In this document: positions 1 to 64,000 of the stretch, piece by piece
Numbering within the stretch: the stretch's first letter is position 1
Layout of the letters: the number at the start of each line of letters is the position of its first letter
Assembly: GCA_023623175.1 (NCBI GenBank)
Contig: JAMNXU010000021.1
Location: 194,912-258,911, forward strand
Source: Bacillota bacterium
Lineage (GTDB): Bacteria > Bacillota > Clostridia > Acetivibrionales > JAMNXU01
Length of the DNA stretch: 64,000 nt
Reading direction: 5' to 3'
Program-made: the position numbers and the translations under genes
The notes under the pieces: generated by a model
What the model saw: only the letters and a program-made list of their open reading frames with translations
Told to the model about the DNA's origin: nothing
The model's database searches: none

Positions 1-2
1 AA

Positions 3-890
3 TTTTACAGGCACGGCGATTCCATGGCCCAGGGCGCGCGGAGAACCCTGGAGCATGGGCTTGACACCCGGGAGAAGTGGGAATTTCTCAAAAGCCATTT
101 CCGGGATGACGAACCCCTGAGATTCCCCAGCCACTGGGATGACTCGAGACCGCCTCTATACCTTTTCTGGCCCACCCAGGGTCCGACTCCCTACCACGTA
201 ATAAACCGGGAGCCCTGGGAGCAGCAGGTTAAAAGGTGGAAAAACCGTGATTACAGGCTCGAAATAGAAGGACCCAGCATAGGAATGATAAAGGAAGTAA
301 TGGGCCTTGAGAATTTCTGCTACATGCTTTATGACGATTTTGAAATGCTCGGGGAAATCGTTGAAACACGCGCTGTCCTCGCCGAAAGCGTTATAAATAA
401 AATGTCTGAAGAAATAGACTTTGATGTATTGCACTTCTGGGAGGATCTTGCCTTCAACAATGGTCCGCTTATCTCTCCGCAGCATCTCGAAAAACTGGCA
501 GGTCCCATGTACAGGCGACTGGCTGACCTGTTCCGTTCAAAAGGCGGCAGGATAGTGTCAGTAGACTCCGACGGAGACATTTGGGAGCTGATACCCGTGT
601 GGATCAGGAACGGCATTAACCATATATGGCCAATGGAATACAAGGCGGGCATGGATGTTGTCAGGGTCCGCGCCGAGTTCGGGCACTCCTTCAGCATGAG
701 GGGAGGTATAAACAAATATGCGCTCCTGGAAGGGAAAGATGCCATAGACCGCGAACTTGACCGCATAGCCCCGGTAGTCCAGGACGGGGGATATATCCCG
801 ATGCTGGACCACCATGTCCCTGAAGGCGTGACCTTTGATAACTTCTGCTACTACATAGAAAAGAAAAAAGAACTCCTGGGCTGCCCGTGA
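3..890 (+). CDS. URO-D superfamily protein, 5' end outside window
   Basis: The frame is open to the left edge (residues before the first Met read FYRHGDS), so the true start lies outside the window; the visible part is about 295 residues. The beta-barrel pattern, the VDSDGD turn, the SMRGGINKYAL strand and the DHHVPEGVTFDNF C-terminal motif match the uroporphyrinogen decarboxylase/MtaA-CmuA superfamily. The HxCx(n)C zinc motif of methylcobalamin:CoM methyltransferases is not visible, so haem synthesis or MtaA activity should not be assumed. A second superfamily member follows 88 bases downstream on the same strand, which suggests one transcription unit. The substrate is unknown. Certain as a gene, fairly sure of the family. 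Confidence 0.8.
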   Translation, partial: FYRHGDSMAQGARRTLEHGLDTREKWEFLKSHFRDDEPLRFPSHWDDSRPPLYLFWPTQGPTPYHVINREPWEQQVKRWKNRDYRLEIEGPSIGMIKEVMGLENFCYMLYDDFEMLGEIVETRAVLAESVINKMSEEIDFDVLHFWEDLAFNNGPLISPQHLEKLAGPMYRRLADLFRSKGGRIVSVDSDGDIWELIPVWIRNGINHIWPMEYKAGMDVVRVRAEFGHSFSMRGGINKYALLEGKDAIDRELDRIAPVVQDGGYIPMLDHHVPEGVTFDNFCYYIEKKKELLGCP

Positions 891-978
891 CAACCGCTCC
901 GGATGTCTTCAGTCCCGACCCGCACGGACAAACAGCAAATAATCAACAAAAACAAACTTTAAGCCGGAGGTAGCAAAA

Positions 979-2076
979 ATGAAAGTTGACCTTGATGTCA
1001 AAAAATTCTGGGAAGTCAACGCGCAATGCTTCAAGCCCTTTTCCACCGACAAGCCGAGGGTGCCCATAAGCTTCTGGCTTGACGACCATTTTGTCCTGGA
1101 ATACATGAATCTGCCCTCAACGATCAGGTACTACAATGATCCTGATTACAGGAACGAAATCAACAAGAAGTTCAACGACGAGATCGAGCCGATACTCGGA
1201 AAAAGGTTCCAGTCCGAAGACTATAACCCCGCAATACAGCCCAACCGGTTCGAGGTGATAATGGGTTCCTACTGGGCTATTTCAGAAGGCGCGACTCCCT
1301 GGCTTGAATCCACCGTGGAAAGTATCGAGGACGTTAAAAAGCTGATTAAAAAATATGAAACCATGGATATGCGCAGCGTAATTTATCCCGAAGGCTGGCA
1401 TGAAGCAAAAGAAAAATATGAAAAGGAAACGGGCAAAAAACTCCGCCTGGGGGGTACGGGCTCGCGCGGTCCGGCCACCATGGCCACGAGCATCCTGGGA
1501 ACCGTGAACACATGCATGTTCATTATGGACGAACCGGAAATAATGGACGAATTTTTCAAGCTGCTGTGCGAAAGGCTCATCGAATACCACCATATATTAA
1601 TGGAAGACACGGGCAATGAAAAAAGAAACAGGTATTCATTAACAGATGACAACTGCTACCTGTTCTCTCCCGCATTGTACGAAAGATTCTGCGCACCCTT
1701 CCTTGCCAGGCTGTTCGAGGAGTTCGCCAATGAACCCGGGTATGTCAGGCACCAGCATTCCGACAGCGACATGGGACACCTGATGGAAATACTCAGTGAT
1801 CTCGGAGTAAATGAAGTAAACCTGGGCCCCAACATCCATCCGCTTGAGATAAGGAAGAAAATGCCCAGGGCGGTTATATACGGGCAAATGCCTCCATTTG
1901 TCCTGAGAAACGGAACCCATGAAGAAATAATAGAAATTGTCAAGAGAGATATTGACTGCCTTGCAGGCGACGGCGGCCTGGTCGAATGCACGGCGGGCAG
2001 CGTTGCCGGCGGGACGCCGCTTGAAAACATTCTTGTCTACATGTGGGCCGTGCAGGAATACGGCAAATACCGCTAA
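979..2076 (+). CDS. URO-D superfamily (methyltransferase-like) protein
   Basis: A 365-residue protein starting at ATG with GGAGGT at 966-971. It is a typical-length URO-D/MtaA-like TIM barrel. Near the C-terminal half it carries RHQHSDSD followed later by GLVECTAGSVAGGTPLEN; the His/Cys spacing resembles the metal-binding region of corrinoid-linked methyltransferases but is not the exact HxCx(n)C motif. Such proteins often act with corrinoid proteins in methyl-group transfer, but no corrinoid protein is encoded nearby, so the reaction is unknown. It follows another URO-D gene and ends at a strong hairpin-T terminator. Family assignment good, function open. Confidence 0.85.
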   Translation: MKVDLDVKKFWEVNAQCFKPFSTDKPRVPISFWLDDHFVLEYMNLPSTIRYYNDPDYRNEINKKFNDEIEPILGKRFQSEDYNPAIQPNRFEVIMGSYWAISEGATPWLESTVESIEDVKKLIKKYETMDMRSVIYPEGWHEAKEKYEKETGKKLRLGGTGSRGPATMATSILGTVNTCMFIMDEPEIMDEFFKLLCERLIEYHHILMEDTGNEKRNRYSLTDDNCYLFSPALYERFCAPFLARLFEEFANEPGYVRHQHSDSDMGHLMEILSDLGVNEVNLGPNIHPLEIRKKMPRAVIYGQMPPFVLRNGTHEEIIEIVKRDIDCLAGDGGLVECTAGSVAGGTPLENILVYMWAVQEYGKYR

Positions 2077-2100
2077 ACAGGTCAAGATGACAGGTTATAG

Positions 2101-2129
2101 AACAGCCCCCGGCGGCTGTTTTTTTTTTC
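2101..2129 (+). terminator. Rho-independent terminator after URO-D pair
   Basis: Stem AACAGCC (2101-2107) pairs with GGCTGTT (2114-2120) around a six-base loop and runs into about ten T residues. It lies 24 bases after the stop of the second URO-D gene. The rest of the 315-base gap up to 2391 shows only the leader of the next gene. Confidence 0.9.
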
Positions 2130-2391
2130 GCCTTTTTCATGCTGTCGCCTGTTATCGCTGTCAGCGCATAACTTACCATGTAATAACTTACTATCTTCGT
2201 TTTTGCCCGCGTTTCGCATTTTCCTCTGAATTTGTTTCCCCTGTTCTGAAACAGCTTCCGGCCTTTACATTGCCTGCATTCCGGGAAATGAAACCTTAAT
2301 GATTTAATCAATGCATTTTTCTTTTCGATTATTGAAAGAATAATAACCGCTCCCAATTCTCCTAAGAATATGAAAAGCGAGGTAATTCCAA

Positions 2392-3270
2392 ATGTTCCGG
2401 TTCCCCTGCTGGAAAAAAGCAAGGCAGGCGTGCAGGCTGCTTGCCTTGATTTTACTGTTTTTTACGCTGTTTATCTCTTGCCTTTATTTAACACAGGAAC
2501 ATTTGCTTTTTGGCAAAAGGTCAATTACAGCCGCAAGAGTAGCTCTTATAAGGTCAACCTATTCCAATGCGGAAGAAATTGTTTTCAGGACACCGGACAA
2601 TGTGGTCCTGCACGGATGGACAATTGCAGCGGAATCTGAAAAATCACCCCTTTTTATATATTTTGGCGGAAACAGCAATCTTGCGTCGGAGGTTTTGAAT
2701 TTCTCCGAATACCTCGACGGATGGACCCTTGTGGCCGTTGATTACAGGGGCTATGGCCTCAGCGAGGGAAAGCCCGACGAAAAAAAGCTGTATGAAGACG
2801 CGCTGCTGATTTATGACGAAACAACAAGCAAACCAAATATAGACAAAGACAGGGTTGTAATCATGGGTTACAGCCTCGGTTCCGCCATAGCAACCTATGT
2901 TGCTTCAAAACGCCCTGTTAACGGGGTTATTCTTGCAGCTCCCTTTGACAGCATTTCGAATCTTGTCAGGAACTACATACCGCTGAAAATCATAGAACTG
3001 CTTGTAAAGCATAAATTCGATTCTTTGTCCAGGGCTCCTTCGATATCAGTTCCGTGCCTTGTTCTTGCAGCAGGAAAAGACGCAGTTGTACCGGGCAAGA
3101 ATACAATGAATCTCGTAAAACACTGGAAAGGAGAAACCAGGCTTTGCCTTTTGAAAAATGAAACCCACAGAAGCCTTATAAAAGACTCAAAAAGCTGGAG
3201 CGCCGTAAGGCAATTTCTGTTGTCCCTGCCTGAAAAAAAGATCGGAACAGCGGGCACGGTAAAATATTGA
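2392..3270 (+). CDS. Membrane-anchored alpha/beta hydrolase
   Basis: A 292-residue protein starting at ATG with GCGAGGT at 2378-2383. Residues about 13-33 form one hydrophobic helix after a basic start, so the catalytic domain is probably held outside the membrane. It has the alpha/beta hydrolase nucleophile elbow GYSLGS, an oxyanion-type YFGGNSN region, a GKDAVVPG acid region and a late His in ETHRSL, giving a plausible Ser-Asp-His triad. It resembles BEM46/FrsA-like serine aminopeptidase_S33 hydrolases. The substrate is not predictable. It appears to be a single-gene unit. Confidence 0.85.
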   Translation: MFRFPCWKKARQACRLLALILLFFTLFISCLYLTQEHLLFGKRSITAARVALIRSTYSNAEEIVFRTPDNVVLHGWTIAAESEKSPLFIYFGGNSNLASEVLNFSEYLDGWTLVAVDYRGYGLSEGKPDEKKLYEDALLIYDETTSKPNIDKDRVVIMGYSLGSAIATYVASKRPVNGVILAAPFDSISNLVRNYIPLKIIELLVKHKFDSLSRAPSISVPCLVLAAGKDAVVPGKNTMNLVKHWKGETRLCLLKNETHRSLIKDSKSWSAVRQFLLSLPEKKIGTAGTVKY

Positions 3271-3425
3271 GAACTTGAAACTGCCGGTTTTATTGCTATT
3301 CAACCCGGCTTTTGATATTATAAAGATAATTGGCGCAATATTTAGTATCGGTTTGCAGAACCGGCATCGTTATTCCCAGTCAGTTTGCTTAATTACAGGG
3401 CCTATCCGGTGCATATGAGGGTACG

Positions 3426-4535
3426 GTGGAGAGAGCTATGTGGTTCAGCCATAAATTTTTCAAATACGCTACGGCAATCATATTAACCCTTCTAATTATA
3501 TATTTGCTGGGAAAAATCGAGTTCTTTCTCTCCCCTTTTTACAGATTTGTACGTACCATTTCGGGCCCCCTCGTGGCTACCGGCATTGCCTATTATATCC
3601 TTCGTCCCGCGGTGCATTTCCTCGACAGGTTCCGCCTGCCCAGGGCATTGTCTATACTCATCACGTATGCCGTTGTATTGACGCTGATAATCCTGTTCAG
3701 CTCTTTTGCCGGTTCAATACTGAGCCAGCAGCTGGCTTCACTGCTGAAGGAACTGCCCGGCATAATCAGGATTGCCCAGGATATGGCGCTGGAAATAATC
3801 AATGAGCCAGCCTTCCATGATCTGCCCTACCAGGACGTCATTAATCAGAAAGTCATGGAAATACTTAGCAATTTAACGCAAAATCTTACGAAGCTGATTA
3901 TAGGTATAATCACAAAGGTTACAAACATCGGAACCACGATGCTGCTTGTTCCATTTATTTTATTCTATTTCCTGAAGGACGACAGAAAAATTGTTCTGAA
4001 CTTTCTTCAATACATTCCTAAAAAGCGCCTGGCCAATGTCAAGAAGGTGTTCAGCGACATAGATACGGCACTGTCGTCGTACATAGTAGGCCAGATGCTT
4101 GTGGCGTTGTTCATAGGCGTCATGATGTTTGCAGGTTACATGCTCATCGGGTTGAAATACGCGCTTATACTTGCAATATTTGCAATGATCACAAGCCTGA
4201 TCCCTTATTTTGGGCCCTGGATAGGCGTGTTGCCGGCCATTTTCGTCGGGCTCGCCACCAATCCCCTCATGGCGCTGAAGGCGTTAATTGTAATGCTCGT
4301 GGTGCAGCAGATCGACAACAACCTGATTTCTCCCTATGTAGTAGGGAGAAGGCTCGATATTCATCCGGTAACGGTAATGCTGCTGCTCCTGGGCGGTATC
4401 TCCATATATGGTTTTATAGGCCTTTTGTTGATAATACCTATATATGCCGCGCTGAGAGTGACGATAAAGAATCTCTATACCCTTTACATTTCAAAATTTG
4501 AAGAAAAACCACCGAAAAATACGACGACAGGCTGA
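3426..4535 (+). CDS. AI-2E family (UPF0118/YtvI-like) permease
   Basis: A 369-residue integral membrane protein with about eight hydrophobic segments and the conserved C-terminal block LLLLGGISIYGFIGLLLIIP of PF01594. Family members include AI-2 exporters, Na/H antiporters and the Bacillus sporulation protein YtvI; substrate specificity cannot be read. Start is ambiguous: GTG at 3426 preceded by GAGGG (3417-3421), or ATG at 3438 preceded by GGAGAG (3428-3433). The stop codon forms the first bases of the downstream hairpin. Family assignment is secure. Confidence 0.88.
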   Translation: MERAMWFSHKFFKYATAIILTLLIIYLLGKIEFFLSPFYRFVRTISGPLVATGIAYYILRPAVHFLDRFRLPRALSILITYAVVLTLIILFSSFAGSILSQQLASLLKELPGIIRIAQDMALEIINEPAFHDLPYQDVINQKVMEILSNLTQNLTKLIIGIITKVTNIGTTMLLVPFILFYFLKDDRKIVLNFLQYIPKKRLANVKKVFSDIDTALSSYIVGQMLVALFIGVMMFAGYMLIGLKYALILAIFAMITSLIPYFGPWIGVLPAIFVGLATNPLMALKALIVMLVVQQIDNNLISPYVVGRRLDIHPVTVMLLLLGGISIYGFIGLLLIIPIYAALRVTIKNLYTLYISKFEEKPPKNTTTG

Positions 4536-4585
4536 CAGGTACGCAGCCTGATTTCCATCCCGGCCGGGATAGCCTGTCAATTTTA
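4533..4585 (+). terminator. Composite hairpin terminator after AI-2E permease
   Basis: TGACAGG (4533-4539) pairs with CCTGTCA (4573-4579), followed by ATTTTA. Inside lies a perfect 14-base palindrome ATCCCGGCCGGGAT (4557-4570), so the structure is a hairpin within a hairpin. The T tract is short, so terminator strength is uncertain. Confidence 0.55.
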
Positions 4586-4590
4586 CCCAT

Positions 4591-4772
4591 TTAAAAATCC
4601 ACATCAAATGTCGCCATCATCATCAACAGCGGCACAAGTGCTTCCTGAGTCATCAAAGTTTGCTTATTTAATATTTAAGCTCTTCGACCAGCCCGGCACA
4701 TTCGGGACAGCGATGCTCCAAATACCATTTGACTGCAGAATTTGCTGCCAGGGCAATACCTAAACTGTTTTT
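4591..4772 (-). pseudogene. Decayed gene fragment, family unknown
   Basis: On the minus strand, a frame bounded by stops (4668-4772) reads protein-like sequence including SAVKWYLEHRCPECAGLVEE. After a frame change the sequence 4591-4667 continues with TLMTQEALVPLLMMMATFDV and ends at a stop. Neither piece has a good start or ribosome binding site. The same frame upstream of the in-frame TAG (4773-4775) also stays open toward 4991, overlapping the start of the germination operon in antisense. The pattern suggests the tail of a frameshifted gene; I do not recognise the family. It could be chance. Confidence 0.3.
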
Positions 4773-4953
4773 CTATTTCTCCCTATCGAATAGTGTTCGA
4801 TCTGCAATGTTATTTTTTGATTTTAATTTGCCAGTTTTTATCCTCCTGTGCGGACAGGGAACAGATGTAATGAGAGGAGCTTGTTTCTTGTAAACTTTAT
4901 TTGCGTATTCCATGACCAGATTACGGTTATACTGTAAAACAGGTGATAAAAAA

Positions 4954-6528
4954 ATGCCCGGAAAAACAAGCAAACAATACAAAAACGGCAATCAAAACAT
5001 CATCCATGATTATACGCAAATCAGCGCATCGGAGCCGATACCGGGAACAATAGAAGCTGTCAGTGCCAGGCTTGGCGAAATATTTTCCGACTGCTGCGAT
5101 TTTATAACCCGGGAAATTTCATGCGGAAGAAATGGCCAGATTAAAATACTGGTGGCATATATCAATGGTTTTGTGGACAAGAGGGTACTGAACCAGGATG
5201 TGATCCATCCGGTTCTTAACTTTTTGTCAGGTACGGAATTGCATGAAGGAAGCTGCATATATGAGCGGCTTAAAAAATGTGTGGTTATTAACAATGATAT
5301 TAAAGAAGCCGGTGACATGCAGCAGGCGGTTGAAGGAATCCTGTCCGGGGAAACCCTGCTTTTTATCGACGGCGAAAGCAAAGCACTGGTAATTGGAGTA
5401 AAAGATCCGCGGGGCCGCCAGGTGGAGGAACCCGATTCGGAGACGTCCATCAGGGGAGCAAGGGAAGGATTTGTTGAAAACCTGCTTACCAATACCACTC
5501 TCATTCGAAAAAGGATCAAAAACCCGAACCTGAAGCTGGAAATAATGCAGTTGGGAAAGCAGACAAAAACCGATGTTTGTATCTGCTATATTAAAGGAAT
5601 TGCCAATGAAAAAATCGTTCGGGAAGTAAAAGAAAGGCTCAGAAAAATAAAAACCGATGCCATTCTTGATAGCGGCATTATTGAGCAGTTCATTTCCGGT
5701 ACCCGCCTGTCCCTTTTCCCCACGGTGGGGAACAGCGAAAAATGCGACAAGCTGGCCGGAAAGCTGCTTGAGGGGCGTGTGGCCATATTGTGCGACGGCT
5801 CGCCCTACGTCCTTACGGTTCCCTTTCTTTTTATAGAATCCATACAAACCCCGGATGATTATTATGACCACGCCTATTTTGCAACCTTCATGCGCCTGCT
5901 GCGCCTGATGGCACTGATGGTATCAACCCTGCTGCCGGGCATGTATGTTGCGCTGGTCAGCTTTCATCATACGGTAATCCCGTTCAAACTGATGATTACA
6001 CTGGCAGCTTCACGGCAGGGAATCCCGTTTTCTCCTTTTATCGAAGCAATATTGATGATCATAGCCTTTGAGCTGCTCCGAGAGGCGGGTATCCGCATGC
6101 CAAGGCCCGTCGGCCAGGCGTTGAGCATTGTAGGGGCAATCGTGCTGGGTGAGGCATCGGTGGCGGCGGGAATTGCCAGCAACCTGATGGTGATAATCGT
6201 AGCCATCACAGCCATCTGCAGCTTCGTTGTCCCTCCGCTCATCAGGGCAACCATGCTGCTGCGCTTTGTATTCCTTGCTGCGGCCAATTTTTTTGGCTTC
6301 CTCGGAATTTCCTTTGTATCTGTGGTTGTTTTAATTCACCTTTGCAGGCTGCGTTCCTTTGGGGTTCCCTATATGGCGCCTTTTTCACCGCTAACGCTTT
6401 CCGACCTTAAGGACTCCTTAATAATGGTACCCATCTGGGCCATGCTGACAAGGCCAAAGATCCTCAGGCAGGAAAACGCCAGGGGTGCAAAAGGATCAAA
6501 GCGCCAGGAGCTGAAAACAAGACCATGA
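4954..6528 (+). CDS. Germinant receptor A subunit (GerA family)
   Basis: A 524-residue GerA/GerKA/GerBA-type protein (PF03323), a normal length. A soluble N-terminal half is followed by five or so membrane helices and a basic tail. I chose ATG 4954 because AGGTGAT at 4941-4947 is correctly spaced; the longer frame to 4912 has no site. Its stop overlaps the start of the C subunit (ATGATG at 6525). A subunits form, with B and C, the inner-membrane receptor of the dormant spore that senses nutrient germinants. Which paralogue (GerA, GerK or other) it represents cannot be told from sequence alone. Confidence 0.95.
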   Translation: MPGKTSKQYKNGNQNIIHDYTQISASEPIPGTIEAVSARLGEIFSDCCDFITREISCGRNGQIKILVAYINGFVDKRVLNQDVIHPVLNFLSGTELHEGSCIYERLKKCVVINNDIKEAGDMQQAVEGILSGETLLFIDGESKALVIGVKDPRGRQVEEPDSETSIRGAREGFVENLLTNTTLIRKRIKNPNLKLEIMQLGKQTKTDVCICYIKGIANEKIVREVKERLRKIKTDAILDSGIIEQFISGTRLSLFPTVGNSEKCDKLAGKLLEGRVAILCDGSPYVLTVPFLFIESIQTPDDYYDHAYFATFMRLLRLMALMVSTLLPGMYVALVSFHHTVIPFKLMITLAASRQGIPFSPFIEAILMIIAFELLREAGIRMPRPVGQALSIVGAIVLGEASVAAGIASNLMVIIVAITAICSFVVPPLIRATMLLRFVFLAAANFFGFLGISFVSVVVLIHLCRLRSFGVPYMAPFSPLTLSDLKDSLIMVPIWAMLTRPKILRQENARGAKGSKRQELKTRP

Positions 6529-7706
6529 TGCACAGAAAGGGTAAGAAAAGAACCGGAATAAAACTAACTGCATTTTTGCTTGTGCTTCCTTTGCTGTTGA
6601 CCGGCTGCTGGAACAACAGGGACCTGAATGAAATAAATATTGTAGCGGGTATGGGAGTAGAACGGACCGAAGGCGGTAAAATTCTTCTAACCGTCCAGGT
6701 GGTGGAGCCTGCCGCGATCCAGTCCACATCTTCCGGAAAGGGAAAAGGCGGAAGTTCGCAGCCAAAGCCCGTGTTTGTCGAGTCTTGTGAAGGCGAAACA
6801 GTTTTCGAGGCTGTAAGGGGTATGCTGTCCGTTATTGACAAAAAGCTGTTTTTGAGCACGGCCCAGATACTGATTATTGGAGAAAATCTTTCCCGTGATG
6901 GTATTGGGGAAATCCTGGACTTTTTTCAGAGAGACCATGAAATTGACTACTCAATGGAAGTTCTTGTGGCCAATGGCGCAACCCCCCGGGAAATCCTTGA
7001 AGTGGAAACTGATATGGATGCCATACCCGCCGTGTATATAAAAGGAACGGTAGAAAACACCATTTCACGCGGAACAGTGAAAAAAACCATGCTCATTGAC
7101 TTGATTAAAGATATGGGCAGCCGCGGCAGGCAACTTGCCATAGGGCAAATATCAAAAACGGGAGAAAATGAAATCAGAACGGAAGGCACCGCAGTTTTCA
7201 AAAATGGTAAGCTGGTGGGATGGCTGGGTCCATATGAAACACGGGGATACCTGTTTGCCACAAATAAAGTGAAAAGCGCTATCGTGAATGTTCCTGCAGA
7301 TAAAGGCAAAATAGCCATGGAAATAATGAGGTCAAAAGGGAAAATCAATGTAACGTTTAAAAACGGTAAACCGGCCGCGCTCACAGTCAAGGTGAAGGTT
7401 TACGCTAACGTGGGAGGATACGAGGGAAGGGGCAAACTGGATCCGGACCACCTGATTAAACTTGAGCAATCCCTCGCGGAGGAAGTAAAAAAAGAAATCC
7501 TGATGGCACTGGAAAAAAGCCAGAAACAATATTCCAGCGACATATTCGGTTTCGGGACAAATGTGCATAAATACCACCCAATGTACTGGAAGAATGCTGA
7601 AAAAAACTGGGATGTTATTTTCAGCATGCTTCCGGCGGACGTCCGGGTGGATGCAAGAATAATGCGTACAGGTATTAGCAAAAGTCCGGTAAAAAAGGAT
7701 GAATGA
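6525..7706 (+). CDS. Germinant receptor C subunit, Ger(x)C lipoprotein
   Basis: A 393-residue protein with a lipoprotein signal: basic start, hydrophobic run and lipobox LLTGC followed by WNNRDLNEI, a hallmark of the Ger(x)C family (PF05504). It should be lipidated and sit on the outer face of the spore inner membrane with the A and B subunits. ATG 6525 overlaps the stop of the A gene by four bases, indicating translational coupling; ATG 6528 is an alternative. It overlaps the next small gene by eight bases. Confidence 0.95.
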   Translation: MMHRKGKKRTGIKLTAFLLVLPLLLTGCWNNRDLNEINIVAGMGVERTEGGKILLTVQVVEPAAIQSTSSGKGKGGSSQPKPVFVESCEGETVFEAVRGMLSVIDKKLFLSTAQILIIGENLSRDGIGEILDFFQRDHEIDYSMEVLVANGATPREILEVETDMDAIPAVYIKGTVENTISRGTVKKTMLIDLIKDMGSRGRQLAIGQISKTGENEIRTEGTAVFKNGKLVGWLGPYETRGYLFATNKVKSAIVNVPADKGKIAMEIMRSKGKINVTFKNGKPAALTVKVKVYANVGGYEGRGKLDPDHLIKLEQSLAEEVKKEILMALEKSQKQYSSDIFGFGTNVHKYHPMYWKNAEKNWDVIFSMLPADVRVDARIMRTGISKSPVKKDE

Positions 7707-7923
7707 AACAATGGCAATTGTCCTGGCAGTGTTTGCTGTTCTGATTTTTTATGATTTAAAAGAGTTTATACGAAAAAAGGAACCGGCGAGAGTATTTGTA
7801 ATATACTTTTTGTTCATGGCAGCAAGCCTGGCAGTCAGCCTGCTTCTGGCAGCGGGGAGAAGACCTTCGAGCCCTGCCCAGTGGATAGAAGCATTATTAA
7901 AAATGATTGGAGTTATGCAGTAA
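7699..7923 (+). CDS. Small two-helix germinant receptor D-type subunit
   Basis: A 74-residue protein with two hydrophobic segments (about residues 5-19 and 32-51) separated by a charged loop, encoded between the C and B receptor genes and overlapping both. Small two-helix D subunits such as GerKD and GerUD are known to accompany GerA-family operons in Bacillus and to modulate germination. Size, topology and position support the same role here. Sequence identity to those proteins was not tested. It is a real gene judging by overlap with both neighbours. Confidence 0.75.
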   Translation: MNETMAIVLAVFAVLIFYDLKEFIRKKEPARVFVIYFLFMAASLAVSLLLAAGRRPSSPAQWIEALLKMIGVMQ

Positions 7924-9011
7924 TGGAAAAAGAAAAAATATCAGGCATCCAACTGTTTCTGCTTTTACTGGGTTTTCTTTTTGGAAGTACCGTGATATTG
8001 GGTCCAGCTATGGGAGCAAAAAACGATGCCTGGCTGGCCATTATCCTTGGAGGAGCAACGGGCGTCCTGCTGATGCAGGTTTATGTGGCTATATCATTGC
8101 TGAACCCATCAAAAGCCCTGGTTGATATTTTAAGGGAAAAGATGGGGAAAGTTGCCGGCAATATTATTGCCATCCTGTATATATGGTATTTCATCCACCT
8201 GGCTTCGCTGGTGCTCAGGGATTTCGGCGAGTTCATCTGCACGGTGACTTTTCCCGAGACTCCCATGGTTGTAGTGATAGCTATTTTTGCGTTTATCCTG
8301 GTTTATGCAGTAAACAGCGGTATAGAAGTGTTGGGAAGGTTAGGCGAGCTGTTGGTGCCCATAATACCTTTGGTTACCCTTATTATCTCCCTGTCGATTA
8401 TCACTGTCCGTGATTTCACAGCTTTCCTTCCTGTCCTGGAAAACGGCATGTCTCCTGTGCTCAAAGCTGCTTTTAACTTTGTAACCTTTCCGTTTGGAGA
8501 AACCATTGCTTTTCTTATGCTGTTTCCTCATTTAAACAAAAAGGATAAGCTGAAAAACGTTGTGTTTTTATCGGCAGTAACTTCGACAATAGTTGTGATT
8601 ATAGTTTTTTTCAGAGATATAATCGTTCTCGGAAGCGACTTGATGAGCCGTTCCACTTTTACTCCTCACTTGTCATCACTGCTTATACCGGGTCTTAACA
8701 TAGAACCGCTCATAGACATAAACCTGTTGATTGGCGGCGGAATAAAAATCTCGGTTTGCATTTACGCGGCCGCAAGAGCCTTAAGCCAGATTACAGGAAT
8801 TGATGACTACAGGAAACTGACCGGGGCAATCGCCACTTTTTGTGTCGTACTTTCAATATGGGGATTTGGAAATGTACTTGAGCTGTTCATCTGGTCTGAA
8901 AAAGTCTGGCCTTACTATTCCTTTCCCTTCCAGATCGCAATTCCACTTCTGCTGCTCCTGTTATCTTTGATTAAAAAAGGCAAGTCTCCCAATGCAGGTA
9001 CAAAAAAATGA
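7923..9011 (+). CDS. Germinant receptor B subunit, spore permease
   Basis: A 362-residue, about ten-helix membrane protein of the endospore germination permease family (GerAB/GerKB, PF03845, APC superfamily). It starts at the ATG that shares bases with the preceding TAA (TAATG at 7921-7925), with GGAG at 7909-7912; the longer frame from 7881 would run through the D gene and is less likely. B subunits are thought to bind the amino-acid germinant. It is the last gene of the A-C-D-B operon and converges on the minus-strand gene ending at 9040. Confidence 0.95.
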   Translation: MEKEKISGIQLFLLLLGFLFGSTVILGPAMGAKNDAWLAIILGGATGVLLMQVYVAISLLNPSKALVDILREKMGKVAGNIIAILYIWYFIHLASLVLRDFGEFICTVTFPETPMVVVIAIFAFILVYAVNSGIEVLGRLGELLVPIIPLVTLIISLSIITVRDFTAFLPVLENGMSPVLKAAFNFVTFPFGETIAFLMLFPHLNKKDKLKNVVFLSAVTSTIVVIIVFFRDIIVLGSDLMSRSTFTPHLSSLLIPGLNIEPLIDINLLIGGGIKISVCIYAAARALSQITGIDDYRKLTGAIATFCVVLSIWGFGNVLELFIWSEKVWPYYSFPFQIAIPLLLLLLSLIKKGKSPNAGTKK

Positions 9012-9039
9012 ATTTTGAAGAAGCAAAACCTGCTTAAAT

Positions 9040-9786
9040 TCAATCCCAAACAATTAAACCTGCAAGGTAAATGATGAAAAATCCTCCGGCTACATACATC
9101 AAAGGTGACGCGGACATTTGCATCCCCATTGCCGTCATCACGAGCAGGGACGCCTCGCCGGCCAAAAAAAGAGCAAGCAGTACATACTTAGCCGTAAAAT
9201 ACAGCTTTCCCCTTTGTTTTTGCATATTCCCCGGCATGGTAATTTCTATCTTGACATCATCGCAGGTCAGTACGATAAATACGGGCAAGCCCAGGAAAAC
9301 CGAGAAGCCCAGGTTATTGAAAAATATAATCCAGAAAATTTGCGGTATCCACATGTCAAAAAACACATCCAGCCCACAGGCTAATAAAATCGCGGTGGCA
9401 AGAGCGGCAACTGCGCATATCACTAAATATTTGACTATATTTTTAAAATTTTTTACATTGGGTTTTTCACCGCTGCCGGTATAATGCCAGAGCTTATAAG
9501 GCAGCCAGGCAGCTATGAAATTGCCGAAAAAGCCAAGAACGGATGCCCTGGAAAAAGTGCCGAACAGGTCAGCAACCAGGTTGCCGATGGCACACCCCCA
9601 TGCCCCGGCAGGCCCAAGCAACAGCCCTGTTACCACGGGCTCGGCATTAACCGGCCGCACTTCGGTAAGTCCTTCAATAAGCACCATCACCTTGAAAGGA
9701 ACGGCCATGCCAATAAATACAAGAGCGCATATTCCAACGTGCGATAATTTTCTCCTTGATTTGAAGGGCGATAATATTTCATTCAT
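9040..9786 (-). CDS. ECF-type transporter S-component-like membrane protein
   Basis: A 248-residue protein with about seven hydrophobic helices. The segment EVRPVNAEPVVTGLLLGPAG followed by AWGCAIGNLVADLFG resembles the substrate-binding loop and second helix of ECF-family S components such as QueT-type proteins, which bind a vitamin or precursor and dock on a shared EcfAA'T module. No EcfA or EcfT is encoded nearby. Its start overlaps the stop of the upstream EamA transporter by eight bases, so the two are co-translated. The ligand is unknown and the family call is tentative. Confidence 0.5.
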   Translation of the reverse strand: MNEILSPFKSRRKLSHVGICALVFIGMAVPFKVMVLIEGLTEVRPVNAEPVVTGLLLGPAGAWGCAIGNLVADLFGTFSRASVLGFFGNFIAAWLPYKLWHYTGSGEKPNVKNFKNIVKYLVICAVAALATAILLACGLDVFFDMWIPQIFWIIFFNNLGFSVFLGLPVFIVLTCDDVKIEITMPGNMQKQRGKLYFTAKYVLLALFLAGEASLLVMTAMGMQMSASPLMYVAGGFFIIYLAGLIVWD

Positions 9787-10699
9787 TTACCTGCCCCTCC
9801 GGTAGGCTTTGGTTATGAATCCTTCTGTTCAGAAAATCCGTCCCCGCACAAACAGCTCCCATGACAATAAGGACAGCTCCCGCAACTTTCGTACCGGTCA
9901 GCGCCTCTGTCTGTCCGAAGGTGTTTGGAATAAGCAGCGCCAGTACCATCGTCACTACCGGTTCGGTTGAAGCTATAACCGTCACCGATATGGGCGAAGC
10001 ATATTTTTGGGAATACATTAGCATGATGTAAGCGTATGCCTTTGAGAAAAAGGCCAGGAGGAATATATTAGCCAGCATTTCCCTGGTGTATTCAATGGCG
10101 AAGAAAGTTTTTGGCTCCTCGATTAACCACAGTGCGAAGCTTATAACAGTCACAAGAAACATCTGGCCGATTCCCAGCAGCAATGGATCGCTTTTTTTTG
10201 CAAAATTGTCCACCATTATAATGTATACCGCCATAAACAGGCAGCCGGCCACCATTGCAAGCACTCCAACATTAACCGTATTCCCCGGTTTTACGCTGCT
10301 TGTGAGGACAAGCCCCGCTACTATCAGCGCTATTCCGACCCAGTTATTCAAAGTGGGTCTTTTCTTGAATACCAGGAGTAAAAGGGGCACAAACACTATA
10401 TTAAGAGAAGCGATAAAACTGGCTGTTGACGCAGGGATTCTGGATATCGCAAGCCTTTCAAGCACAAGGTTGCCGCATATGGCGGCCGCTGTAGCAAGGC
10501 ACCTTTGCAGGGTTTTTCTGTCTAATTCCTTCAGCTTTTTGAAAAATACAATTGCAAGAATAATGCTTGCGATCGCTGTCGTAATGGTCAGATATGCAAA
10601 GGGCGATATGGAAGCCGGTATATTTTTGATAAATATGTACGAAGATGCCCAACAAAGTGTAATGGAAAACAACACAATATTGGACTCGGTTCGTGTCAT
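9779..10699 (-). CDS. EamA/DMT superfamily transporter
   Basis: About 306 residues and ten hydrophobic helices arranged as two EamA repeats, typical of drug/metabolite transporters (RhaT/YdcZ-like exporters or importers). I place the start at ATG 10699, which is preceded by an ACGAGGAAG site (10706-10714); the frame extends further upstream to 10798 but that stretch is unlike the family and overlaps a remnant gene. The downstream ECF-S-like gene overlaps its stop. Substrate unknown. Confidence 0.88.
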   Translation of the reverse strand: MTRTESNIVLFSITLCWASSYIFIKNIPASISPFAYLTITTAIASIILAIVFFKKLKELDRKTLQRCLATAAAICGNLVLERLAISRIPASTASFIASLNIVFVPLLLLVFKKRPTLNNWVGIALIVAGLVLTSSVKPGNTVNVGVLAMVAGCLFMAVYIIMVDNFAKKSDPLLLGIGQMFLVTVISFALWLIEEPKTFFAIEYTREMLANIFLLAFFSKAYAYIMLMYSQKYASPISVTVIASTEPVVTMVLALLIPNTFGQTEALTGTKVAGAVLIVMGAVCAGTDFLNRRIHNQSLPEGQVNE

Positions 10700-10970
10700 G
10701 GGTTCACTTCCTCGTAAAATTCGCAATTTACGAACAATATCCCCTGCTTTTCTCTGCCTCCTAATGAGGAACCAGCTGAGTAAATGTATCTTTGTCATTC
10801 ATACCTGTGTACAGGATATATTTTACAATACTTTCTTTATCATTTCCAGGTTGCACGGAGCAGGCGGACGGGACGAGGCATGCATCAACAAAGGTATGCA
10901 ATGCCGGTTCAATTTTATTCGGATCGTTTGTACCAATCTGTACAGTGGCGCCAACACAAAAGTGTATCAT
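10700..10970 (-). pseudogene. Possible remnant of a small protein gene
   Basis: A 69-codon minus-strand frame (10761-10970) reads protein-like sequence ending in ILYTGMNDKDTFTQLVPH and a stop. The neighbouring frame continues with AGDIVRK, as expected if a single base shift broke a longer gene. No ribosome binding site precedes the ATG at 10970. It lies directly upstream of the EamA start and may be only its leader. Family not recognised. Confidence 0.3.
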
Positions 10971-11040
10971 TTCATGGATATATTCAGTTATTTTGCAGTT
11001 GTATTCGCAGGTTCATAAATGATACTCTAAAAGCAAAGGA

Positions 11041-11425
11041 AATGGTCCCGTTGAAAAAGCAAAAGTTTGAGGCGGCTATACTTGGTGCCACTTTCTATGG
11101 CATGTCAAAGCTTGCTTGAGCAAATTGATGAAAGAACGAAACAAATGCAGGATGCCTTTTATACCGAAACCGATATACCCCATTATGATATGAAAGCATA
11201 TGTTTTGGAAGAAACCGCCGCAAAATCGTCATTGACTGTACCGGGGAAGCAGAAATCTGCCACATGGCAGGCTGCCCCACCAGGATCGGAAGAAAATATG
11301 ACGGCCAGACCCATCCCTTCAGCAACCTGGCAATTGTATTCAGGGAACAATGCCTCTCTTTTGATTATTTGTACACTCGTGAGTATGCCAGTCGTTTGTC
11401 GGTGCCCGGTTTCTATATTGAATAA
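11041..11425 (+). pseudogene. Degraded FAD-dependent oxidoreductase
   Basis: The piece at 11041-11118 reads KKQKFEAAILGATFYGMSKL, which looks like a nucleotide-binding N-terminus, and then hits TGA. Further on, the frame 11189-11425 reads KIVIDCTGEAEICHMAGCPT, then a GRKYDGQTHPFSNLAIVFRE segment, and ends at TAA. The motif pattern I(D)CTGEAE...AG...GR..DG.....L.F is typical of PF12831 FAD-dependent oxidoreductases, normally more than 400 residues. Most of the middle is missing and the pieces lie in different frames, so this is a deleted and frameshifted relic. No start signal remains that would make a functional protein. Confidence 0.65.
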
Positions 11426-11438
11426 GAAACAGACTGGT

Positions 11439-11486
11439 AAAAAAGAGAGTATCGCATGATCCCCAAAAGTGGCGCGCGATACTCTC
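11439..11486 (-). terminator. Terminator of tRNA-Ser transcript
   Basis: An 11-base perfect inverted repeat, GAGAGTATCGC (11445-11455) with GCGATACTCTC (11476-11486), is followed on the minus strand by six T residues (11439-11444). It lies 12 bases beyond the 3' end of the tRNA. Confidence 0.85.
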
Positions 11487-11497
11487 TTCCTTTATGA

Positions 11498-11586
<89 letters not shown>

Positions 11587-11742
11587 GTACGTAAATCTCA
11601 ACGCTGAACCATTATAGCATTTTTTAATGCAAAAAACAAGGTGTTCCACAAAATAACAGCAGGTTCCTTTTTCATTGTATTTATTACCGGCTTTACAAGT
11701 CCACGTTTTCCGCTTCCCAGTCACAATTTTTTTCCGGATCTG

Positions 11743-12276
11743 TCAGGTCATTTGGTTTTCCTTGGTATTCCTGGCTTTATCCCCTTTTCTCGCCCTCAGT
11801 TCCCGGAAAAAATCCTTAAGTATTTTCGAACAGGGCTCCCCGAGTATTCCGTAAAAAACCTCCACCTGGTGGTTAAACCTGTCCTCGTTGAGAAGATTAA
11901 CCACCGATCCCGCCGCTCCGGCTTTCGAATCGGCCGTTCCGACAAAAACCCTGCGCAGCCTCGCCTGCACCAGGGCTCCGGCGCACATGGCACAGGGCTC
12001 CAAGGTCACATACATGTCGCATTCATTCAGGCGCCATGTGCCCAGCTTCCTGCAAGCCTTTCTGATAGCAGTCATTTCGGCGTGCAGCGTGGGGTCCTTC
12101 TTGCTTTCCCTTTCATTATGCCCTCTCGATATGATTTTCCCGTTATGAACAATCACCGCTCCTACCGGAGCCTCATCTTTCCTGAGAGCTTTTTCGGCTT
12201 CCTTCAGCGCAGCCTTCATAAATTTCTCATGAAGTCGCATATCATCGCCGTCAAACCTGTTCCAAGCGCTTTCCAA
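11743..12276 (-). CDS. tadA: tRNA adenosine(34) deaminase TadA
   Basis: A cytidine-deaminase-fold protein of about 177 residues. It has the zinc and catalytic motif HAE (in LHAEMTAI) and the second zinc motif PCAMC, and the layout matches TadA, which converts A34 to inosine in tRNA-Arg(ACG); a tRNA-Arg(ACG) gene is present in this window at 43730. TTG at 12276 is preserved behind CGGGAGG (12282-12288) and is my preferred start; ATG 12240 is the family-typical alternative but has no clear site. It sits between two minus-strand tRNA genes. Confidence 0.92.
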
Positions 12277-12376
12277 AACTGCCTCCCGTAACAAATACAG
12301 AATTACCTGTTCCCATTTTAGAATTTCCGTGGACTTGCTGCATTACAAAAGATTCGTTTCTGCAATCGAATAAAGA

Positions 12377-12407
12377 AGCCGGTCTCATAGCAATAACAAG
12401 ACCGGCT
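12377..12407 (-). terminator. Hairpin downstream of tRNA-Arg(CCT)
   Basis: AGCCGGTCT (12377-12385) pairs with AGACCGGCT (12399-12407). On the minus strand it follows the tRNA closely and is trailed by TCTTTATT, a weak T tract. Confidence 0.6.
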
Positions 12408-12411
12408 CAGA

Positions 12412-12488
12412 TGGCGTGCCCAAAGGGATTCGAACCCCTGACCTGCGGTTTAGGAAACCGACGCTCTATCCTGCTGAGCTATGGGCAC
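12412..12488 (-). tRNA. tRNA-Arg (anticodon CCT)
   Basis: A minus-strand 77-base cloverleaf with acceptor GTGCCCA/TGGGCAC, D arm GCTCAGCAGGATAGAGC, anticodon loop TTCCTAA giving CCT, T arm GGGGTTCGAATCCCT and an encoded CCA. It reads the AGG arginine codon. Confidence 0.95.
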
Positions 12489-12794
12489 ATCTTTTAAAGT
12501 CAAGTAGTAGTATACTAAAAAAACCTCGGTTTTGCAAGGGTGATTTTTCTCCAATATCCTGGCATATAATGGAAAGTGGCCCGCAAAAACGTCCGTTTCA
12601 TATAATTTAATTTTTCCCCTCGTTTTGCCGATATTTCTACTGGATGGGACTATAATGCTTTTTTATTCAATATCGTGCATTGTTCGCCCGGTATCAGGAA
12701 GCATGCCTGTCAGCCCGAAATCGGCAGAAGCCGGAGAGCCTGCTTTGACGGGGCGGCGGCACAATACGGGTATAACTGACTGGAGGCTGTATAC
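12489..12794. other. Intergenic region without recognised gene
   Basis: This 306-base gap separates divergent transcription units: tRNA-Arg on minus and the SLH protein on plus. It must hold both promoters. TTGACG at 12745 and TATAAC at 12771 are promoter-like but spaced 20 bases apart, so I do not call a promoter. No repeat or RNA structure stood out. Confidence 0.4.
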
Positions 12795-15191
12795 ATGCAA
12801 AAAGGCTATTCAACGAACAAAACAGGGAAAGCACGGTGGAAAGTGATAATTTTACTGATGCTGTTTGTCCTTCCCACCCTTGTCACGGTGCCTTTCTCTG
12901 CCTGTGCCGACAATGGCCAGGCCTTTTCGGACAACATACTGACCGTTACCATCAATTCTGACATGACGGTAACCCTGAACTGGGAAGACCGTCTTGAGGA
13001 TATACTCTATTACGTGGTCGAGCGCAGGATCGGCAACGGTCCGTTTTTAAAAATAGCCTACCTTTCCGAAGACAGCACCACGTACATTGACTCCATATAC
13101 AGTTATTACAAGGACGAAATCCATACGTACAGGATTCTTGCCTGCCGGTATTCTTACGCCTCCTACAGTTATGAATACGAGTATTACAGCAATGAAGTCA
13201 GTTTCAGGATCGACAGCGTTGCCGCTCCCACATCCCTGGACGTGAAAGCGGTGTCCCACACGCAAATAAATCTTGAGTGGGAATACCCGATGAACACTTC
13301 ATATACAACAATAATCGAGCGCCGCGAAGCAGGCAGCGGCGTTTGGACGCAAATAGCCACGGTGCCTCCGGGAGTATTCGTCTATGAAGACAGGAACCTT
13401 ATGCCCGACAGGCAGTATTATTACAGGGTAAGAGCCGTGTCGAAATTGGGAATCAGGTCTGCTTTCTACCCTGACAACAATACCGGCATCGGAGCATATA
13501 CGCTGCTTGAAACCCCGTCGAGACTTTCCGGAAGGGCCGTTTCGCCAAATCGCATCTACCTTTCGTGGAACGATGTTACCCGTGAAACGGGCTATGTGAT
13601 TGAAAGGCGCATGCCAGGAGAAGATTTCAGGCCGATAACAACGGTCAGCGCTAACACCACCTATTATTATGACACACAGGTGGTACCCGACAATATATAT
13701 ATTTACAGGGTAAAGGCCGTCTACCAGGACGGTTACAGGACAAATGCATCGAACTACACCGAAATACTTACCGTCGCTGCGGCCGTCATCAACGCGCCCT
13801 CGGAGCTCAGGGCTAATATCACGCCCTATGGCGAAGTTGAGCTCACGTGGGAGTGCAATGTAAATTTTGAAAGCGGTTTTGAAATATGGCGGCGCAGCAA
13901 TGATTCAAAACTCTGGCAAAAAATTGCCGTCGTCGGCCGCAGGGACAGGAGTTACATTGACAGCACCAATTACCCGGGAATTCTTTACTATTACAGGGTT
14001 CGCAGTTTTATAAGCCTTAACGGCGAATATTCAGAATTTTCCCCGGAAGTGACCGCAGGCTCGGTCAGCATTGCTGCGCCCGATGACCTGCGGTACAGGA
14101 TCCTGTCGACAGGCAGAATCATGCTTGAATGGAATGACATGACGCGAAACGAAACGGAATACATTGTGGAATATCGTTCTCAGCCCGATATGCCCTGGAC
14201 GACAAAGGCCGTCCTGCCGGCAAACCGCACAAGCTTTATCGATTCCGGGCTTTCCTCCGGGTCCGTTCATTATTACAGGATAAAGGCAGTTAACAGTTCT
14301 TACGGGAGTTTCGCCTACAGCAATGAAATTGCGGTGGATCTCAACTCCCCCATTCTGCCCGTCATAACCGACATCGACGTGCTGTCCGACAGCCGCCTGC
14401 GCATTAAATGGGAAAACACCGGCAATGCCCTGTCATATCAAATCCAGAGGCGAACGGAAAATTCATCTTTTATTACGATAGCCGAGGTCGGTCCCGACGC
14501 GGATTCATATGTCGACACTGACCTGGAGCCGTCCACAAGGTACTTTTACAGGATAAGGGCTTATAACAAGGCCGGCTATTCGCCCTACAGCATCGTTTCA
14601 TCGGCTTTCACCAGAAGCAGCGTTGTGATATATGATATCGAAAACCTGGGCGTATTTAAAACCGCTGTAGGAGATCTTGCAAGCCGCGGAATTCTGGATG
14701 CTTTTCTGGAAAAATCGCACTTTACCGGAGATGGAGCGCTTTTCAGGCCTTTTGATCCTGTTTCCAGGGCCGAATTCGTTGCCATGGCGGTAAGGGCATT
14801 TTCACTGGAAAAGACGCCTGTCGGCAGCTTCGCCGACGTGACTCCGGGCCATCCTTTTTACAGGGAAATAATCACGGCTAAAAGATATGGTATTATCCGC
14901 GAAGACGAAAACGGACTGTTCCGTCCCGAAGAGCCGATCACGCGCCAGGATGCGTGCGTGATCCTGGCGGAAATCCTCCGGATACTGGATAAACCCCTGG
15001 AAGACCACGCGCCTTCAACGCTTGTGATTTATCCTGACCATATGAATGTTGACAAATCAGCCCAATACAGCGTCGCCTCATGTCTCGCCGAATTAATCCT
15101 GCTGCCCGCGGAAGGAACGCTGATCGCTCCGACGCGCCCGTTGCTCCGGATGGAAGCAGCGAGAATGATCTACATGGTTATTGACCGATAA
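12795..15191 (+). CDS. Secreted fibronectin type III / S-layer homology protein
   Basis: A 798-residue protein starting at ATG with GGAGG at 12782-12786. A basic N-terminus and hydrophobic run (about residues 17-38) form a signal peptide. Six fibronectin-III-like modules follow; most end in a YYYRVRAV-type strand and contain an IERR/IQRR-type strand. The last about 175 residues contain S-layer homology motifs such as FRPFDPVSRAEFVAMAVRAF and FRPEEPITRQDACVILAEIL, which bind pyruvylated secondary cell-wall polymer. It is therefore a cell-surface protein, probably structural or adhesive, with no catalytic domain visible. It ends at a clear terminator. Confidence 0.92.
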   Translation: MQKGYSTNKTGKARWKVIILLMLFVLPTLVTVPFSACADNGQAFSDNILTVTINSDMTVTLNWEDRLEDILYYVVERRIGNGPFLKIAYLSEDSTTYIDSIYSYYKDEIHTYRILACRYSYASYSYEYEYYSNEVSFRIDSVAAPTSLDVKAVSHTQINLEWEYPMNTSYTTIIERREAGSGVWTQIATVPPGVFVYEDRNLMPDRQYYYRVRAVSKLGIRSAFYPDNNTGIGAYTLLETPSRLSGRAVSPNRIYLSWNDVTRETGYVIERRMPGEDFRPITTVSANTTYYYDTQVVPDNIYIYRVKAVYQDGYRTNASNYTEILTVAAAVINAPSELRANITPYGEVELTWECNVNFESGFEIWRRSNDSKLWQKIAVVGRRDRSYIDSTNYPGILYYYRVRSFISLNGEYSEFSPEVTAGSVSIAAPDDLRYRILSTGRIMLEWNDMTRNETEYIVEYRSQPDMPWTTKAVLPANRTSFIDSGLSSGSVHYYRIKAVNSSYGSFAYSNEIAVDLNSPILPVITDIDVLSDSRLRIKWENTGNALSYQIQRRTENSSFITIAEVGPDADSYVDTDLEPSTRYFYRIRAYNKAGYSPYSIVSSAFTRSSVVIYDIENLGVFKTAVGDLASRGILDAFLEKSHFTGDGALFRPFDPVSRAEFVAMAVRAFSLEKTPVGSFADVTPGHPFYREIITAKRYGIIREDENGLFRPEEPITRQDACVILAEILRILDKPLEDHAPSTLVIYPDHMNVDKSAQYSVASCLAELILLPAEGTLIAPTRPLLRMEAARMIYMVIDR

Positions 15192-15236
15192 CTTATCTTA
15201 TGTAAATGCTTCTTAAATGGACCACCAGGTATTTTG

Positions 15237-15264
15237 ATGCCGGTCAGCATGGGCCGGCTTTTTT
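15237..15264 (+). terminator. Terminator of SLH protein gene
   Basis: GCCGG (15239-15243) pairs with CCGGC (15254-15258), followed by six T residues. Confidence 0.75.
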
Positions 15265-15336
15265 GTTGTGGTTTTTTGAATTTATTTCGCATATTTCGCA
15301 GCATGTTTTCACTTTTTCATATTTTGGTTTATACAA

Positions 15337-15366
15337 TTGTTATTTAGTCATAAACAGCGGTATAAT
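15337..15366 (+). promoter_or_regulatory. Sigma-A-type promoter for oligoendopeptidase F
   Basis: TTGTTA (15337-15342), an 18-base spacer and a perfect TATAAT (15361-15366) lie 60 bases upstream of the GTG start. This fits a housekeeping promoter. Confidence 0.65.
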
Positions 15367-15426
15367 GGTTAATAAATACAGTTGAGATATAATCACACAT
15401 ACGATATTTGAAAAGGAGGCGTTGCA

Positions 15427-17244
15427 GTGGATAATAAAGTAAACAGGCTGCCGAAAAGAGATGAAATAGACGCGGCATACAAGTGGAAGCTCGAAGATAT
15501 ATATGCCACCGATGATGACTGGGAAGCCGATTTCAAAAAAGTAAAGCAGATGGTCGGCGAAATTGTAAAATATAAGGGCCGGCTCGGCGAATCGGCCGAA
15601 AACCTGCTCGGTTGCCTCAGGCTGTGCGATGAAATGCTGTCAGTCAATGACTGCGTTTTCGTTTATGCCCGGATGAGGCGCGACGAGGACAATACCGTCG
15701 CAAAGTACCAGGCCCTGACCGACCGCGCAAGGTCGCTGTATACGGAGGTTACTGCAGCGATTTCCTTCATTAATCCCGAGATTATTTCGATTCCCGAGGA
15801 AAAACTAAATAAATTCATCGATGAAAATGAAGGATTAAAGCTTTACAGGCATTTCTTCGACGAATTGCTGCGTCAGAAAGAGCATACCCTTACCGAAAGG
15901 GAAGAGGAGCTCCTTGCCCTGGTTTCCGATGTTACCCGCGCAAGCGGAGAAATATTCTCGATGCTGAATGACGCGGACATAAAATTCCCGGTGATAAAAG
16001 ACGAGGAAGGCCGCGATGTCGAGCTTACAAAGGGCAGATATATAAAATTCCTCGAAAGCAGGGACAGGAGGGTGCGGCGCGATGCGTTCCACGCATTGTA
16101 CAGTTCCTACAAATCTCTCAGGAACACCCTGGCCGCAACGCTTGCAAGCAATGTAAAGAAAAACAGGTTTTACTCCATTGTCAGGAAATACAATTCACCT
16201 CTCGAGTATTATCTTGACGACGACAACATTTCCACGAAAGTATATGACAATCTCATAGAAACGGTAAACAGGAATCTCCCGCTGCTTCACAGGTACCTGA
16301 GGCTGCGCAAAAAAGCCCTCGGGCTTGACGAGCTTCACATGTACGACCTTTATGTGCCTATCGTTGACGAAATCAAAAAGGATATAAGCTACAATGAAGC
16401 CAAAGAGATGGTAATAAACGGGCTTAAGCCCCTTGGCAGCGAATATCTCGGATACCTCAGGCAGGGCTTTGAATCGGGCTGGATTGATGTCTATGAAAAC
16501 CAGAACAAAACGAGCGGTGCCTATTCCTGGGGTGCGTACACCACCCACCCCTATGTGCTGCTGAACTTCCAGGGTACCATCAATGACGTGTTCACCATCG
16601 CCCACGAAATGGGCCATGCAATGCACACGTTCTACACAAATATGACCCAGCCCTATATCTACTCCCATTACAGGATTTTTGTGGCAGAAGTGGCTTCCAC
16701 GGTAAATGAATCGCTGCTTATGAAATACATGCTGGACAATACCACGGACAAGAAGGAAAAGGCATGGCTTCTCAACCACTACCTTGAAGAATTCAGGGGA
16801 ACGGTGTTCCGCCAGGTCATGTTCGCCGAATTTGAAAAACTGATACACGAAAGGGCAATGGAGGGAATCGCGCTCACGGAACACGAACTGAGCTCGATCT
16901 ACAAGGGGCTCAATGACAAGTATTACGGGGCCGAGGTCAATGTGGACCAGGATATTGAAATGGAATGGGCCCGCATTCCCCATTTCTATTCGAGCTTCTA
17001 TGTTTACAAATACGCCACGGGCTTTTCAGCCGCCCTGTCGCTTTCGAACCAGGTTCTCAGCGAAGGCGCCCCGGCAGTGGAACGCTATATTAACTTCCTC
17101 AAGAGCGGCGGCTCCAATTACCCGCTGGAGCTCCTGAAGAAAGCAGGCGTTGATTTGTCGACCCCGAAGCCCATACAGGACGCAATGGACACCTTTGAAC
17201 AGGTACTTACCGAGCTCGAGAAACTGGTGGAAACACTGGCATAG
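15427..17244 (+). CDS. pepF: Oligoendopeptidase F (M3 family)
   Basis: A 605-residue cytoplasmic zinc metallopeptidase, typical PepF length. The active site HEMGH lies at about residues 393-397 (context AHEMGHAMHTFY), with the downstream Glu ligand in FVAEVASTVNE. The start is GTG at 15427 behind AAGGAGG. PepF cleaves short peptides of roughly 7-17 residues inside the cell, for peptide nutrition or turnover of signal and exported peptides. It is monocistronic between a promoter and the converging aroK unit. Confidence 0.96.
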   Translation: MDNKVNRLPKRDEIDAAYKWKLEDIYATDDDWEADFKKVKQMVGEIVKYKGRLGESAENLLGCLRLCDEMLSVNDCVFVYARMRRDEDNTVAKYQALTDRARSLYTEVTAAISFINPEIISIPEEKLNKFIDENEGLKLYRHFFDELLRQKEHTLTEREEELLALVSDVTRASGEIFSMLNDADIKFPVIKDEEGRDVELTKGRYIKFLESRDRRVRRDAFHALYSSYKSLRNTLAATLASNVKKNRFYSIVRKYNSPLEYYLDDDNISTKVYDNLIETVNRNLPLLHRYLRLRKKALGLDELHMYDLYVPIVDEIKKDISYNEAKEMVINGLKPLGSEYLGYLRQGFESGWIDVYENQNKTSGAYSWGAYTTHPYVLLNFQGTINDVFTIAHEMGHAMHTFYTNMTQPYIYSHYRIFVAEVASTVNESLLMKYMLDNTTDKKEKAWLLNHYLEEFRGTVFRQVMFAEFEKLIHERAMEGIALTEHELSSIYKGLNDKYYGAEVNVDQDIEMEWARIPHFYSSFYVYKYATGFSAALSLSNQVLSEGAPAVERYINFLKSGGSNYPLELLKKAGVDLSTPKPIQDAMDTFEQVLTELEKLVETLA

Positions 17245-17261
17245 GAAACCTTTAAAAAAAG

Positions 17262-17292
17262 TTAAAAAAAGAGCCGGTCATTGCAACCGGCG
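17262..17292 (-). terminator. Terminator of aroK unit
   Basis: On the minus strand GCCGGT (17286-17291) pairs with ACCGGC (17273-17278) and is followed by CTCTTTTTTTAAC. It lies about 140 bases beyond the aroK stop. It could also slow plus-strand transcription from pepF, but no T tract follows on that side. Confidence 0.6.
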
Positions 17293-17432
17293 CATGTAAA
17301 GGGGGTCAAAATGTGTTTGTGAGGTCATTACGTATTATTGACCGGCAAAGAGCATTTTATACCCCCTGTTTTAATTTTTTTTATTTTATGTTTTTATTTC
17401 AAATTTAAATTTCAAACGCCGCAATTAATATT

Positions 17433-18020
17433 TCAAGCGCCGGATCGTTTTCGCCGTAAAATTTCACTCCTGATTCTCTCAACAGCCTTTTCAATGTCCA
17501 TTCCGTCAGTTGCCACGGTAATATCGGCATACTTTTCATATAGCGGTATCCTTTCGCAATAAAGCGCGTAAAGGGTTTGGCCCTTTTCCATCGCTATTCC
17601 GCGGGTGCTGATGTTTTTTATCCTTTTTTCAATTTCTTCAAAGCTCGCCTTTATGTACACGATCAAACCATCGGATGACAGATGCTCCATTGCCCTGCTT
17701 CTGTACACCACGCTGCCACCCGTTGCTATCACGTGGCCTTTGACACTGAGCCCGAGGATTGCCTCTTCCTCAATGTCTAAAAAGCCTTTAATCCCCTTTT
17801 CGGCGATAATCTCATGCAAAAATTTGTCCTCCCTTTGCTGGATAACAAGGTCCGTGTCTGTAAAGGGCATTTTCAGCGCCTTTGCAAGCAACACCCCGAT
17901 GGTGCTCTTGCCGGCGCCCGGCATCCCGATTAGCACTATGTTAGATTGCCGCATCTGCGAATTCTTCTGTTCCCAGCGAGTTTCATTTATCTCAGGCCGT
18001 TTTTCGGCAACCTCTTTCAC
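17433..18020 (-). CDS. aroK: Shikimate kinase
   Basis: A 195-residue P-loop kinase with Walker A GMPGAGKST (about residues 32-40), the shikimate-binding FTDTDLVI region and the GGS motif ATGGSVV. It phosphorylates shikimate in the chorismate pathway. The GTG start at 18020 has a strong GGAGGG site six bases upstream, giving an extra 22 polar residues before the usual N-terminus; ATG 17954 would give the standard length but lacks a clear site. No other aro gene is adjacent. Confidence 0.93.
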   Translation of the reverse strand: MKEVAEKRPEINETRWEQKNSQMRQSNIVLIGMPGAGKSTIGVLLAKALKMPFTDTDLVIQQREDKFLHEIIAEKGIKGFLDIEEEAILGLSVKGHVIATGGSVVYRSRAMEHLSSDGLIVYIKASFEEIEKRIKNISTRGIAMEKGQTLYALYCERIPLYEKYADITVATDGMDIEKAVERIRSEILRRKRSGA

Positions 18021-18065
18021 TTAAGTCCCTCCGTTCCTGTTTTGTTTTTCAGTTTTTGCACAGTA

Positions 18066-18974
18066 TCAGCCGTTCAGCCCCGCATATTTCTTTGGAGATA
18101 TTCCATAGGTCTGCCTGAAAGAACGTATGAAATTGGAATAGTCGCCAAAACCGCAGCGGCTGCAGACTTCGGTTACCTGCATGCCTTCCCTCAGCAGCGC
18201 CTTTGCCTGTATGAGGCGTTTCCTGCGAATATAATTGTATATGGTGTAACCGGTGTATTTCTTAAATTCCCTGAGCAGGTGGTACTTGCTTATGAAAAAT
18301 TTCTCCGATATGAAATCGAGGCTTAAATCGCCGTCAAGATTTTCATTGATATAGTTGATAATGCTGTCAATCTTTTCGTTGTAAATTACGTCGGTCACAA
18401 TGTGGTCATCAGTGTAGTCCCTGAAAATCCTGCTGAGAAAAACCACGAACTCCGTCACGTAAATTATCTTGAGGATTTCATCGCCGAAGCCGTCCCTGCT
18501 GCAGGCCTTTTCCAGCCTTGAAAGCACGTTTTTTAACACTGAGGCCAATTCGGCGTCGGGTCTCAGCAGGTTGAATCTTTTCTGGGCCGAAGACTCAAAG
18601 CATGAAGTCAGGTCGCAGTCCTTTGTGCTCTGCCTTTTCAGGAATTCCGGGTTGATCCAGAGCACAATCCTTTCATAGGAATGTCCCTTTTCAATTATGG
18701 GCTTGTGCAGCTCGCGATTGTTTACGAGCAGTATGTCCCCGCTTTTGAGCCTGTAGGAAGTGCCCTCCACAAGATAGGTCACCCTGCCCGAGATGAAATA
18801 ATAAATTTCGTAAAAGTCATGATTGTGGTAATCTATCTCCACGTCGGGCTCGTCCTTGTAATGAAAAAATTCAAAATCCGGCTTTATCATGTACTGCCGC
18901 GTCGTAAAACCCTGCGTAAATTCCCCGAAATTCCACGTTCGGCTGGATTGATGCCTGGCAATATCCGCTGCCAT
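18066..18974 (-). CDS. AraC family transcriptional regulator
   Basis: A 302-residue protein with an N-terminal cupin-like sensor (YHNHDFYEIYYFISGRVTYL) and a C-terminal AraC double helix-turn-helix (EKFFISKYHLLREFKKYTGY, then CSRCGFGDYSNFIRSFRQTY). It starts at ATG 18974 behind GGGAGGT. Such regulators sense sugars or related metabolites and activate nearby catabolic operons. It is divergent from the uxuB-like/gnd genes, so control of hexuronate metabolism is a reasonable inference. It ends 45 bases before the aroK start. Confidence 0.93.
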   Translation of the reverse strand: MAADIARHQSSRTWNFGEFTQGFTTRQYMIKPDFEFFHYKDEPDVEIDYHNHDFYEIYYFISGRVTYLVEGTSYRLKSGDILLVNNRELHKPIIEKGHSYERIVLWINPEFLKRQSTKDCDLTSCFESSAQKRFNLLRPDAELASVLKNVLSRLEKACSRDGFGDEILKIIYVTEFVVFLSRIFRDYTDDHIVTDVIYNEKIDSIINYINENLDGDLSLDFISEKFFISKYHLLREFKKYTGYTIYNYIRRKRLIQAKALLREGMQVTEVCSRCGFGDYSNFIRSFRQTYGISPKKYAGLNG

Positions 18975-19035
18975 TACAGGTACCTCCCTGCGATTTTAAT
19001 TAACCGGCCTTTTAAAATACCTTGCTTCCAAAAGG

Positions 19036-19067
19036 AAAAACCACAACCCCTGCTATGCCTGTGGTTT
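19036..19067 (-). terminator. Terminator-like hairpin in AraC gene leader
   Basis: On the minus strand AAACCACA (19060-19067) pairs with TGTGGTTT (19038-19045), with the T run overlapping its end (19036-19040). It lies 60 bases upstream of the AraC start, so it may be an attenuator or a decayed remnant of an upstream unit. Confidence 0.35.
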
Positions 19068-19238
19068 GAGAGCTTTATCCGCCCGTTGTTTTAAAGTCGT
19101 TTTGCAGTGCCTTTACTAGTTATGATACGGCAACTTTTGCATGATAACAAGCAATTTTAGCATAGAAATATGTAAAAATGAATTATATAATTAGGTTGAT
19201 CATGGTGCATTGTGCCATTATGCGTAAAGCCTTTAAGA

Positions 19239-19275
19239 ACAATTTCCAGGGTAATAAATAGGCTCTGGAAATTGT
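19239..19275. repeat. 11-bp perfect inverted repeat, possible operator
   Basis: ACAATTTCCAG (19239-19249) and CTGGAAATTGT (19265-19275) are separated by 15 bases. It lies midway between the divergent AraC regulator and the UxuB-like gene. There is no T run, so it is more likely an operator or mRNA structure than a terminator. Confidence 0.5.
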
Positions 19276-19508
19276 CCGGGTTTCTGAAATATAGCCTGGC
19301 ATCATGAAAATGCCGGTTCCAGGGAAAGATAGCCCGGTATCCGGAGGTGTGCCGGACTTAAAGGCATGTGATCATCAATCCGTTTACTTCGGGGACAAAG
19401 TGCTAGAATATAAAATATATGGGTAAATTAAAACAGTGAAAAATAAAAACGATAACTTATAGGTAAAAAATACATGTAAAAAATACATATTGAAAGAGAG
19501 GTAATACA

Positions 19509-20330
19509 ATGGATTTGTTCAGCCTTAAAGGAAAAAATGCCGTTTTGCTCGGTGGCGGCGGAGTACTCGGAACAGCAATGGCTCTTGGTCTTGCCAGGGC
19601 AGGCGCGAATGTAGCCGTAGGCGATCTTCGTCTTGAAAACGCCGTCAAGGTAGCTGAAGAAGCCCAGGCTTTGGGTGTCAGGGCCAAAGGTTACCAGGTA
19701 AACGCCATGGATCTTGAAGATATCAAAAGAGTCCATTCGGAAATCCTGTCCGATTTCGGCAAAGTGGATATTCTGGTCAATGCGGTCGGCGGCAACATGA
19801 AGGATGCCACCACCTCGGACACCACGACATTCTTTGATCTCTCCAGGGAAGCCCTTGAAAAGGTGTTGATGCTGAACCTTATGGGCGGCGCCATTCTTCC
19901 GTCCCAGGTGTTCGGCAAAACAATGGCTGAATCGCCCGAAGGCGGAGTAATAATTAATATATCCTCAATGAACGCTTTCAGGCCTTTAACCCGTATCCCG
20001 GGATATTCAGCTGCAAAAGCAGCCGTCAGCAACTTTACCCAGTGGCTTGCCACTGACCTCGCAAGGGCTTACGGAGACAAGATCAGGGTAAATGCCATCG
20101 CTCCCGGCTTCTTCCTCACGGATCAGAACAGGTACCTGTTAACCGATGCGGAAACCGGAGCCCTGACCGAGAGAGGAAAATCCATAATAAGCCATACTCC
20201 CATGGGAAGATTCGGAGATCCGGAAGACCTCGTCGGTACGCTGATCTGGCTGGCCTCGGACGCTTCCAGGTTTGTAACGGGCATAGTGGTTCCTGTTGAC
20301 GGAGGATTTTCCGCATTTTCCGGAGTATAA
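19509..20330 (+). CDS. SDR oxidoreductase, UxuB/YjmF-like fructuronate reductase
   Basis: A 273-residue short-chain dehydrogenase: GGGGVLGTAMA cofactor motif near residue 16, NAVGG segment, catalytic Ser and YSAAK. The C-terminal block HTPMGRFGDPEDLVGTLIWL followed by VTGIVVPVDGGFSAFSGV is characteristic of the B. subtilis UxuB (YjmF) type, which interconverts D-fructuronate and D-mannonate in glucuronate catabolism. It starts at ATG with GAGAGGT upstream. The divergent AraC regulator and the downstream gnd gene fit a sugar-acid role. The exact substrate is inferred. Confidence 0.85.
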   Translation: MDLFSLKGKNAVLLGGGGVLGTAMALGLARAGANVAVGDLRLENAVKVAEEAQALGVRAKGYQVNAMDLEDIKRVHSEILSDFGKVDILVNAVGGNMKDATTSDTTTFFDLSREALEKVLMLNLMGGAILPSQVFGKTMAESPEGGVIINISSMNAFRPLTRIPGYSAAKAAVSNFTQWLATDLARAYGDKIRVNAIAPGFFLTDQNRYLLTDAETGALTERGKSIISHTPMGRFGDPEDLVGTLIWLASDASRFVTGIVVPVDGGFSAFSGV

Positions 20331-20541
20331 CCCGCACTGTTTTCAGCCAAAACTGCATATCCAATTTCATCAAAAGTTTGCATCGATTTATATGCGTAAG
20401 TGAATTAACCTTGTAATGCGCATGTAAATCAACCCTGTTATAAAAACATTGCTTTTTAAACATTGCTTATAAATAACATTTAAAAATTAAGTAAATAAAT
20501 TGTGTAAATAAATAACAACGTTAAATAAAGGAGAAATGAAT

Positions 20542-21948
20542 ATGGCGAAGCAGAAAGTAGGCGTAATTGGCCTTGCGGTAATGGGCAAAAACCTGGCCCT
20601 CAATATTGAAAGCAAGGGCTTCAGCGTGGCAGTTTACAACCGTTCAAGGGAAAAAACCGATGCCATGATGCAGGAAGTACAGGGCAAGAATATTGTCGGC
20701 ACCTATTCCATCGAAGAGTTTGTAAACTCTCTGGAAACGCCGAGAATTATCATCATGATGGTCAAGGCAGGGCAGCCCGTCGATGACACCATAGCCCAGC
20801 TGAAACCCTACCTCTCGAAGGGAGATATCCTGATTGACGGAGGAAACTCCTTCTTCAAGGATACGATCCGCAGGAACAAGGAACTTGAAAAGGAAGGCAT
20901 CAGGTACATCGGAACCGGTGTTTCGGGCGGCGAAGAAGGAGCCCTCAAGGGTCCCGCCATCATGCCGGGCGGACAGAAGGATGCCTATGATCTCGTGGCG
21001 CCCATTCTGACGGCAATTTCCGCAAAAGTGAATGGCGATCCCTGCTGCACCTACATCGGTCCCGACGGCGCCGGACACTATGTTAAAATGGTTCACAACG
21101 GCATTGAGTACGGAGACATGCAGCTGATTTGCGAAGCCTATTCCCTCATGAAAAATGTGCTGGGCCTTTCGGCGCAGGAGCTCCACGAAGTATTTGCAGA
21201 GTGGAACAAGGGCGAGCTCGACAGTTACCTCATTGAAATAACCAGGGATATTTTCGCAAAAGTTGATGAAGAAACCGGCAAGCCTCTTGTCGAGGTGATA
21301 CTGGACACCGCCGGCCAGAAAGGCACGGGCAAATGGACGAGCCAGAGCGCGCTTGACCTCGGCATAGCAGCTCCTACGATTGCAGAAGCCGTTTTCGCCC
21401 GCTGCATCTCGGCAATCAAGGACGAACGCGTGGCAGCGAGCAAAGTCATCAAGGGACCCGAGACCAGGCCCTTCTCCGGGGACAGGAAGGAATTTATTGA
21501 AAATATTAGAAAGGCTCTCTATGCGAGCAAGATTTGCTCCTATGCCCAGGGCTTTGCGATCATGAAGGCCGCATCGGAGGAATATGGCTGGGATCTTAAA
21601 TACGGCAACATCGCAATGATTTTCAGGGGCGGCTGCATTATCAGGGCACAGTTCCTGCACAAGATCAAGGATGCGTTTGACAGGAATCCCGACCTTGCAA
21701 ACCTGATGCTCGATCCCTACTTCAAGAACATACTCGAAAGCTACCAGGGTGCATGGAGAAAGGTCGTCCAGACAGCAGTGGAATACGGTATTCCGGTTCC
21801 GGCATTCTCCAGCGCTCTTGCCTACTTTGACAGTTACAGGAGCGAATTCCTACCTGCGAACCTCCTGCAGGCCCAGAGGGACTACTTCGGAGCCCATACC
21901 TACCAGAGAATTGACAAGGAAGGCGTCTTCCACACCCAGTGGTTTTAA
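20542..21948 (+). CDS. gnd: 6-phosphogluconate dehydrogenase, decarboxylating
   Basis: A 468-residue enzyme of standard length. The N-terminal [17 protein letters not shown] dinucleotide fold, the [11 protein letters not shown] substrate loop and the [15 protein letters not shown] catalytic helix are all present. It converts 6-phosphogluconate to ribulose 5-phosphate with CO2 release. I prefer ATG 20542 because AAAGGAG (20527-20533) is eight bases away; ATG 20536 is only two bases from it. It is separated from the SDR gene by about 210 AT-rich bases and has its own terminator. Confidence 0.96.
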
Positions 21949-22026
21949 TGCTTAATGACGCATGGATTCCTTGCATCCGTCGCGCTTTTTAATGGGACTT
22001 TGATTACTTAAATAAACGCAAAACGA

Positions 22027-22078
22027 AACTCCCTCGATAATCCCTGGATATGCCCGGGGGTCTGTCGAGGGAGTTTTT
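22027..22078 (+). terminator. Terminator of gnd, possibly bidirectional
   Basis: AACTCCCTCGA (22027-22037) pairs with TCGAGGGAGTT (22065-22075), followed by TTT on plus; on minus the mirror T tract is weak. It lies between the converging gnd and motB genes. Confidence 0.8.
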
Positions 22079-22148
22079 GGTCCCGGTTTATTATATATGC
22101 CCTGGTTTTTTATTTATAATTCTGGTTATTTCTTCCTTACGGTTATTT

Positions 22149-22853
22149 CTATTTCATCACCACAATATCAATTCGCCTGTTCTTCTGGCGGTTTTCCTCG
22201 GTATCATTGGGAGCGACGGGTCTGAATTCGGCATTGCCGGTCGCCGTGAGCTTTTCCGGCGCAACGCCGCAATTCCTGATAAAAAACTGGACTATATTGG
22301 TGGCCCTTTTTGTGGACAGTTCCCAGTTGGAAGGAAACAGCAGCGTGTTTATCGGCAGGTTGTCCGTATGTCCCTGAACTTCAATTTCGGAGTCAAGGTT
22401 CTTTAAAAGCTCCCCGGTTTTTGTCAAAATCGGTATGGCAGTCTCCTTTATATCTGCGCTGCCGGAATCAAACAGCACAAGGGAATTGAACCGCAGTGTG
22501 ATAGTGTCTCCTTCGTCAATCACCGAAATATGTTTATCGAGACCCGTCCTTTCTATTTCTTCCTTTATCTCGCGCTTGAATTCTTCTATGCCTATCTGTC
22601 CTTCACCGAGTTCCGAGATGCTCGTTGCCGAGTCATCGATGCCCTCCCCGATAATGCTGCTGCCTCCCAAGTTGAGAAAAGTAGATCTCATGGACCTTGC
22701 GGCCTCGGTGAACTTCTCCTGGTCAAGGACTGACATGGAATACAGCATTACAAAAAAAGTCAGCAGCAGCGTCACGAGATCGCTGTATGTCGTAAGCCAT
22801 GAAGGAGACCCTTCAGGCGTTTCTTCATTTCCGAATCTTCTCTTTCTGCTCAT
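22149..22853 (-). CDS. motB: Flagellar motor protein MotB
   Basis: A 234-residue protein: short cytoplasmic N-terminus, single helix with the proton-path Asp in TYSDLVTLLLTFFVMLYSMS, then a periplasmic/wall OmpA-type peptidoglycan-binding domain (VQGHTDNLPI and NRRIDIVV). It anchors the stator to the cell wall. It starts at ATG behind GAGGTG and follows motA by 63 bases in the same operon. Proton versus sodium coupling (MotB or MotS) cannot be decided. Confidence 0.95.
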   Translation of the reverse strand: MSRKRRFGNEETPEGSPSWLTTYSDLVTLLLTFFVMLYSMSVLDQEKFTEAARSMRSTFLNLGGSSIIGEGIDDSATSISELGEGQIGIEEFKREIKEEIERTGLDKHISVIDEGDTITLRFNSLVLFDSGSADIKETAIPILTKTGELLKNLDSEIEVQGHTDNLPINTLLFPSNWELSTKRATNIVQFFIRNCGVAPEKLTATGNAEFRPVAPNDTEENRQKNRRIDIVVMK

Positions 22854-22916
22854 GTCACACCTCGCGAACAGTGTTTAAATTTATTCTAGAAGTTCTATAC
22901 TATTCCGCCAACGACA

Positions 22917-23729
22917 TTAAACCGCATGGGATACATCGACTCCGGCCCTTGCAGCGGCGGCCCGGTTCATGTATCTTTCCTTCTGTTCCGGCGAGAGGAA
23001 TGTCATCAGTTTATGCTCCATGATCTTGGGATTTTCTCCGGCCTGGATGGATAAAATCCCTTCAACCATTATTTTCTTCAGCTGTATTTCCTCCTTGCTC
23101 TTGAGAGCAAGCTTGTTGGCTATCGGCAGGCAGACAAAGTTGGCGAGGACGCTTCCGTAGAAAGTGGTGACGAGGGCTACTGCCATGGAAGGTCCTATAT
23201 TCGAAGGGTCATCAATGGTCCTCAGCAGGTTGATCAATCCTATGAGAGTACCGATCATGCCCCACGCAGGAAACATGGCGCCCAGCGTCTTGAACAGACC
23301 CTGTCCCCTTTCGTGGCGCGTACGCAGGTTTTCAAGCTCGAGATCCATGGAGTCAATGATTACTTCCGGTTCGGCGCCGTCCACGACAAGCTGCAGCGAC
23401 TGCTCCAGGAATTTGTTGTTTAGCCTTTCATATTCCATTTCAAGCGACAGGATTCCCTCGCGCCGCGCTTTCTGCGACAATTCCACGAGCAGCAATATTA
23501 TATCTTCGGGAGACTCGCCTTTTTTTCTGAAGGCATTTGCTGCAACCCTTACAATCTGCAACGCTTCCTTCATGGGATAACTTATAAGCGTTGAAGCAAT
23601 GGCTCCGCCGACCGTAATGAGTATGGACTGAAAATTATAAAACGCCAGCGGGGATCCGCCAAGTATTATTGGAATGATCGTGCATAAGACACCGCCGATT
23701 ACGCCTATCAATGTTGCAATATCCATCAA
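22917..23729 (-). CDS. motA: Flagellar motor protein MotA
   Basis: A 270-residue, four-helix stator protein with the conserved GLFKTLGAMFPAWGMIGTLI and LVTTFYGSVLANFVCLPIA helices and the charged cytoplasmic loop that contacts FliG. It starts at ATG 23729 (or the next ATG) behind AGGTGAT and is followed by motB. No other flagellar genes are nearby, as is common for motAB. Confidence 0.95.
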   Translation of the reverse strand: MMDIATLIGVIGGVLCTIIPIILGGSPLAFYNFQSILITVGGAIASTLISYPMKEALQIVRVAANAFRKKGESPEDIILLLVELSQKARREGILSLEMEYERLNNKFLEQSLQLVVDGAEPEVIIDSMDLELENLRTRHERGQGLFKTLGAMFPAWGMIGTLIGLINLLRTIDDPSNIGPSMAVALVTTFYGSVLANFVCLPIANKLALKSKEEIQLKKIMVEGILSIQAGENPKIMEHKLMTFLSPEQKERYMNRAAAARAGVDVSHAV

Positions 23730-23813
23730 GCATCACCTGAAAACTTTAATGTCAGTTTAAGTCGCGTCTTTGCTGAATACATAATTTATTTTACAATCCG
23801 AAACAAACATAAT

Positions 23814-23852
23814 AAAAAAAGAGCGCAGACCGAAAAATATCCTCTGCACTCT
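23814..23852 (-). terminator. Terminator of LTA synthase-like gene
   Basis: AGAGTGCAGA (minus strand, 23852-23843) pairs with TCTGCGCTCT (23829-23820) with one G-U pair, followed by six or more T residues. Confidence 0.8.
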
Positions 23853-23876
23853 TTATCGGCTTATATGCGAAATTAC

Positions 23877-25757
23877 TTAATCCATATTTGCCAGTGCATT
23901 TTTTTCAATTATCAGGTCGGATATGTCAAGCTCCCTGAGCATAAGCTCCAGTTCTTCCCGGTATTTTCTTATATCCAGCTTCCTGCCTGTATCAAGGCTG
24001 TAAACCACGCCCTCGTCATTGAGGTAGAAATAAGTATCCGTGATGATTGTGCCGTTTCTGAGCACCACATACCCTTTTTCCTTGTTGAGCAAATCCCATC
24101 CCAGCGCGTACTTGTAATCAAAATCCATCAGGTTCGCTATTGTCGGCAGCAAATCTATCTCCCCGCCCACGACGCTGACCGTTTCTCCTTCCGGCAGGCC
24201 GGGGCAGCGGATAATGAGCGGCACTTTCTGCAGCTTGATCCACTCGGCTTCATTGTTCTCAATATTTAAAAATTCAAAAAGCTCCTTTGCCTCTTTCCTC
24301 GGAACGGCAGAATGATCGCCGTATATAATCAGCAGTGAATTGTCATAGAGTCCGCGCTTTTTCAGGTCCTCGATGAAGCTTCCGAGGGCCTTGTCGGCAT
24401 AATTGGCCGCCTTCAGGTAATTGCCGAGATAAGTGTCCTCGTACTTGCCAACGTTAAATTCGAAATCCCTGAAGAACTTGAAGGGATGATGGCTCGAAAG
24501 GGTTATGAAAAATCCGTAAAAAGGCTTCGAGGTATCAATTATCTCGAGGGATTGCCTGAAGAAGGACGTATCACCGAGGGCATCGCCCTCCCAGCCGACA
24601 AACTCGTCCATTACATAATCTTTGCTGCTGACGAACCGGTCAAAGCCGAGGGATTTGTACATATTATCCCTGTTATAGAAGCGGGAACCATAGGCATGCA
24701 GGGCATAGGTGTTATAACCCCGCTCCTTGAGCACCTTGGGCAGCGAATGATAGAAATTGTCTGCATGCCTTATGAACACGGAACCTTCTTTCAGCGGGTA
24801 AAGGGATGTATTGCACAAAAACTCCGCATCGGACGTATTTCCCCCGGCGACCTGGTAATAGAAATTATCAAAATAAACGCTTTCCTTTAAAAGCTTGTTA
24901 AGATTCGGCGTTATTTCCTGCCCTTCGATCGTCCGGTTGATTACAAATTCCTGGAGAGCTTCAACCTGCACAACGATAAGATTCTTTCCCTTTGCCAAGC
25001 CCCTGTAATTCGTGGTGGTCTTCGGCCTTTGTTCAAAGAAGTTTTCTATAGTCTCTTTTTCATGTTTTTCCAGTTTCTTGCTGGTAAAGAACTGCTTTTC
25101 TATATATTTTTTCGTATTGTCCACATGGAAAAAGAAAACTCCCATTCTCTTTGTAATATAGTTGTTGTTATATACGGCTGTTTCAATATCTGATTTTGCA
25201 TACACTCCACCAACGCAGAGCAGCCCCAGCACAAGGAAAACAGCGCTTCCCGCAAGTTTGGCCCTCTTGTTTACTGGTTCGATGCCCTGCCTGCGGATCA
25301 AAACGAGCAGGTAAACGAGGACAGGCACATCCAGCAGATATATAATGTCTGATAAATTGAAAAGACTCTTTATGCACTCGTCGACGGAATTAAGCAGCGC
25401 AAGATCGGCCTGAAGCATCATGGGAATCGTTATGGCGCTGTAATAATACCTGAAATAGTTGGTATCGGCCACAAGCAGTATCGTGAGCAATAAGTTTATG
25501 AAAAACAGCGCCAAAAACCTTTTTTTATTAAAGAACAAACCGATAACGGAAAAAATTATGAGCAACATTCCAAAAGTGGACAGAAGCATCAAGAAGTTCG
25601 TGGATGAAAAAACCGGCCTTTTGTTAAGCTGCGTGGTAGCCTGAAAATATATGCATTTCAGCAGAATGCCAAGAGTGCACAATGCCAGAAACATAAACTG
25701 CTGCCGGTTGCTGTGTCCTGTTAAGTTTCGAAACATGTCCCTTATATTCTTTTTCAA
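23877..25757 (-). CDS. LTA synthase family sulfatase
   Basis: About 626 residues. Five hydrophobic helices fill the first ~220 residues, followed by an extracellular alkaline-phosphatase-superfamily domain with metal-site elements (VVQVEALQE, GGNTSDAEFLCNTSLYP with the catalytic Thr, YGDHSAVPR). This matches LtaS/YfnI/YqgS-type enzymes that transfer glycerol phosphate from phosphatidylglycerol. TTG 25757 lies nine bases after GGGGAG (25767-25772); the frame continues to 25811 without a better site. The window also encodes a diacylglycerol-type glucosyltransferase (49782), consistent with glycolipid-anchored teichoic acid. Confidence 0.88.
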   Translation of the reverse strand: MKKNIRDMFRNLTGHSNRQQFMFLALCTLGILLKCIYFQATTQLNKRPVFSSTNFLMLLSTFGMLLIIFSVIGLFFNKKRFLALFFINLLLTILLVADTNYFRYYYSAITIPMMLQADLALLNSVDECIKSLFNLSDIIYLLDVPVLVYLLVLIRRQGIEPVNKRAKLAGSAVFLVLGLLCVGGVYAKSDIETAVYNNNYITKRMGVFFFHVDNTKKYIEKQFFTSKKLEKHEKETIENFFEQRPKTTTNYRGLAKGKNLIVVQVEALQEFVINRTIEGQEITPNLNKLLKESVYFDNFYYQVAGGNTSDAEFLCNTSLYPLKEGSVFIRHADNFYHSLPKVLKERGYNTYALHAYGSRFYNRDNMYKSLGFDRFVSSKDYVMDEFVGWEGDALGDTSFFRQSLEIIDTSKPFYGFFITLSSHHPFKFFRDFEFNVGKYEDTYLGNYLKAANYADKALGSFIEDLKKRGLYDNSLLIIYGDHSAVPRKEAKELFEFLNIENNEAEWIKLQKVPLIIRCPGLPEGETVSVVGGEIDLLPTIANLMDFDYKYALGWDLLNKEKGYVVLRNGTIITDTYFYLNDEGVVYSLDTGRKLDIRKYREELELMLRELDISDLIIEKNALANMD

Positions 25758-26045
25758 ACGCACTGACTCCCCTGATTTAAGATACATCTGCAGCATATAT
25801 AGCTTTCCCATCCTTTGTCCTGCAGTATCATTTTTATTATACGCATATTATTTAAAAAAGTCTTATTAACCGGCAAATATCCGTGAAAAACGCCTTGCCG
25901 GCCAACCAACACGAAGTTTGCCAAAATATCCCTTTGGCCTTCTGATGCACACTGTCTCAAAATAGAATTATAGCAACGCATATATGTTATTGCAATTTGA
26001 AAAAATTCCAACAAGTAGCTGATATCCTGAACTGATGCGCACTGA

Positions 26046-26073
26046 AACAAAAACCGGCCCGTTCAGGCCGGCT
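26046..26073 (-). terminator. Terminator of heparinase-like gene
   Basis: A CCGGCC/GGCCGG stem (26054-26059 with 26066-26071) is followed on minus by TTTTTG. Confidence 0.75.
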
Positions 26074-26119
26074 CAATTTTTCCCGGATTTTTTCCGGAAG
26101 CCCTCTCAGACTACAGGCT

Positions 26120-27904
26120 TTATACCTGGCATGCCTTAATTTTTGTGGTGAAACGGGATTTCAGCAGCCTGTTTCGTGTAAACACCCTCAGCATCCTCGG
26201 CATTGTCCTGACCGCGATGGATACCGGGAAATCGCACACCAGGGCATCAAAATCCACATCGGATTCAAACTCGAGGAGTGCGGAAACTCCGTCCTTTTCC
26301 ACGTTCCACTTCCTGTCGTCCAGTTTTGTAAAGCTTCCGTAGGAAATAAAACGGATTTCGTGCCATGTGTGGACATCGGACTCAAAATCGTCGGTGACGA
26401 CAAATCCCGATTCGTCCAATGAAACCCTTCTTAATGCCTTTTTTACAAAGTCGGGATAAGCGGGCGCGGCGTCGGACCACATCGAGCAATCATCGTGTCC
26501 CCATATGGCGTCCGTATAATAAAGCTGGCCGATGCCGTTGAACAGCATGGAGTTCTTGCCCTGGGTGTTGCTTTCGGGAAACAGTTCCCTGGATTTGCCG
26601 AACCAGCCCGCGGGATAGGGATTACCGCGCATGTCCCTGAGCAGTATTGTCCCCTTTCGCGCAAGCTGTATTGAATTGAGGTCGTGCATCGCGTGGTTTT
26701 CGTTGGTAGTACCAGAGCGAAAAGACAATACCATGTCGTCGCTGCTGAAAACTCCCCAGCCGTTGTTCGGATAAACAACGAGAGGTTTGCGCCCGACCCC
26801 CTGCTCCGGGCCCGCATCGCCTTCAACACCGATATTGCGGCAGTACTCGGGGCAGAGCAGCAGCATGAAAATTTCGCTCGCCCACTGTACCCAGAATATG
26901 TGGGTGGGGAACTCGCTGAAAAGCGGAGGGTTTTCCAGTATGTGCCTTAGCTGCATGAAGCGGCGTGTAAGCTCCCTTGCATAACCGGGGTTTTCAACGC
27001 GTTCCGCCAGCAGGTATAAAATACCCACGGGCGAGGTTTCGCCGTTATCGCTGAAACTGATATGGTCCTCCCCGACGGTCATGTCAAAATAAAACCTGAG
27101 ACCGTTTTTCACTGCATCAAGTTCAAAAGCCCGGTGTCTTCTGCCCGTGTATTTCTCATAGGCAATGAAGGCGTATAAAAGAAACATCATTCCGTACATC
27201 CAGTAACTAACGCCTTCCTCATTGGAGCCATCGCTGTGCATATGCCCGATATAGGCATCCAGGCTTTTTTCCGCCAATTCAATAACTTTATGCGCAAGTC
27301 CGGCAGTGCGGGTTTTTTTGCCGGAAGCTTTCCCGGAAATGTCTGCAGCCAGGTAATAGGCCAGGCAGGCCGCGCCTCCGCAGCAGACCGAGTTCCAGTT
27401 GGTAACGCCGTTGTACCACCAGGCAGGTCTTTTGTCACCGCCGGGCGCCGCGGTCTCCACAAAAGTGTCGAAAATCCTTTCATTGATCATTGACAGTAGT
27501 TTTTCGCGGGTTTCGCCGGGAATCTCGTCGCCGAGCCAGTCCAGGGTAAAGGCAAGAGCCACTGCCAGTTCAGCCGTGGCCAGGTCAAAGCGGAAACGGT
27601 CTGCTCCTCCCTGCCCGTTCATGCACCAGCTGTCCCATGACATCATGTCACCAAGAAGAAACAGCGCCTTTTCGGCATATCTTTTGTCTCCCGTAACCCG
27701 GTAATATCCTGAAAGAGTAACCAGCGCCCGTTGCATGAACCTCGCGCGCACCAGCATCCACGACGACCGGGTCTCGTCGCTGCGCGGCGGATCTTCGTCC
27801 AATAACTTGTCACAAAGGCTTTTAATGGATTTTTCGAAGGTTCTCCAGGGCTCTGATTCCCTGTTGCGCTCAATTCTCTCCAAAACCTGCGTTGTCAGCA
27901 GCAT
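26120..27904 (-). CDS. Heparinase II/III-like polysaccharide lyase
   Basis: About 594 residues: an alpha/alpha-toroid N-terminal half (SWDSWCMNGQGG, WWYNGVTNWNSVCCGGAACL) and a C-terminal beta-sandwich half with FRSGTTNENHAMHDLNSIQL, the conserved His-containing strand of heparinase II/III-like proteins. These enzymes cleave uronic-acid-containing polysaccharides by beta-elimination. No signal peptide is visible, so it probably acts on imported oligosaccharides. ATG 27904 has GGGAGAC (27911-27917) upstream and is preferred over 27919. It leads the minus-strand catabolic block. Exact substrate unknown. Confidence 0.8.
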   Translation of the reverse strand: MLLTTQVLERIERNRESEPWRTFEKSIKSLCDKLLDEDPPRSDETRSSWMLVRARFMQRALVTLSGYYRVTGDKRYAEKALFLLGDMMSWDSWCMNGQGGADRFRFDLATAELAVALAFTLDWLGDEIPGETREKLLSMINERIFDTFVETAAPGGDKRPAWWYNGVTNWNSVCCGGAACLAYYLAADISGKASGKKTRTAGLAHKVIELAEKSLDAYIGHMHSDGSNEEGVSYWMYGMMFLLYAFIAYEKYTGRRHRAFELDAVKNGLRFYFDMTVGEDHISFSDNGETSPVGILYLLAERVENPGYARELTRRFMQLRHILENPPLFSEFPTHIFWVQWASEIFMLLLCPEYCRNIGVEGDAGPEQGVGRKPLVVYPNNGWGVFSSDDMVLSFRSGTTNENHAMHDLNSIQLARKGTILLRDMRGNPYPAGWFGKSRELFPESNTQGKNSMLFNGIGQLYYTDAIWGHDDCSMWSDAAPAYPDFVKKALRRVSLDESGFVVTDDFESDVHTWHEIRFISYGSFTKLDDRKWNVEKDGVSALLEFESDVDFDALVCDFPVSIAVRTMPRMLRVFTRNRLLKSRFTTKIKACQV

Positions 27905-27992
27905 GCCTCTGTCTCCCATCTTTTCTGCCAGCCTTCCGATCTTTCAGCAATATTTTATCAATCCTTCATCCCTGATTTCCAATCCTTGAACG

Positions 27993-28784
27993 CTATCTCC
28001 CCGTGAGCTTTTGCCATGCATCTATAAAATCGCTTCCCTCAACTTCAAAGGTGCGGCCGTCTATTATCCTCAGCCAGGGCTTGTTTGCCGGCGACGGCAG
28101 GCTGTTTCTTGAAACCAGCTCGAGCCTCAGAGTAACGGGTCCGGGCACTTTGAACGGCTTAATCTCCCTGAACTTTTTCACCGCTTCCGCGGCGCTCTTT
28201 CTTATCAGTTCATGGGCCTTTTCCCTCGGTAAAAGTTCACCGCCGTACAGCGACAGCCCCTTTTTTACCTGGGCCTTGACTATGCCCGGCACAAGTTCTT
28301 CGGCTTCCGCGCAGGTTTTGTCATCGCCGGAAACCATAACGACGGGTTTGTCATAAAATCCGGCAATGGCCGCATCAATGGCAAACTCGCCCGACAGTTT
28401 CCCGTTGATCCAGAAATTTTGCCAGCTTTCGGGACTCATGGTGTGCTCAAGTATTCCTTCGCGCGTCCCGGCCATGGAGTGGTATCCGAGCAGGATAACG
28501 CAATCGCAGTCCCAGACGCCGGGCATCCTGTGGGATCCGCTGTTGCCCTGGATATACCGGGCGTGGGGCGAAAGTTCGTGCCACAGCATGTTACGTCCCA
28601 TATAATGGGCATCCCTTACGATTATTTCGGTGGCTCCTCCCTCAATACATCCTTCCACGCAGGCATTGGTATCCTCGGTCATGTATCTGCGTCCTTCCTG
28701 GTAATCGGGGAATGAAGGTATCACCTGCTCCGACGCGACAATACCGCTGCAACCTTCCATGTCAACCATGATAAAGACTTTCAT
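27993..28784 (-). CDS. M55 family D-aminopeptidase (DppA-like)
   Basis: A 263-residue protein starting at ATG 28784 behind GGGAGG; the frame upstream to 28904 is not coding. The DMEG metal motif at the N-terminus, the Zn-ligand His in VRDAHYMGRNM and the GYHSMAGT motif match the self-compartmentalising DppA peptidase, which releases D-amino acids from D-Ala-containing peptides. A second family member lies at 59013. Its stop lies 88 bases from the heparinase-like gene downstream. A role in peptidoglycan peptide recycling is inferred. Confidence 0.9.
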   Translation of the reverse strand: MKVFIMVDMEGCSGIVASEQVIPSFPDYQEGRRYMTEDTNACVEGCIEGGATEIIVRDAHYMGRNMLWHELSPHARYIQGNSGSHRMPGVWDCDCVILLGYHSMAGTREGILEHTMSPESWQNFWINGKLSGEFAIDAAIAGFYDKPVVMVSGDDKTCAEAEELVPGIVKAQVKKGLSLYGGELLPREKAHELIRKSAAEAVKKFREIKPFKVPGPVTLRLELVSRNSLPSPANKPWLRIIDGRTFEVEGSDFIDAWQKLTGR

Positions 28785-28812
28785 TCTGTACAATCCTCCC
28801 GTCAGTTGTTTT

Positions 28813-29400
28813 TTATTCAAATTCATCAAGGGAAAGGGAAAAGCTCGGAAGGAAATTCTCGATGAAATATTTAACCTCGGGCCTGTCAATGGCCTTAATG
28901 TCATTGAAAATTGCCTTTCCCGCCTTCTTGAATTCGGTGTTGCCCGCCTTGATTTCCTCCAGGCACTTTATATAGGCGGACAGGCGGTCTGCTGCCTTGA
29001 TGAGCTGTTTTACTTCGGCATCATTCTCATAAAACAGAATCTCCCGAAAATCGCTTTCAAGCTCCTTCGGCAGCATTGAGAGCAGTTTTTCCTTCGAAAC
29101 TTCCTCCACATCCTTGTAGGCCTTGCTTATATCAGGATTGAAATATTTGATGGGCGCGGGCATATCACCCGTAATGGTCTCGTTGCTGTCATGATACATG
29201 GCAATGACGGCAACCCTGTCCGCATTGAAATTCCCGCCGAAAAGCCTGTTGGCCGTGACGGCAAGGGCGTGGGCTATCATGGCTACCTGCAGGCTGTGTT
29301 CCTGTATGTTTTCCAGCTGCGTATTGCGCATTAGTCCCCACCGGTTTATATACTTCATTCTGGACAGAAACGCAAAGAAATGGTATTTCTTATTGCTCAT
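28813..29400 (-). CDS. HD-domain 5'-deoxynucleotidase (YfbR-like)
   Basis: A 195-residue protein with an N-terminal RWGLMRNTQLENIQEHSLQV segment and metal motif MYHDSNETITGDMPAPIK, characteristic of YfbR/YGL101W-type HD phosphohydrolases that dephosphorylate deoxyribonucleoside 5'-monophosphates. It starts at ATG 29400 with only a moderate GGTGA site. It lies 28 bases upstream of the M55 peptidase and could be cotranscribed with it, though the functions are unrelated. Confidence 0.9.
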   Translation of the reverse strand: MSNKKYHFFAFLSRMKYINRWGLMRNTQLENIQEHSLQVAMIAHALAVTANRLFGGNFNADRVAVIAMYHDSNETITGDMPAPIKYFNPDISKAYKDVEEVSKEKLLSMLPKELESDFREILFYENDAEVKQLIKAADRLSAYIKCLEEIKAGNTEFKKAGKAIFNDIKAIDRPEVKYFIENFLPSFSLSLDEFE

Positions 29401-29460
29401 AGAAATTCACCGGCTGTTTTTAAGTCAAGTATACCATATTTTAAATTGACGCAGAGCCAT

Positions 29461-29500
29461 AAAAAAAAAGGCTGTATTCGGCCTGAACCAAAAACAGCCT
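29461..29500 (-). terminator. Terminator of macro-domain gene
   Basis: AGGCTGT (minus strand, 29500-29494) pairs with ACAGCCT (29475-29469) and is followed by eight T residues. The stem includes two bases of the stop codon of the macro-domain gene. Confidence 0.88.
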
Positions 29501-30017
29501 ATATCTCATTCAGTTCCGCATATGCGTTGGAATACGCATCATAGGTTGCGCTGTCATAGCAGACAATAAACACTTTTTCTATGGAAGTTTCCGCTTCGAG
29601 AAAAAGCTGGATTTCCTTGATTGCTATCCTGGCAGCTCTTTTTACAGGGAAGTTGTATGCCCCTGTGCTTATGGACGGAAATGCGACGGTTTTTAAACCT
29701 TTGTCCGCGGCCAGCCTGAGGCAGTTCCTGTAACACGATGCCAGGAGCGCGTCTTCATCATATTCCCCGCCTCTCCATACAGGTCCAACCGTATGAATAA
29801 CATATTTTGCAGGCAGATTGTACCCCGAGGTCAGCTTTGCTTCCCCGGTTTCACAGCCGTTGAGTTTTCTGCATTCCTCAAGCAACCCGGGACCAGCAGC
29901 TTTGTGTATTGCACCGTCCACGCCTCCGCCGCCCAGCAGCGTCTTATTGGCGGCATTGACTATTGCATCCACTGCAAGCTTTGTAATATCCCCCTCTATG
30001 ATAACTAGCCGTCCCAA
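29499..30017 (-). CDS. Macro-domain protein (ADP-ribose deacylase, YmdB-like)
   Basis: A 172-residue single macro domain: [35 protein letters not shown] and the [11 protein letters not shown] phosphate loop, all matching the MacroD/YmdB subgroup that removes acetyl from O-acetyl-ADP-ribose or ADP-ribose from acidic residues. I start at TTG 30017, seven bases after GGGAGT; the frame to 30032 lacks a site. It stands as a single-gene unit with its own terminator. Confidence 0.93.
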
Positions 30018-30232
30018 AGTGATCACTCCCAATTTTACGTATCTGTTTTATTATAACGTCAAGCTGAATCGCTTTCAATATAAAGCTTACAAGTATTTTG
30101 GGCATTTCTTGTACTTTTTGATAAAACTGAACCGGCAACGAAACAATCTTAAAACAGCTGATAAATACGCCAAATCAGGAGTGCCTGCCCGGATCGCCGG
30201 AAAGCCCGCCAATTCGCGGGAATTTTGCAAGC

Positions 30233-30248
30233 GCGCGATTAATCGCGC
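30233..30248. repeat. 16-bp perfect palindrome
   Basis: GCGCGATTAATCGCGC lies 17 bases beyond the stop of the acetamidase gene, next to a second inverted repeat CCCGC-N6-GCGGG near 30205. There is no T tract, so its role as a terminator is doubtful; it could be a protein-binding site. Confidence 0.45.
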
Positions 30249-30265
30249 ACTTAATTGCGACTAAT

Positions 30266-31162
30266 TTATTTGCGCTTCACAAGCTCAATACATTTCCTGG
30301 GCACTTCTATTCTCACCGTCTTTTGAGGATTTACCAACTGGCATATTTTTACATCTCCGTACAGTGCTATGAGCACGGCAGCTTCATCCCATGTCAGTCC
30401 TTCGGCTTTGGCCAGGTAATCTCCCATGTCCCGGACTGCCATATAGGATATTTCTTCAATGTCATAACCGGCAGCAATGCACGCGATCCTTTCATCGTCG
30501 AAAACAACCGGCCTTCTCAGGCTTATATCCTTTCTTACGCTGACCGTCACATCAATATCAGCCTTTATTTCAATACCCTGGCCGAACACTTCGCCGTCCC
30601 CCATGGCCGCATGGACATCGCCCATCGCAAGGAGGCCGCCTTCCACGAATACCGGGAACAACACCGTGGAACCCTTTTTTATATTGGCGGAGTCCATGTT
30701 GCCACCGTGGTCCCCGGCTTCCTGGGTGAACATGCCCTGCTCCGGCGCGGTTCCTATGACGCCAATCATCGGGCAGGTCGGCAGCCATATTCCCTTGAAC
30801 AGGACCTTGCCGTCCCGGTATTCAAATTCGGTGAAAACCGGCTCCGACTTGCTTTTTTCATAGGAGACAAAGGACTCCCTTATGTTCAGATACCCGGTGC
30901 CGAACGGCATAATGTCGTTTATTTCAACCTGCAATACATCCCCGGGCTCAGCCCCGTGGACATAAACAGGTCCCGTTGCGGGATTTACACGGGACATCCG
31001 TATATGGGCCGGTTCGTCAGGATCATATTTCCTGTGGATGTCCCCTTCCAGGGCATCCCATGCTTCAAACACAAGCCTTGTTCCCGAGTCAACCCTGATG
31101 CACGGCTCGTTTTCGCGCGCCATTTTATGCACATGATTGTCCCTTGTTATGCGAAGCATCAT
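30266..31162 (-). CDS. Acetamidase/formamidase family protein
   Basis: A 298-residue protein matching FmdA/AmdA (PF03069) end to end: VHGAEPGDVLQVEI, the HGGNMD motif, GDVHAAMGDGEVFG and the C-terminal LYGDVKICQLVNP. Family members hydrolyse formamide, acetamide or related small amides in the cytoplasm. ATG 31162 overlaps the upstream gene's stop in an ATGA arrangement, with AAGGAG upstream, so it is translationally coupled to the FG-GAP protein. That partner is unusual for this family. Confidence 0.92.
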   Translation of the reverse strand: MMLRITRDNHVHKMARENEPCIRVDSGTRLVFEAWDALEGDIHRKYDPDEPAHIRMSRVNPATGPVYVHGAEPGDVLQVEINDIMPFGTGYLNIRESFVSYEKSKSEPVFTEFEYRDGKVLFKGIWLPTCPMIGVIGTAPEQGMFTQEAGDHGGNMDSANIKKGSTVLFPVFVEGGLLAMGDVHAAMGDGEVFGQGIEIKADIDVTVSVRKDISLRRPVVFDDERIACIAAGYDIEEISYMAVRDMGDYLAKAEGLTWDEAAVLIALYGDVKICQLVNPQKTVRIEVPRKCIELVKRK

Positions 31163-33147
31163 AAATGCTCCTTTCTGAAAGAGTATTCGCCCCTGTAATT
31201 GGAGAAGTTGTAATGGGCGTATTTTATCGGCACATAATCAACTTTCTTCGGATTGTCCTCCTGGGTATAAATGTACATTCGTTTTTGGTCCCAAACCAGG
31301 ATCTCCTCGCGCTCGTCGCCCATTAGATCAACGGCGTCGCAGCAGAGCTCGGGATGACCGTCATCGGGGAACACGACGACCCTGTCGCCGTATCCGTCAA
31401 CAAGCCCTCCGAATTTCCGGCTGGCGGAGTAGAGCATCAGTTCGCGCCCGTCGCCGGTCCAGTTGACAGGACAAATCACGTTTCCGTTGGCGCCGGGCTC
31501 ACAGTGGTAAATCCGGTTGCCCTTGCAATCATAGAATGCAATTATTCCCGTGTTGCCCCAGAATGTTGTCACGGCTATCTCAAGGCCCGGTATGTCAGGG
31601 CGGTAATCAGCCACGCTGACTCTCTGGGCATGGCCAAGGTGATCCTGGACAAGGATCTTCCCGTCCTGGTCCACGAGCAGGAAACCATCCTCTCCGCTGG
31701 CCAGGGCTATTAAGTACTTGTCATTGTCGGGATCAAACCTGCCGATAACTATTTCGTCCACATGGCAGACCATGTTGGGCAGCTCCCAGATCAGCTCTCC
31801 GTTGCTGTCAAGAAGCGTATGTCCTACCATCAGCTCATCTTTCCCGTCCCCGTTTATATCGAAGCTCATGGGGAAATGACCGGTGTTTACATGCCTGTGC
31901 CATTTAAAGTTGAGCTTCGAATCGTAAACCCATATATTGTTGTACCTGTCCTTGATAAGGATATCGGAAGGCCTGTCGTTGCCCGAGAAATTGCATATCC
32001 TTATTGAGTCTCCGATTATTCTTTCAAGGTAAACATTCTGATAAATCTTATATTTCTCATGATAAATACTCTTCGGCGTATGGGTCCAATACTTGGTCCT
32101 GCCGGTCCTTCCGTCGGCCACGATTATTTTGAAATCCTTGCAGTATATAACTTCATTAAATCCGTCGCCGTCGATGTCATAAATCTGTACCGCTACATCG
32201 GCCGTCAGTATTTCATTTTCGGGATTCGGCTCGCCTATTTGCCAAAGCACGTTGCCGTCGAGGTCCACGGCCGTTATGCAGCTTATCATGGCTTCATCAT
32301 GGGTATTGAGAAGCGGCAGGTACTGTACAAACAGAAAATCCATCTTTCCGTTTCCCGTCAGATCCCCGTAACGGAAACTCCTGGCCGCACCGAAATCCTT
32401 GAGGTCGAGAATCTTCCAAAGCCTTGGCTGCGGGTATTCAGCCCTCTTGCGCATGATCCTTTCAGCTTCTGCCTTTTTTTCCTTTTGTGCGGCCAGAAAT
32501 TTCTCCTGTTCCATGTCGAGGACAAAATCCGTGAAACGGGCAGGAGTCGATGAAGCAATTCCTACCTTGCCGCGTTTGTAGGAATCGTCGCAGGCATCAA
32601 AAACTTTCCGGCCATCTATGTAACACGTGAATTTGTTGCCTTCAACCGCGACTTTCAAAGTATAGAAAGTATCGCAGTCCAGTTCCATTTCCTTTTCTGC
32701 CAGCACATCGAGACTGTCTTCGCACTTCTTATACAGAACGGCCCTGCTTGCCTCTGCCAGTGAAAAGAAATAGAAGTGGCGGCTGTCAGAATATCTGAAA
32801 GCCAACCCGGCATTATTTTTGCCGGTCAGAAGCCAGAGGCGGCAGGAAACTTCATAATCGGTCCACTCGTTTTCCCCTGTCACGAGCATTGCCATGGCTG
32901 CATCGGGAGAAATAAGCTGCTCACATTCAAGATCGTGCTCCCCTTCTCTCTCCTTTATCATCCAGCATCGCTTGTCATAGGTTCTGTTGAACCAGCCCCA
33001 TCCCGTATCCTTGTTGGGCTCGTACCAGATGCCCGTATAACCTTCCGGCGGCATGAAATGATATTCCCCGATCGCCGTCATGTCAGTCGGGAAATAACCC
33101 GGTTTAAAAGACTTAAAATTCTCTTCAATCAATCTTACCAAGGCCAT
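31159..33147 (-). CDS. LamG/DUF1080-like plus FG-GAP repeat protein
   Basis: A 662-residue protein starting at ATG behind GGGAGGG. Residues about 60-215 resemble a concanavalin-like jelly roll (YEVSCRLWLLTGKNNAGLAF, RHFYFFSL, FTCYIDGRKVF). The rest is a FG-GAP/VCBS-type propeller with calcium-binding-like repeats such as YDIDGDGFNEVIY and FDINGDGKDELMVG. There is no signal peptide, although such folds are usually extracellular. It overlaps the acetamidase start by four bases. Function is unknown; binding or lysis of a carbohydrate is one possibility. Confidence 0.8.
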   Translation of the reverse strand: MALVRLIEENFKSFKPGYFPTDMTAIGEYHFMPPEGYTGIWYEPNKDTGWGWFNRTYDKRCWMIKEREGEHDLECEQLISPDAAMAMLVTGENEWTDYEVSCRLWLLTGKNNAGLAFRYSDSRHFYFFSLAEASRAVLYKKCEDSLDVLAEKEMELDCDTFYTLKVAVEGNKFTCYIDGRKVFDACDDSYKRGKVGIASSTPARFTDFVLDMEQEKFLAAQKEKKAEAERIMRKRAEYPQPRLWKILDLKDFGAARSFRYGDLTGNGKMDFLFVQYLPLLNTHDEAMISCITAVDLDGNVLWQIGEPNPENEILTADVAVQIYDIDGDGFNEVIYCKDFKIIVADGRTGRTKYWTHTPKSIYHEKYKIYQNVYLERIIGDSIRICNFSGNDRPSDILIKDRYNNIWVYDSKLNFKWHRHVNTGHFPMSFDINGDGKDELMVGHTLLDSNGELIWELPNMVCHVDEIVIGRFDPDNDKYLIALASGEDGFLLVDQDGKILVQDHLGHAQRVSVADYRPDIPGLEIAVTTFWGNTGIIAFYDCKGNRIYHCEPGANGNVICPVNWTGDGRELMLYSASRKFGGLVDGYGDRVVVFPDDGHPELCCDAVDLMGDEREEILVWDQKRMYIYTQEDNPKKVDYVPIKYAHYNFSNYRGEYSFRKEHL

Positions 33148-33285
33148 ACTCCGTCCCTCCCGCGAAACATCATTTAAAATTACATCCGGATTTACTGCTG
33201 AAAAATGTGCTTTTTCTTAAATAATATATCTTTTTCAAAATTATTACTATACATAATTGCTTATTTAAGCGTCGGATTTAACTCA

Positions 33286-33420
33286 GGGACACGGGGACGG
33301 TTCTCCTGTCCCACATCGGGACATGGGGACGCGGGACACGGGGACGGTTCCGGGACACGGGGACGGTTCTCGTGTCCCATAATGAGACAAAGAGGGCAGG
33401 ACATGGGGAGGTTCTGCGTC
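33286..33420. repeat. GGGACACGGGGACGGTTC hairpin repeat cluster
   Basis: GGGACACGGGGACGGTTC occurs at 33286, 33333 and 33352, with related GGGACATGGGGACG at 33318 and GGACATGGGGAGGTTC near 33399. The copy at 33352-33378 is a perfect hairpin: GGGACACG pairs with CGTGTCCC. This resembles the G-rich REP-like repeats scattered in many Firmicutes genomes, often near REP-associated transposases; none is encoded here. Base composition differs sharply from the flanks. Confidence 0.8.
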
Positions 33421-33434
33421 TTACACTGCAACGA

Positions 33435-33580
33435 CTTGTCCCAGCACACAATAAATATGAAGAATAGCAATACTGGAAACAGTTGTGTCCCGCTCGCAAT
33501 GTATGTTAAGAATAGCAGAACGGGGGGCGGCTGTCCTGTGCCCACAATGAATGTGAAGAATAGGAAACAGAACCGTCCCC
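33435..33580. repeat. Three imperfect tandem repeats, 48-bp period
   Basis: AGAATAG recurs at 33461, 33509 and 33557, exactly 48 bases apart, each preceded by a TGTCC-like block and a CAAT(G)-rich segment. The third copy ends in GAACCGTCCCC, the reverse complement of the adjoining GGGGACGGTTC element, so the two repeat families appear to form one composite unit. Confidence 0.7.
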
Positions 33581-33593
33581 CGTCCTGCCCGGG

Positions 33594-33638
33594 AAAAAAC
33601 CGGCTGCCGATTGGAATAAATCCATAACCGGCAGCCGG
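33594..33638 (-). terminator. Terminator of MerR gene
   Basis: CCGGCTGCC (minus strand, 33638-33630) pairs with GGCAGCCGG (33608-33600) and is followed by six T residues. It lies 32 bases beyond the MerR stop and borders the repeat cluster. Confidence 0.85.
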
Positions 33639-33669
33639 TATCCTTCTCAAACTACAGAATTTACCTGCG

Positions 33670-34434
33670 CTACTTGTTCATTCCGGTGTAAATGTGCACT
33701 GCGTCCCTCAAAAATTTCGCAAGGCCGGGCTGTACCCTGACATAGTATGCAGTGAACCTTTCATCATCCACGTACATTTGGGCAACTCCCGCATGGGCTT
33801 CCTTCGAATAGCTGTCCCAAAAGAAGCACAGCCACTGGCGGTGCAGGTCGGCAGCTTTCTGGGCCAGTTCTCCCGCCGGATCCCCGGTTTTGAAAGCCTC
33901 TTTCAGCGTTTCAAACATTTCCGATTGAATTTTTTCGGCGGCTTCATACTGTTCCTGCGTCATATTCATAAGTTTCCTGTTGGATTTTTCAACGGCCTCA
34001 TCGCCGTATTTTTCCCTTGCTTCCCTGCCGTACTTTTTCTCGTTTTCTTCAATAAGCTTCTTTTTAAAACCTTCGAATTTTTCTTTATCAGTCATTACAA
34101 TCCTCCCTTCCGATGCCTTGATCGTCTTTTCAACAGTCGAAATAAGCACATCCAGCTGTCTTCTTTTTTCGAGAAGCTTCTCCCGGTGTTCCCTCAGTGC
34201 AGCGATACCGTCATAGTCATCGGAGAGCATGATTTCCCTGATGACATCAAGGCTCACGCCAAGTTCCCTGTAAAAAAGGATCTGCTGCAGCCTGTCCACC
34301 TCCGCGGGCCCGTAAATGCGGTATCCCGATGAATTGACTCTTGCCGGCTTTAGAATCCCTATTTCATCGTAATACCGGATTGTCCTGGAGCTAACTCCTG
34401 CCAGTCTCGCAAGCGCCTGAACTGTATACTCCAT
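33670..34434 (-). CDS. MerR family regulator with TipAS domain
   Basis: A 254-residue protein: an N-terminal MerR winged helix (YTVQALARLAGVSSRTIRYY) and coiled-coil linker, then a TipAS antibiotic-recognition domain with QEQYEAAEKIQSEMFETL and WLCFFWDSYSKEAHAGVAQM. TipA-like proteins bind thiopeptides or other hydrophobic compounds and activate transcription. I start at ATG 34434, ten bases after GGAGG. No obvious efflux target gene is adjacent. The 200-base AT-rich upstream gap has AAATCAA-type short repeats. Confidence 0.93.
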   Translation of the reverse strand: MEYTVQALARLAGVSSRTIRYYDEIGILKPARVNSSGYRIYGPAEVDRLQQILFYRELGVSLDVIREIMLSDDYDGIAALREHREKLLEKRRQLDVLISTVEKTIKASEGRIVMTDKEKFEGFKKKLIEENEKKYGREAREKYGDEAVEKSNRKLMNMTQEQYEAAEKIQSEMFETLKEAFKTGDPAGELAQKAADLHRQWLCFFWDSYSKEAHAGVAQMYVDDERFTAYYVRVQPGLAKFLRDAVHIYTGMNK

Positions 34435-34637
34435 CTTTTCTCTGCCTCCTGACAAACCGAGTATAAACCTTTGCGTAACGTTAATGTCAACAGGGAAACA
34501 AAAAAATTTTTAAAATTACTAAATCAAATAAAATCATCAAAAATCAATTGCAAAATCAATACAAAATCAAAACTTCGCTTTAACCAAACTTCAAGAAATA
34601 TTTAATTAAATTGTATAATCAAAATCCGATGGCTTTA

Positions 34638-36185
34638 TTAAAACTTCGTTTTTTCCCTGAAATAATCTATGGATGCCTGCCTGTGTTCCCTTCCCGCCGG
34701 CGGCACATTGGGCCGGTCTATCTGCCTCGCGTTTTCGTCTACGTATACGGGAGGCTTCGCCTCGAAAAGCATCCAGTTGTACAAAAGCTTCAAATGCTCA
34801 TTAACCTGTTCCGAATACCCGGGGTCACTGTACAGGTTAACCATCTCGTAGGGATCCTTTTCGAGGTCAAAAAACAGGCATTTGCTCTCATCCCTGAGAT
34901 ACAGGAGTTTATAGCGTTTTGTCCTGACCATGTATTCATCATAGAAATTGCCATAGTCAATCTCATACTTTGGATTGTCGGCAGCCCAGACATGAATTTT
35001 TATCTCTTCGCCGGGATTTATCTTCTCGTGCTTCTGGTCAAAATAATGGGCGAATACCACGTCCCTGCCGCGGCTGTTTTCAGCGAGGTCCAGGCCCTTC
35101 ATAAACGCGCCTGGTTTGCAGCCTGCCTGTTTCAATATTGTGGGGCCTATATCCAGCGTGCTCACAAGTTCTGATGAAACAGGTTTTTTGTGCATTCCGC
35201 GGGGGTACTTGATAATCAACGGCACTTTCATTAGGGGATCATACATATAATTGTTTTTGAGCAGCATATGGTGAAACCCCATGTAATCGCCGTGATCGCT
35301 CGTGTATATTATCATGGTGTTGTCATAGAGCCCCTTTTGCTCCAGGTATTGCATCATCCTGCCCACATGGTGGTCAATCTGGGATATGGTCGCATAATAA
35401 TAAGCCAGTATGCGCCTCATTTTCTTTTCCGTCAAATCCCGGTGGAAAAAATAGCCCTCATCTTTCTCAAGGTCCCTCTCAAGGCATTCATCGGTCCACC
35501 CCGGAAGCAATGAAAGGTTTTCAGGATCGTACATTGCACTCCAGGGAGCAGGGGGATCAAAGGGATGGTGAGGTTTTATAAAGCTGACCATTAGCATGTT
35601 GCCTTCCCCGTCCCAGCTTTCCAGGGCTTCCATAGCGCGGTCGGCTATCCATGTAGTGGAATGATGTTCTTCATCCAGGTTTGATTCTATGGCTCCAAAG
35701 GTGTCCCAATAATAAGACGGGGCCTTTTCCCTGTACTCATTGACCTGGTCCATAAGGTCAACCGCATCGGTCAGCTCCTTCTCCCTGAGGTACCTGTGAT
35801 AATCATCATCATGCCTGCCCGGGCCATGCTGCTCGGCGAGAAGCATTTCGTCAAATCCAATATCCATGTATGTGGGAGTCAAATGCATTTTCCCAATGGC
35901 TTTTGTCCTGTATCCCGCCTGCCTGAGAATTTTGGGGAATGTCGGCAGCTCCGGGGGTATGGTGGAATGGTTTGTCCAGCCAAGGTGCTGGTGAACATAA
36001 AGCCCCGTAAACATGGAATAACGGGACGGAGTGCAAAGGGGAAACGGGCAAAAGCAATTTGTATAGCCCACCCCTTCGCTTACGAGCCTGTCGAGGTTCG
36101 GCGTCTTAATATCCCTGTTTCCGAAAGCGCCTATGCAATCAAAGCGGTGCTGGTCCGAAACGATTAACAGTATATTGGGCTTCAT
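34638..36185 (-). CDS. Type I sulfatase (arylsulfatase family)
   Basis: A 515-residue cytoplasmic sulfatase. The CTPSR motif (Cys about residue 51) is the cysteine-type signature oxidised to formylglycine by an anaerobic sulfatase-maturating enzyme; no such enzyme is encoded in this window. Metal ligands are visible in IVSDQHR and YTSDHGDYMG. There is no signal peptide. It probably desulfates imported sugars or other sulfate esters, consistent with the nearby heparinase-like lyase. ATG 36185 follows GGGAGG. Confidence 0.93.
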   Translation of the reverse strand: MKPNILLIVSDQHRFDCIGAFGNRDIKTPNLDRLVSEGVGYTNCFCPFPLCTPSRYSMFTGLYVHQHLGWTNHSTIPPELPTFPKILRQAGYRTKAIGKMHLTPTYMDIGFDEMLLAEQHGPGRHDDDYHRYLREKELTDAVDLMDQVNEYREKAPSYYWDTFGAIESNLDEEHHSTTWIADRAMEALESWDGEGNMLMVSFIKPHHPFDPPAPWSAMYDPENLSLLPGWTDECLERDLEKDEGYFFHRDLTEKKMRRILAYYYATISQIDHHVGRMMQYLEQKGLYDNTMIIYTSDHGDYMGFHHMLLKNNYMYDPLMKVPLIIKYPRGMHKKPVSSELVSTLDIGPTILKQAGCKPGAFMKGLDLAENSRGRDVVFAHYFDQKHEKINPGEEIKIHVWAADNPKYEIDYGNFYDEYMVRTKRYKLLYLRDESKCLFFDLEKDPYEMVNLYSDPGYSEQVNEHLKLLYNWMLFEAKPPVYVDENARQIDRPNVPPAGREHRQASIDYFREKTKF

Positions 36186-36345
36186 ATTAACCTCCCTGGA
36201 AACATGATTATTAGGTTATTGCACAACAGGTTCAGGCATTCCAGTCAATAAAATCAAACTCTGAATATCGCCCGGTTTTATTTAAAATCATGCCCTGGCT
36301 TCTGTGCCCGGGTAATATTCGGACGCAATCCAGGTAACCTTGCGA

Positions 36346-37020
36346 TTATTTTGAACTTTCAACCAGGCACAAAAAATCATAAATCGGCTTCAGCATCCTG
36401 TAGTCCCTTTTCAATACCTCGGGAAGCTCTTCCGAGAAGGCAAGGTCAAAATTATGCTGAACGTTTTCAAAATATATATTTTTCCTGTCCAACCACATTT
36501 TTAAGTTTTCCGGCTCGTTGGGAAACTTGCTTCTCTTGTAGCATTCGCCGCCGATAACAAATTCATTCTGCGATTCGTAACATTCCAGGGCCTTTAAAAA
36601 GGCCGGATGCCTGTCAATTATCATTTTTCTCATCTGGGCCATAGTGTCGGGCATGGCGCTGTAATATCCCACTCCGTAGCTCGAACCATGCTGGTTGATT
36701 TCAAACCAGTAACACGGCGAAACGGACATTTTTGATTTATCCCTCAAAAACACTATCCAGGCATTGTCCCTGTAAAGGCTCTTATCCCTGGTAAACCGCG
36801 TATCCCTGCGCACCCTGGATATTATTTTCGACGGATTTGTTATAAAGCCGCCGTCGATCTCCCGCATTGCCGGCGCCAACTCCGTGACAAGCTCCACAAA
36901 AGGTTCGTACACATATTTTCGGTATTCGTCCCTGTGCTCGTCAAACCATTGCTTGCTGTCATGCAATTTATTCTCGCACAAAAACCTCAAAGCTTCTGGA
37001 GAAAATCCTTTGAAACCCAT
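36346..37020 (-). CDS. DUF2461 family protein
   Basis: A 224-residue protein matching DUF2461 (TIGR02453) throughout: an SKQWFDEHRDEYRKYVYEPF start, ISRVRRDTRFTRDKSLYRDN in the middle and a YKRSKFP segment. The family's biochemical role is not established. It starts at ATG behind GGAGG, 66 bases downstream of a truncated radical-SAM frame on the same strand, and may have been brought next to it by a deletion. Confidence 0.9.
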   Translation of the reverse strand: MGFKGFSPEALRFLCENKLHDSKQWFDEHRDEYRKYVYEPFVELVTELAPAMREIDGGFITNPSKIISRVRRDTRFTRDKSLYRDNAWIVFLRDKSKMSVSPCYWFEINQHGSSYGVGYYSAMPDTMAQMRKMIIDRHPAFLKALECYESQNEFVIGGECYKRSKFPNEPENLKMWLDRKNIYFENVQHNFDLAFSEELPEVLKRDYRMLKPIYDFLCLVESSK

Positions 37021-37086
37021 AATGTTTCCTCCGTTTACTATCTTTTTCCCGTTTCGTTTATTATTGAATTTTCATAACTTTAATTT

Positions 37087-37248
37087 TCACTTTAAGGCAA
37101 TAAGCTTGACTTCAATATCCTCGAAATCATGCTTCATCTGGTAGCATTTCGAGCGGCTGTCGCAATAAATGCATCCGTGGGTGCATCCCCGATATATGTT
37201 CATGCCGTTTTTGGGTGAAAGAATTCCCTTTGCATTAACAAAATGCAT
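37087..37248 (-). pseudogene. Truncated radical SAM protein (N-terminal stump)
   Basis: A 53-codon frame starts at ATG behind AAGGTG and reads GILSPKNGMNIYRGCTHGCI, then YCDSRSKCYQ. This is the CxxxCxxC iron-sulfur motif of SplB/Rv2578c-like radical SAM proteins, normally about 280-300 residues. After FEDIEVKLIALK it stops, and DUF2461 begins 66 bases later, so the S-adenosylmethionine barrel is missing. It is probably inactive; a miniature protein that keeps the cluster site is possible but unlikely. Confidence 0.75.
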
Positions 37249-37664
37249 TGAATGAACACCTTGTTTCTTAACATTGAGTAGTATTGAGCCAGTAATTTAG
37301 CTTTAAAATGTCAAGTTTTTAGTATCCTGAAAATTCTTATTTCATCGTGCCCCAAATTTATTTGATAAATGCCTCATTTGCTTTAAATTTTCTTCTTTAT
37401 GATATATACACGGTTCAGTTCAAACACAGTTTTAGTCTAACATAAATAAATCACAAATTCTGCAGCTTCTTTATCAGAAAGACAGTAAAACGCAGACGGT
37501 GCAAACGGACCGCGCCTGTTGCCGATCCATGTAACCTGCGAATGCGTAAGCTGATTATATAATGCATTGGTTTTAATACATTAGCAGATTGTATTTAGGA
37601 TAATTAACTGATATTATACTGGTATAAATTCCAAACAAAAACTTGTCATTTCAGGGGAGTCCCT
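37249..37664. other. Intergenic region upstream of amidase
   Basis: A 416-base divergent gap, rich in A and T. Apart from the promoter candidate listed separately I see no gene, RNA or strong repeat. Confidence 0.45.
37589..37617 (+). promoter_or_regulatory. Candidate promoter for amidase gene
   Basis: TTGTAT (37589-37594), a 17-base spacer and TATTAT (37612-37617) lie about 48 bases upstream of the ATG. A reasonable sigma-A-type match. Confidence 0.45.
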
Positions 37665-39089
37665 ATGTTAAGTCTAAATGAAAAGACCATTTTGGAACTT
37701 CAAAATCTGATGGACGAAGGAAAACTTACATCCGTGGAGCTGGTCAGCTATTACATTGAAAGGATTGCAAAATACGACAAGGACGGCCCCAAACTAAATT
37801 CCGTACTGGAACTAAATCCCGACGTTTTCTTTATTGCTGAAGCAATGGATTATGAACGCAGGACAAAGGGCAGGAGAAGCCTGCTTCACGGTATTCCCGT
37901 GCTGATTAAGGACAATATCGACACGGGAGATAAAATGCACACAAGCGCCGGATCACTCGCCCTTGCCGATTCCTACGCTTCCGAAGACGCTTTCCTGGTA
38001 AAAAAGCTTCGCGAAGCCGGAGCAGTCATCATGGGCAAAACAAACATGACCGAGTTTGCCAACTTCATGACGTTTAACATGCCGTGCGGATACAGTTCCA
38101 GGGGAGGACAGGTGCTCAATCCCTATGACCCGGCAAAAACCCCGTCGGGCTCCAGCTCCGGATCCGCCGTAGCGGTAGCGTCCAATTTCTGCTCGGTGGC
38201 CGTTGGAACGGAAACCAACGGTTCAATTATAGGGCCTGCCAGGGCAAACTGTATAGAGGGAATAAAACCTACGGTCGGGCTCATCAGCCGCAGCGGAATC
38301 ATACCCATCAGCCACAGCCAGGATACGGCCGGCCCCCTGGCAAGAACGGTTTCCGACGCCGCCATATTGCTCAGTGCCATGATGGGAGCCGACGACAGCG
38401 ACCCTGCCACACTGGTGAGCGAATGCATCAAGCCGCAACAAATAATTGACGCCATTTCGGACACGGATATCCGCGGTCTCAGGATCGGCGTCAGCATTAC
38501 ATGCTACAATGAATTCACTGCGGAAGAGCGGCAGATTCTTGACGAAGCGGCAGGTATCCTTGAGCGCGAAGGCGCTGCCGTTATCAAACTGGACAACCTG
38601 AAAAAGGAACAAAGCGACGATGATTCTTCCGTATGCCTGCATGAATTCAAAGCGGGTATCAATTATTACCTTTCAAGAATAAGGCACCCAAGGATCAAAA
38701 CCCTCGCGGACATCATAGCATTTAACAGGCAAAATGCTGACAGAACCCTCAAGTACGGCCAGAAACTGCTCGAATTGTCGGAGCAGACCAGCGGAACCCT
38801 TACAGAAAGCCGGTACATCCTGGACCGGATGCTCGACATTGAACTTACCAGAACAAAAGTATTGGACAGGGCAATGAATGAACATAAACTGGACGCCCTC
38901 GTGTTCCTTGAAGACACAAGCCTTGCTCCCATTTCCGGTTATCCGGCCATAATTGTTCCGGCCGGAATGATTAACGGAACAACCTACGGAATGGAGTTTG
39001 TGGGCAGACGTTTCAGCGAGCCGTTGTTAATCAAACTGGCGCATGTATACGAACAGGCGACAAAACGCCGCTTCGAGCCGAATTTCTGA
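37665..39089 (+). CDS. Amidase signature family protein
   Basis: A 474-residue enzyme with the Ser-cisSer-Lys triad region: the Lys in PVLIKDNIDTGDKMHTSAGS and the Gly/Ser-rich TPSGSSSGSAVAVASN block, plus the SHSQDTAGPLARTVSDAA motif. It resembles amidases/6-aminohexanoate-cyclic-dimer-hydrolase-like proteins more than GatA, since no gatB or gatC is near. The start ATG follows GGGGAG. It probably hydrolyses a carboxamide; substrate unknown. Confidence 0.9.
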   Translation: MLSLNEKTILELQNLMDEGKLTSVELVSYYIERIAKYDKDGPKLNSVLELNPDVFFIAEAMDYERRTKGRRSLLHGIPVLIKDNIDTGDKMHTSAGSLALADSYASEDAFLVKKLREAGAVIMGKTNMTEFANFMTFNMPCGYSSRGGQVLNPYDPAKTPSGSSSGSAVAVASNFCSVAVGTETNGSIIGPARANCIEGIKPTVGLISRSGIIPISHSQDTAGPLARTVSDAAILLSAMMGADDSDPATLVSECIKPQQIIDAISDTDIRGLRIGVSITCYNEFTAEERQILDEAAGILEREGAAVIKLDNLKKEQSDDDSSVCLHEFKAGINYYLSRIRHPRIKTLADIIAFNRQNADRTLKYGQKLLELSEQTSGTLTESRYILDRMLDIELTRTKVLDRAMNEHKLDALVFLEDTSLAPISGYPAIIVPAGMINGTTYGMEFVGRRFSEPLLIKLAHVYEQATKRRFEPNF

Positions 39090-39182
39090 AACTTATCCCT
39101 TAGGATAACCGATATTGTAATCCCAAGATTGAGCGGTATTTTAATCCACTTTCGAATCCACATTTGCCGCATGCAATATAAA

Positions 39183-39210
39183 TAAGCCTGTTGGTACCAA
39201 ACCGACAGGC
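39183..39210 (-). terminator. Hairpin after Rsm22-like gene
   Basis: GCCTGTTGGT (39186-39195) pairs with ACCGACAGGC (39201-39210) with a five-base loop. On minus it is followed by TTATTTATATT, a modest T tract. It separates the converging amidase and Rsm22-like genes. Confidence 0.55.
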
Positions 39211-39238
39211 CTTGACACTGTTGCCCTGTTTTGTGTTG

Positions 39239-40480
39239 TTATTCTGTTTCGGCAATGTTTCCCTGTTTTGGGCATATAGGCCCTGGAAAAATCGAGCCCC
39301 AGCCCAGGTCCCTGGCTTTCCGGTACATTTCCCTGTCCCTTCGCGTTACAATCTTCCTGCTTATTCCCCCGGGGCCGCAGACTTCAAACTCAATATACCC
39401 TTTCCTTATCAGTGGATGGCGCAGCACTCTTCCCGGAACGCTTACCCTGCCCGGAGAGGTTTCCTCTGTTTCACTTTTGCTGCCCGGAGGCGTTTCCCCC
39501 GCTGTATCTTTTCCATCCGCGGCTCTCTCCGCTGCAGGGGATGCTTCCCCCGGATCGACTCCTCCTGCGTGCATGGCTTCTCCTGTTTTACGCGCGACGG
39601 CAACAAAAGAAAATTTCTCATCTTCATAGGAAAGCTCGCCTGCCTTGATCTGCCTGTGGAGCCGCGACCTTGAAATCCTCCGGGAAAAATGACACCAGTC
39701 GTCTTCCGCCATCGGGCACCGTGCATTATGGGGACACGGCGCAACAACGACGCCACCTTCATTAATAAGCTGCTCCCGAGCCTGCTTTATGCGCAAAAAT
39801 CCTGCCGGCGTCCCGGGTTCAATAATAATCAGTATGCCTGATGTGATCTTCCACAGGTTTTCCAGGAAAGTTTTCCTGTCTTTTTCGTCAAGCTCGCCCA
39901 ATACATAGGAAGCCGCAACCAAATCAAAAACATCGGCAGCAGTATCAAAATCACAGGATTGAACTTTGTCCGGTATATTGCATGAAGAATCAACGGAAGA
40001 AGCCCTCTCACGCGAAAAAACTTCTCTGATATTCTTAATGTCAGCACTAATCCAATCAGCATTCCGGATTGACGTCGACGATGCGTGTTTCGCCAGCCTT
40101 TTACCCAGTTCAATCATGCCGTCTTCTCTTTCAAGGAGCGTTATTGCCTTTATATCGGGGTAAATTGCGTCAGCCGCCCATATAACGGTTCCCGGGCCGG
40201 CCCCCGCGTCGAGCAAAGTTTGCGGTTTCCAACCAGGCAGCACTTCCCGTACCTGGTCCAGTGCTGAATAAACTGCCGCAAAGGTCGCAGGCATACGAAA
40301 GGCAGCATAAGCAAAAACATCTTCCCGGGATTCTATAAAACTCTTTCTTCCGGCCCATCCCGCCGGCCTGTTCTCACGATACCGGCCGGAAAGTCCTGAA
40401 GCAATTTGGGCCAGCCTTTTAGGAGAAATCTCCGTCAGCTCTGATTCCAGCGCATATCTCAATTCCTTCGGAAGTTCCAT
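39239..40480 (-). CDS. Rsm22-like rRNA methyltransferase
   Basis: A 413-residue SAM-dependent methyltransferase with motif I LLDAGAGPGTVIWAA and the family's C-terminal region (VVVAPCPHNARCPMAEDDWC, with clustered Cys, and CHFSRRISRSRLHR), matching Rsm22/small-subunit-ribosome methyltransferase-like proteins. Between that block and the final RHPLIRKGYIEFEV segment lies a roughly 50-residue Gly/Glu/Pro-rich linker. ATG 40480 is seven bases from AAAGGAG. It is single-gene on minus. Confidence 0.85.
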   Translation of the reverse strand: MELPKELRYALESELTEISPKRLAQIASGLSGRYRENRPAGWAGRKSFIESREDVFAYAAFRMPATFAAVYSALDQVREVLPGWKPQTLLDAGAGPGTVIWAADAIYPDIKAITLLEREDGMIELGKRLAKHASSTSIRNADWISADIKNIREVFSRERASSVDSSCNIPDKVQSCDFDTAADVFDLVAASYVLGELDEKDRKTFLENLWKITSGILIIIEPGTPAGFLRIKQAREQLINEGGVVVAPCPHNARCPMAEDDWCHFSRRISRSRLHRQIKAGELSYEDEKFSFVAVARKTGEAMHAGGVDPGEASPAAERAADGKDTAGETPPGSKSETEETSPGRVSVPGRVLRHPLIRKGYIEFEVCGPGGISRKIVTRRDREMYRKARDLGWGSIFPGPICPKQGNIAETE

Positions 40481-40584
40481 CAACGAACTCCTTTCAAAAA
40501 AATATCGTTAAATGTGATGACAAGGACGAGTAGGTTTTGCCCAGCCTGTCAGAAAAAAGTAAATCCATAGGGCAGTAATTGAAT

Positions 40585-41472
40585 TTACACTGATTCCGTC
40601 CCTTCACTTTCCTCCATTGATAAAATAAACTTCAATTGGTCAATTGATTTCAGCGCAGCGGCGTCTGCCGGCGTATCCATAAAAAACTTATCAAACGTCA
40701 GTTCCAGGTTATATACTCCTTTATACTCTCTGCTCTTTAATTTATTGATATATGGTATTAGGAAACCTGCTTCGGGCAAGATGACAGGATAATGGGTCCC
40801 CTGTTCACCAATTCCATGAATATGCGTGTGTATAACTTTCTTAATAAAATCCTCGCCGGGCATTTTTTCCGCAACCCCGTTTTTGAAGTTAGTATAGTAA
40901 TGTCCCATATCCCAGCATACTCCGACCCTCCCGTGATTTATTCCTTCGACAATGCGCATTACGCCCTCACATGACACTGAAGGGTCAACAATTCCTTTTG
41001 ATCGGTTTATTTCAACCGCGACATTAAAAGGTAAATCCCCTTTATCCATCAATTCAACCCACCGGGATACCGTCTTTATGGTCCGTTCGCTTAACTCATC
41101 AGAATGCCCGGTCTTATCCGAATAGGTATGTACAGTGATGATAACCCGGTCCGGATGATCAGGGATAAGTTCCAGGATTCCGGCAATGGACGGGAAGATC
41201 TCAAAAAATGATTTGCCTGTATCGTTTTCTCCCAAAACGCCATGTATGGTTATATCCATCCCTGCAGACCGAACCGTCTTTACTGCATCCAAAACCAACT
41301 TATTATCCATGCCGGGCTTAACATTGCGCAACTCAATGTAATGAACTCCCCTTTCCTTCAGGGTTTCCAGGAAGCTCTCCGGACTTTGATACTTATCAAG
41401 CAAAGCCTTGTCTCCCGTTTTGATGGGCGTCCCCGCCAAAAATTCCGTGGTTAGTGAAAAGCCAATATTCAA
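40585..41472 (-). CDS. Sugar phosphate isomerase/epimerase-like TIM barrel
   Basis: A 295-residue AP_endonuclease_2 (xylose-isomerase-like) barrel with EHIELR-like HYIELRNVKPG, ITIHGVLGENDTG, VAVEINRSKG, CWDMGHYYTN and HIHGIGEQGTHYPV segments carrying the usual His/Glu/Asp metal ligands. Such proteins isomerise sugars or inositol derivatives, or act as endonuclease IV relatives. It starts at TTG 41472 behind AAAGGATGAT. It is preceded on the same strand by the metallo-beta-lactamase-fold gene, about 160 bases away. Confidence 0.85.
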   Translation of the reverse strand: MNIGFSLTTEFLAGTPIKTGDKALLDKYQSPESFLETLKERGVHYIELRNVKPGMDNKLVLDAVKTVRSAGMDITIHGVLGENDTGKSFFEIFPSIAGILELIPDHPDRVIITVHTYSDKTGHSDELSERTIKTVSRWVELMDKGDLPFNVAVEINRSKGIVDPSVSCEGVMRIVEGINHGRVGVCWDMGHYYTNFKNGVAEKMPGEDFIKKVIHTHIHGIGEQGTHYPVILPEAGFLIPYINKLKSREYKGVYNLELTFDKFFMDTPADAAALKSIDQLKFILSMEESEGTESV

Positions 41473-41633
41473 CTAAATCATCCTTTCTTCCGAAATTAAA
41501 AAGCCGTTTATCCAAAAAGCAGCCACTTAAAAATTAATCAATTCAATAAATAATCCCCGTGCCAGCCACATGAGCCTTGCCCATGACTGCTTACCCGCAT
41601 TGATGAAACCTTCCCGTTTTCTTGGCACGAAAA

Positions 41634-42479
41634 CTATAAAGAATACCCACTCCAACGCCTGGATATTGAAACATCTATTTCAGGAGCCATGGCAGCCATT
41701 ACGTCCATTATCATGCCTCCATGGATATAGGTCCATATTTCTTCCGGTTTGCGGTCTGTTTCATACAGGTGCGCAAGGGTCACCTTCTTCGGCCGCAATG
41801 AAATAACAAACCTTGCAAATTGCTCAAGTTCCTTTGACGGGAAGGGATGAAGGCCGTTATTGCGGCCAAGCCACACATGCGCGATTAAATGGTCAATGTT
41901 TTCAAAAGCCGGGATTTTGCCTGTTTCATACCTGCGTACATCACCGGGAAACAGGAGGCGCCTGTTGCCCGTTTCAATAAGGTAGCCCATCGAATCAATA
42001 CCCTTCTCTCCGGGAATTTCCCAGTGCATCCCTTTATAGGCTTCAATCCGAACACCCTGAATTTCGATAATTTCACCCTCCCGGACCGGAATAATCTGAT
42101 CACGGGTTAAGGAAGTTTCCGTTAACGCGATATCCGTCATGAACTCCGGAATAACCCATTTTGCCGGCAATTGTGAAGCAATATTCACGGTACTCCTGTC
42201 AAAGTGATCCTGGTGTGCGTGGGTAACCAAAAAAAAGCTGATATCCTTCAAATCCTCGGGTAAACTTGGAGACAATTTTTCAAAAATAACCCTGTTCTTA
42301 AACGATAAATCTATTGCCCAACGAATATTGCCCGTCCTGAACAAGTAATTGGCTGCGCCAACCAGCCAGAATTTGTCCCTGTCAGAATTTTCTTTCCACT
42401 CGTTTATCGTGGAGTTCCATTTTTCGCGGCAATGTTTTTCCAGGTTATCATAATATGATTCCAGCAGGCTGGTTTTCAT
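41634..42479 (-). CDS. Metallo-beta-lactamase-fold hydrolase (UlaG-like)
   Basis: A 281-residue protein with the zinc motif THAHQDHFDRS, the LLFPGDVRRYETG segment (Asp ligand) and a late His in VTLAHLYETD. The overall pattern is closer to UlaG-type lactonases than to glyoxalases or beta-lactamases. The substrate is unknown; a lactone or cyclic phosphate linked to the adjacent sugar isomerase is a guess. The ATG start is at 42479. Confidence 0.85.
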   Translation of the reverse strand: MKTSLLESYYDNLEKHCREKWNSTINEWKENSDRDKFWLVGAANYLFRTGNIRWAIDLSFKNRVIFEKLSPSLPEDLKDISFFLVTHAHQDHFDRSTVNIASQLPAKWVIPEFMTDIALTETSLTRDQIIPVREGEIIEIQGVRIEAYKGMHWEIPGEKGIDSMGYLIETGNRRLLFPGDVRRYETGKIPAFENIDHLIAHVWLGRNNGLHPFPSKELEQFARFVISLRPKKVTLAHLYETDRKPEEIWTYIHGGMIMDVMAAMAPEIDVSISRRWSGYSL

Positions 42480-42808
42480 AATATCACTTTCCTTCTGTCA
42501 GGTGCTCTTTTTCCTGTATTAAAATTATATTATATAACAGGGTTGATATGGGCAATTTATTTGCGCTTTTTACTTTCGGCAGGGGATAACCCAGTCAACT
42601 CAGCATTATTTATTCATGTGGAATGGAAAAACTCCGAATTCGGGAACTTGGTTGTCAGCATGTATTATAATTAGTCCCTATTGCCAAAGGCTGATACTTT
42701 CAGCTCTGTCAAAAGAAAATTTCAGGTTTACATTCATATCGCGCAAGCATTACAAAGGCATCCTTCAGGAAGCCCTTATTTTTTACTTATTTTTATTTAT
42801 TAAGGTTT
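42480..42808. other. Intergenic region, nothing recognised
   Basis: A 329-base AT-rich gap between two minus-strand genes. No coding pattern, strong hairpin with T tract or tRNA is visible. Confidence 0.5.
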
Positions 42809-43495
42809 TTAAAACCCCACCTGGTCTGCGGCATATGTTGCTTCTTCAGTGGTAAACCCGTCAAATTCCAATTGATGTATTAATCCGCTTCGGGAAAACG
42901 ACATTATATCGAGGTATTGCTTTGCCTTTTTAACAGCTTGCTCTTTCCAGTTTACATTCAGTTGATTTACTCCATATGCCGCTTCTGCATTTGTAAATCC
43001 GTCAAATTCCAGTTGTTCTATTAAGCCACTTTTTGAAAAAGGCATTGTATTCAAATATTGTTTGCCTTTTTTAACAGCCTGGTCGTTCCAGTTCACATTC
43101 AATTTATTCACTGCATAAGTGGCATCGGCATTGCTGAAACCTTCATATTCCAGCTGCTCTATAAGGCCTTCTTTTGAAAACGGCATGGTTCGCAAATACT
43201 GCTCGGCTTTTCTGACCGCATTTTTTTGAGAGACTGTCTCTGTATTCTTCTCTTTCCCGGCATCTGTAGTTCCCGTCCCCGTTGTTTCTTTTACTGATGC
43301 AGATTTATCTTCCTTCGATGGCTGCTTATTGCCCGCGTCCACTGCATCCCGTGCCTGTTCGGTATTCTCGTCCAAACCAGCTTTATTTCCATCGCCGTCC
43401 CCGCCCCGGCCGCCGGCAATACCGACTGCCACGATGAAAACAAGAAGCCAGAACCACCAACGCTTATATATTGGTTTCTTTAACTCATCGCTCAT
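42809..43495 (-). CDS. Membrane-anchored Ltp-repeat protein
   Basis: A 228-residue protein with one N-terminal helix (RWWFWLLVFIVAVGIAGG), a low-complexity charged linker and three near-identical ~46-residue Ltp-family (PF07553) repeats, each YL(R/N/D)xMxFSxxGLIxQLExxGF followed by A.YA(V/A). Ltp domains occur in host-surface lipoproteins; a phage-encoded version (TP-J34 Ltp) blocks DNA injection by other phages. No phage genes are nearby and there is no lipobox Cys. ATG 43495 follows GGTGGG. Confidence 0.85.
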   Translation of the reverse strand: MSDELKKPIYKRWWFWLLVFIVAVGIAGGRGGDGDGNKAGLDENTEQARDAVDAGNKQPSKEDKSASVKETTGTGTTDAGKEKNTETVSQKNAVRKAEQYLRTMPFSKEGLIEQLEYEGFSNADATYAVNKLNVNWNDQAVKKGKQYLNTMPFSKSGLIEQLEFDGFTNAEAAYGVNQLNVNWKEQAVKKAKQYLDIMSFSRSGLIHQLEFDGFTTEEATYAADQVGF

Positions 43496-43682
43496 TTCGG
43501 ATCCCACCGTTTTTTAAAAAATTTGGTTCTGTACAGGCATAAGTATCGCCAGATTTTATACTCTCAAAAAAATAGACATAATATACTTTCTTTTCATTGC
43601 CACATTGTCGAAAACAGCAGGACTTTCTGTCATTATCCGGACCTCCGGTCAATTCATAACACGATGCCGGAAGCCATTCTGC

Positions 43683-43724
43683 AAAAAAACAAGAGCCTGC
43701 AGCTTTTACACTTACAGGCTCTTG
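43683..43724 (-). terminator. Terminator of tRNA-Arg(ACG)
   Basis: AAGAGCCTG (minus strand, 43723-43715) pairs with CAGGCTCTT (43699-43691) and is followed by GTTTTTTTG. Confidence 0.85.
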
Positions 43725-43729
43725 TTTAC

Positions 43730-43806
<77 letters not shown>

Positions 43807-43955
43807 ATATATTATTATCTTATCTGAAGCAAATAAAATTATACAAAATTACCTCACGCAAGTCAAGGGATGTGAAAAATTACCGAGCACATTTGCCGAT
43901 AAAAGAATTGGACCATTATTTAAAAACTGTGGCAACTGCGCCGCCGTCTCGGTTG

Positions 43956-43984
43956 TTGTTATTAAACAACCCCAATGATATAAT
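43956..43984 (+). promoter_or_regulatory. Promoter of dnaD-dnaC unit
   Basis: TTGTTA (43956-43961), a 17-base spacer and perfect TATAAT (43979-43984) lie 31 bases before the dnaD ATG. A strong sigma-A-type match. Confidence 0.75.
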
Positions 43985-44015
43985 GGGACTTACAGTGAAA
44001 CAATCGGAGGTCAAA

Positions 44016-44996
44016 ATGAATTTTACCGTGCATTCCTCGCTTTACTCGGACACCCTGGTGCCCGACATTTTCATAACCGAATACATGCCTCTGATCAAGG
44101 GAGAACACCTTAAAGTATATATTTATATCCTCTTTTTGGCCAAGCATAACAAGCGGGCATCTGTCGATGAACTTGCGAGGATTTTGTGCCTGGATTCCGA
44201 TACTGTAAAAAAAGCAATGGCCGAGCTGGAGTCAGCAGGCCTGGTTTACCGCATGAATGACAACATAGAAGTCATTGACCTCAAAGAGCGCGAAATACGC
44301 AAGCTTTACAGGCCCAAGACCACTTCTTCCCCTGAGGAAGCTTTGGCCAACAATGAAAAGAACAAGCGCAGGAATGACATTATAACGGCTATAAACCACA
44401 CGTTCTTCCAGGGCCTCATGCCTCCGTCGTGGTACACCAACATAGATGCGTGGTTTGAGCGCTACAAGTTCGACGAGGACGTAATGCTTGCGCTCTTTCA
44501 CCACTGCAGTTCCCATGGCGGGCTGCATCCCAATTACATAACAAAAGTCGCCCAAAACTGGTACAACAAAAAAATAAAAACTTCGTTCGACCTTGACAGG
44601 TATTCGATGGAATACCAAAAATACAAGGACGTAAAGGCAAAGATAATTAAAAAACTCAAGCTCTCGCGCAACCTGACCGAGTATGAAGAGGAAATAGCCG
44701 AAAAGTGGGTAATGGATTACAAGTACGATTTCAATATAATTGAACTCGCGCTTAAGAAAACCGTATCCAAAACCAACCCCAATTTCAAATACCTTGACGC
44801 AATAATCACCGACTGGTACAACAACGGGCTGCGTACAAAGGATGATATCATTTTATACGACAAGGCCGCTAAAAACCCGGACAAAAAGTCAGCCGCGGAC
44901 GCCGCCGTCCACAAAAACGTGCCCCAGAGCGGTAATTACGAGCAGCGCAAATACGACGACAGCGAACTGGACCAGCTGTATTCAAACCTGAAATAA
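44016..44996 (+). CDS. DnaD domain primosome protein
   Basis: A 326-residue protein starting at ATG 44016 behind GGAGGT. A winged-helix N-terminal domain (VDELARILCLDSDTVKKAMA) is followed by two DnaD/DnaB_2 C-terminal modules (PNYITKVAQNWYNKKIKT, FKYLDAIITDWYNNGLRTKD). In Firmicutes DnaD-type proteins remodel DNA at the origin and recruit helicase loading. The dnaC-type loader follows 15 bases downstream, which is the usual clostridial arrangement. The frame extends upstream through the tRNA region, but that part is not coding. Confidence 0.92.
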   Translation: MNFTVHSSLYSDTLVPDIFITEYMPLIKGEHLKVYIYILFLAKHNKRASVDELARILCLDSDTVKKAMAELESAGLVYRMNDNIEVIDLKEREIRKLYRPKTTSSPEEALANNEKNKRRNDIITAINHTFFQGLMPPSWYTNIDAWFERYKFDEDVMLALFHHCSSHGGLHPNYITKVAQNWYNKKIKTSFDLDRYSMEYQKYKDVKAKIIKKLKLSRNLTEYEEEIAEKWVMDYKYDFNIIELALKKTVSKTNPNFKYLDAIITDWYNNGLRTKDDIILYDKAAKNPDKKSAADAAVHKNVPQSGNYEQRKYDDSELDQLYSNLK

Positions 44997-45011
44997 GAGG
45001 TATTGCAAACC

Positions 45012-46046
45012 ATGTACGAAAAAACGCTCAGAGAAGTAAAAATTGAATATGAAAGGCGGCAAAAGGAAGCCAGTGACAGGCTCCAGGCGCGAATTGACGA
45101 GGTATATTCGCGCATACCCGAGCTTGAAAAACTGGATATGGAAGCAAAGCTTCTCGGTATACATTACAACCGGCTCATCCTTGAAGGCGAGGAAACGGCC
45201 GAAAGCGCCGCCCTTAAACTCGACGAGCAGTTAAGGAACATAAGGAAGGAAAAGCTGCGTCTGCTGACAAATGCCGGTTACTCGCCGGATTACCTGGAGA
45301 TGCAATACATCTGCCCCCGCTGCAGGGATACGGGTTTTGTCGAAGTCGACGGGCTGACGGAAAAATGCTCATGCTATCGCCAGCTTCTTATAGAACACCT
45401 CTACAGGCTTTCAAACATAGGAGCGCTGAAAAACATAACCTTTGACAAGTTTGACGCGGACCTTTTTTCCGACGCGGTCGATGTTAAAAAATACGGTATT
45501 CCCGTATCTCCAAGGGAAAACATTATTAATATAAAGAATGCCTGCCTTAAATTCGTTGAAAATTTCAACAGCCCGGAAGAAAAAAACCTTTTCTTCACAG
45601 GGCCAACGGGTGTCGGCAAGACCTTTATGGCAGGCTGTATAGCTTCCAGCCTTCTGGATAAGGGCGTTACCGTGCTTTACCTCACGGCCCCGGCGCTTTT
45701 CAACGAAATTAACGAAACGAGGGCCAGGTCTTTCAAGGAAGATACCTGTGAAGATTCGGTCTATAAAAACATATTCGAAGTCGAGCTTCTCATAATCGAT
45801 GACCTGGGCACGGAATCGCCTACTGCCGCAAGGTACGCGGAACTGCTGAACATAATTAACACGCGGCTCGCCATTAACGCCCAGCGTCCGTGCAAGACAA
45901 TAATATCATCCAATGTAGGAATAAAGCAGCTTTACGAATATTACGACGAGAGAATTGCTTCGCGCATAGTCGGCAATTTCAATATATACCTGTTTGCCGG
46001 CGATGATTTGAGAAAAACCCTCGCTTTGAAAGAAAAACGGCAATAG
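45012..46046 (+). CDS. DnaC/DnaI-like helicase loader ATPase
   Basis: A 344-residue protein starting at ATG 45012, eleven bases after AAGAGG. An N-terminal coiled region and a zinc-binding cluster (CPRCRDTGFVEVDG, EKCSC) precede an AAA+ domain with Walker A GPTGVGKTFM and Walker B LLIIDDLGTE, as in DnaI/DnaC loaders of the replicative helicase. An IstB transposase helper is excluded by the zinc region and by the upstream dnaD gene. Confidence 0.92.
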   Translation: MYEKTLREVKIEYERRQKEASDRLQARIDEVYSRIPELEKLDMEAKLLGIHYNRLILEGEETAESAALKLDEQLRNIRKEKLRLLTNAGYSPDYLEMQYICPRCRDTGFVEVDGLTEKCSCYRQLLIEHLYRLSNIGALKNITFDKFDADLFSDAVDVKKYGIPVSPRENIINIKNACLKFVENFNSPEEKNLFFTGPTGVGKTFMAGCIASSLLDKGVTVLYLTAPALFNEINETRARSFKEDTCEDSVYKNIFEVELLIIDDLGTESPTAARYAELLNIINTRLAINAQRPCKTIISSNVGIKQLYEYYDERIASRIVGNFNIYLFAGDDLRKTLALKEKRQ

Positions 46047-46054
46047 GTCAGGTG

Positions 46055-47125
46055 TCATATAACTCCCAAAAAGGCCAATACAGCGTCCATCCACGGGAAC
46101 CTCATGTTCATAAGTGTAAGGACCTCGGCCAAATAGAAAAACGCGATAAGCACAAGTCCGGGAATCAGCCACATCAGGCCTTTCCTGTCGGCGGAGAATT
46201 CCTGCCTTTCCTGCGTTTCTGCCGTTTTTTGCGTCATATGCCTGAAAACTGCCAGGAGGACCGTGAGCAGCGAACCGAAAAACACGACAGTTAAAACAAG
46301 CGAGAATACAACAAAGGCCAGCGTGGCGCCGGGACCCTGCAGCAGGTTGTCAAAATACTCGTCAATGCTCCCTGCCATCGTTTCGAGGTTTGCCAAATCC
46401 GAATTCCTTTCTAGGATGTAATTCGCCGCATAACTTGCAACGACTGCAAAGGCATTATTGGCAAAATGCGCGTACATGCCGCTTATCAGCGAATCCGTCC
46501 TGTAAACGAAGTACCCGATAAGCAACCCCAGAAGAAAAGTGCCCAGGAAACTGGTTAAATACATGTGCCACAGGGCAAAAAGAAACGCAGACAGGATAAC
46601 CGCCCTGCGGGGTCCGAATCGCTCCAGTCCGCGCATTATAACACCTCTGAAAAGCACTTCTTCACATATCCCCGCACTGACAGCAATCACGCCGATATTT
46701 ACAAGCAGGCCTTCGGGAGTCGTGGCACCGGGAACCGAATTGAACCTGACCGAACCAAAAATCATTTTCAGGAGCAGCAGATATAGCTGGTTAAGCGCAT
46801 TAATCGAGGGAATTGCGAGAACCATAATCAGGGTTATGACAAGCAGGCTTGAAAGTCGCGGCATTTTCAGTCTCAGCGTCTTTTTCAGGCTGTATCTGCC
46901 AAACAGTGTCAATACCAGGGGAGGAAGCAGGATCAGCACAAATTCAGATATCAGTATACCGCTGTAAAACTCGTTCCTTTGCACCCTTGCGCCTAAAAAT
47001 ACCAGCACAATGACGGAAACGGAATAAAGAATGCTTATTTGGCGAACGCCGGGAAATCCGGACCTGTTTTCGCCTTTTGTTTCGCTTAAATCGCGCGCTT
47101 CATAAGAATTAAATTCGCTGTTCAA
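46055..47125 (-). CDS. CPBP family intramembrane metalloprotease
   Basis: A 356-residue, eight-helix membrane protein with the Abi/CPBP motifs EEVLFRGVIMRGLERFG and FALWHMYLTSF, followed by FVYRTDSLISGMYAHFANNA, carrying the Glu/His catalytic residues of CAAX-type intramembrane proteases. Roles in the family include prenyl-protein processing, bacteriocin immunity and regulation. The TTG start at 47125 follows GGAGGG by six bases. It converges with dnaC and has no obvious partner. Confidence 0.9.
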   Translation of the reverse strand: MNSEFNSYEARDLSETKGENRSGFPGVRQISILYSVSVIVLVFLGARVQRNEFYSGILISEFVLILLPPLVLTLFGRYSLKKTLRLKMPRLSSLLVITLIMVLAIPSINALNQLYLLLLKMIFGSVRFNSVPGATTPEGLLVNIGVIAVSAGICEEVLFRGVIMRGLERFGPRRAVILSAFLFALWHMYLTSFLGTFLLGLLIGYFVYRTDSLISGMYAHFANNAFAVVASYAANYILERNSDLANLETMAGSIDEYFDNLLQGPGATLAFVVFSLVLTVVFFGSLLTVLLAVFRHMTQKTAETQERQEFSADRKGLMWLIPGLVLIAFFYLAEVLTLMNMRFPWMDAVLAFLGVI

Positions 47126-47231
47126 AATTTACCCTCCAAAGCCCTGTCATTTCTATATATATATTAATAATAGCCCCAACAGACCCGGTTTGCAACAAAA
47201 TCAGGAATACCCTCGAATAAACGCCCAAATA

Positions 47232-47284
47232 AAAGACCGGAACAGGTCCCCGGCTTTTTTCGGAAGAGCCTGTGCCGGTCTTTT
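47232..47284 (-). terminator. Terminator of sleB-ypeB operon, likely bidirectional
   Basis: AAAGACCGG (47232-47240) pairs with CCGGTCTTT (47275-47283), extended by ACAGG/CCTGT (47242-47246 with 47269-47273), flanked by T-rich tails on both sides. Confidence 0.75.
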
Positions 47285-47378
47285 TGCTTGATTTGGTATT
47301 AGAATAAGCCCAATCTGCCGGCCCGGCTCAGCGCGTATGTCCAATACCGGTCTGCCGGCCGGCCCGCACTTCCGGATT

Positions 47379-48770
47379 TTACATTGTAAGCACTCCGTTG
47401 GGCGTGTTGATGATCATAAGGATGTCCTCTTCCTTGCCCGTGACGGCGTTGATATAAACCAGGAATTCAGTGTCATTGAGCTTGCCCTTAAACTCATACA
47501 CAAACAGTTCGGTTTTGAAATTGGTCGGTATAACGGCCAGGCCGGAGCTCATGATATTGACCCTGCTGCTTATCATGCTTCTTGCTTCAGCCTCTGTGAT
47601 CCTAGGTTCGGGCAATTCTCTTTTTCTGTGGGAAAACAGGTAACCCTTGCCCTCAAATCCCAGGACTTCACCCGTATCCAGTGCAATTTTCAGTTTGATG
47701 AGATCGGGATAGCACACCACATGGCCCTGTTTATACGCGTAATTTATGATCGCGGTATTATCTTCCTTGAGATAATAGGTATCAACCATATCGGGAAATC
47801 CCTTTTCGCTCAGGAACTTCCTTCCGGCCTCCTTGGCCTTTTCCATGGTCAGCTTCTCCGTCTCGACCGAGCGATTGTACAGCATCATGTACGGCAGTCC
47901 GCCTTTCTGGGTAATGTCTATGTTGGCAAATTCATCCTCGGGCCTGCCCCTGAAATAAACCCTGTAGCTGTGGGTCTTTATCTGCCCCTCGTTGTTGCTC
48001 TGGATGAATTCCACTTTTTGAACCCTGTCTTTTCCTAAAAATTCAATAACCTTCTCCCTTCCCTGCTGCCATGTTACAGTGTCGCCATGCAGTCCGACGG
48101 GTTCGGCCGTTGTCATGTGATCCGAAAAGGGGCCGTCGTATATGAGGGTCGGATATTTCTGGAACGTCTTGTCCACATTTTCAAATTGCTTGATGGACAC
48201 TTCGGCAGAAGCCTTTTTGAACATCGGCGTTCCTTTCCTGTCCAGGTCTCCCCATTTTATTCTCCCCGCCGACAGGTTGTTCTGCAGGTCATTGAGGCTT
48301 TCGGACAACTGCACCGCGTATTTGTGCAGGTTTTGTATGGTTTCATACTGCTTGTCGCTCAACGGTTTTCCGTCAAGATTCTGGGTATTGAGCGAATATG
48401 CCAGGTCCCCGACCTGTGTCAGGAATTTTGAAGTACCTGCAAGGACATTTTGCGCCACAGGCAGCATTCCAAGGTTCTCCTGGGCCATGTTGGCCTGCCT
48501 CCATGCCTCCTGGAGAATCGCTGCCGTTTTTGCAGGCGTTGAAGTCAGAAGGGATTTGAGCAATAACGTATCCACATTCTGCACGTATCCTACCAAGTCA
48601 TAAAAAGCCCTGTTATACTGATTGTCAAGTTTTTGTCTAAGCTGGGACGCAATCCTGTACTGGTTGAAACCCCAAAGTCCCACGGCTCCGATTACCAAAA
48701 CCACTATGCTGTACATTTTTCTGTCGGACAGTCTTCTTTTAAAATCCAGCAATTTATCTCTCAAACCCAT
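47379..48770 (-). CDS. ypeB: Germination protein YpeB
   Basis: A 463-residue protein with one N-terminal helix (MYSIVVLVIGAVGLWGF) and a long outer domain ending in PepSY-like modules (FVYEFKGKLNDTEFLVYINA). YpeB is needed for SleB stability in the spore and is cleaved at germination. It starts at ATG behind GGAGGT, 12 bases after sleB, exactly the known sleB-ypeB order. Confidence 0.95.
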   Translation of the reverse strand: MGLRDKLLDFKRRLSDRKMYSIVVLVIGAVGLWGFNQYRIASQLRQKLDNQYNRAFYDLVGYVQNVDTLLLKSLLTSTPAKTAAILQEAWRQANMAQENLGMLPVAQNVLAGTSKFLTQVGDLAYSLNTQNLDGKPLSDKQYETIQNLHKYAVQLSESLNDLQNNLSAGRIKWGDLDRKGTPMFKKASAEVSIKQFENVDKTFQKYPTLIYDGPFSDHMTTAEPVGLHGDTVTWQQGREKVIEFLGKDRVQKVEFIQSNNEGQIKTHSYRVYFRGRPEDEFANIDITQKGGLPYMMLYNRSVETEKLTMEKAKEAGRKFLSEKGFPDMVDTYYLKEDNTAIINYAYKQGHVVCYPDLIKLKIALDTGEVLGFEGKGYLFSHRKRELPEPRITEAEARSMISSRVNIMSSGLAVIPTNFKTELFVYEFKGKLNDTEFLVYINAVTGKEEDILMIINTPNGVLTM

Positions 48771-48782
48771 GGCGGCACCTCC

Positions 48783-49475
48783 TTATATGCCAAAATAGTG
48801 CTTGCCGATTTTCTTAACAATTTTTCTGCTCCATATCCATTTGCTCGTTGCCGTTGCAGGATTCCAGTAATACAGGCATCCATTGGTGGGATCCCAGCCG
48901 TTTAATGCGTCCCTCGCCGCTTTAGCCACGGTTGAATTCGGGTCAATCGGCACGTTGATCTGTCCGTCGGAAACAGCTGTGAACGCCCCGGGCTGATAAA
49001 TCACCCCTGCAATGGTTTTGGGAAAGGAAGGATGCCTTGTGCGGTTGAGAATAACGGCTCCCACCGCTACCTGCCCTTCATAGGGCTCGCCCCTTGCTTC
49101 GCCGTTTATTGCCCTCGCCAGCAACTGTTCATCGCTGACATTAGACTGCGCAAATGAGTATCCCGGCCTGCTCAAGCGCATCAGTCCCATCGACAGCAGC
49201 GTTTCAATACCTGCTATGCCCGTCGGTCTCAGTCCGATATCCTTTTGATACCGGAGAACCGCAAGCAGCGTGCCTATGCCGTATTTGCCATCGACATCGC
49301 CTTTATAATAACCCCAGGTTTTTAATTTATCCTGTACTTCCCGCACCTCTTCTCCCGAGCTTCCGGGACCGAGATCCGGGGAAGAGCTTGTCAGGTGTTT
49401 TCCGATATCAACTGCGGGCGTTGTGAAAAATATCAGCAAAAAAACCATGATCAATACGGCTGCCAGTTTTCTCAA
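48783..49475 (-). CDS. sleB: Spore cortex-lytic enzyme SleB
   Basis: A 230-residue protein with a signal-like N-terminal helix, a peptidoglycan-binding domain (EEVREVQDKLKTWGYYKGDV) and a C-terminal SleB/CwlJ lytic transglycosylase domain (ARAINGEARGEPYEGQVAVG with the catalytic Glu). It depolymerises spore cortex during germination. The TTG start at 49475 lies ten bases after GGGAGGG. Sporulation-specific (sigma-G) transcription is expected but I could not identify a convincing promoter. Confidence 0.95.
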   Translation of the reverse strand: MRKLAAVLIMVFLLIFFTTPAVDIGKHLTSSSPDLGPGSSGEEVREVQDKLKTWGYYKGDVDGKYGIGTLLAVLRYQKDIGLRPTGIAGIETLLSMGLMRLSRPGYSFAQSNVSDEQLLARAINGEARGEPYEGQVAVGAVILNRTRHPSFPKTIAGVIYQPGAFTAVSDGQINVPIDPNSTVAKAARDALNGWDPTNGCLYYWNPATATSKWIWSRKIVKKIGKHYFGI

Positions 49476-49781
49476 GTCTTACAATCCCTCCCCTGGTACA
49501 TAATTTACTCATCAGATACATAAAATTCTGAAAAATTCACATGTCAAAAGGCATAACCGGAATGACTTTATAATCAAATACACAGTTTTCTATACATGAT
49601 ATTTTTCTACCTCGGGCGGAAAATATTCATATAAGCCCGGAGGCGGCAATTTGCACGCATTGTTTAAAATGATATAATTAATAACAGGCACTTGGCGTGG
49701 TGCAGACTGTTTCATCAGCAGGGTTTTATTTCCCGGTTTGCCTGAATATATTAAAAATTGAAAAATCGGCAGGGGATAAAT
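49476..49781. other. Divergent promoter region between sleB and glycosyltransferase
   Basis: A 306-base gap with no gene; it contains one good plus-strand promoter, listed separately. Confidence 0.5.
49651..49678 (+). promoter_or_regulatory. Candidate promoter of glycosyltransferase gene
   Basis: TTGCAC (49651-49656), a 16-base spacer and perfect TATAAT (49673-49678) lie about 100 bases before the ATG. Confidence 0.55.
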
Positions 49782-50915
49782 ATGAATGTTCTTTTTCTTT
49801 CGGTTGCCATAGGCGGTGGCCACAATAAAGCTGCTGAAGCAATAAGGGAAGTTGTGATGCAACGATATCCCGGTTCCAACTGTGCAATAATTGACACACT
49901 CAAGTACGTAAATCCCGTAATAGACAAAATTATTGTGGGCAGCTACCTGAGCACCGTGAAAAAGACGCCGGCTATATACGGAAAGCTGTATGAACTCAGC
50001 GAATCTGCCGACAACCTGAACGACTTCAGCATGACCGTAAACAAGCTGCTCTCATACCGCATTCACAGCCTTATAAACGAGTTTAATCCCGACATAGTCG
50101 TATGTACCCATCCCTTTGCGCTGCAGATGATGTCAAACCTGAAAAGTAAAAAGAAGGTAACCGTACCCGTCATAGCAGTGCTGACCGATTTTGTCCTCCA
50201 TCCCCTGTGGCTGCGCGACTGCATTGACGCTTACATCGTAGCCCATGAATTTATGCGCCACCAGATGATTGAAAAGGGCTTCAGTCCTGACATCGTGCAC
50301 AGTTTCGGCATTCCCGTGTCAAGGAATTTTCTCGAAAGAACGGACAGAAAACAGGTTCTCCGGGAACTCGGTCTCGATGACAAGCTGACGATACTCATAA
50401 TGGGAGGAAGCCTTGGATTTGGCGGAGTGCGCAAGGTTTTCCGCTCTCTTCTGAACAGTAAGAGCGATCTGCAGATAATAGCCCTTTCGGGAAGCAATGA
50501 GAAATTAAGGGAAAAGTTAGAACAGTATGCAAGGGAATCCCATAATAAAAAAGTAAGGGTAGTCGGCTATACCGACCGCGTATCGTATTACATGGACGCT
50601 TCCGACTTCATAGTGACAAAGACCGGCGGCATGACCGTGGCCGAGTCCCTTGTGAAAAAATTGCCCATACTGATTATCTCTCCGATTCCGGGCCAGGAAG
50701 AGGGAAACGCCAATTTCCTGCTGAACAACGGAGCAGCCGTCAGGATTACATCGAGCGACAGCATTGACAGCGTATTATACCAGTTGCTCCATAATCCCCT
50801 CAGGCTTAAGCAAATGAAAGAAATGGCCGAATTCCTCGCCAAGCCCAACGCTGCTTTCGACATTCTCAATCTCATGGAAAAACTCATAACGAAAAGCAAG
50901 CAGGAATGCAGTTAA
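49782..50915 (+). CDS. MGDG synthase/UgtP family glycosyltransferase
   Basis: A 377-residue GT28-type enzyme with the N-terminal signature LFLSVAIGGGHNKAAEAIRE, the VVCTHPFALQMM helix, and the donor-binding KTGGMTVAESLVKKLPILII region. Family members transfer glucose or galactose to diacylglycerol to make glycolipids that anchor lipoteichoic acid. I start at ATG 49782 with AGGGGAT upstream; the longer frame to 49758 lacks a site. It may work with the LTA synthase-like enzyme at 23877. Confidence 0.9.
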   Translation: MNVLFLSVAIGGGHNKAAEAIREVVMQRYPGSNCAIIDTLKYVNPVIDKIIVGSYLSTVKKTPAIYGKLYELSESADNLNDFSMTVNKLLSYRIHSLINEFNPDIVVCTHPFALQMMSNLKSKKKVTVPVIAVLTDFVLHPLWLRDCIDAYIVAHEFMRHQMIEKGFSPDIVHSFGIPVSRNFLERTDRKQVLRELGLDDKLTILIMGGSLGFGGVRKVFRSLLNSKSDLQIIALSGSNEKLREKLEQYARESHNKKVRVVGYTDRVSYYMDASDFIVTKTGGMTVAESLVKKLPILIISPIPGQEEGNANFLLNNGAAVRITSSDSIDSVLYQLLHNPLRLKQMKEMAEFLAKPNAAFDILNLMEKLITKSKQECS

Positions 50916-50948
50916 AACATTCATTCCAACATACAGCCCGTAAACATA

Positions 50949-50994
50949 TAGCCCGGCACGACAGCAATTCCCGCCTGTCATCGCGCCGGGCTTT
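50949..50994 (+). terminator. Terminator after glycosyltransferase
   Basis: AGCCCGGC (50950-50957) pairs with GCCGGGCT (50985-50992) followed by a short TTT. It lies between converging genes; strength moderate. Confidence 0.6.
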
Positions 50995-51030
50995 CATGTC
51001 TGCTCTACTTGTCTGCCCTGCATGTCTGCC

Positions 51031-53676
51031 CTAAAGCTGCACTATATTGACGTCGTCTCCCCAGATCTGCCTGGCAAGTTCTAGTTCCCTCGCCTTGCAC
51101 GTAAAGAGAATCAGTTGCCTGTTTTCCGAAAGGGTTTTTAAAAACTCCATCGTTTTTATGGTCCTTTCATCATCAAACTGGGAAAATACTTCATCCATTA
51201 TAAGCGGCAATGATTCCGAATTTTTTGAAAAAAATTCCGCAAGCGCTATCCTGAAAGCCAGGTACAGCTGGTCCGTCGTTCCCCCGCTAAGAAGCATTGC
51301 AGGGACAATGGCTTCCGATTCCGGTGAAACAGCCTTTAGCTGCATTTCCCTGTCAGCGCTTACGTTTTTGTAACGGTTTCCGGTCATATGCGCGGCAATT
51401 TCGCTCATCCTGGAATTGAGATAAGGCGTAAAATCCCTTTGCAGCTCCGCACCAGCCTCTTTCAGAACTTCTGCTGCAATAGTCAGTGAATTTGCCAGTT
51501 CCTCGAGCTCCTGGCGTTTTTCCCCGAGCTCCCTTATTTCTTCTTCTACAAGCTGGATTTCTTCTTCCTGCGGCGCGTTGAGAAGAAGCGTTTCACATTC
51601 CTTTATTTCAAGCCGCGTTTGTTCAAGCCTCTCAGCCGTTTCCCGGATTTTTTCCTTTAAAGTGTCCCTGTCCGGCAGCTTCGCCGGAAAAACGCCGGGA
51701 AGTTTTGCGGTTAAAATGCCGGAATCATCTGCTTCGCGACACTTTTTCACAAGTTCTTCAGCCCTGCTTCGATAAACTCCGGCCTGCCCGCGCGCGGTTT
51801 CCACTTCTTCCGAAAATTTTTCAGCGTGTTTTATTGCTTCCGATTCCAGGTTGTTAGTGTCAATATCCGCCGCTCCGCAAATTTCCGCAACCCTTCTGCC
51901 CAGCAGTTCGAGCCTTTTCTCAAGATTTTCCCTTTCGGCCCGGGCATATTCAAGCTTCGGACCCAGGGCAGAGTAAGCCCTGATTCCTTCGGCAAGTTCC
52001 CCGACATGGCCTTCCTCAACCGTTTCAAAATCCGCGGGGATGACACCCGCAGCCGAAAGCCTTTCAACCATGTCCTCCTTAAGCGCGGCAACGGCCTGCC
52101 TGGTTTCTTCCAACCGGGCAAGGAGCTCTTCAATATCCCTTTCATAGGCCGCCACCTTTTCTGAAATGCCGTCATAATCCCGTTTCATGAGCAGCAATTC
52201 CTCAAGATCAGCCGCTCCGGCCAGGCTCATCAGTTGTTCAAGCTCTTCGCGCAGCTTCCTGGTTTCTTCATCTTCCTTAGAGCCTTCGGCTTTTTCCCTT
52301 GTTTTATGTGCCCTGCTTGCCGTCAGGGCCCCGGCAGCGCACAAAACCGCCGCTGCTGCGAGCACAAGCGCTGCTGCCGTTCCTAAAGCCGGGGGCAAAA
52401 CTCCGGCAGCGGAATAACTGCCCGCAGACACCGCCACAGCACCAATTGCCGATAAGAGCGAAGCAACTGCGAAGATCATCGTTTTACGCCGGTTGGCTGC
52501 AAAAGAGCGATCGTCGGCTTTTAAGCCGGCGCTTTCCGGCGTTGCCCTATCATTAATGCCCCTGTACAGCAGCGGCAGTTTTTTATAGAAATCCTCTCCG
52601 ACAGCATCCAAAGCCTTAAGTTTTTCCCTTTCGGCATACAGCATGTCAAGAGCGGCCTTTTTGTCCGAGATTAAAGCTTCAGTGTCCGACTGTTCCCTTT
52701 TTAAAATGTTGTATCTTTCGAAACCCCTCGCCGCATTTTCAATGTCTTTTTCTTCGAAACGGGAAAACCTGCGGAGTTCTTCCTCCTGCTTTTCGTACTC
52801 TGAAATGCGTTTTTCAAGCAATTCGACCCGCGCCCGAATATCCGATGCTTCTCCGGCAATTTCGAGCAGGCTCTTCTTTTTTTCCTCGGCCTTTTGGATT
52901 TTTTCTTCAGCACCCAGCAGTTTTTCCGTTTCCTCCATCATTTCAAGCGCTGTTTCATAAAAAACCCTGTTTTTCTTAGCCGCACGAAGTTTCTCTTCAA
53001 TGTCCCCGTAGTTTTTCCTTTTATTAACAAGATCATCCCTGAGTGCTGCAAGTTCCTCAAGCCTTGCCTTTATTTTATTAAGGGGCCTTGTTGTCGTTTT
53101 TTCAGTCCCCACTTCGTCAAGCAGGGTTTTTCTCAGCACTTCCAGGGCGCTTTTGAGCGAAACATCCTCAAACCCCGTCTGGGCCGCATTGGTCAGGCGG
53201 CTTGCCAGTTCGGCAGCGCTGTCTTTTGAGCAAACCACGCCCATTTGCCGGATGAAAGCTGTGCTTTCGAAACACGCTTCGTTCAGTCCAAGGTGTTTTT
53301 CGGCAATCAGCAGGCTCTTGTCCCTTCCGATGTCGAAATCATCGGTGATATCGCTGAGAAACGCGTCATAAACCCTGACCGAGCCGTCATTAAAGTCCCT
53401 TTCCACCCTGAATTTTTCGCCGCTGTCCAGCACGTACTCCATCGTGCCGGAATATTCGTTCCCGGACCATGGCCTGTATTTTTTCAGCGGGGCCGGAATG
53501 CCGTCCCTGCCGGCCCTGCCTCCCCTGATTCCGAAAAACATGGCTTTTATGAACATCTGGACTGTCGATTTCCCCGATTCATTCGGTCCGTATACGAGGT
53601 TCAGCCCCTTTGAGAAGGAAACGACCAGGTCCTTTAAACCGGCAAAACCTTTTACAGATATTTTTTCTATCCACAT
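51031..53676 (-). CDS. SbcC/YhaN-like AAA ATPase
   Basis: An 881-residue SMC/Rad50-type ATPase: Walker A YGPNESGKST near the N-terminus, long coiled coils, and a C-terminal signature/Walker B region (LLSGGTTDQLYLAFRIALAE, LPLIMDEVFSQFDDERT). Two hydrophobic helices sit in the middle of the coiled coil (about residues 395-455), a trait of YhaN rather than SbcC. ATG 53676 follows GGAGGG and overlaps the YhaO-like gene by ten bases. It probably acts with that nuclease on DNA ends near the membrane. Confidence 0.9.
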   Translation of the reverse strand: MWIEKISVKGFAGLKDLVVSFSKGLNLVYGPNESGKSTVQMFIKAMFFGIRGGRAGRDGIPAPLKKYRPWSGNEYSGTMEYVLDSGEKFRVERDFNDGSVRVYDAFLSDITDDFDIGRDKSLLIAEKHLGLNEACFESTAFIRQMGVVCSKDSAAELASRLTNAAQTGFEDVSLKSALEVLRKTLLDEVGTEKTTTRPLNKIKARLEELAALRDDLVNKRKNYGDIEEKLRAAKKNRVFYETALEMMEETEKLLGAEEKIQKAEEKKKSLLEIAGEASDIRARVELLEKRISEYEKQEEELRRFSRFEEKDIENAARGFERYNILKREQSDTEALISDKKAALDMLYAEREKLKALDAVGEDFYKKLPLLYRGINDRATPESAGLKADDRSFAANRRKTMIFAVASLLSAIGAVAVSAGSYSAAGVLPPALGTAAALVLAAAAVLCAAGALTASRAHKTREKAEGSKEDEETRKLREELEQLMSLAGAADLEELLLMKRDYDGISEKVAAYERDIEELLARLEETRQAVAALKEDMVERLSAAGVIPADFETVEEGHVGELAEGIRAYSALGPKLEYARAERENLEKRLELLGRRVAEICGAADIDTNNLESEAIKHAEKFSEEVETARGQAGVYRSRAEELVKKCREADDSGILTAKLPGVFPAKLPDRDTLKEKIRETAERLEQTRLEIKECETLLLNAPQEEEIQLVEEEIRELGEKRQELEELANSLTIAAEVLKEAGAELQRDFTPYLNSRMSEIAAHMTGNRYKNVSADREMQLKAVSPESEAIVPAMLLSGGTTDQLYLAFRIALAEFFSKNSESLPLIMDEVFSQFDDERTIKTMEFLKTLSENRQLILFTCKARELELARQIWGDDVNIVQL

Positions 53677-54908
53677 GAGTCGTCCCTCCGTCCTGCAACG
53701 TCAATTTTGCCTTCCAGGGCTTCAAGGCCGAAATACAGGGCTTTTAAATGCCTTCGCCTTTCCGCTCCGTCAGTGGCTTGTCCGATTCTCTCAAGCATTT
53801 TTCTTACAAAGAGACCTTTAAGGCCGGGCTCCCTCGAAAGAATGTCCAAATCGTAGTCAGGCTCGGTTTCATCCTTAATTCTTACAAAAAATACGCGGTC
53901 GCCAAGCATCGATTCCACTCGCCGCGGGTTGAAGCCATATCCCCTTTCCACGTAACCGCCGACTGTTACTGAAAACAGGTCTCTCGAAGGATCAGGCCTT
54001 GCCGGTAGGCCGATTCCCGTATCCCGGGATCCTGCAGACTGAATTGCGTCGTATATCATCGAGGCAGCCTTTTCATCGCTGTTGCAGCCGTCAATGCGCG
54101 TCTTCAGCGTCCAGTACCTTCTTCCGCCGTTCCCGATAAACTCAATGTCCAGCTTCGGTACTCCCGTATCGTTTTTTTCCAGCGTTGCGGCATAAAATCC
54201 GTGAACGCCTTCTTCGCCAAAACCAAGCGGTTCGGGACTTCCGGGATTGTAAACAACGCCTTTCCCTCCAATGTCGTCGAGCCTGTTGTGAAAATGCCCT
54301 GAAGCTACGTAGTCCATACCAAGGCCTGCAAGATCGGAACTTGTACGGGGATTGAAGCTGCAGTCACCGATATTCAGGTCGACAGTGCCGTGAAAAAGCA
54401 GGATATTAATCGGGGTATGTCCGCTGTTGTCATCGGGATCCCCATTGAGTTGCATTTTATCAATGCCTGTATTTGAATCCGTTATTCCATTAATGCCGTT
54501 CTCCTCGTTTAAGCCAAATATGCAAACGCCCTTCTCCCGGAATGAAAAACGGGGATTGGAAGGGCTCAATATATGTACGTTCGGGCTCCATTTGAATTTA
54601 GCGTAACCGGAATTGGGACCATAGGGATCATGATTGCCGGGCAGGATTATAACCGCGGTGGAAGGAATTTCTTCAAAAAGCCCGTTGATAAAATGAAAGG
54701 TGCCTGCAGTCGCATAGGCATGTTCATACAGGTCCCCGCTTATGAGCAGGAAATCCGCCTTTGTTTCCTTTGTGTATTTTATGATCCTTCTGAAGGATTC
54801 CTTTAGTTCATGCCTTCTTAAACTTCCAAGCCTCCTTTCGGTCCCGAGGGACGAAAAGGCTGCTTCGAGATGGACATCGGCGCAATGGACAAACCTTATT
54901 TTGCTCAC
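53667..54908 (-). CDS. DNA repair exonuclease (SbcD/YhaO-like)
   Basis: A 413-residue calcineurin-like phosphoesterase with FVHCADVHLEAAF, LLISGDLYE, ILPGNHDPYG and SGHFHNR metal motifs, matching YhaO/SbcD Mre11-type nucleases. It starts at GTG behind AGGGGGA. It overlaps the YhaN-like ATPase, making a Mre11-Rad50-type pair. It follows acpS by 13 bases in a tight minus-strand series. Confidence 0.92.
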   Translation of the reverse strand: MSKIRFVHCADVHLEAAFSSLGTERRLGSLRRHELKESFRRIIKYTKETKADFLLISGDLYEHAYATAGTFHFINGLFEEIPSTAVIILPGNHDPYGPNSGYAKFKWSPNVHILSPSNPRFSFREKGVCIFGLNEENGINGITDSNTGIDKMQLNGDPDDNSGHTPINILLFHGTVDLNIGDCSFNPRTSSDLAGLGMDYVASGHFHNRLDDIGGKGVVYNPGSPEPLGFGEEGVHGFYAATLEKNDTGVPKLDIEFIGNGGRRYWTLKTRIDGCNSDEKAASMIYDAIQSAGSRDTGIGLPARPDPSRDLFSVTVGGYVERGYGFNPRRVESMLGDRVFFVRIKDETEPDYDLDILSREPGLKGLFVRKMLERIGQATDGAERRRHLKALYFGLEALEGKIDVAGRRDDSCG

Positions 54909-54921
54909 AAAATCCCCCTGT

Positions 54922-55305
54922 TCATTTCGTTTGTATTACTGCGCAGGCTACAGCGTAGCTCTCCGAGTGGGACAGGCTGACTGAAATGTCCGTTGCCCCA
55001 AGAGCCTCGTACATTTGCAGCCCCTTTCCCGCCAGCCTTACAAAGGGCTTTCCTCCTTCATCATTCAGTATCTCTATGTCTGTCCAGGACAGTCCGTCGG
55101 CTATGCCCGTGCCGAAAGCCTTGGCTACGGCCTCCTTGGCAGCGAAGCGGGCGGCAAAGCATTTATATTTCAGGGCTTTTCTGCCTTCGCAGTATTCAAT
55201 TTCCGACGCGGTGAAAACCTTATTTACGAAAGCTTGTCCCAGGCGGTCGATGGTTTTTTTTACCCTGTCAATTTCTATAATATCAATGCCGCAAAGAACT
55301 CCCAC
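54922..55305 (-). CDS. acpS: Holo-[acyl-carrier-protein] synthase
   Basis: A 127-residue 4'-phosphopantetheinyl transferase with the Mg-binding GIDIIEIDRV and FAARFAAKEAVAKAFGTGI motifs. It activates the acyl carrier protein for lipid synthesis. GTG start behind GGAGAC. It sits between the unknown membrane coiled-coil gene (17 bases upstream) and yhaO-like (13 bases downstream), an unusual location for acpS. Confidence 0.95.
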   Translation of the reverse strand: MGVLCGIDIIEIDRVKKTIDRLGQAFVNKVFTASEIEYCEGRKALKYKCFAARFAAKEAVAKAFGTGIADGLSWTDIEILNDEGGKPFVRLAGKGLQMYEALGATDISVSLSHSESYAVACAVIQTK

Positions 55306-55322
55306 AACAATAACCGTCTCCT

Positions 55323-56147
55323 TTATATTCTCTTCCTGCTGCGCCTGTGCTCTTCAAGCGCGTTGTCAAGAGCCATGGCTTCATTAACGGCGTTTTCCAT
55401 CTCTTTCACCGTTTCTTCGGTCTCGACACCGGAAATGATCCGGTGCTTGTACATGTTTATCATGCTCTCGAGGTAATCAAGGCGGGCCCTTATCCTTTCG
55501 AGCTCGTTCCTTTCCTCCTTCAGTCTCTCGAGAAGCCTTTCATCCATTTCCACGGTCTTTCGCAGGTCGTCCTCAATAAAAGGGTCCTGCACGAAATTGA
55601 GCTTCCTTTTGTTTGCATTGATCCTGTCATAAATTTCGGAATAATTATGGCTTTCAAGTTCCCTTTTTCTCTTGCAGTAATTTATAAGGAGGCGCACGTA
55701 GGATACGGCAAGGATAAGAGCCTGTTCCACGACATTTTCCTCGATCTCGCTGCGTTCGCGGCGCAGGCTTCGTTTATCGTGAAAAAACGAATTTACGATA
55801 TCGTCCTTATCCTCCATGACCTTTTTAAGCTTTTGCTGATATGTGGCGTTGGTATACTTCCTTGCTTCGGAGGAAAGCCTTATGCTCATGTAGTTGAGAT
55901 TGCGGATCTGCTTTATTTTCTGCTTTTTGGCGAACTCTTCATAAAACCGGGCGCTGAAAAAACTCTGGAAAACGAGGGCAATATAAACGGCAGCCACTGC
56001 GGCAACCGGGCCAAACTGTCCCAACGGTATTGCCGTCAAAGGGAGATAAGGATATGCAGTCAGCAACAGCCCCGACAGTATGAGAAGTACCGCGAGGTTC
56101 CTTGTCCTTAAAAATGCACTGACCAACAACCTTAATTTCATATCCAT
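55323..56147 (-). CDS. Two-helix membrane protein with long coiled coil, unknown
   Basis: A 274-residue protein. Two hydrophobic helices (about residues 18-34 and 43-62) are followed by about 210 highly charged residues rich in K, E and R with heptad-like stretches (RLKEERNELERIRARLDYLE), so the bulk is a cytoplasmic coiled coil. I do not recognise a family. It begins 15 bases after the pspA stop (AAGGGA upstream of ATG 56141; ATG 56147 also possible), so it is almost certainly cotranscribed with pspA and may be its membrane partner. Confidence 0.8.
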   Translation of the reverse strand: MDMKLRLLVSAFLRTRNLAVLLILSGLLLTAYPYLPLTAIPLGQFGPVAAVAAVYIALVFQSFFSARFYEEFAKKQKIKQIRNLNYMSIRLSSEARKYTNATYQQKLKKVMEDKDDIVNSFFHDKRSLRRERSEIEENVVEQALILAVSYVRLLINYCKRKRELESHNYSEIYDRINANKRKLNFVQDPFIEDDLRKTVEMDERLLERLKEERNELERIRARLDYLESMINMYKHRIISGVETEETVKEMENAVNEAMALDNALEEHRRSRKRI

Positions 56148-56162
56148 CCCTTCACTTCCCGG

Positions 56163-56891
56163 TTAATTTTCAAGCTTGTCCTGCTTCCTTTCCCTGACTT
56201 CAAACCCCCTGTCACCGGAAAGCAAAGCCTCAGCGCGGATACGGGCCCTTTCCCTTGCGGAATCCATGTCAAGCCTTTTGAGCTTCATCTCGATATTGCT
56301 GTCATTTAAAGATTCAACCGCATTTGCCCTCGCCATGTTCCTGTTGACAATATCCCTGGCCCTTTCAAGGCTTTCATTAATTTTGTTTATGTTGCCGGTT
56401 TTGCTGCTGTAACGGGCGCTGACGGAATTGATGTTTTCCCTGAGTTTTGCTATCTTGGTCTGAGATTTGAGCGTTTTGAGTTCATTGAGCCTTGCGTTCA
56501 TTTCGGACTCAAAAATCCTGTAATCCTCGCGTACCTTCGCCACCTCTTCCATGGCGTTTTCATAGGTTTGCCTGAGGCTCTCATACGCGTTTTGATATTC
56601 TTCTTCCTGCATGAGGAGGTCAATAAGCAGATCCTTCTGCTGCTGCCTTTGCGCCGCTTCCACCCTGGCCCTTATGGCTCTCAGGTTCTTTTCGGCGTTG
56701 TTCATTTCTATTTTTATCAGTTCCGCATTGGTCTGCAGGTCAAATATTTGTTTTTCGGCCTGCTTCCGGGCCTTTTCGATCTGGTTTTTTATATCCTCGA
56801 AAAGAGCTTCTGGATTTCTCTCCTCGAATCTTCTAACGGACAACCCGAAAATTCCCCGGATCACTGCGCCGATCCTGCTGAACAAACCCAT
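56163..56891 (-). CDS. PspA/IM30 (Vipp1) family protein
   Basis: A 242-residue, almost entirely helical protein. An amphipathic N-terminal segment (MGLFSRIGAVIRGIFG) is followed by long coiled-coil helices (NAEKNLRAIRARVEAAQRQQ), the ESCRT-III-like architecture of PspA/Vipp1 membrane-stress proteins. Its typical length is about 220-250. ATG behind AAGGAGG. The upstream 245 bases are very AT-rich and likely hold the promoter. Upstream on the same strand is a AAA ATPase, which suggests an ESCRT-III/Vps4-like pairing. Confidence 0.9.
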   Translation of the reverse strand: MGLFSRIGAVIRGIFGLSVRRFEERNPEALFEDIKNQIEKARKQAEKQIFDLQTNAELIKIEMNNAEKNLRAIRARVEAAQRQQQKDLLIDLLMQEEEYQNAYESLRQTYENAMEEVAKVREDYRIFESEMNARLNELKTLKSQTKIAKLRENINSVSARYSSKTGNINKINESLERARDIVNRNMARANAVESLNDSNIEMKLKRLDMDSARERARIRAEALLSGDRGFEVRERKQDKLEN

Positions 56892-57136
56892 TCCCGCCGC
56901 CTCCTTATCAAAAAATTAAATATTTCTTCAGCTAACCAGGTTAATTTTTATTGTATTTTATTTAAGTTTAACGTTAATTAATATAACTTTAACTAATATT
57001 ATAATAACCGATTCCAGTCAATTAAGTTAAGATTAGCCATATTTTGATTAAGATTAGACTTTATTAATGACTTTGTTAACAAGGTAGTTTAGTATTTTTT
57101 AACCAATTGATCTTGGATTTGAATGACCAGGTGTCT

Positions 57137-58741
57137 TTAGTCTTTTCTGTCCAGGAGTTCCCTGTACTTTTCCGGTAACAGATCCCTGTCGTCACATTCG
57201 CGAATGGCGAGCATCGTCATGAACTCCACCTGTTGAGTGCTCGGGACGCATTTCATGATGGCCTCTTCCAGGATATCCTTCGTAAGTACCGCCTTATCGC
57301 CGTCCCTCTCGCTCGCGAGCTCATAGGCTTTTCTGACGACCACGTCAATCTCTGCGCCGGTGTAGTTTTCGGTTTTCTCCGCGAGCGGCATGAAATCGTT
57401 GACGTCGGTCTCAAAACCGTATTTTTTGATTACAACCCTGAATATTTCAGCTCTTTCGGGTGCTTCCGGAAGCAATATGGGAATTTTCTTGTCGAATCTT
57501 CCGGCCCTTTTCAGCGCGGGATCGAGCAGATCCGGCCTGTTCGTGGCAGCTATGAAAATAACTTTGCCTCTATTATTTGTATTACTCGTAAACTGCAAAA
57601 ATTCGCTGAAAATGTTCCTGTTTACTCCCGTGTCGTCCCGCTCGCCCCTCCGGAACACCGTGTCGATTTCGTCCACGAAAACTATGACGGGCTCCTGGGA
57701 CTGGGCTCCCAGCAGGCATTTTTTGAAATTCTTTTCGCTTTCGCCCACGTATTGTCCCAGGATCCGCGACATGTCGATCTTGACGCAGTTGAATCCGCTG
57801 GTCTTTGCCAGCGCGTTCACGAGCAGCGTCTTGCCCGTCCCCGAGGGCCCGCAGAGAAGTATTCCCATCGGAACGCGCCTTAAATCGCCTTTCTTTACCG
57901 GTTCGACTATGTTCTTTATGAGATAGCGCTTTGCTAGATCCATGCCGCCGATGTCGTCAAAATCGATTTCCGGGTAAATAAACTCCAGTACGTCCCCGTA
58001 TTCCTTCCTGAGAACCGAATGTTTCTTCTCCTTTATAAATTCAAAACTGATGGGGACGTCCTCGGCCTCGGCCTTGAGCTTAATGTCCTTTATGGATTTC
58101 TTTGAAAGGCCCGAGGAGAGTTTCGCGAATTCGTCGATACTTATTTCCGTTTTTACGCTTTTGTCGCGAAGCAGGTATTCTATATACTCCCTGCGCTGTG
58201 CCTCGTTGGGCAGACCCACCAGTATCGGTTCCACGCAATATGCGGAACTCAGAAGCTCCCTGCTCACATCTGCCAGGTTGTCGGCCAGGAGGAAAACGGT
58301 GCTTCCTACGGCGGAAATCTTGTTGCTGTTTGACCATTCGCACGTCCATATAAGCGCTACCCTCTCCTCGAGGGACATGCTGCCTGTGTCAACGGCCGGA
58401 ATTATCTTCTCCACGTGGTTTATAAACAGGCACATCTTTGTGCTCTTGAGCGCCTTGTCAATAAAGGGAAAAATTCTCGAAGGCAGGGCATTCATGACAT
58501 TTACGGCCCTGTTGGAAGTAATGAGATGAAATTCCCTTTCCATGGCCGGCTCCAAAAACGTCAGGCCCGTGGATATGTCATAAAAAGCTACAATCGAGAA
58601 CTTCCTGGCCTTTATGAATTCGTCGTAAATATACTGCTCTATATACCTTTCGTTGTCCACAAGGTCCCTGACATTGAAATAGAGCAAAAATTCGTGGGAT
58701 ATTCCGGCCCTGTATTTGCTTAAAAATTCGTCAAACCACAT
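57137..58741 (-). CDS. CDC48/Vps4-like AAA ATPase with degenerate first module
   Basis: About 534 residues from ATG 58741 (start uncertain; the frame is open to 58822). The C-terminal half is a complete classic AAA domain: DDIGGMDLAKRYL, Walker A GILLCGPSGTGKT (about residues 293-305), Walker B VIVFVDEIDTVF, the second region of homology AATNRPDLLDPALKRAGRFD and a C-terminal helical lid. The N-terminal ~220 residues look like a second AAA fold without a P-loop (MCLFINHVEKIIP at the Walker B place). It probably remodels a protein partner; PspA encoded downstream is the obvious candidate. Confidence 0.88.
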   Translation of the reverse strand: MWFDEFLSKYRAGISHEFLLYFNVRDLVDNERYIEQYIYDEFIKARKFSIVAFYDISTGLTFLEPAMEREFHLITSNRAVNVMNALPSRIFPFIDKALKSTKMCLFINHVEKIIPAVDTGSMSLEERVALIWTCEWSNSNKISAVGSTVFLLADNLADVSRELLSSAYCVEPILVGLPNEAQRREYIEYLLRDKSVKTEISIDEFAKLSSGLSKKSIKDIKLKAEAEDVPISFEFIKEKKHSVLRKEYGDVLEFIYPEIDFDDIGGMDLAKRYLIKNIVEPVKKGDLRRVPMGILLCGPSGTGKTLLVNALAKTSGFNCVKIDMSRILGQYVGESEKNFKKCLLGAQSQEPVIVFVDEIDTVFRRGERDDTGVNRNIFSEFLQFTSNTNNRGKVIFIAATNRPDLLDPALKRAGRFDKKIPILLPEAPERAEIFRVVIKKYGFETDVNDFMPLAEKTENYTGAEIDVVVRKAYELASERDGDKAVLTKDILEEAIMKCVPSTQQVEFMTMLAIRECDDRDLLPEKYRELLDRKD

Positions 58742-58824
58742 GTTTCCCATTCCCTGGCGCGGCATCCGGCCGCAGCATCGCCTCCGAAAGTTTAATTTGC
58801 GATACGATTTATTTGCAAGCAAAG

Positions 58825-58977
58825 GTTAACTCGCGCAATAGTTAGCATTTCGGCAATGATTTATTTGCCGCAATGGTTAATGGCCGCAATGACTAACCTG
58901 CCGGTAAAGCTTAACCTGCCGGCAATGCTTAACTTGCCGGCAACGGTTAATTTACCTGCAATAATAACCTGCAATAA
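58825..58977. repeat. Degenerate 16-18-bp tandem repeats
   Basis: About nine head-to-tail units of a 16-18-base sequence of the type TTAACTTGCCGGCAATG, clearest at 58903-58955, degenerate at both ends. They lie immediately upstream of the AAA ATPase start, so in its promoter or leader. Confidence 0.7.
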
Positions 58978-59012
58978 TATTATACAGCCCGGACTCAAAA
59001 AAGTCTGAAACG

Positions 59013-59804
59013 CTACGGTGTTGTCAGGAACAGGTCGAGCACGCTGTCGGTCTTGTACAAAACGGTTCTCGGGCCTACGCGGACTTTGTCCTTTCCGTTG
59101 ACATACCTGGAATCCGCGTGATCCGTGGACACATATTCAACCTCAACGTTGTAGGGTCCCGGGATCATGTAGGGTTTAAACTCAGCAACCCTTTTGACGG
59201 CATTGTATGCAGCCTGCCTGATAAGCTCCCTGCCCTTTTTCGGAGACAGAATGATCGCTCCCTGGCGCGCTACAGCTTCCTTGACCACGGCGGTTTCGAT
59301 ATTTCCGAGGAACCTGACCGCTTCCTCGCAGGCTTTCCGGTCTCCGGTCACGAGTCCCACGGGGATTCCGTAATAACCGAATCTCAAAGCGTCCACCGCG
59401 ATCTCTCCCATTTCTATACCATTGACAACATAACGGGAGACGGCAGCGGAACTGTATGTATGGTCAAGGATTGCAGCCTCGGTCCCGGCCATTGCATGGT
59501 AACCAAGCAGGAAGCCAAGGTCGGTGGTTTCATCAAGAAAAGGAAAACGCGTCGATGCATTGGCGCCAAAAACATATTTGGCATCGGGATGCAGCTCTTC
59601 GATTATAAAATTGAAACCCGAGCCGTGTACATCGGCTACGATAACTTCATCGGCTCCGGCTTCCAGGGCTCCTTCAACAGCTGCATTCGTGTCCCTTACA
59701 AGCAGCCGCCTGGCTTCCTCGTACTCTTTCGTGCCTTTTGCCGTCTGGTCCCTTTTTACAACACCACATATGCCTTCCATATCCACTGCAATATAAACCT
59801 TCAT
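59013..59804 (-). CDS. M55 family D-aminopeptidase (second copy)
   Basis: A 263-residue DppA-like protein with the VDMEGICGVV metal motif, VADVHGSGFNF and GYHAMAGTEAAILDHTYSS. It has the same length as the copy at 27993 but clearly diverged sequence, so this is an old duplication or separate acquisition. ATG 59804 follows GGAGGGG. It is divergent from the URO-D-like gene at 60066. Confidence 0.9.
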   Translation of the reverse strand: MKVYIAVDMEGICGVVKRDQTAKGTKEYEEARRLLVRDTNAAVEGALEAGADEVIVADVHGSGFNFIIEELHPDAKYVFGANASTRFPFLDETTDLGFLLGYHAMAGTEAAILDHTYSSAAVSRYVVNGIEMGEIAVDALRFGYYGIPVGLVTGDRKACEEAVRFLGNIETAVVKEAVARQGAIILSPKKGRELIRQAAYNAVKRVAEFKPYMIPGPYNVEVEYVSTDHADSRYVNGKDKVRVGPRTVLYKTDSVLDLFLTTP

Positions 59805-60065
59805 CAAAATCCCCTCCGTTTTTGCGTCAGGTATTTCATATATCCTGCCAATACCTGCATTAAACACATGTATTTCTATTCTAATATTCTACCATATCGG
59901 ATTCTGATTCAAAGCTTAATTTAAATTAATTAACCGGCAATCTCATGCAGGATGCTTATACCCATGCAGCAAAATGCTCATCCAAAAGAATGAAAATGGT
60001 ACAAAAGCATGATATACTTCTGTTGGAATATTGAATTGCGCAACGATTCCCCCAGGAGGTGTCCA

Positions 60066-61193
60066 ATGAATAAAAGAGAAAAATTCTTTTCCATAGTAAG
60101 GGATAAAAGCGACGGGGTCCTGCACTGGTTCATGTCCTTTTTTGATGAAAGGACGGCGGCAAGGATTCTGGGAGCTGAAAACATACCTGACGATTCATAT
60201 ATAGGCCCTGAATGGCGTCTTGGGGCCCCGGAAAAACGCAACTGGGACAAAAAAATAAACTATGCCGTGGCCACGGGTAATTTTACCATAGGTGTCGGAT
60301 GCGGCGCGTGCATCCCCTTTGGACACGGCGGTCCCGGGGAATTTCTCGAAAAAACGATTGAAACCGGTGAAAACTATAGAATTACGGAGTATGAAACCGG
60401 AGTCAGAAAAGAGGTCCGGTACAACCCGCATTTTTACAATCATTTCAATTATCCTCTTGCCGGGCCTGAAGATCTCGAAAAACTCAAGCTTCCCGATCCC
60501 GACGATCCCGCGCGCTATGAGGGAATACGCGAAGAAGCAGAATATTACAGGCAGAGGGGCTTTGTAACCTTCGCAAACCTCAATGGCTTCTTCTCGGGCA
60601 TTCACTATTTCCTGTATCCCTATGACCTGCTCCTGCCCGACCTGATACTCGAACCCGAATTTATCGATGCGCTTCTTGAAAAACTCGGCAACTTCAACTT
60701 AAGGGCGGCTGAAAACCTTCTCAGATGCGGCGTTGATATGATTGCCTTCTGCGATGACCTCGGCAGCGGGCAATCCCTGCTGATGAGCCCGGAACTGTAC
60801 AGGAAATATTTCCTGCCGTGGCACCGCAGGCTTGCCGAACTGTGCCACGAATACGGCGCGCTGGTCCACATGCACAGCCACGGAAATATTAACAAGATAA
60901 TAAAGGACATTTATGAAGCCGGAATAGATCTTTTGAATCCCAACGACCCGTGTGACGGCATGGATCTGCCTGAGCTGAAAAAAAACTATGGCGACCGCAT
61001 TACTTTCGTAGGCGGTATCGACAAATTTTTCTTTGACTGGGACCATGAAAGGCGCGAGCAGTATGTGACCGAACTCGTAAACAAAACCGGAGGAGGCTTT
61101 ATCCTGATGGATTCCGGCGGGGTGCCGGAAAATGTCACCGCCGGGGAATTCAGGAGAATAAAAAGCTTGTTTGAACGTTTCTCAAATTTATAA
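60066..61193 (+). CDS. URO-D superfamily protein (third copy)
   Basis: A 375-residue protein starting at ATG 60066 behind GGAGGTG. TIM-barrel features include the LVHMHSHGNINKIIKDIYEA strand and FILMDSGGVPENVTAGEFRR near the C-terminus, typical of URO-D/MtaA-like proteins outside the haem pathway. The HxCx(n)C zinc site is absent; a HMHSH motif is in that region. Related to, but diverged from, the genes at 3 and 979. Substrate unknown. Confidence 0.85.
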   Translation: MNKREKFFSIVRDKSDGVLHWFMSFFDERTAARILGAENIPDDSYIGPEWRLGAPEKRNWDKKINYAVATGNFTIGVGCGACIPFGHGGPGEFLEKTIETGENYRITEYETGVRKEVRYNPHFYNHFNYPLAGPEDLEKLKLPDPDDPARYEGIREEAEYYRQRGFVTFANLNGFFSGIHYFLYPYDLLLPDLILEPEFIDALLEKLGNFNLRAAENLLRCGVDMIAFCDDLGSGQSLLMSPELYRKYFLPWHRRLAELCHEYGALVHMHSHGNINKIIKDIYEAGIDLLNPNDPCDGMDLPELKKNYGDRITFVGGIDKFFFDWDHERREQYVTELVNKTGGGFILMDSGGVPENVTAGEFRRIKSLFERFSNL

Positions 61194-61278
61194 TAAAAAT
61201 TGGTTGCCGTTCGGATGTAATTAATCTGTCCTTCTTAAGGCAAACTTAATAAGGATATCGCAAAAGGAGGACGATTCA

Positions 61279-61488
61279 ATGCAGACGGCAACATTTAACG
61301 TCCCCTCCATATCCTGCAGCGCCTGCGCGTCAAAAATCCAGCAGGGCCTGAATGAACTGGAGGGCGTGGAAAAGGTTTCAGTGGATCTGAAAACCCAGCA
61401 GGTTATAGTCGATTTCAACCCTGCGGGAGTAAAGCCTGAGGACATAAGCAAAAAGATAGCTTCGATGGGATTTGACGTAATTCAGTAA
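61279..61488 (+). CDS. Heavy-metal-associated (HMA) domain protein, CopZ-like
   Basis: A 69-residue single HMA domain: VPSISCSACASKIQQGL with the CxxC metal site and a typical beta-alpha-beta-beta-alpha-beta pattern. It is probably a copper chaperone or small metal-binding protein. ATG 61279 follows AAAAGGAGG. No P-type ATPase gene is adjacent. The SCSAC form differs slightly from the usual MxCxxC, since Met is replaced by Ile two residues before the first Cys. Confidence 0.9.
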   Translation: MQTATFNVPSISCSACASKIQQGLNELEGVEKVSVDLKTQQVIVDFNPAGVKPEDISKKIASMGFDVIQ

Positions 61489-61521
61489 ATTGTGGGAGGA
61501 ATAACAGTCAATGTTATTCCT

Positions 61522-63048
61522 CTATTTTCTGTTGAGTTTTTTCAACGCATTTACAATGGTGGTTTCCTGGTTCTTGATGTGCTCAATCGCCACATTTCTC
61601 GCCAGTTCGGGATCCCTGCGGCTGATGGCGTCATATATGCGGATGTGCTCTTCAATCAGATCCTTCGGGCTGCTGTAGTCCTTCATGTATATGACCCTGA
61701 ACCGGTGGACCTGTTCCCTCAGGTTGTTAATTATCTGGATAAGCTTGTCGTTCCTCGACGACTTGTAAATGACCTCGTGGAACTCCACGTCCTTTTTAAT
61801 GGAACCCTGCAGGTTCTCCTTTTCAATATAGGTCGTCAGCTGTGTCAGCACATTCTTGAGGCTGCTCAGTTCGCTTTCAGTTATCCTCTCCGCGGAAAGC
61901 GCCGTCGCAAGACCGTCGAGCGTAGCCCGGACCTCGAGTACATCCATGATGTCCTTCGTGGTTATTTCAGCCACATGGGCGCCTTTCCTCGGGATCATCT
62001 CCACGAGGCCTTCAAGCTCAAGTTTCCTGATGGCTTCCCTTACAGGCGTCCTGCTTACTCCTATTTTCTCCGAAAGCTGTACTTCCATCAGCCTCTCGCC
62101 GGGTTTTAATTCCCCGGTAATGATCGCTTCCTTGAGAGTATTGAAAACAACCTCCCTCAGAGGTTTATAATCATAAAGGTTAACCTTTGAAAATTTTCCT
62201 GCCATATTCGAACCATCTGTCCTGCTTTTCTCAAGCTTTTTCCAGGCATATTCAGCGGCAGTGGCGTCAGTAAAAACGGCGAAAACCGAGGGCCCGCTTC
62301 CGCTCATCAGCGATCCTGCCGCACCCAGCCTGATAAAAGATTCTTTTATCTGTCCTATAACTTCGTACCTGCTTACAGTCACACTCTCGAGAACATTAAC
62401 CATGTTGCGCGCCAGCAAACCTATATCCCCGGCCATGATAGCTTCCAGCAGCAGCCCGGTGTCAGGACGTTTTCCAACAGCATCGAGCTGAAGGTTCTGG
62501 TACACCCAGGCAGTGGACACCCTGATTCGAGGTCTCGCGATTATAATGTCAATACCGGGTATCCCGGGCAGCGGAGTCAGCACATCGCCGATCCCTTCGG
62601 CCAGCATTGTGCCTCCCATGATACAGAAGGGAACATCGGCTCCAAGCTTTTTCCCCATATCGCACAGGCCCTTTTTGCCTATTTTCGTCCCACACAGACG
62701 GTCAAGGGCAATGAGCACGGCTGCCGCGTCGGCGCTGCCTCCTCCAAGCCCCGCAGCTATGGGAATCCTCTTGACGATCCTGATATTCACTCCAAAATCA
62801 AGTCCCGTTTCCGTTTTAAACAGCTCCGCGGCCTTGTATGCCAGGTTCCTGTTATCCAGGGGCATTCTCCGGTCATTGCTTTCAATTTTTATTCCTTTTG
62901 AGCCGCCGCCAACTGAAACGGTGATTAAATCATGAAGACTGACGGACTGCATTATCATCCTGACATCGTGGTATCCGTCAGGCCTCCTGCCCGTAACATC
63001 AAGGGACAGGTTTATCTTGGCGTTGGCCCTGATTGTCAGGGAATCCAT
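61522..63048 (-). CDS. ispE: IspE kinase in frame with GntR/FCD regulator
   Basis: One uninterrupted 508-codon frame. Residues 1-281 are 4-diphosphocytidyl-2-C-methylerythritol kinase (IRANAKINLSLDVTG, AAGLGGGSADAAAVL, SLMSGSGPSVFAVF). From Met282 (ATG 62205) a complete 227-residue GntR regulator follows, with the winged helix KIGVSRTPVREAIRKLELEG and an FCD ligand domain. No stop separates them. Either this is a genuine fusion or the gntR part is also started internally. The usual last beta-strand of IspE seems missing at the junction. ATG 63048 lies five bases after GAGGT. Confidence 0.88.
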   Translation of the reverse strand: MDSLTIRANAKINLSLDVTGRRPDGYHDVRMIMQSVSLHDLITVSVGGGSKGIKIESNDRRMPLDNRNLAYKAAELFKTETGLDFGVNIRIVKRIPIAAGLGGGSADAAAVLIALDRLCGTKIGKKGLCDMGKKLGADVPFCIMGGTMLAEGIGDVLTPLPGIPGIDIIIARPRIRVSTAWVYQNLQLDAVGKRPDTGLLLEAIMAGDIGLLARNMVNVLESVTVSRYEVIGQIKESFIRLGAAGSLMSGSGPSVFAVFTDATAAEYAWKKLEKSRTDGSNMAGKFSKVNLYDYKPLREVVFNTLKEAIITGELKPGERLMEVQLSEKIGVSRTPVREAIRKLELEGLVEMIPRKGAHVAEITTKDIMDVLEVRATLDGLATALSAERITESELSSLKNVLTQLTTYIEKENLQGSIKKDVEFHEVIYKSSRNDKLIQIINNLREQVHRFRVIYMKDYSSPKDLIEEHIRIYDAISRRDPELARNVAIEHIKNQETTIVNALKKLNRK

Positions 63049-63193
63049 TCTGCACCTCGTCTGCATGGCTTTCAGTATATTATATACAAAAAACATTCCC
63101 ATTTCAATAAAAAGCGCCTGTTTCCTGAGACTCAGGCATTTTGAACAAGTTAGAAAATTAATTTTAATACATTATGCCATTACGCGGCAGTCT

Positions 63194-64000
63194 TTATTCT
63201 CCGAGAAAACTGAAAAGCTCCCTGAAAATGCTGTCTCGGTCAACCCCGGTAACAATCCGCATCAGTTTCCCCGACGGATTGGCGGCCCAGCGCAAACGCT
63301 CCCGCGGCTTTTTGTAACAGTCAAGAACGGAAAAAGTTTCAGGCACCTCAATATCCCGTGTAAGCAGCGGAGCGTGTACGATCGAGGAAGAAAACCATTC
63401 CGGATGCAAAAGATATGCCACCGCTGAAATATCCCATATTACCTTTGACCATACATTCCCGCTTCCATAGCGCTTACGCAGCAATTCCGTGAGATAAGTG
63501 CCTATCGGTGTTTTTTTGTCAAGATGCCTTTCAAGTTCCGGCAATGTAGTCGTCAGGTGGGAAATTACCGATTCCGTCGGCAGCTGTACAAGAGGGACAT
63601 CGCTGTCAAACAGAACTTTTGAGGCCAGGACATCCTGTTCAAGGTTGTACTCGTTTGCCGACGGATGGTCATGGGGCGTCCCGCCCAGCCATACAATTAC
63701 TATGTTTTCAACAATTTCGGGGCATCGAAGAATTGCGGACGCAACATTGGTGGGAGCTCCTATTGCAACGACATACAGCGGATTGTCCTTTGAATGTTTC
63801 ATGGCTTTATTGACAAGGTCTTCGGAAGCAGGAGAAATAACCGGCCCGTCTTTTATAAACCTGTCGGAACCCATGAAAACAAAGCCGTCTTTTCTCTCTT
63901 CCCCCATTTTCCCAATAACGTTAAGTATTTCCCTGTAGCTTTCCCTGACTCCTTCATCGGGAAAAACTCCAATTTCGGGGTGAGAATATGGCGCCGCATA
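63194..64000 (-). CDS. Nucleoside hydrolase family protein, 5' end outside window
   Basis: The frame is open to the right edge (269 codons visible, beginning YAAPYSHPEIGVFPDEG), so the N-terminal DxDxxxDD calcium site is not seen. The visible part carries LYVVAIGAPTNVASAIL, VWLGGTPHDHPSANEYNLEQD and a C-terminal WDISAVAYLLHPEW, characteristic of inosine-uridine-preferring hydrolases (PF01156), which release ribose from nucleosides. It lies 145 bases beyond the ispE start on the same strand. Confidence 0.9.
   Translation of the reverse strand, partial: YAAPYSHPEIGVFPDEGVRESYREILNVIGKMGEERKDGFVFMGSDRFIKDGPVISPASEDLVNKAMKHSKDNPLYVVAIGAPTNVASAILRCPEIVENIVIVWLGGTPHDHPSANEYNLEQDVLASKVLFDSDVPLVQLPTESVISHLTTTLPELERHLDKKTPIGTYLTELLRKRYGSGNVWSKVIWDISAVAYLLHPEWFSSSIVHAPLLTRDIEVPETFSVLDCYKKPRERLRWAANPSGKLMRIVTGVDRDSIFRELFSFLGE

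Follow-up and report, generated by a model that had tools for sequence, protein, structure and literature searches.

An association between PspA and an AAA ATPase was described by Ravi et al. 2024 (mSystems, PMC11237479), who reported an ATPase with two AAA domains, the first of them inactive, that is occasionally encoded beside PspA (example AEY64321.1). The authors proposed an ATP-dependent remodelling of membranes like that carried out by Snf7-Vps4, and left open how PspA proteins without an AAA ATPase regulate their assembly. In the 2024 study of PspA rods (Nat Struct Mol Biol, PMC11746142) the disassembly factor was merely guessed at, chaperones or PspF being named. Disassembly of PspA/Vipp1 polymers in bacteria is an open question, and the locus presented here supplies for it a candidate motor, a candidate membrane partner and a short tail amenable to mutation. 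As all of these occur in culturable Ruminiclostridium and Acetivibrio, the question becomes directly testable.

We compared the locus, which encodes an AAA ATPase, PspA and a 274-residue protein that we call CCM, to the described systems. It resembles ESCRT-III with Vps4/CdvC in that a polymerising protein of the ESCRT-III superfamily is encoded beside an AAA motor and bears a candidate C-terminal recognition tail, but the AAA protein is without an MIT domain, is tandem and has a dead first domain (D1). In an archaeal system a PspA-like gene likewise adjoins a CDC48-related ATPase, which differs in its N-terminal domain and in its winged-helix partners. The pair of Ravi et al. (PMC11237479) is alike in both ATPase architecture and pairing with PspA; the link of the ATPase to PspA, and the role suggested for it, had already been published. 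CCM, its recurrence without the ATPase, the PspA tail and a promoter element appear to be absent from the main texts, including that of Ravi et al. A literature search on the three genes in Clostridium thermocellum or Ruminiclostridium found nothing.

Organization of the locus

The DNA analysed (the window) is a stretch of 64,000 nt from a Bacillota bacterium (GCA_023623175.1, contig JAMNXU010000021.1, positions 194,912-258,911, forward strand). The AAA, pspA and CCM genes are consecutive on the minus strand with no further gene between them, as had been described before and at exactly the same coordinates (Table 1). A gap of 245 nt separates the AAA gene from pspA and one of 15 nt separates pspA from the CCM gene. 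On the 5' side of the AAA gene lies an M55 peptidase gene, while the trio is followed on the 3' side by acpS, which is probably not a part of the module, and then by SbcD-like and SbcC-like genes. Directly 5' of the AAA gene (58851-58979) are degenerate tandem repeats with periods of ~18 and 36 bp, whose units resemble GCCGGCAGGTTAA.

Table 1. Features of the AAA-pspA-CCM locus (window coordinates unless a relative is named)
Feature	Position	Strand	Residues, basis or remark
Tandem AAA ATPase	57137..58741	-	534 aa, ATG at 58741
Degenerate D1	57998..58642	-	residues ~34-248; alignment, AlphaFold model, tandem AAA matches in PDB
Active CDC48-type D2	57230..57976	-	residues ~256-504; Pfam, alignment, profile search
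Walker A GPSGTGKT	57827..57850	-	residues 298-305; alignment, invariant
Walker B VIVFVDE	57668..57688	-	residues 352-358; alignment
AAA-pspA intergenic region	56892..57136	-	no recognisable pspA upstream element here
pspA (PspA/IM30 family)	56163..56891	-	242 aa
PspA tail with GFEVRER	56166..56216	-	local form of GFEV[KR]E[KR]
CCM gene	55323..56147	-	274 aa
Two predicted CCM membrane helices	55959..56105	-	residues ~15-34 and ~43-63; AlphaFold model, hydropathy
acpS	54922..55305	-	3' neighbour, often conserved
TTTACA-N10-TTTATWATAAATTA, example	G054:C3:1421956-1421985		AAA-pspA intergenic region (seen in L033-L071)

The AAA protein is a tandem ATPase with an inactive first domain

The match of the AAA protein to PF00004 (2.3e-38) is confined to its C-terminal half, and over Pfam and NCBIfam only residues ~284-527 are assigned to the AAA family, closest to CDC48, PAN and FtsH. 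In an alignment of 28 relatives the second domain (D2) contains an invariant GPSGTGKT, the DE of Walker B, the ATNRPD sensor, R412/R415 and the pore-loop residue Y331, the aromatic at this position being invariant throughout the alignment. These CDC48-type motor features (Walker A/B, arginine fingers, aromatic pore loop) are present in D2 only. D1 lacks the Walker A motif and the P-loop lysine, and its DE is replaced by a Walker B-like FI[ND]HxEK, while its strand/helix order in the AlphaFold model (mean pLDDT 74.9 for the protein, residues 1-34 below 50) is that of an AAA domain. The whole chain matches the tandem AAA proteins p97, NVL and Rix7 in Foldseek, and the first match of a profile search is D2 of an archaeal VCP-like ATPase. 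Taken together, the alignment, the model and the fold and profile matches identify the protein as a CDC48-class tandem AAA ATPase with an inactive D1 and a complete set of motor motifs in D2. The published description of two AAA domains, the first inactive, encoded beside pspA fits it.

Tandem layout and CDC48-type D2 are shared with CDC48/p97/VAT and NVL/Rix7, but D1 here is without Walker A, no CDC48-type N-terminal substrate domain was detected and the protein has 534 aa. With an NCBIfam score of 173 bits against a CDC48 cut-off of 802, membership in the CDC48 family proper was rejected. Assignment to Vps4/CdvC was rejected on architecture, as the AAA domains are in tandem, Pfam gives no MIT match up to an E-value of 1 and the CdvC score of 135 bits misses the equivalog cut-off of 650. 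Of the earlier label "CDC48/Vps4-like", the CDC48-type motor of D2 is retained and Vps4 is dropped. A defence-system reading of the trio was also rejected, the PADLOC matches being merely to generic AAA or coiled-coil models.

Two distant relatives of the ATPase occur without pspA: one, 38% identical (L211, G001:C120), whose short contig also carries primase-like genes and is possibly a mobile element, and another on a plasmid of Paenibacillus polymyxa.

In E. coli, PspA keeps the AAA protein PspF silent by binding to it (PMC9239133), and the ATPase could by analogy be a regulator that is restrained by PspA and freed on envelope stress. We consider this very improbable, as Pfam and NCBIfam detect no DNA-binding domain in the protein and its tandem AAA domains, with a CDC48-type motor and an aromatic pore loop, are not of the sigma-54 activator type.

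PspA carries a C-terminal tail that accompanies the ATPase

The window PspA matches PF04012 over its full length with 1.1e-7 and 32.2 bits, 1.7 bits short of the curated cut-off of 33.9, and is the single match to this family in the genome (2.85 Mb). Its family identity is secure, since 21 of 22 relatives in the PspA family match PF04012 (best 3.1e-12) and the window protein can be aligned over its whole length with PspAs whose scores are 80-100 bits. The amphipathic segment at its N terminus (MGLFSR...GIFG) fits the MG[LIF]xxR feature of PspA/IM30. By these alignments it is a divergent member of the PspA/IM30 family. Direct Pfam comparison and multiple alignment served better for the assignment than comparison with PDB sequences or with E. 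coli PspA alone, neither of which gave a useful profile match.

A short motif, GFEV[KR]E[KR], is located near the C terminus of all ~50 distinct complete PspAs from AAA-bearing genomes, and the residues flanking it are variable. It also occurs in tandem, with three copies in L050 and two in L068. The AAA-less PspAs of L048 and L053 end ahead of the motif, and the PspAs of f76 and f116, which have no AAA gene nearby, have different C termini without it. The association between tail and ATPase draws on just two AAA-less relatives with a closely alignable PspA (G025 and G071), of which G071 may never have had the ATPase. In the PspA tree, which is poorly resolved and in which the placing of long branches is unsure, the end branches of L048 and L053 are long, 1.17 and 4.16 where the median is 0.17, and this fits a relaxed constraint on the AAA-less proteins. 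The AAA-less PspA of G071 (L053:4853-6120) adjoins acpS and the mechanosensitive channel gene mscL.

ESCRT-III proteins carry MIT-interacting motifs at their C termini. By analogy with these motifs, we propose that the PspA tail could be a handle gripped by the ATPase.

CCM is a membrane protein of no curated family

CCM has no notable match in Pfam, NCBIfam, PHROGs or PADLOC and belongs to no curated family. Its confident AlphaFold model (pLDDT 91.5, pTM 0.82), together with hydropathy, shows a pair of hydrophobic helices close to the N terminus and, after them, long helices that would constitute a helical cytosolic part. Like PspB/PspC of E. coli, PspM of actinobacteria and LiaI/LiaF, CCM is a small membrane protein whose gene lies next to pspA and which is proposed to tether PspA, but it matches none of their Pfam models.

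Paralogues of CCM are present in f13 (L057 and L060-L062) and in f6 (L058-L059). Those of L060-L062 adjoin a substrate-binding protein that is NMT1-like and includes an OmpA domain; the f6 paralogues have minD-like genes and an M23/M50 (SpoIVFA/FB-like) pair as neighbours.

CCM might itself be an ESCRT-III-like (Snf7-like) subunit, anchored in the membrane and forming mixed polymers with PspA. Operons that combine PspA, an AAA protein and a PBPB-OmpA protein with Snf7 homologues bearing a transmembrane segment are mentioned by Ravi et al. (PMC11237479), and a CCM paralogue adjoins an NMT1-OmpA protein. Such a role seems to us quite improbable: the Snf7 profile matches none of 36 CCM members and a profile comparison of CCM with PspA gives no similarity, so that homology to either lacks profile support. 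Foldseek finds no PDB match to the CCM fold at E<=0.001. VIA-align returns only designed bundles and generic helical proteins, and the PDB matches listed include no ESCRT-III chain; the comparison is uninformative for kinship.

The trio is conserved in the order

This order of spore-forming bacteria, which we placed by its named relatives, is represented by 58 species including Ruminiclostridium, Acetivibrio, Herbivorax and Pseudobacteroides. The published example AEY64321.1 presumably belongs to the same order, its source being the Ruminiclostridium relative Clostridium sp. BNL1100. The ATPase and PspA are each present in 53 of the 58 genomes and CCM in 51; all three are contiguous, with gene order kept, in 51, the AAA-PspA adjacency being found in 52 and the PspA-CCM adjacency in 51. 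PspA and CCM are separated in some genomes by a GNAT acetyltransferase gene. The contig stops right after the AAA gene in G008 and within PspA in G009. Adjacency in 51 genomes is far beyond chance, with the qualification that most of them form a single clade and are non-independent, and that the wider neighbourhood (ispE, gntR, acpS, sbcDC) is conserved as well. Outside the order, the three genes are likewise contiguous in two relatives at class level (G069 and G072). Conserved adjacency, the lack of which would for the first-pass annotation have refuted a module, is thus present.

All three genes are missing from four genomes of the 58 (G013 and three of family f8). G025 keeps gntR-PspA-acpS in the same place with a tail-less PspA, and has lost the ATPase and CCM. 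In G059, outside the order, a tailed PspA is followed by CCM and acpS on one contig, and the AAA gene, with FIST and histidine-kinase genes after it, is on another; all three genes are thus retained although the AAA gene is no longer linked to the other two.

Many of the genomes with the trio also keep its flanking genes, as would be expected if the ispE-gntR...acpS-sbcDC region were simply stable in this order of bacteria and the trio were no physical module. We judge this distinctly improbable. The trio is kept with differing flanks (L035, L045, L051, L065, L071), its members have gone together from L048 while the flanks remain, and G059 retains all three despite the broken linkage. The PspA-CCM pair, moreover, recurs in an unrelated setting.

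PspA and CCM also pair without the ATPase

In four genomes of another class of the same phylum (f76 and f116), a CCM homologue starts at the end of pspA. It aligns with CCM over 248 columns (hhalign 97.2%, E 4e-11). In f76 the pair is located behind FtsX-type ABC transporter genes, and in none of the four is an AAA gene found nearby. A profile built from the four homologues has no other match in 398 genomes of the phylum, 107 of which contain PF04012, and no further homologue was found in 101 genomes around G109. The presence of CCM beside pspA in two unlike neighbourhoods argues against mere synteny, and we infer that the CCM-PspA link is older than the link to the ATPase.

This pairing would also suit an arrangement in which PspA and CCM are the functional pair and the ATPase is a quality-control unfoldase whose main targets are CCM or other substrates of membrane stress, PspA being an adaptor or a bystander. 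The CCM paralogues beside the NMT1-OmpA protein and the M50 protease point the same way, as does the unlinked AAA gene of G059. Against it, the AAA gene adjoins pspA and not CCM in the order, and the feature associated with the ATPase, the tail, sits on PspA. We regard a quality-control role as unlikely.

An upstream element of pspA in relatives

The element TTTACA-N10-TTTATWATAAATTA is found just 5' of pspA in 46 of 52 genomes when two mismatches are allowed. As the motif was derived from pspA upstream regions, finding it there was to be expected; independent evidence comes from the exact copies, 21 in 58 genomes, all of which lie 5' of pspA and none elsewhere. The element looks like a dedicated promoter or operator of pspA. 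In the window it is unrecognisable (best score 2.3 of 31.6). Because pspA has its own upstream element in many genomes, the AAA gene and pspA would not always be one transcript.

A model for ATP-driven remodelling of PspA

What is seen directly is which genes are present and how they are linked, the domains of their products, and a PspA tail that occurs together with the ATPase; on this footing the AAA protein, PspA and CCM probably form a working membrane-remodelling machine. The particular arrangement in which an ATP-driven motor grips the PspA tail and CCM serves as the anchor is one to which we would give an even chance. PspA, judging from its family, would polymerise on the inner face of the membrane. 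CCM, held by its two membrane helices, would be the membrane partner that recruits or nucleates PspA. The ATPase would act as a hexameric unfoldase in which the dead D1 docks the substrate and the D2 motor pulls; by gripping GFEV[KR]E[KR] it may dismantle PspA polymers, the direction of action being the one that we favour. It would then do for PspA what Vps4 does for ESCRT-III, without being Vps4. The physiological role may lie in envelope stress or membrane repair. The tendency of the members to vanish together (G013 and the three f8 genomes; the ATPase and CCM in G025) counts for the module, and the distant AAA relatives without pspA (L211 and that of the Paenibacillus plasmid) count against it.

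A wider reading, which we put forward tentatively as possible though somewhat short of even, is that the locus is a bacterial counterpart of ESCRT-III/Vps4 of independent origin, consisting of a CDC48-type unfoldase, unlike Vps4, that recognises PspA polymers by their short C-terminal motif, which would act as an MIT-interacting motif does and has multiplied into tandem copies in some lineages, and of a dedicated CCM anchor older in the system than the ATPase. If true, at least one bacterial PspA would have the recycling motor that has so far been missing.

Further features of the neighbourhood

The locus had been suggested to be a self-contained module in spore formers. The module is borne out by the linkage and by the second PspA-CCM setting; for sporulation there is only a hint in the SipL-type gene (sipL) found a few genes upstream in many relatives. 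A FapA/DUF342 protein, often together with a GAF-domain protein, is encoded 3' of CCM in many relatives (L034, L036, L046, L054 and others) and is absent there in the window. IspE and the GntR/FCD regulator are encoded by separate adjacent genes in relatives, and in the window a single ORF of 526 aa (61522-63102, minus strand) contains the GHMP kinase (IspE), GntR and FCD domains, which reflects either a gene fusion or a lost stop codon.
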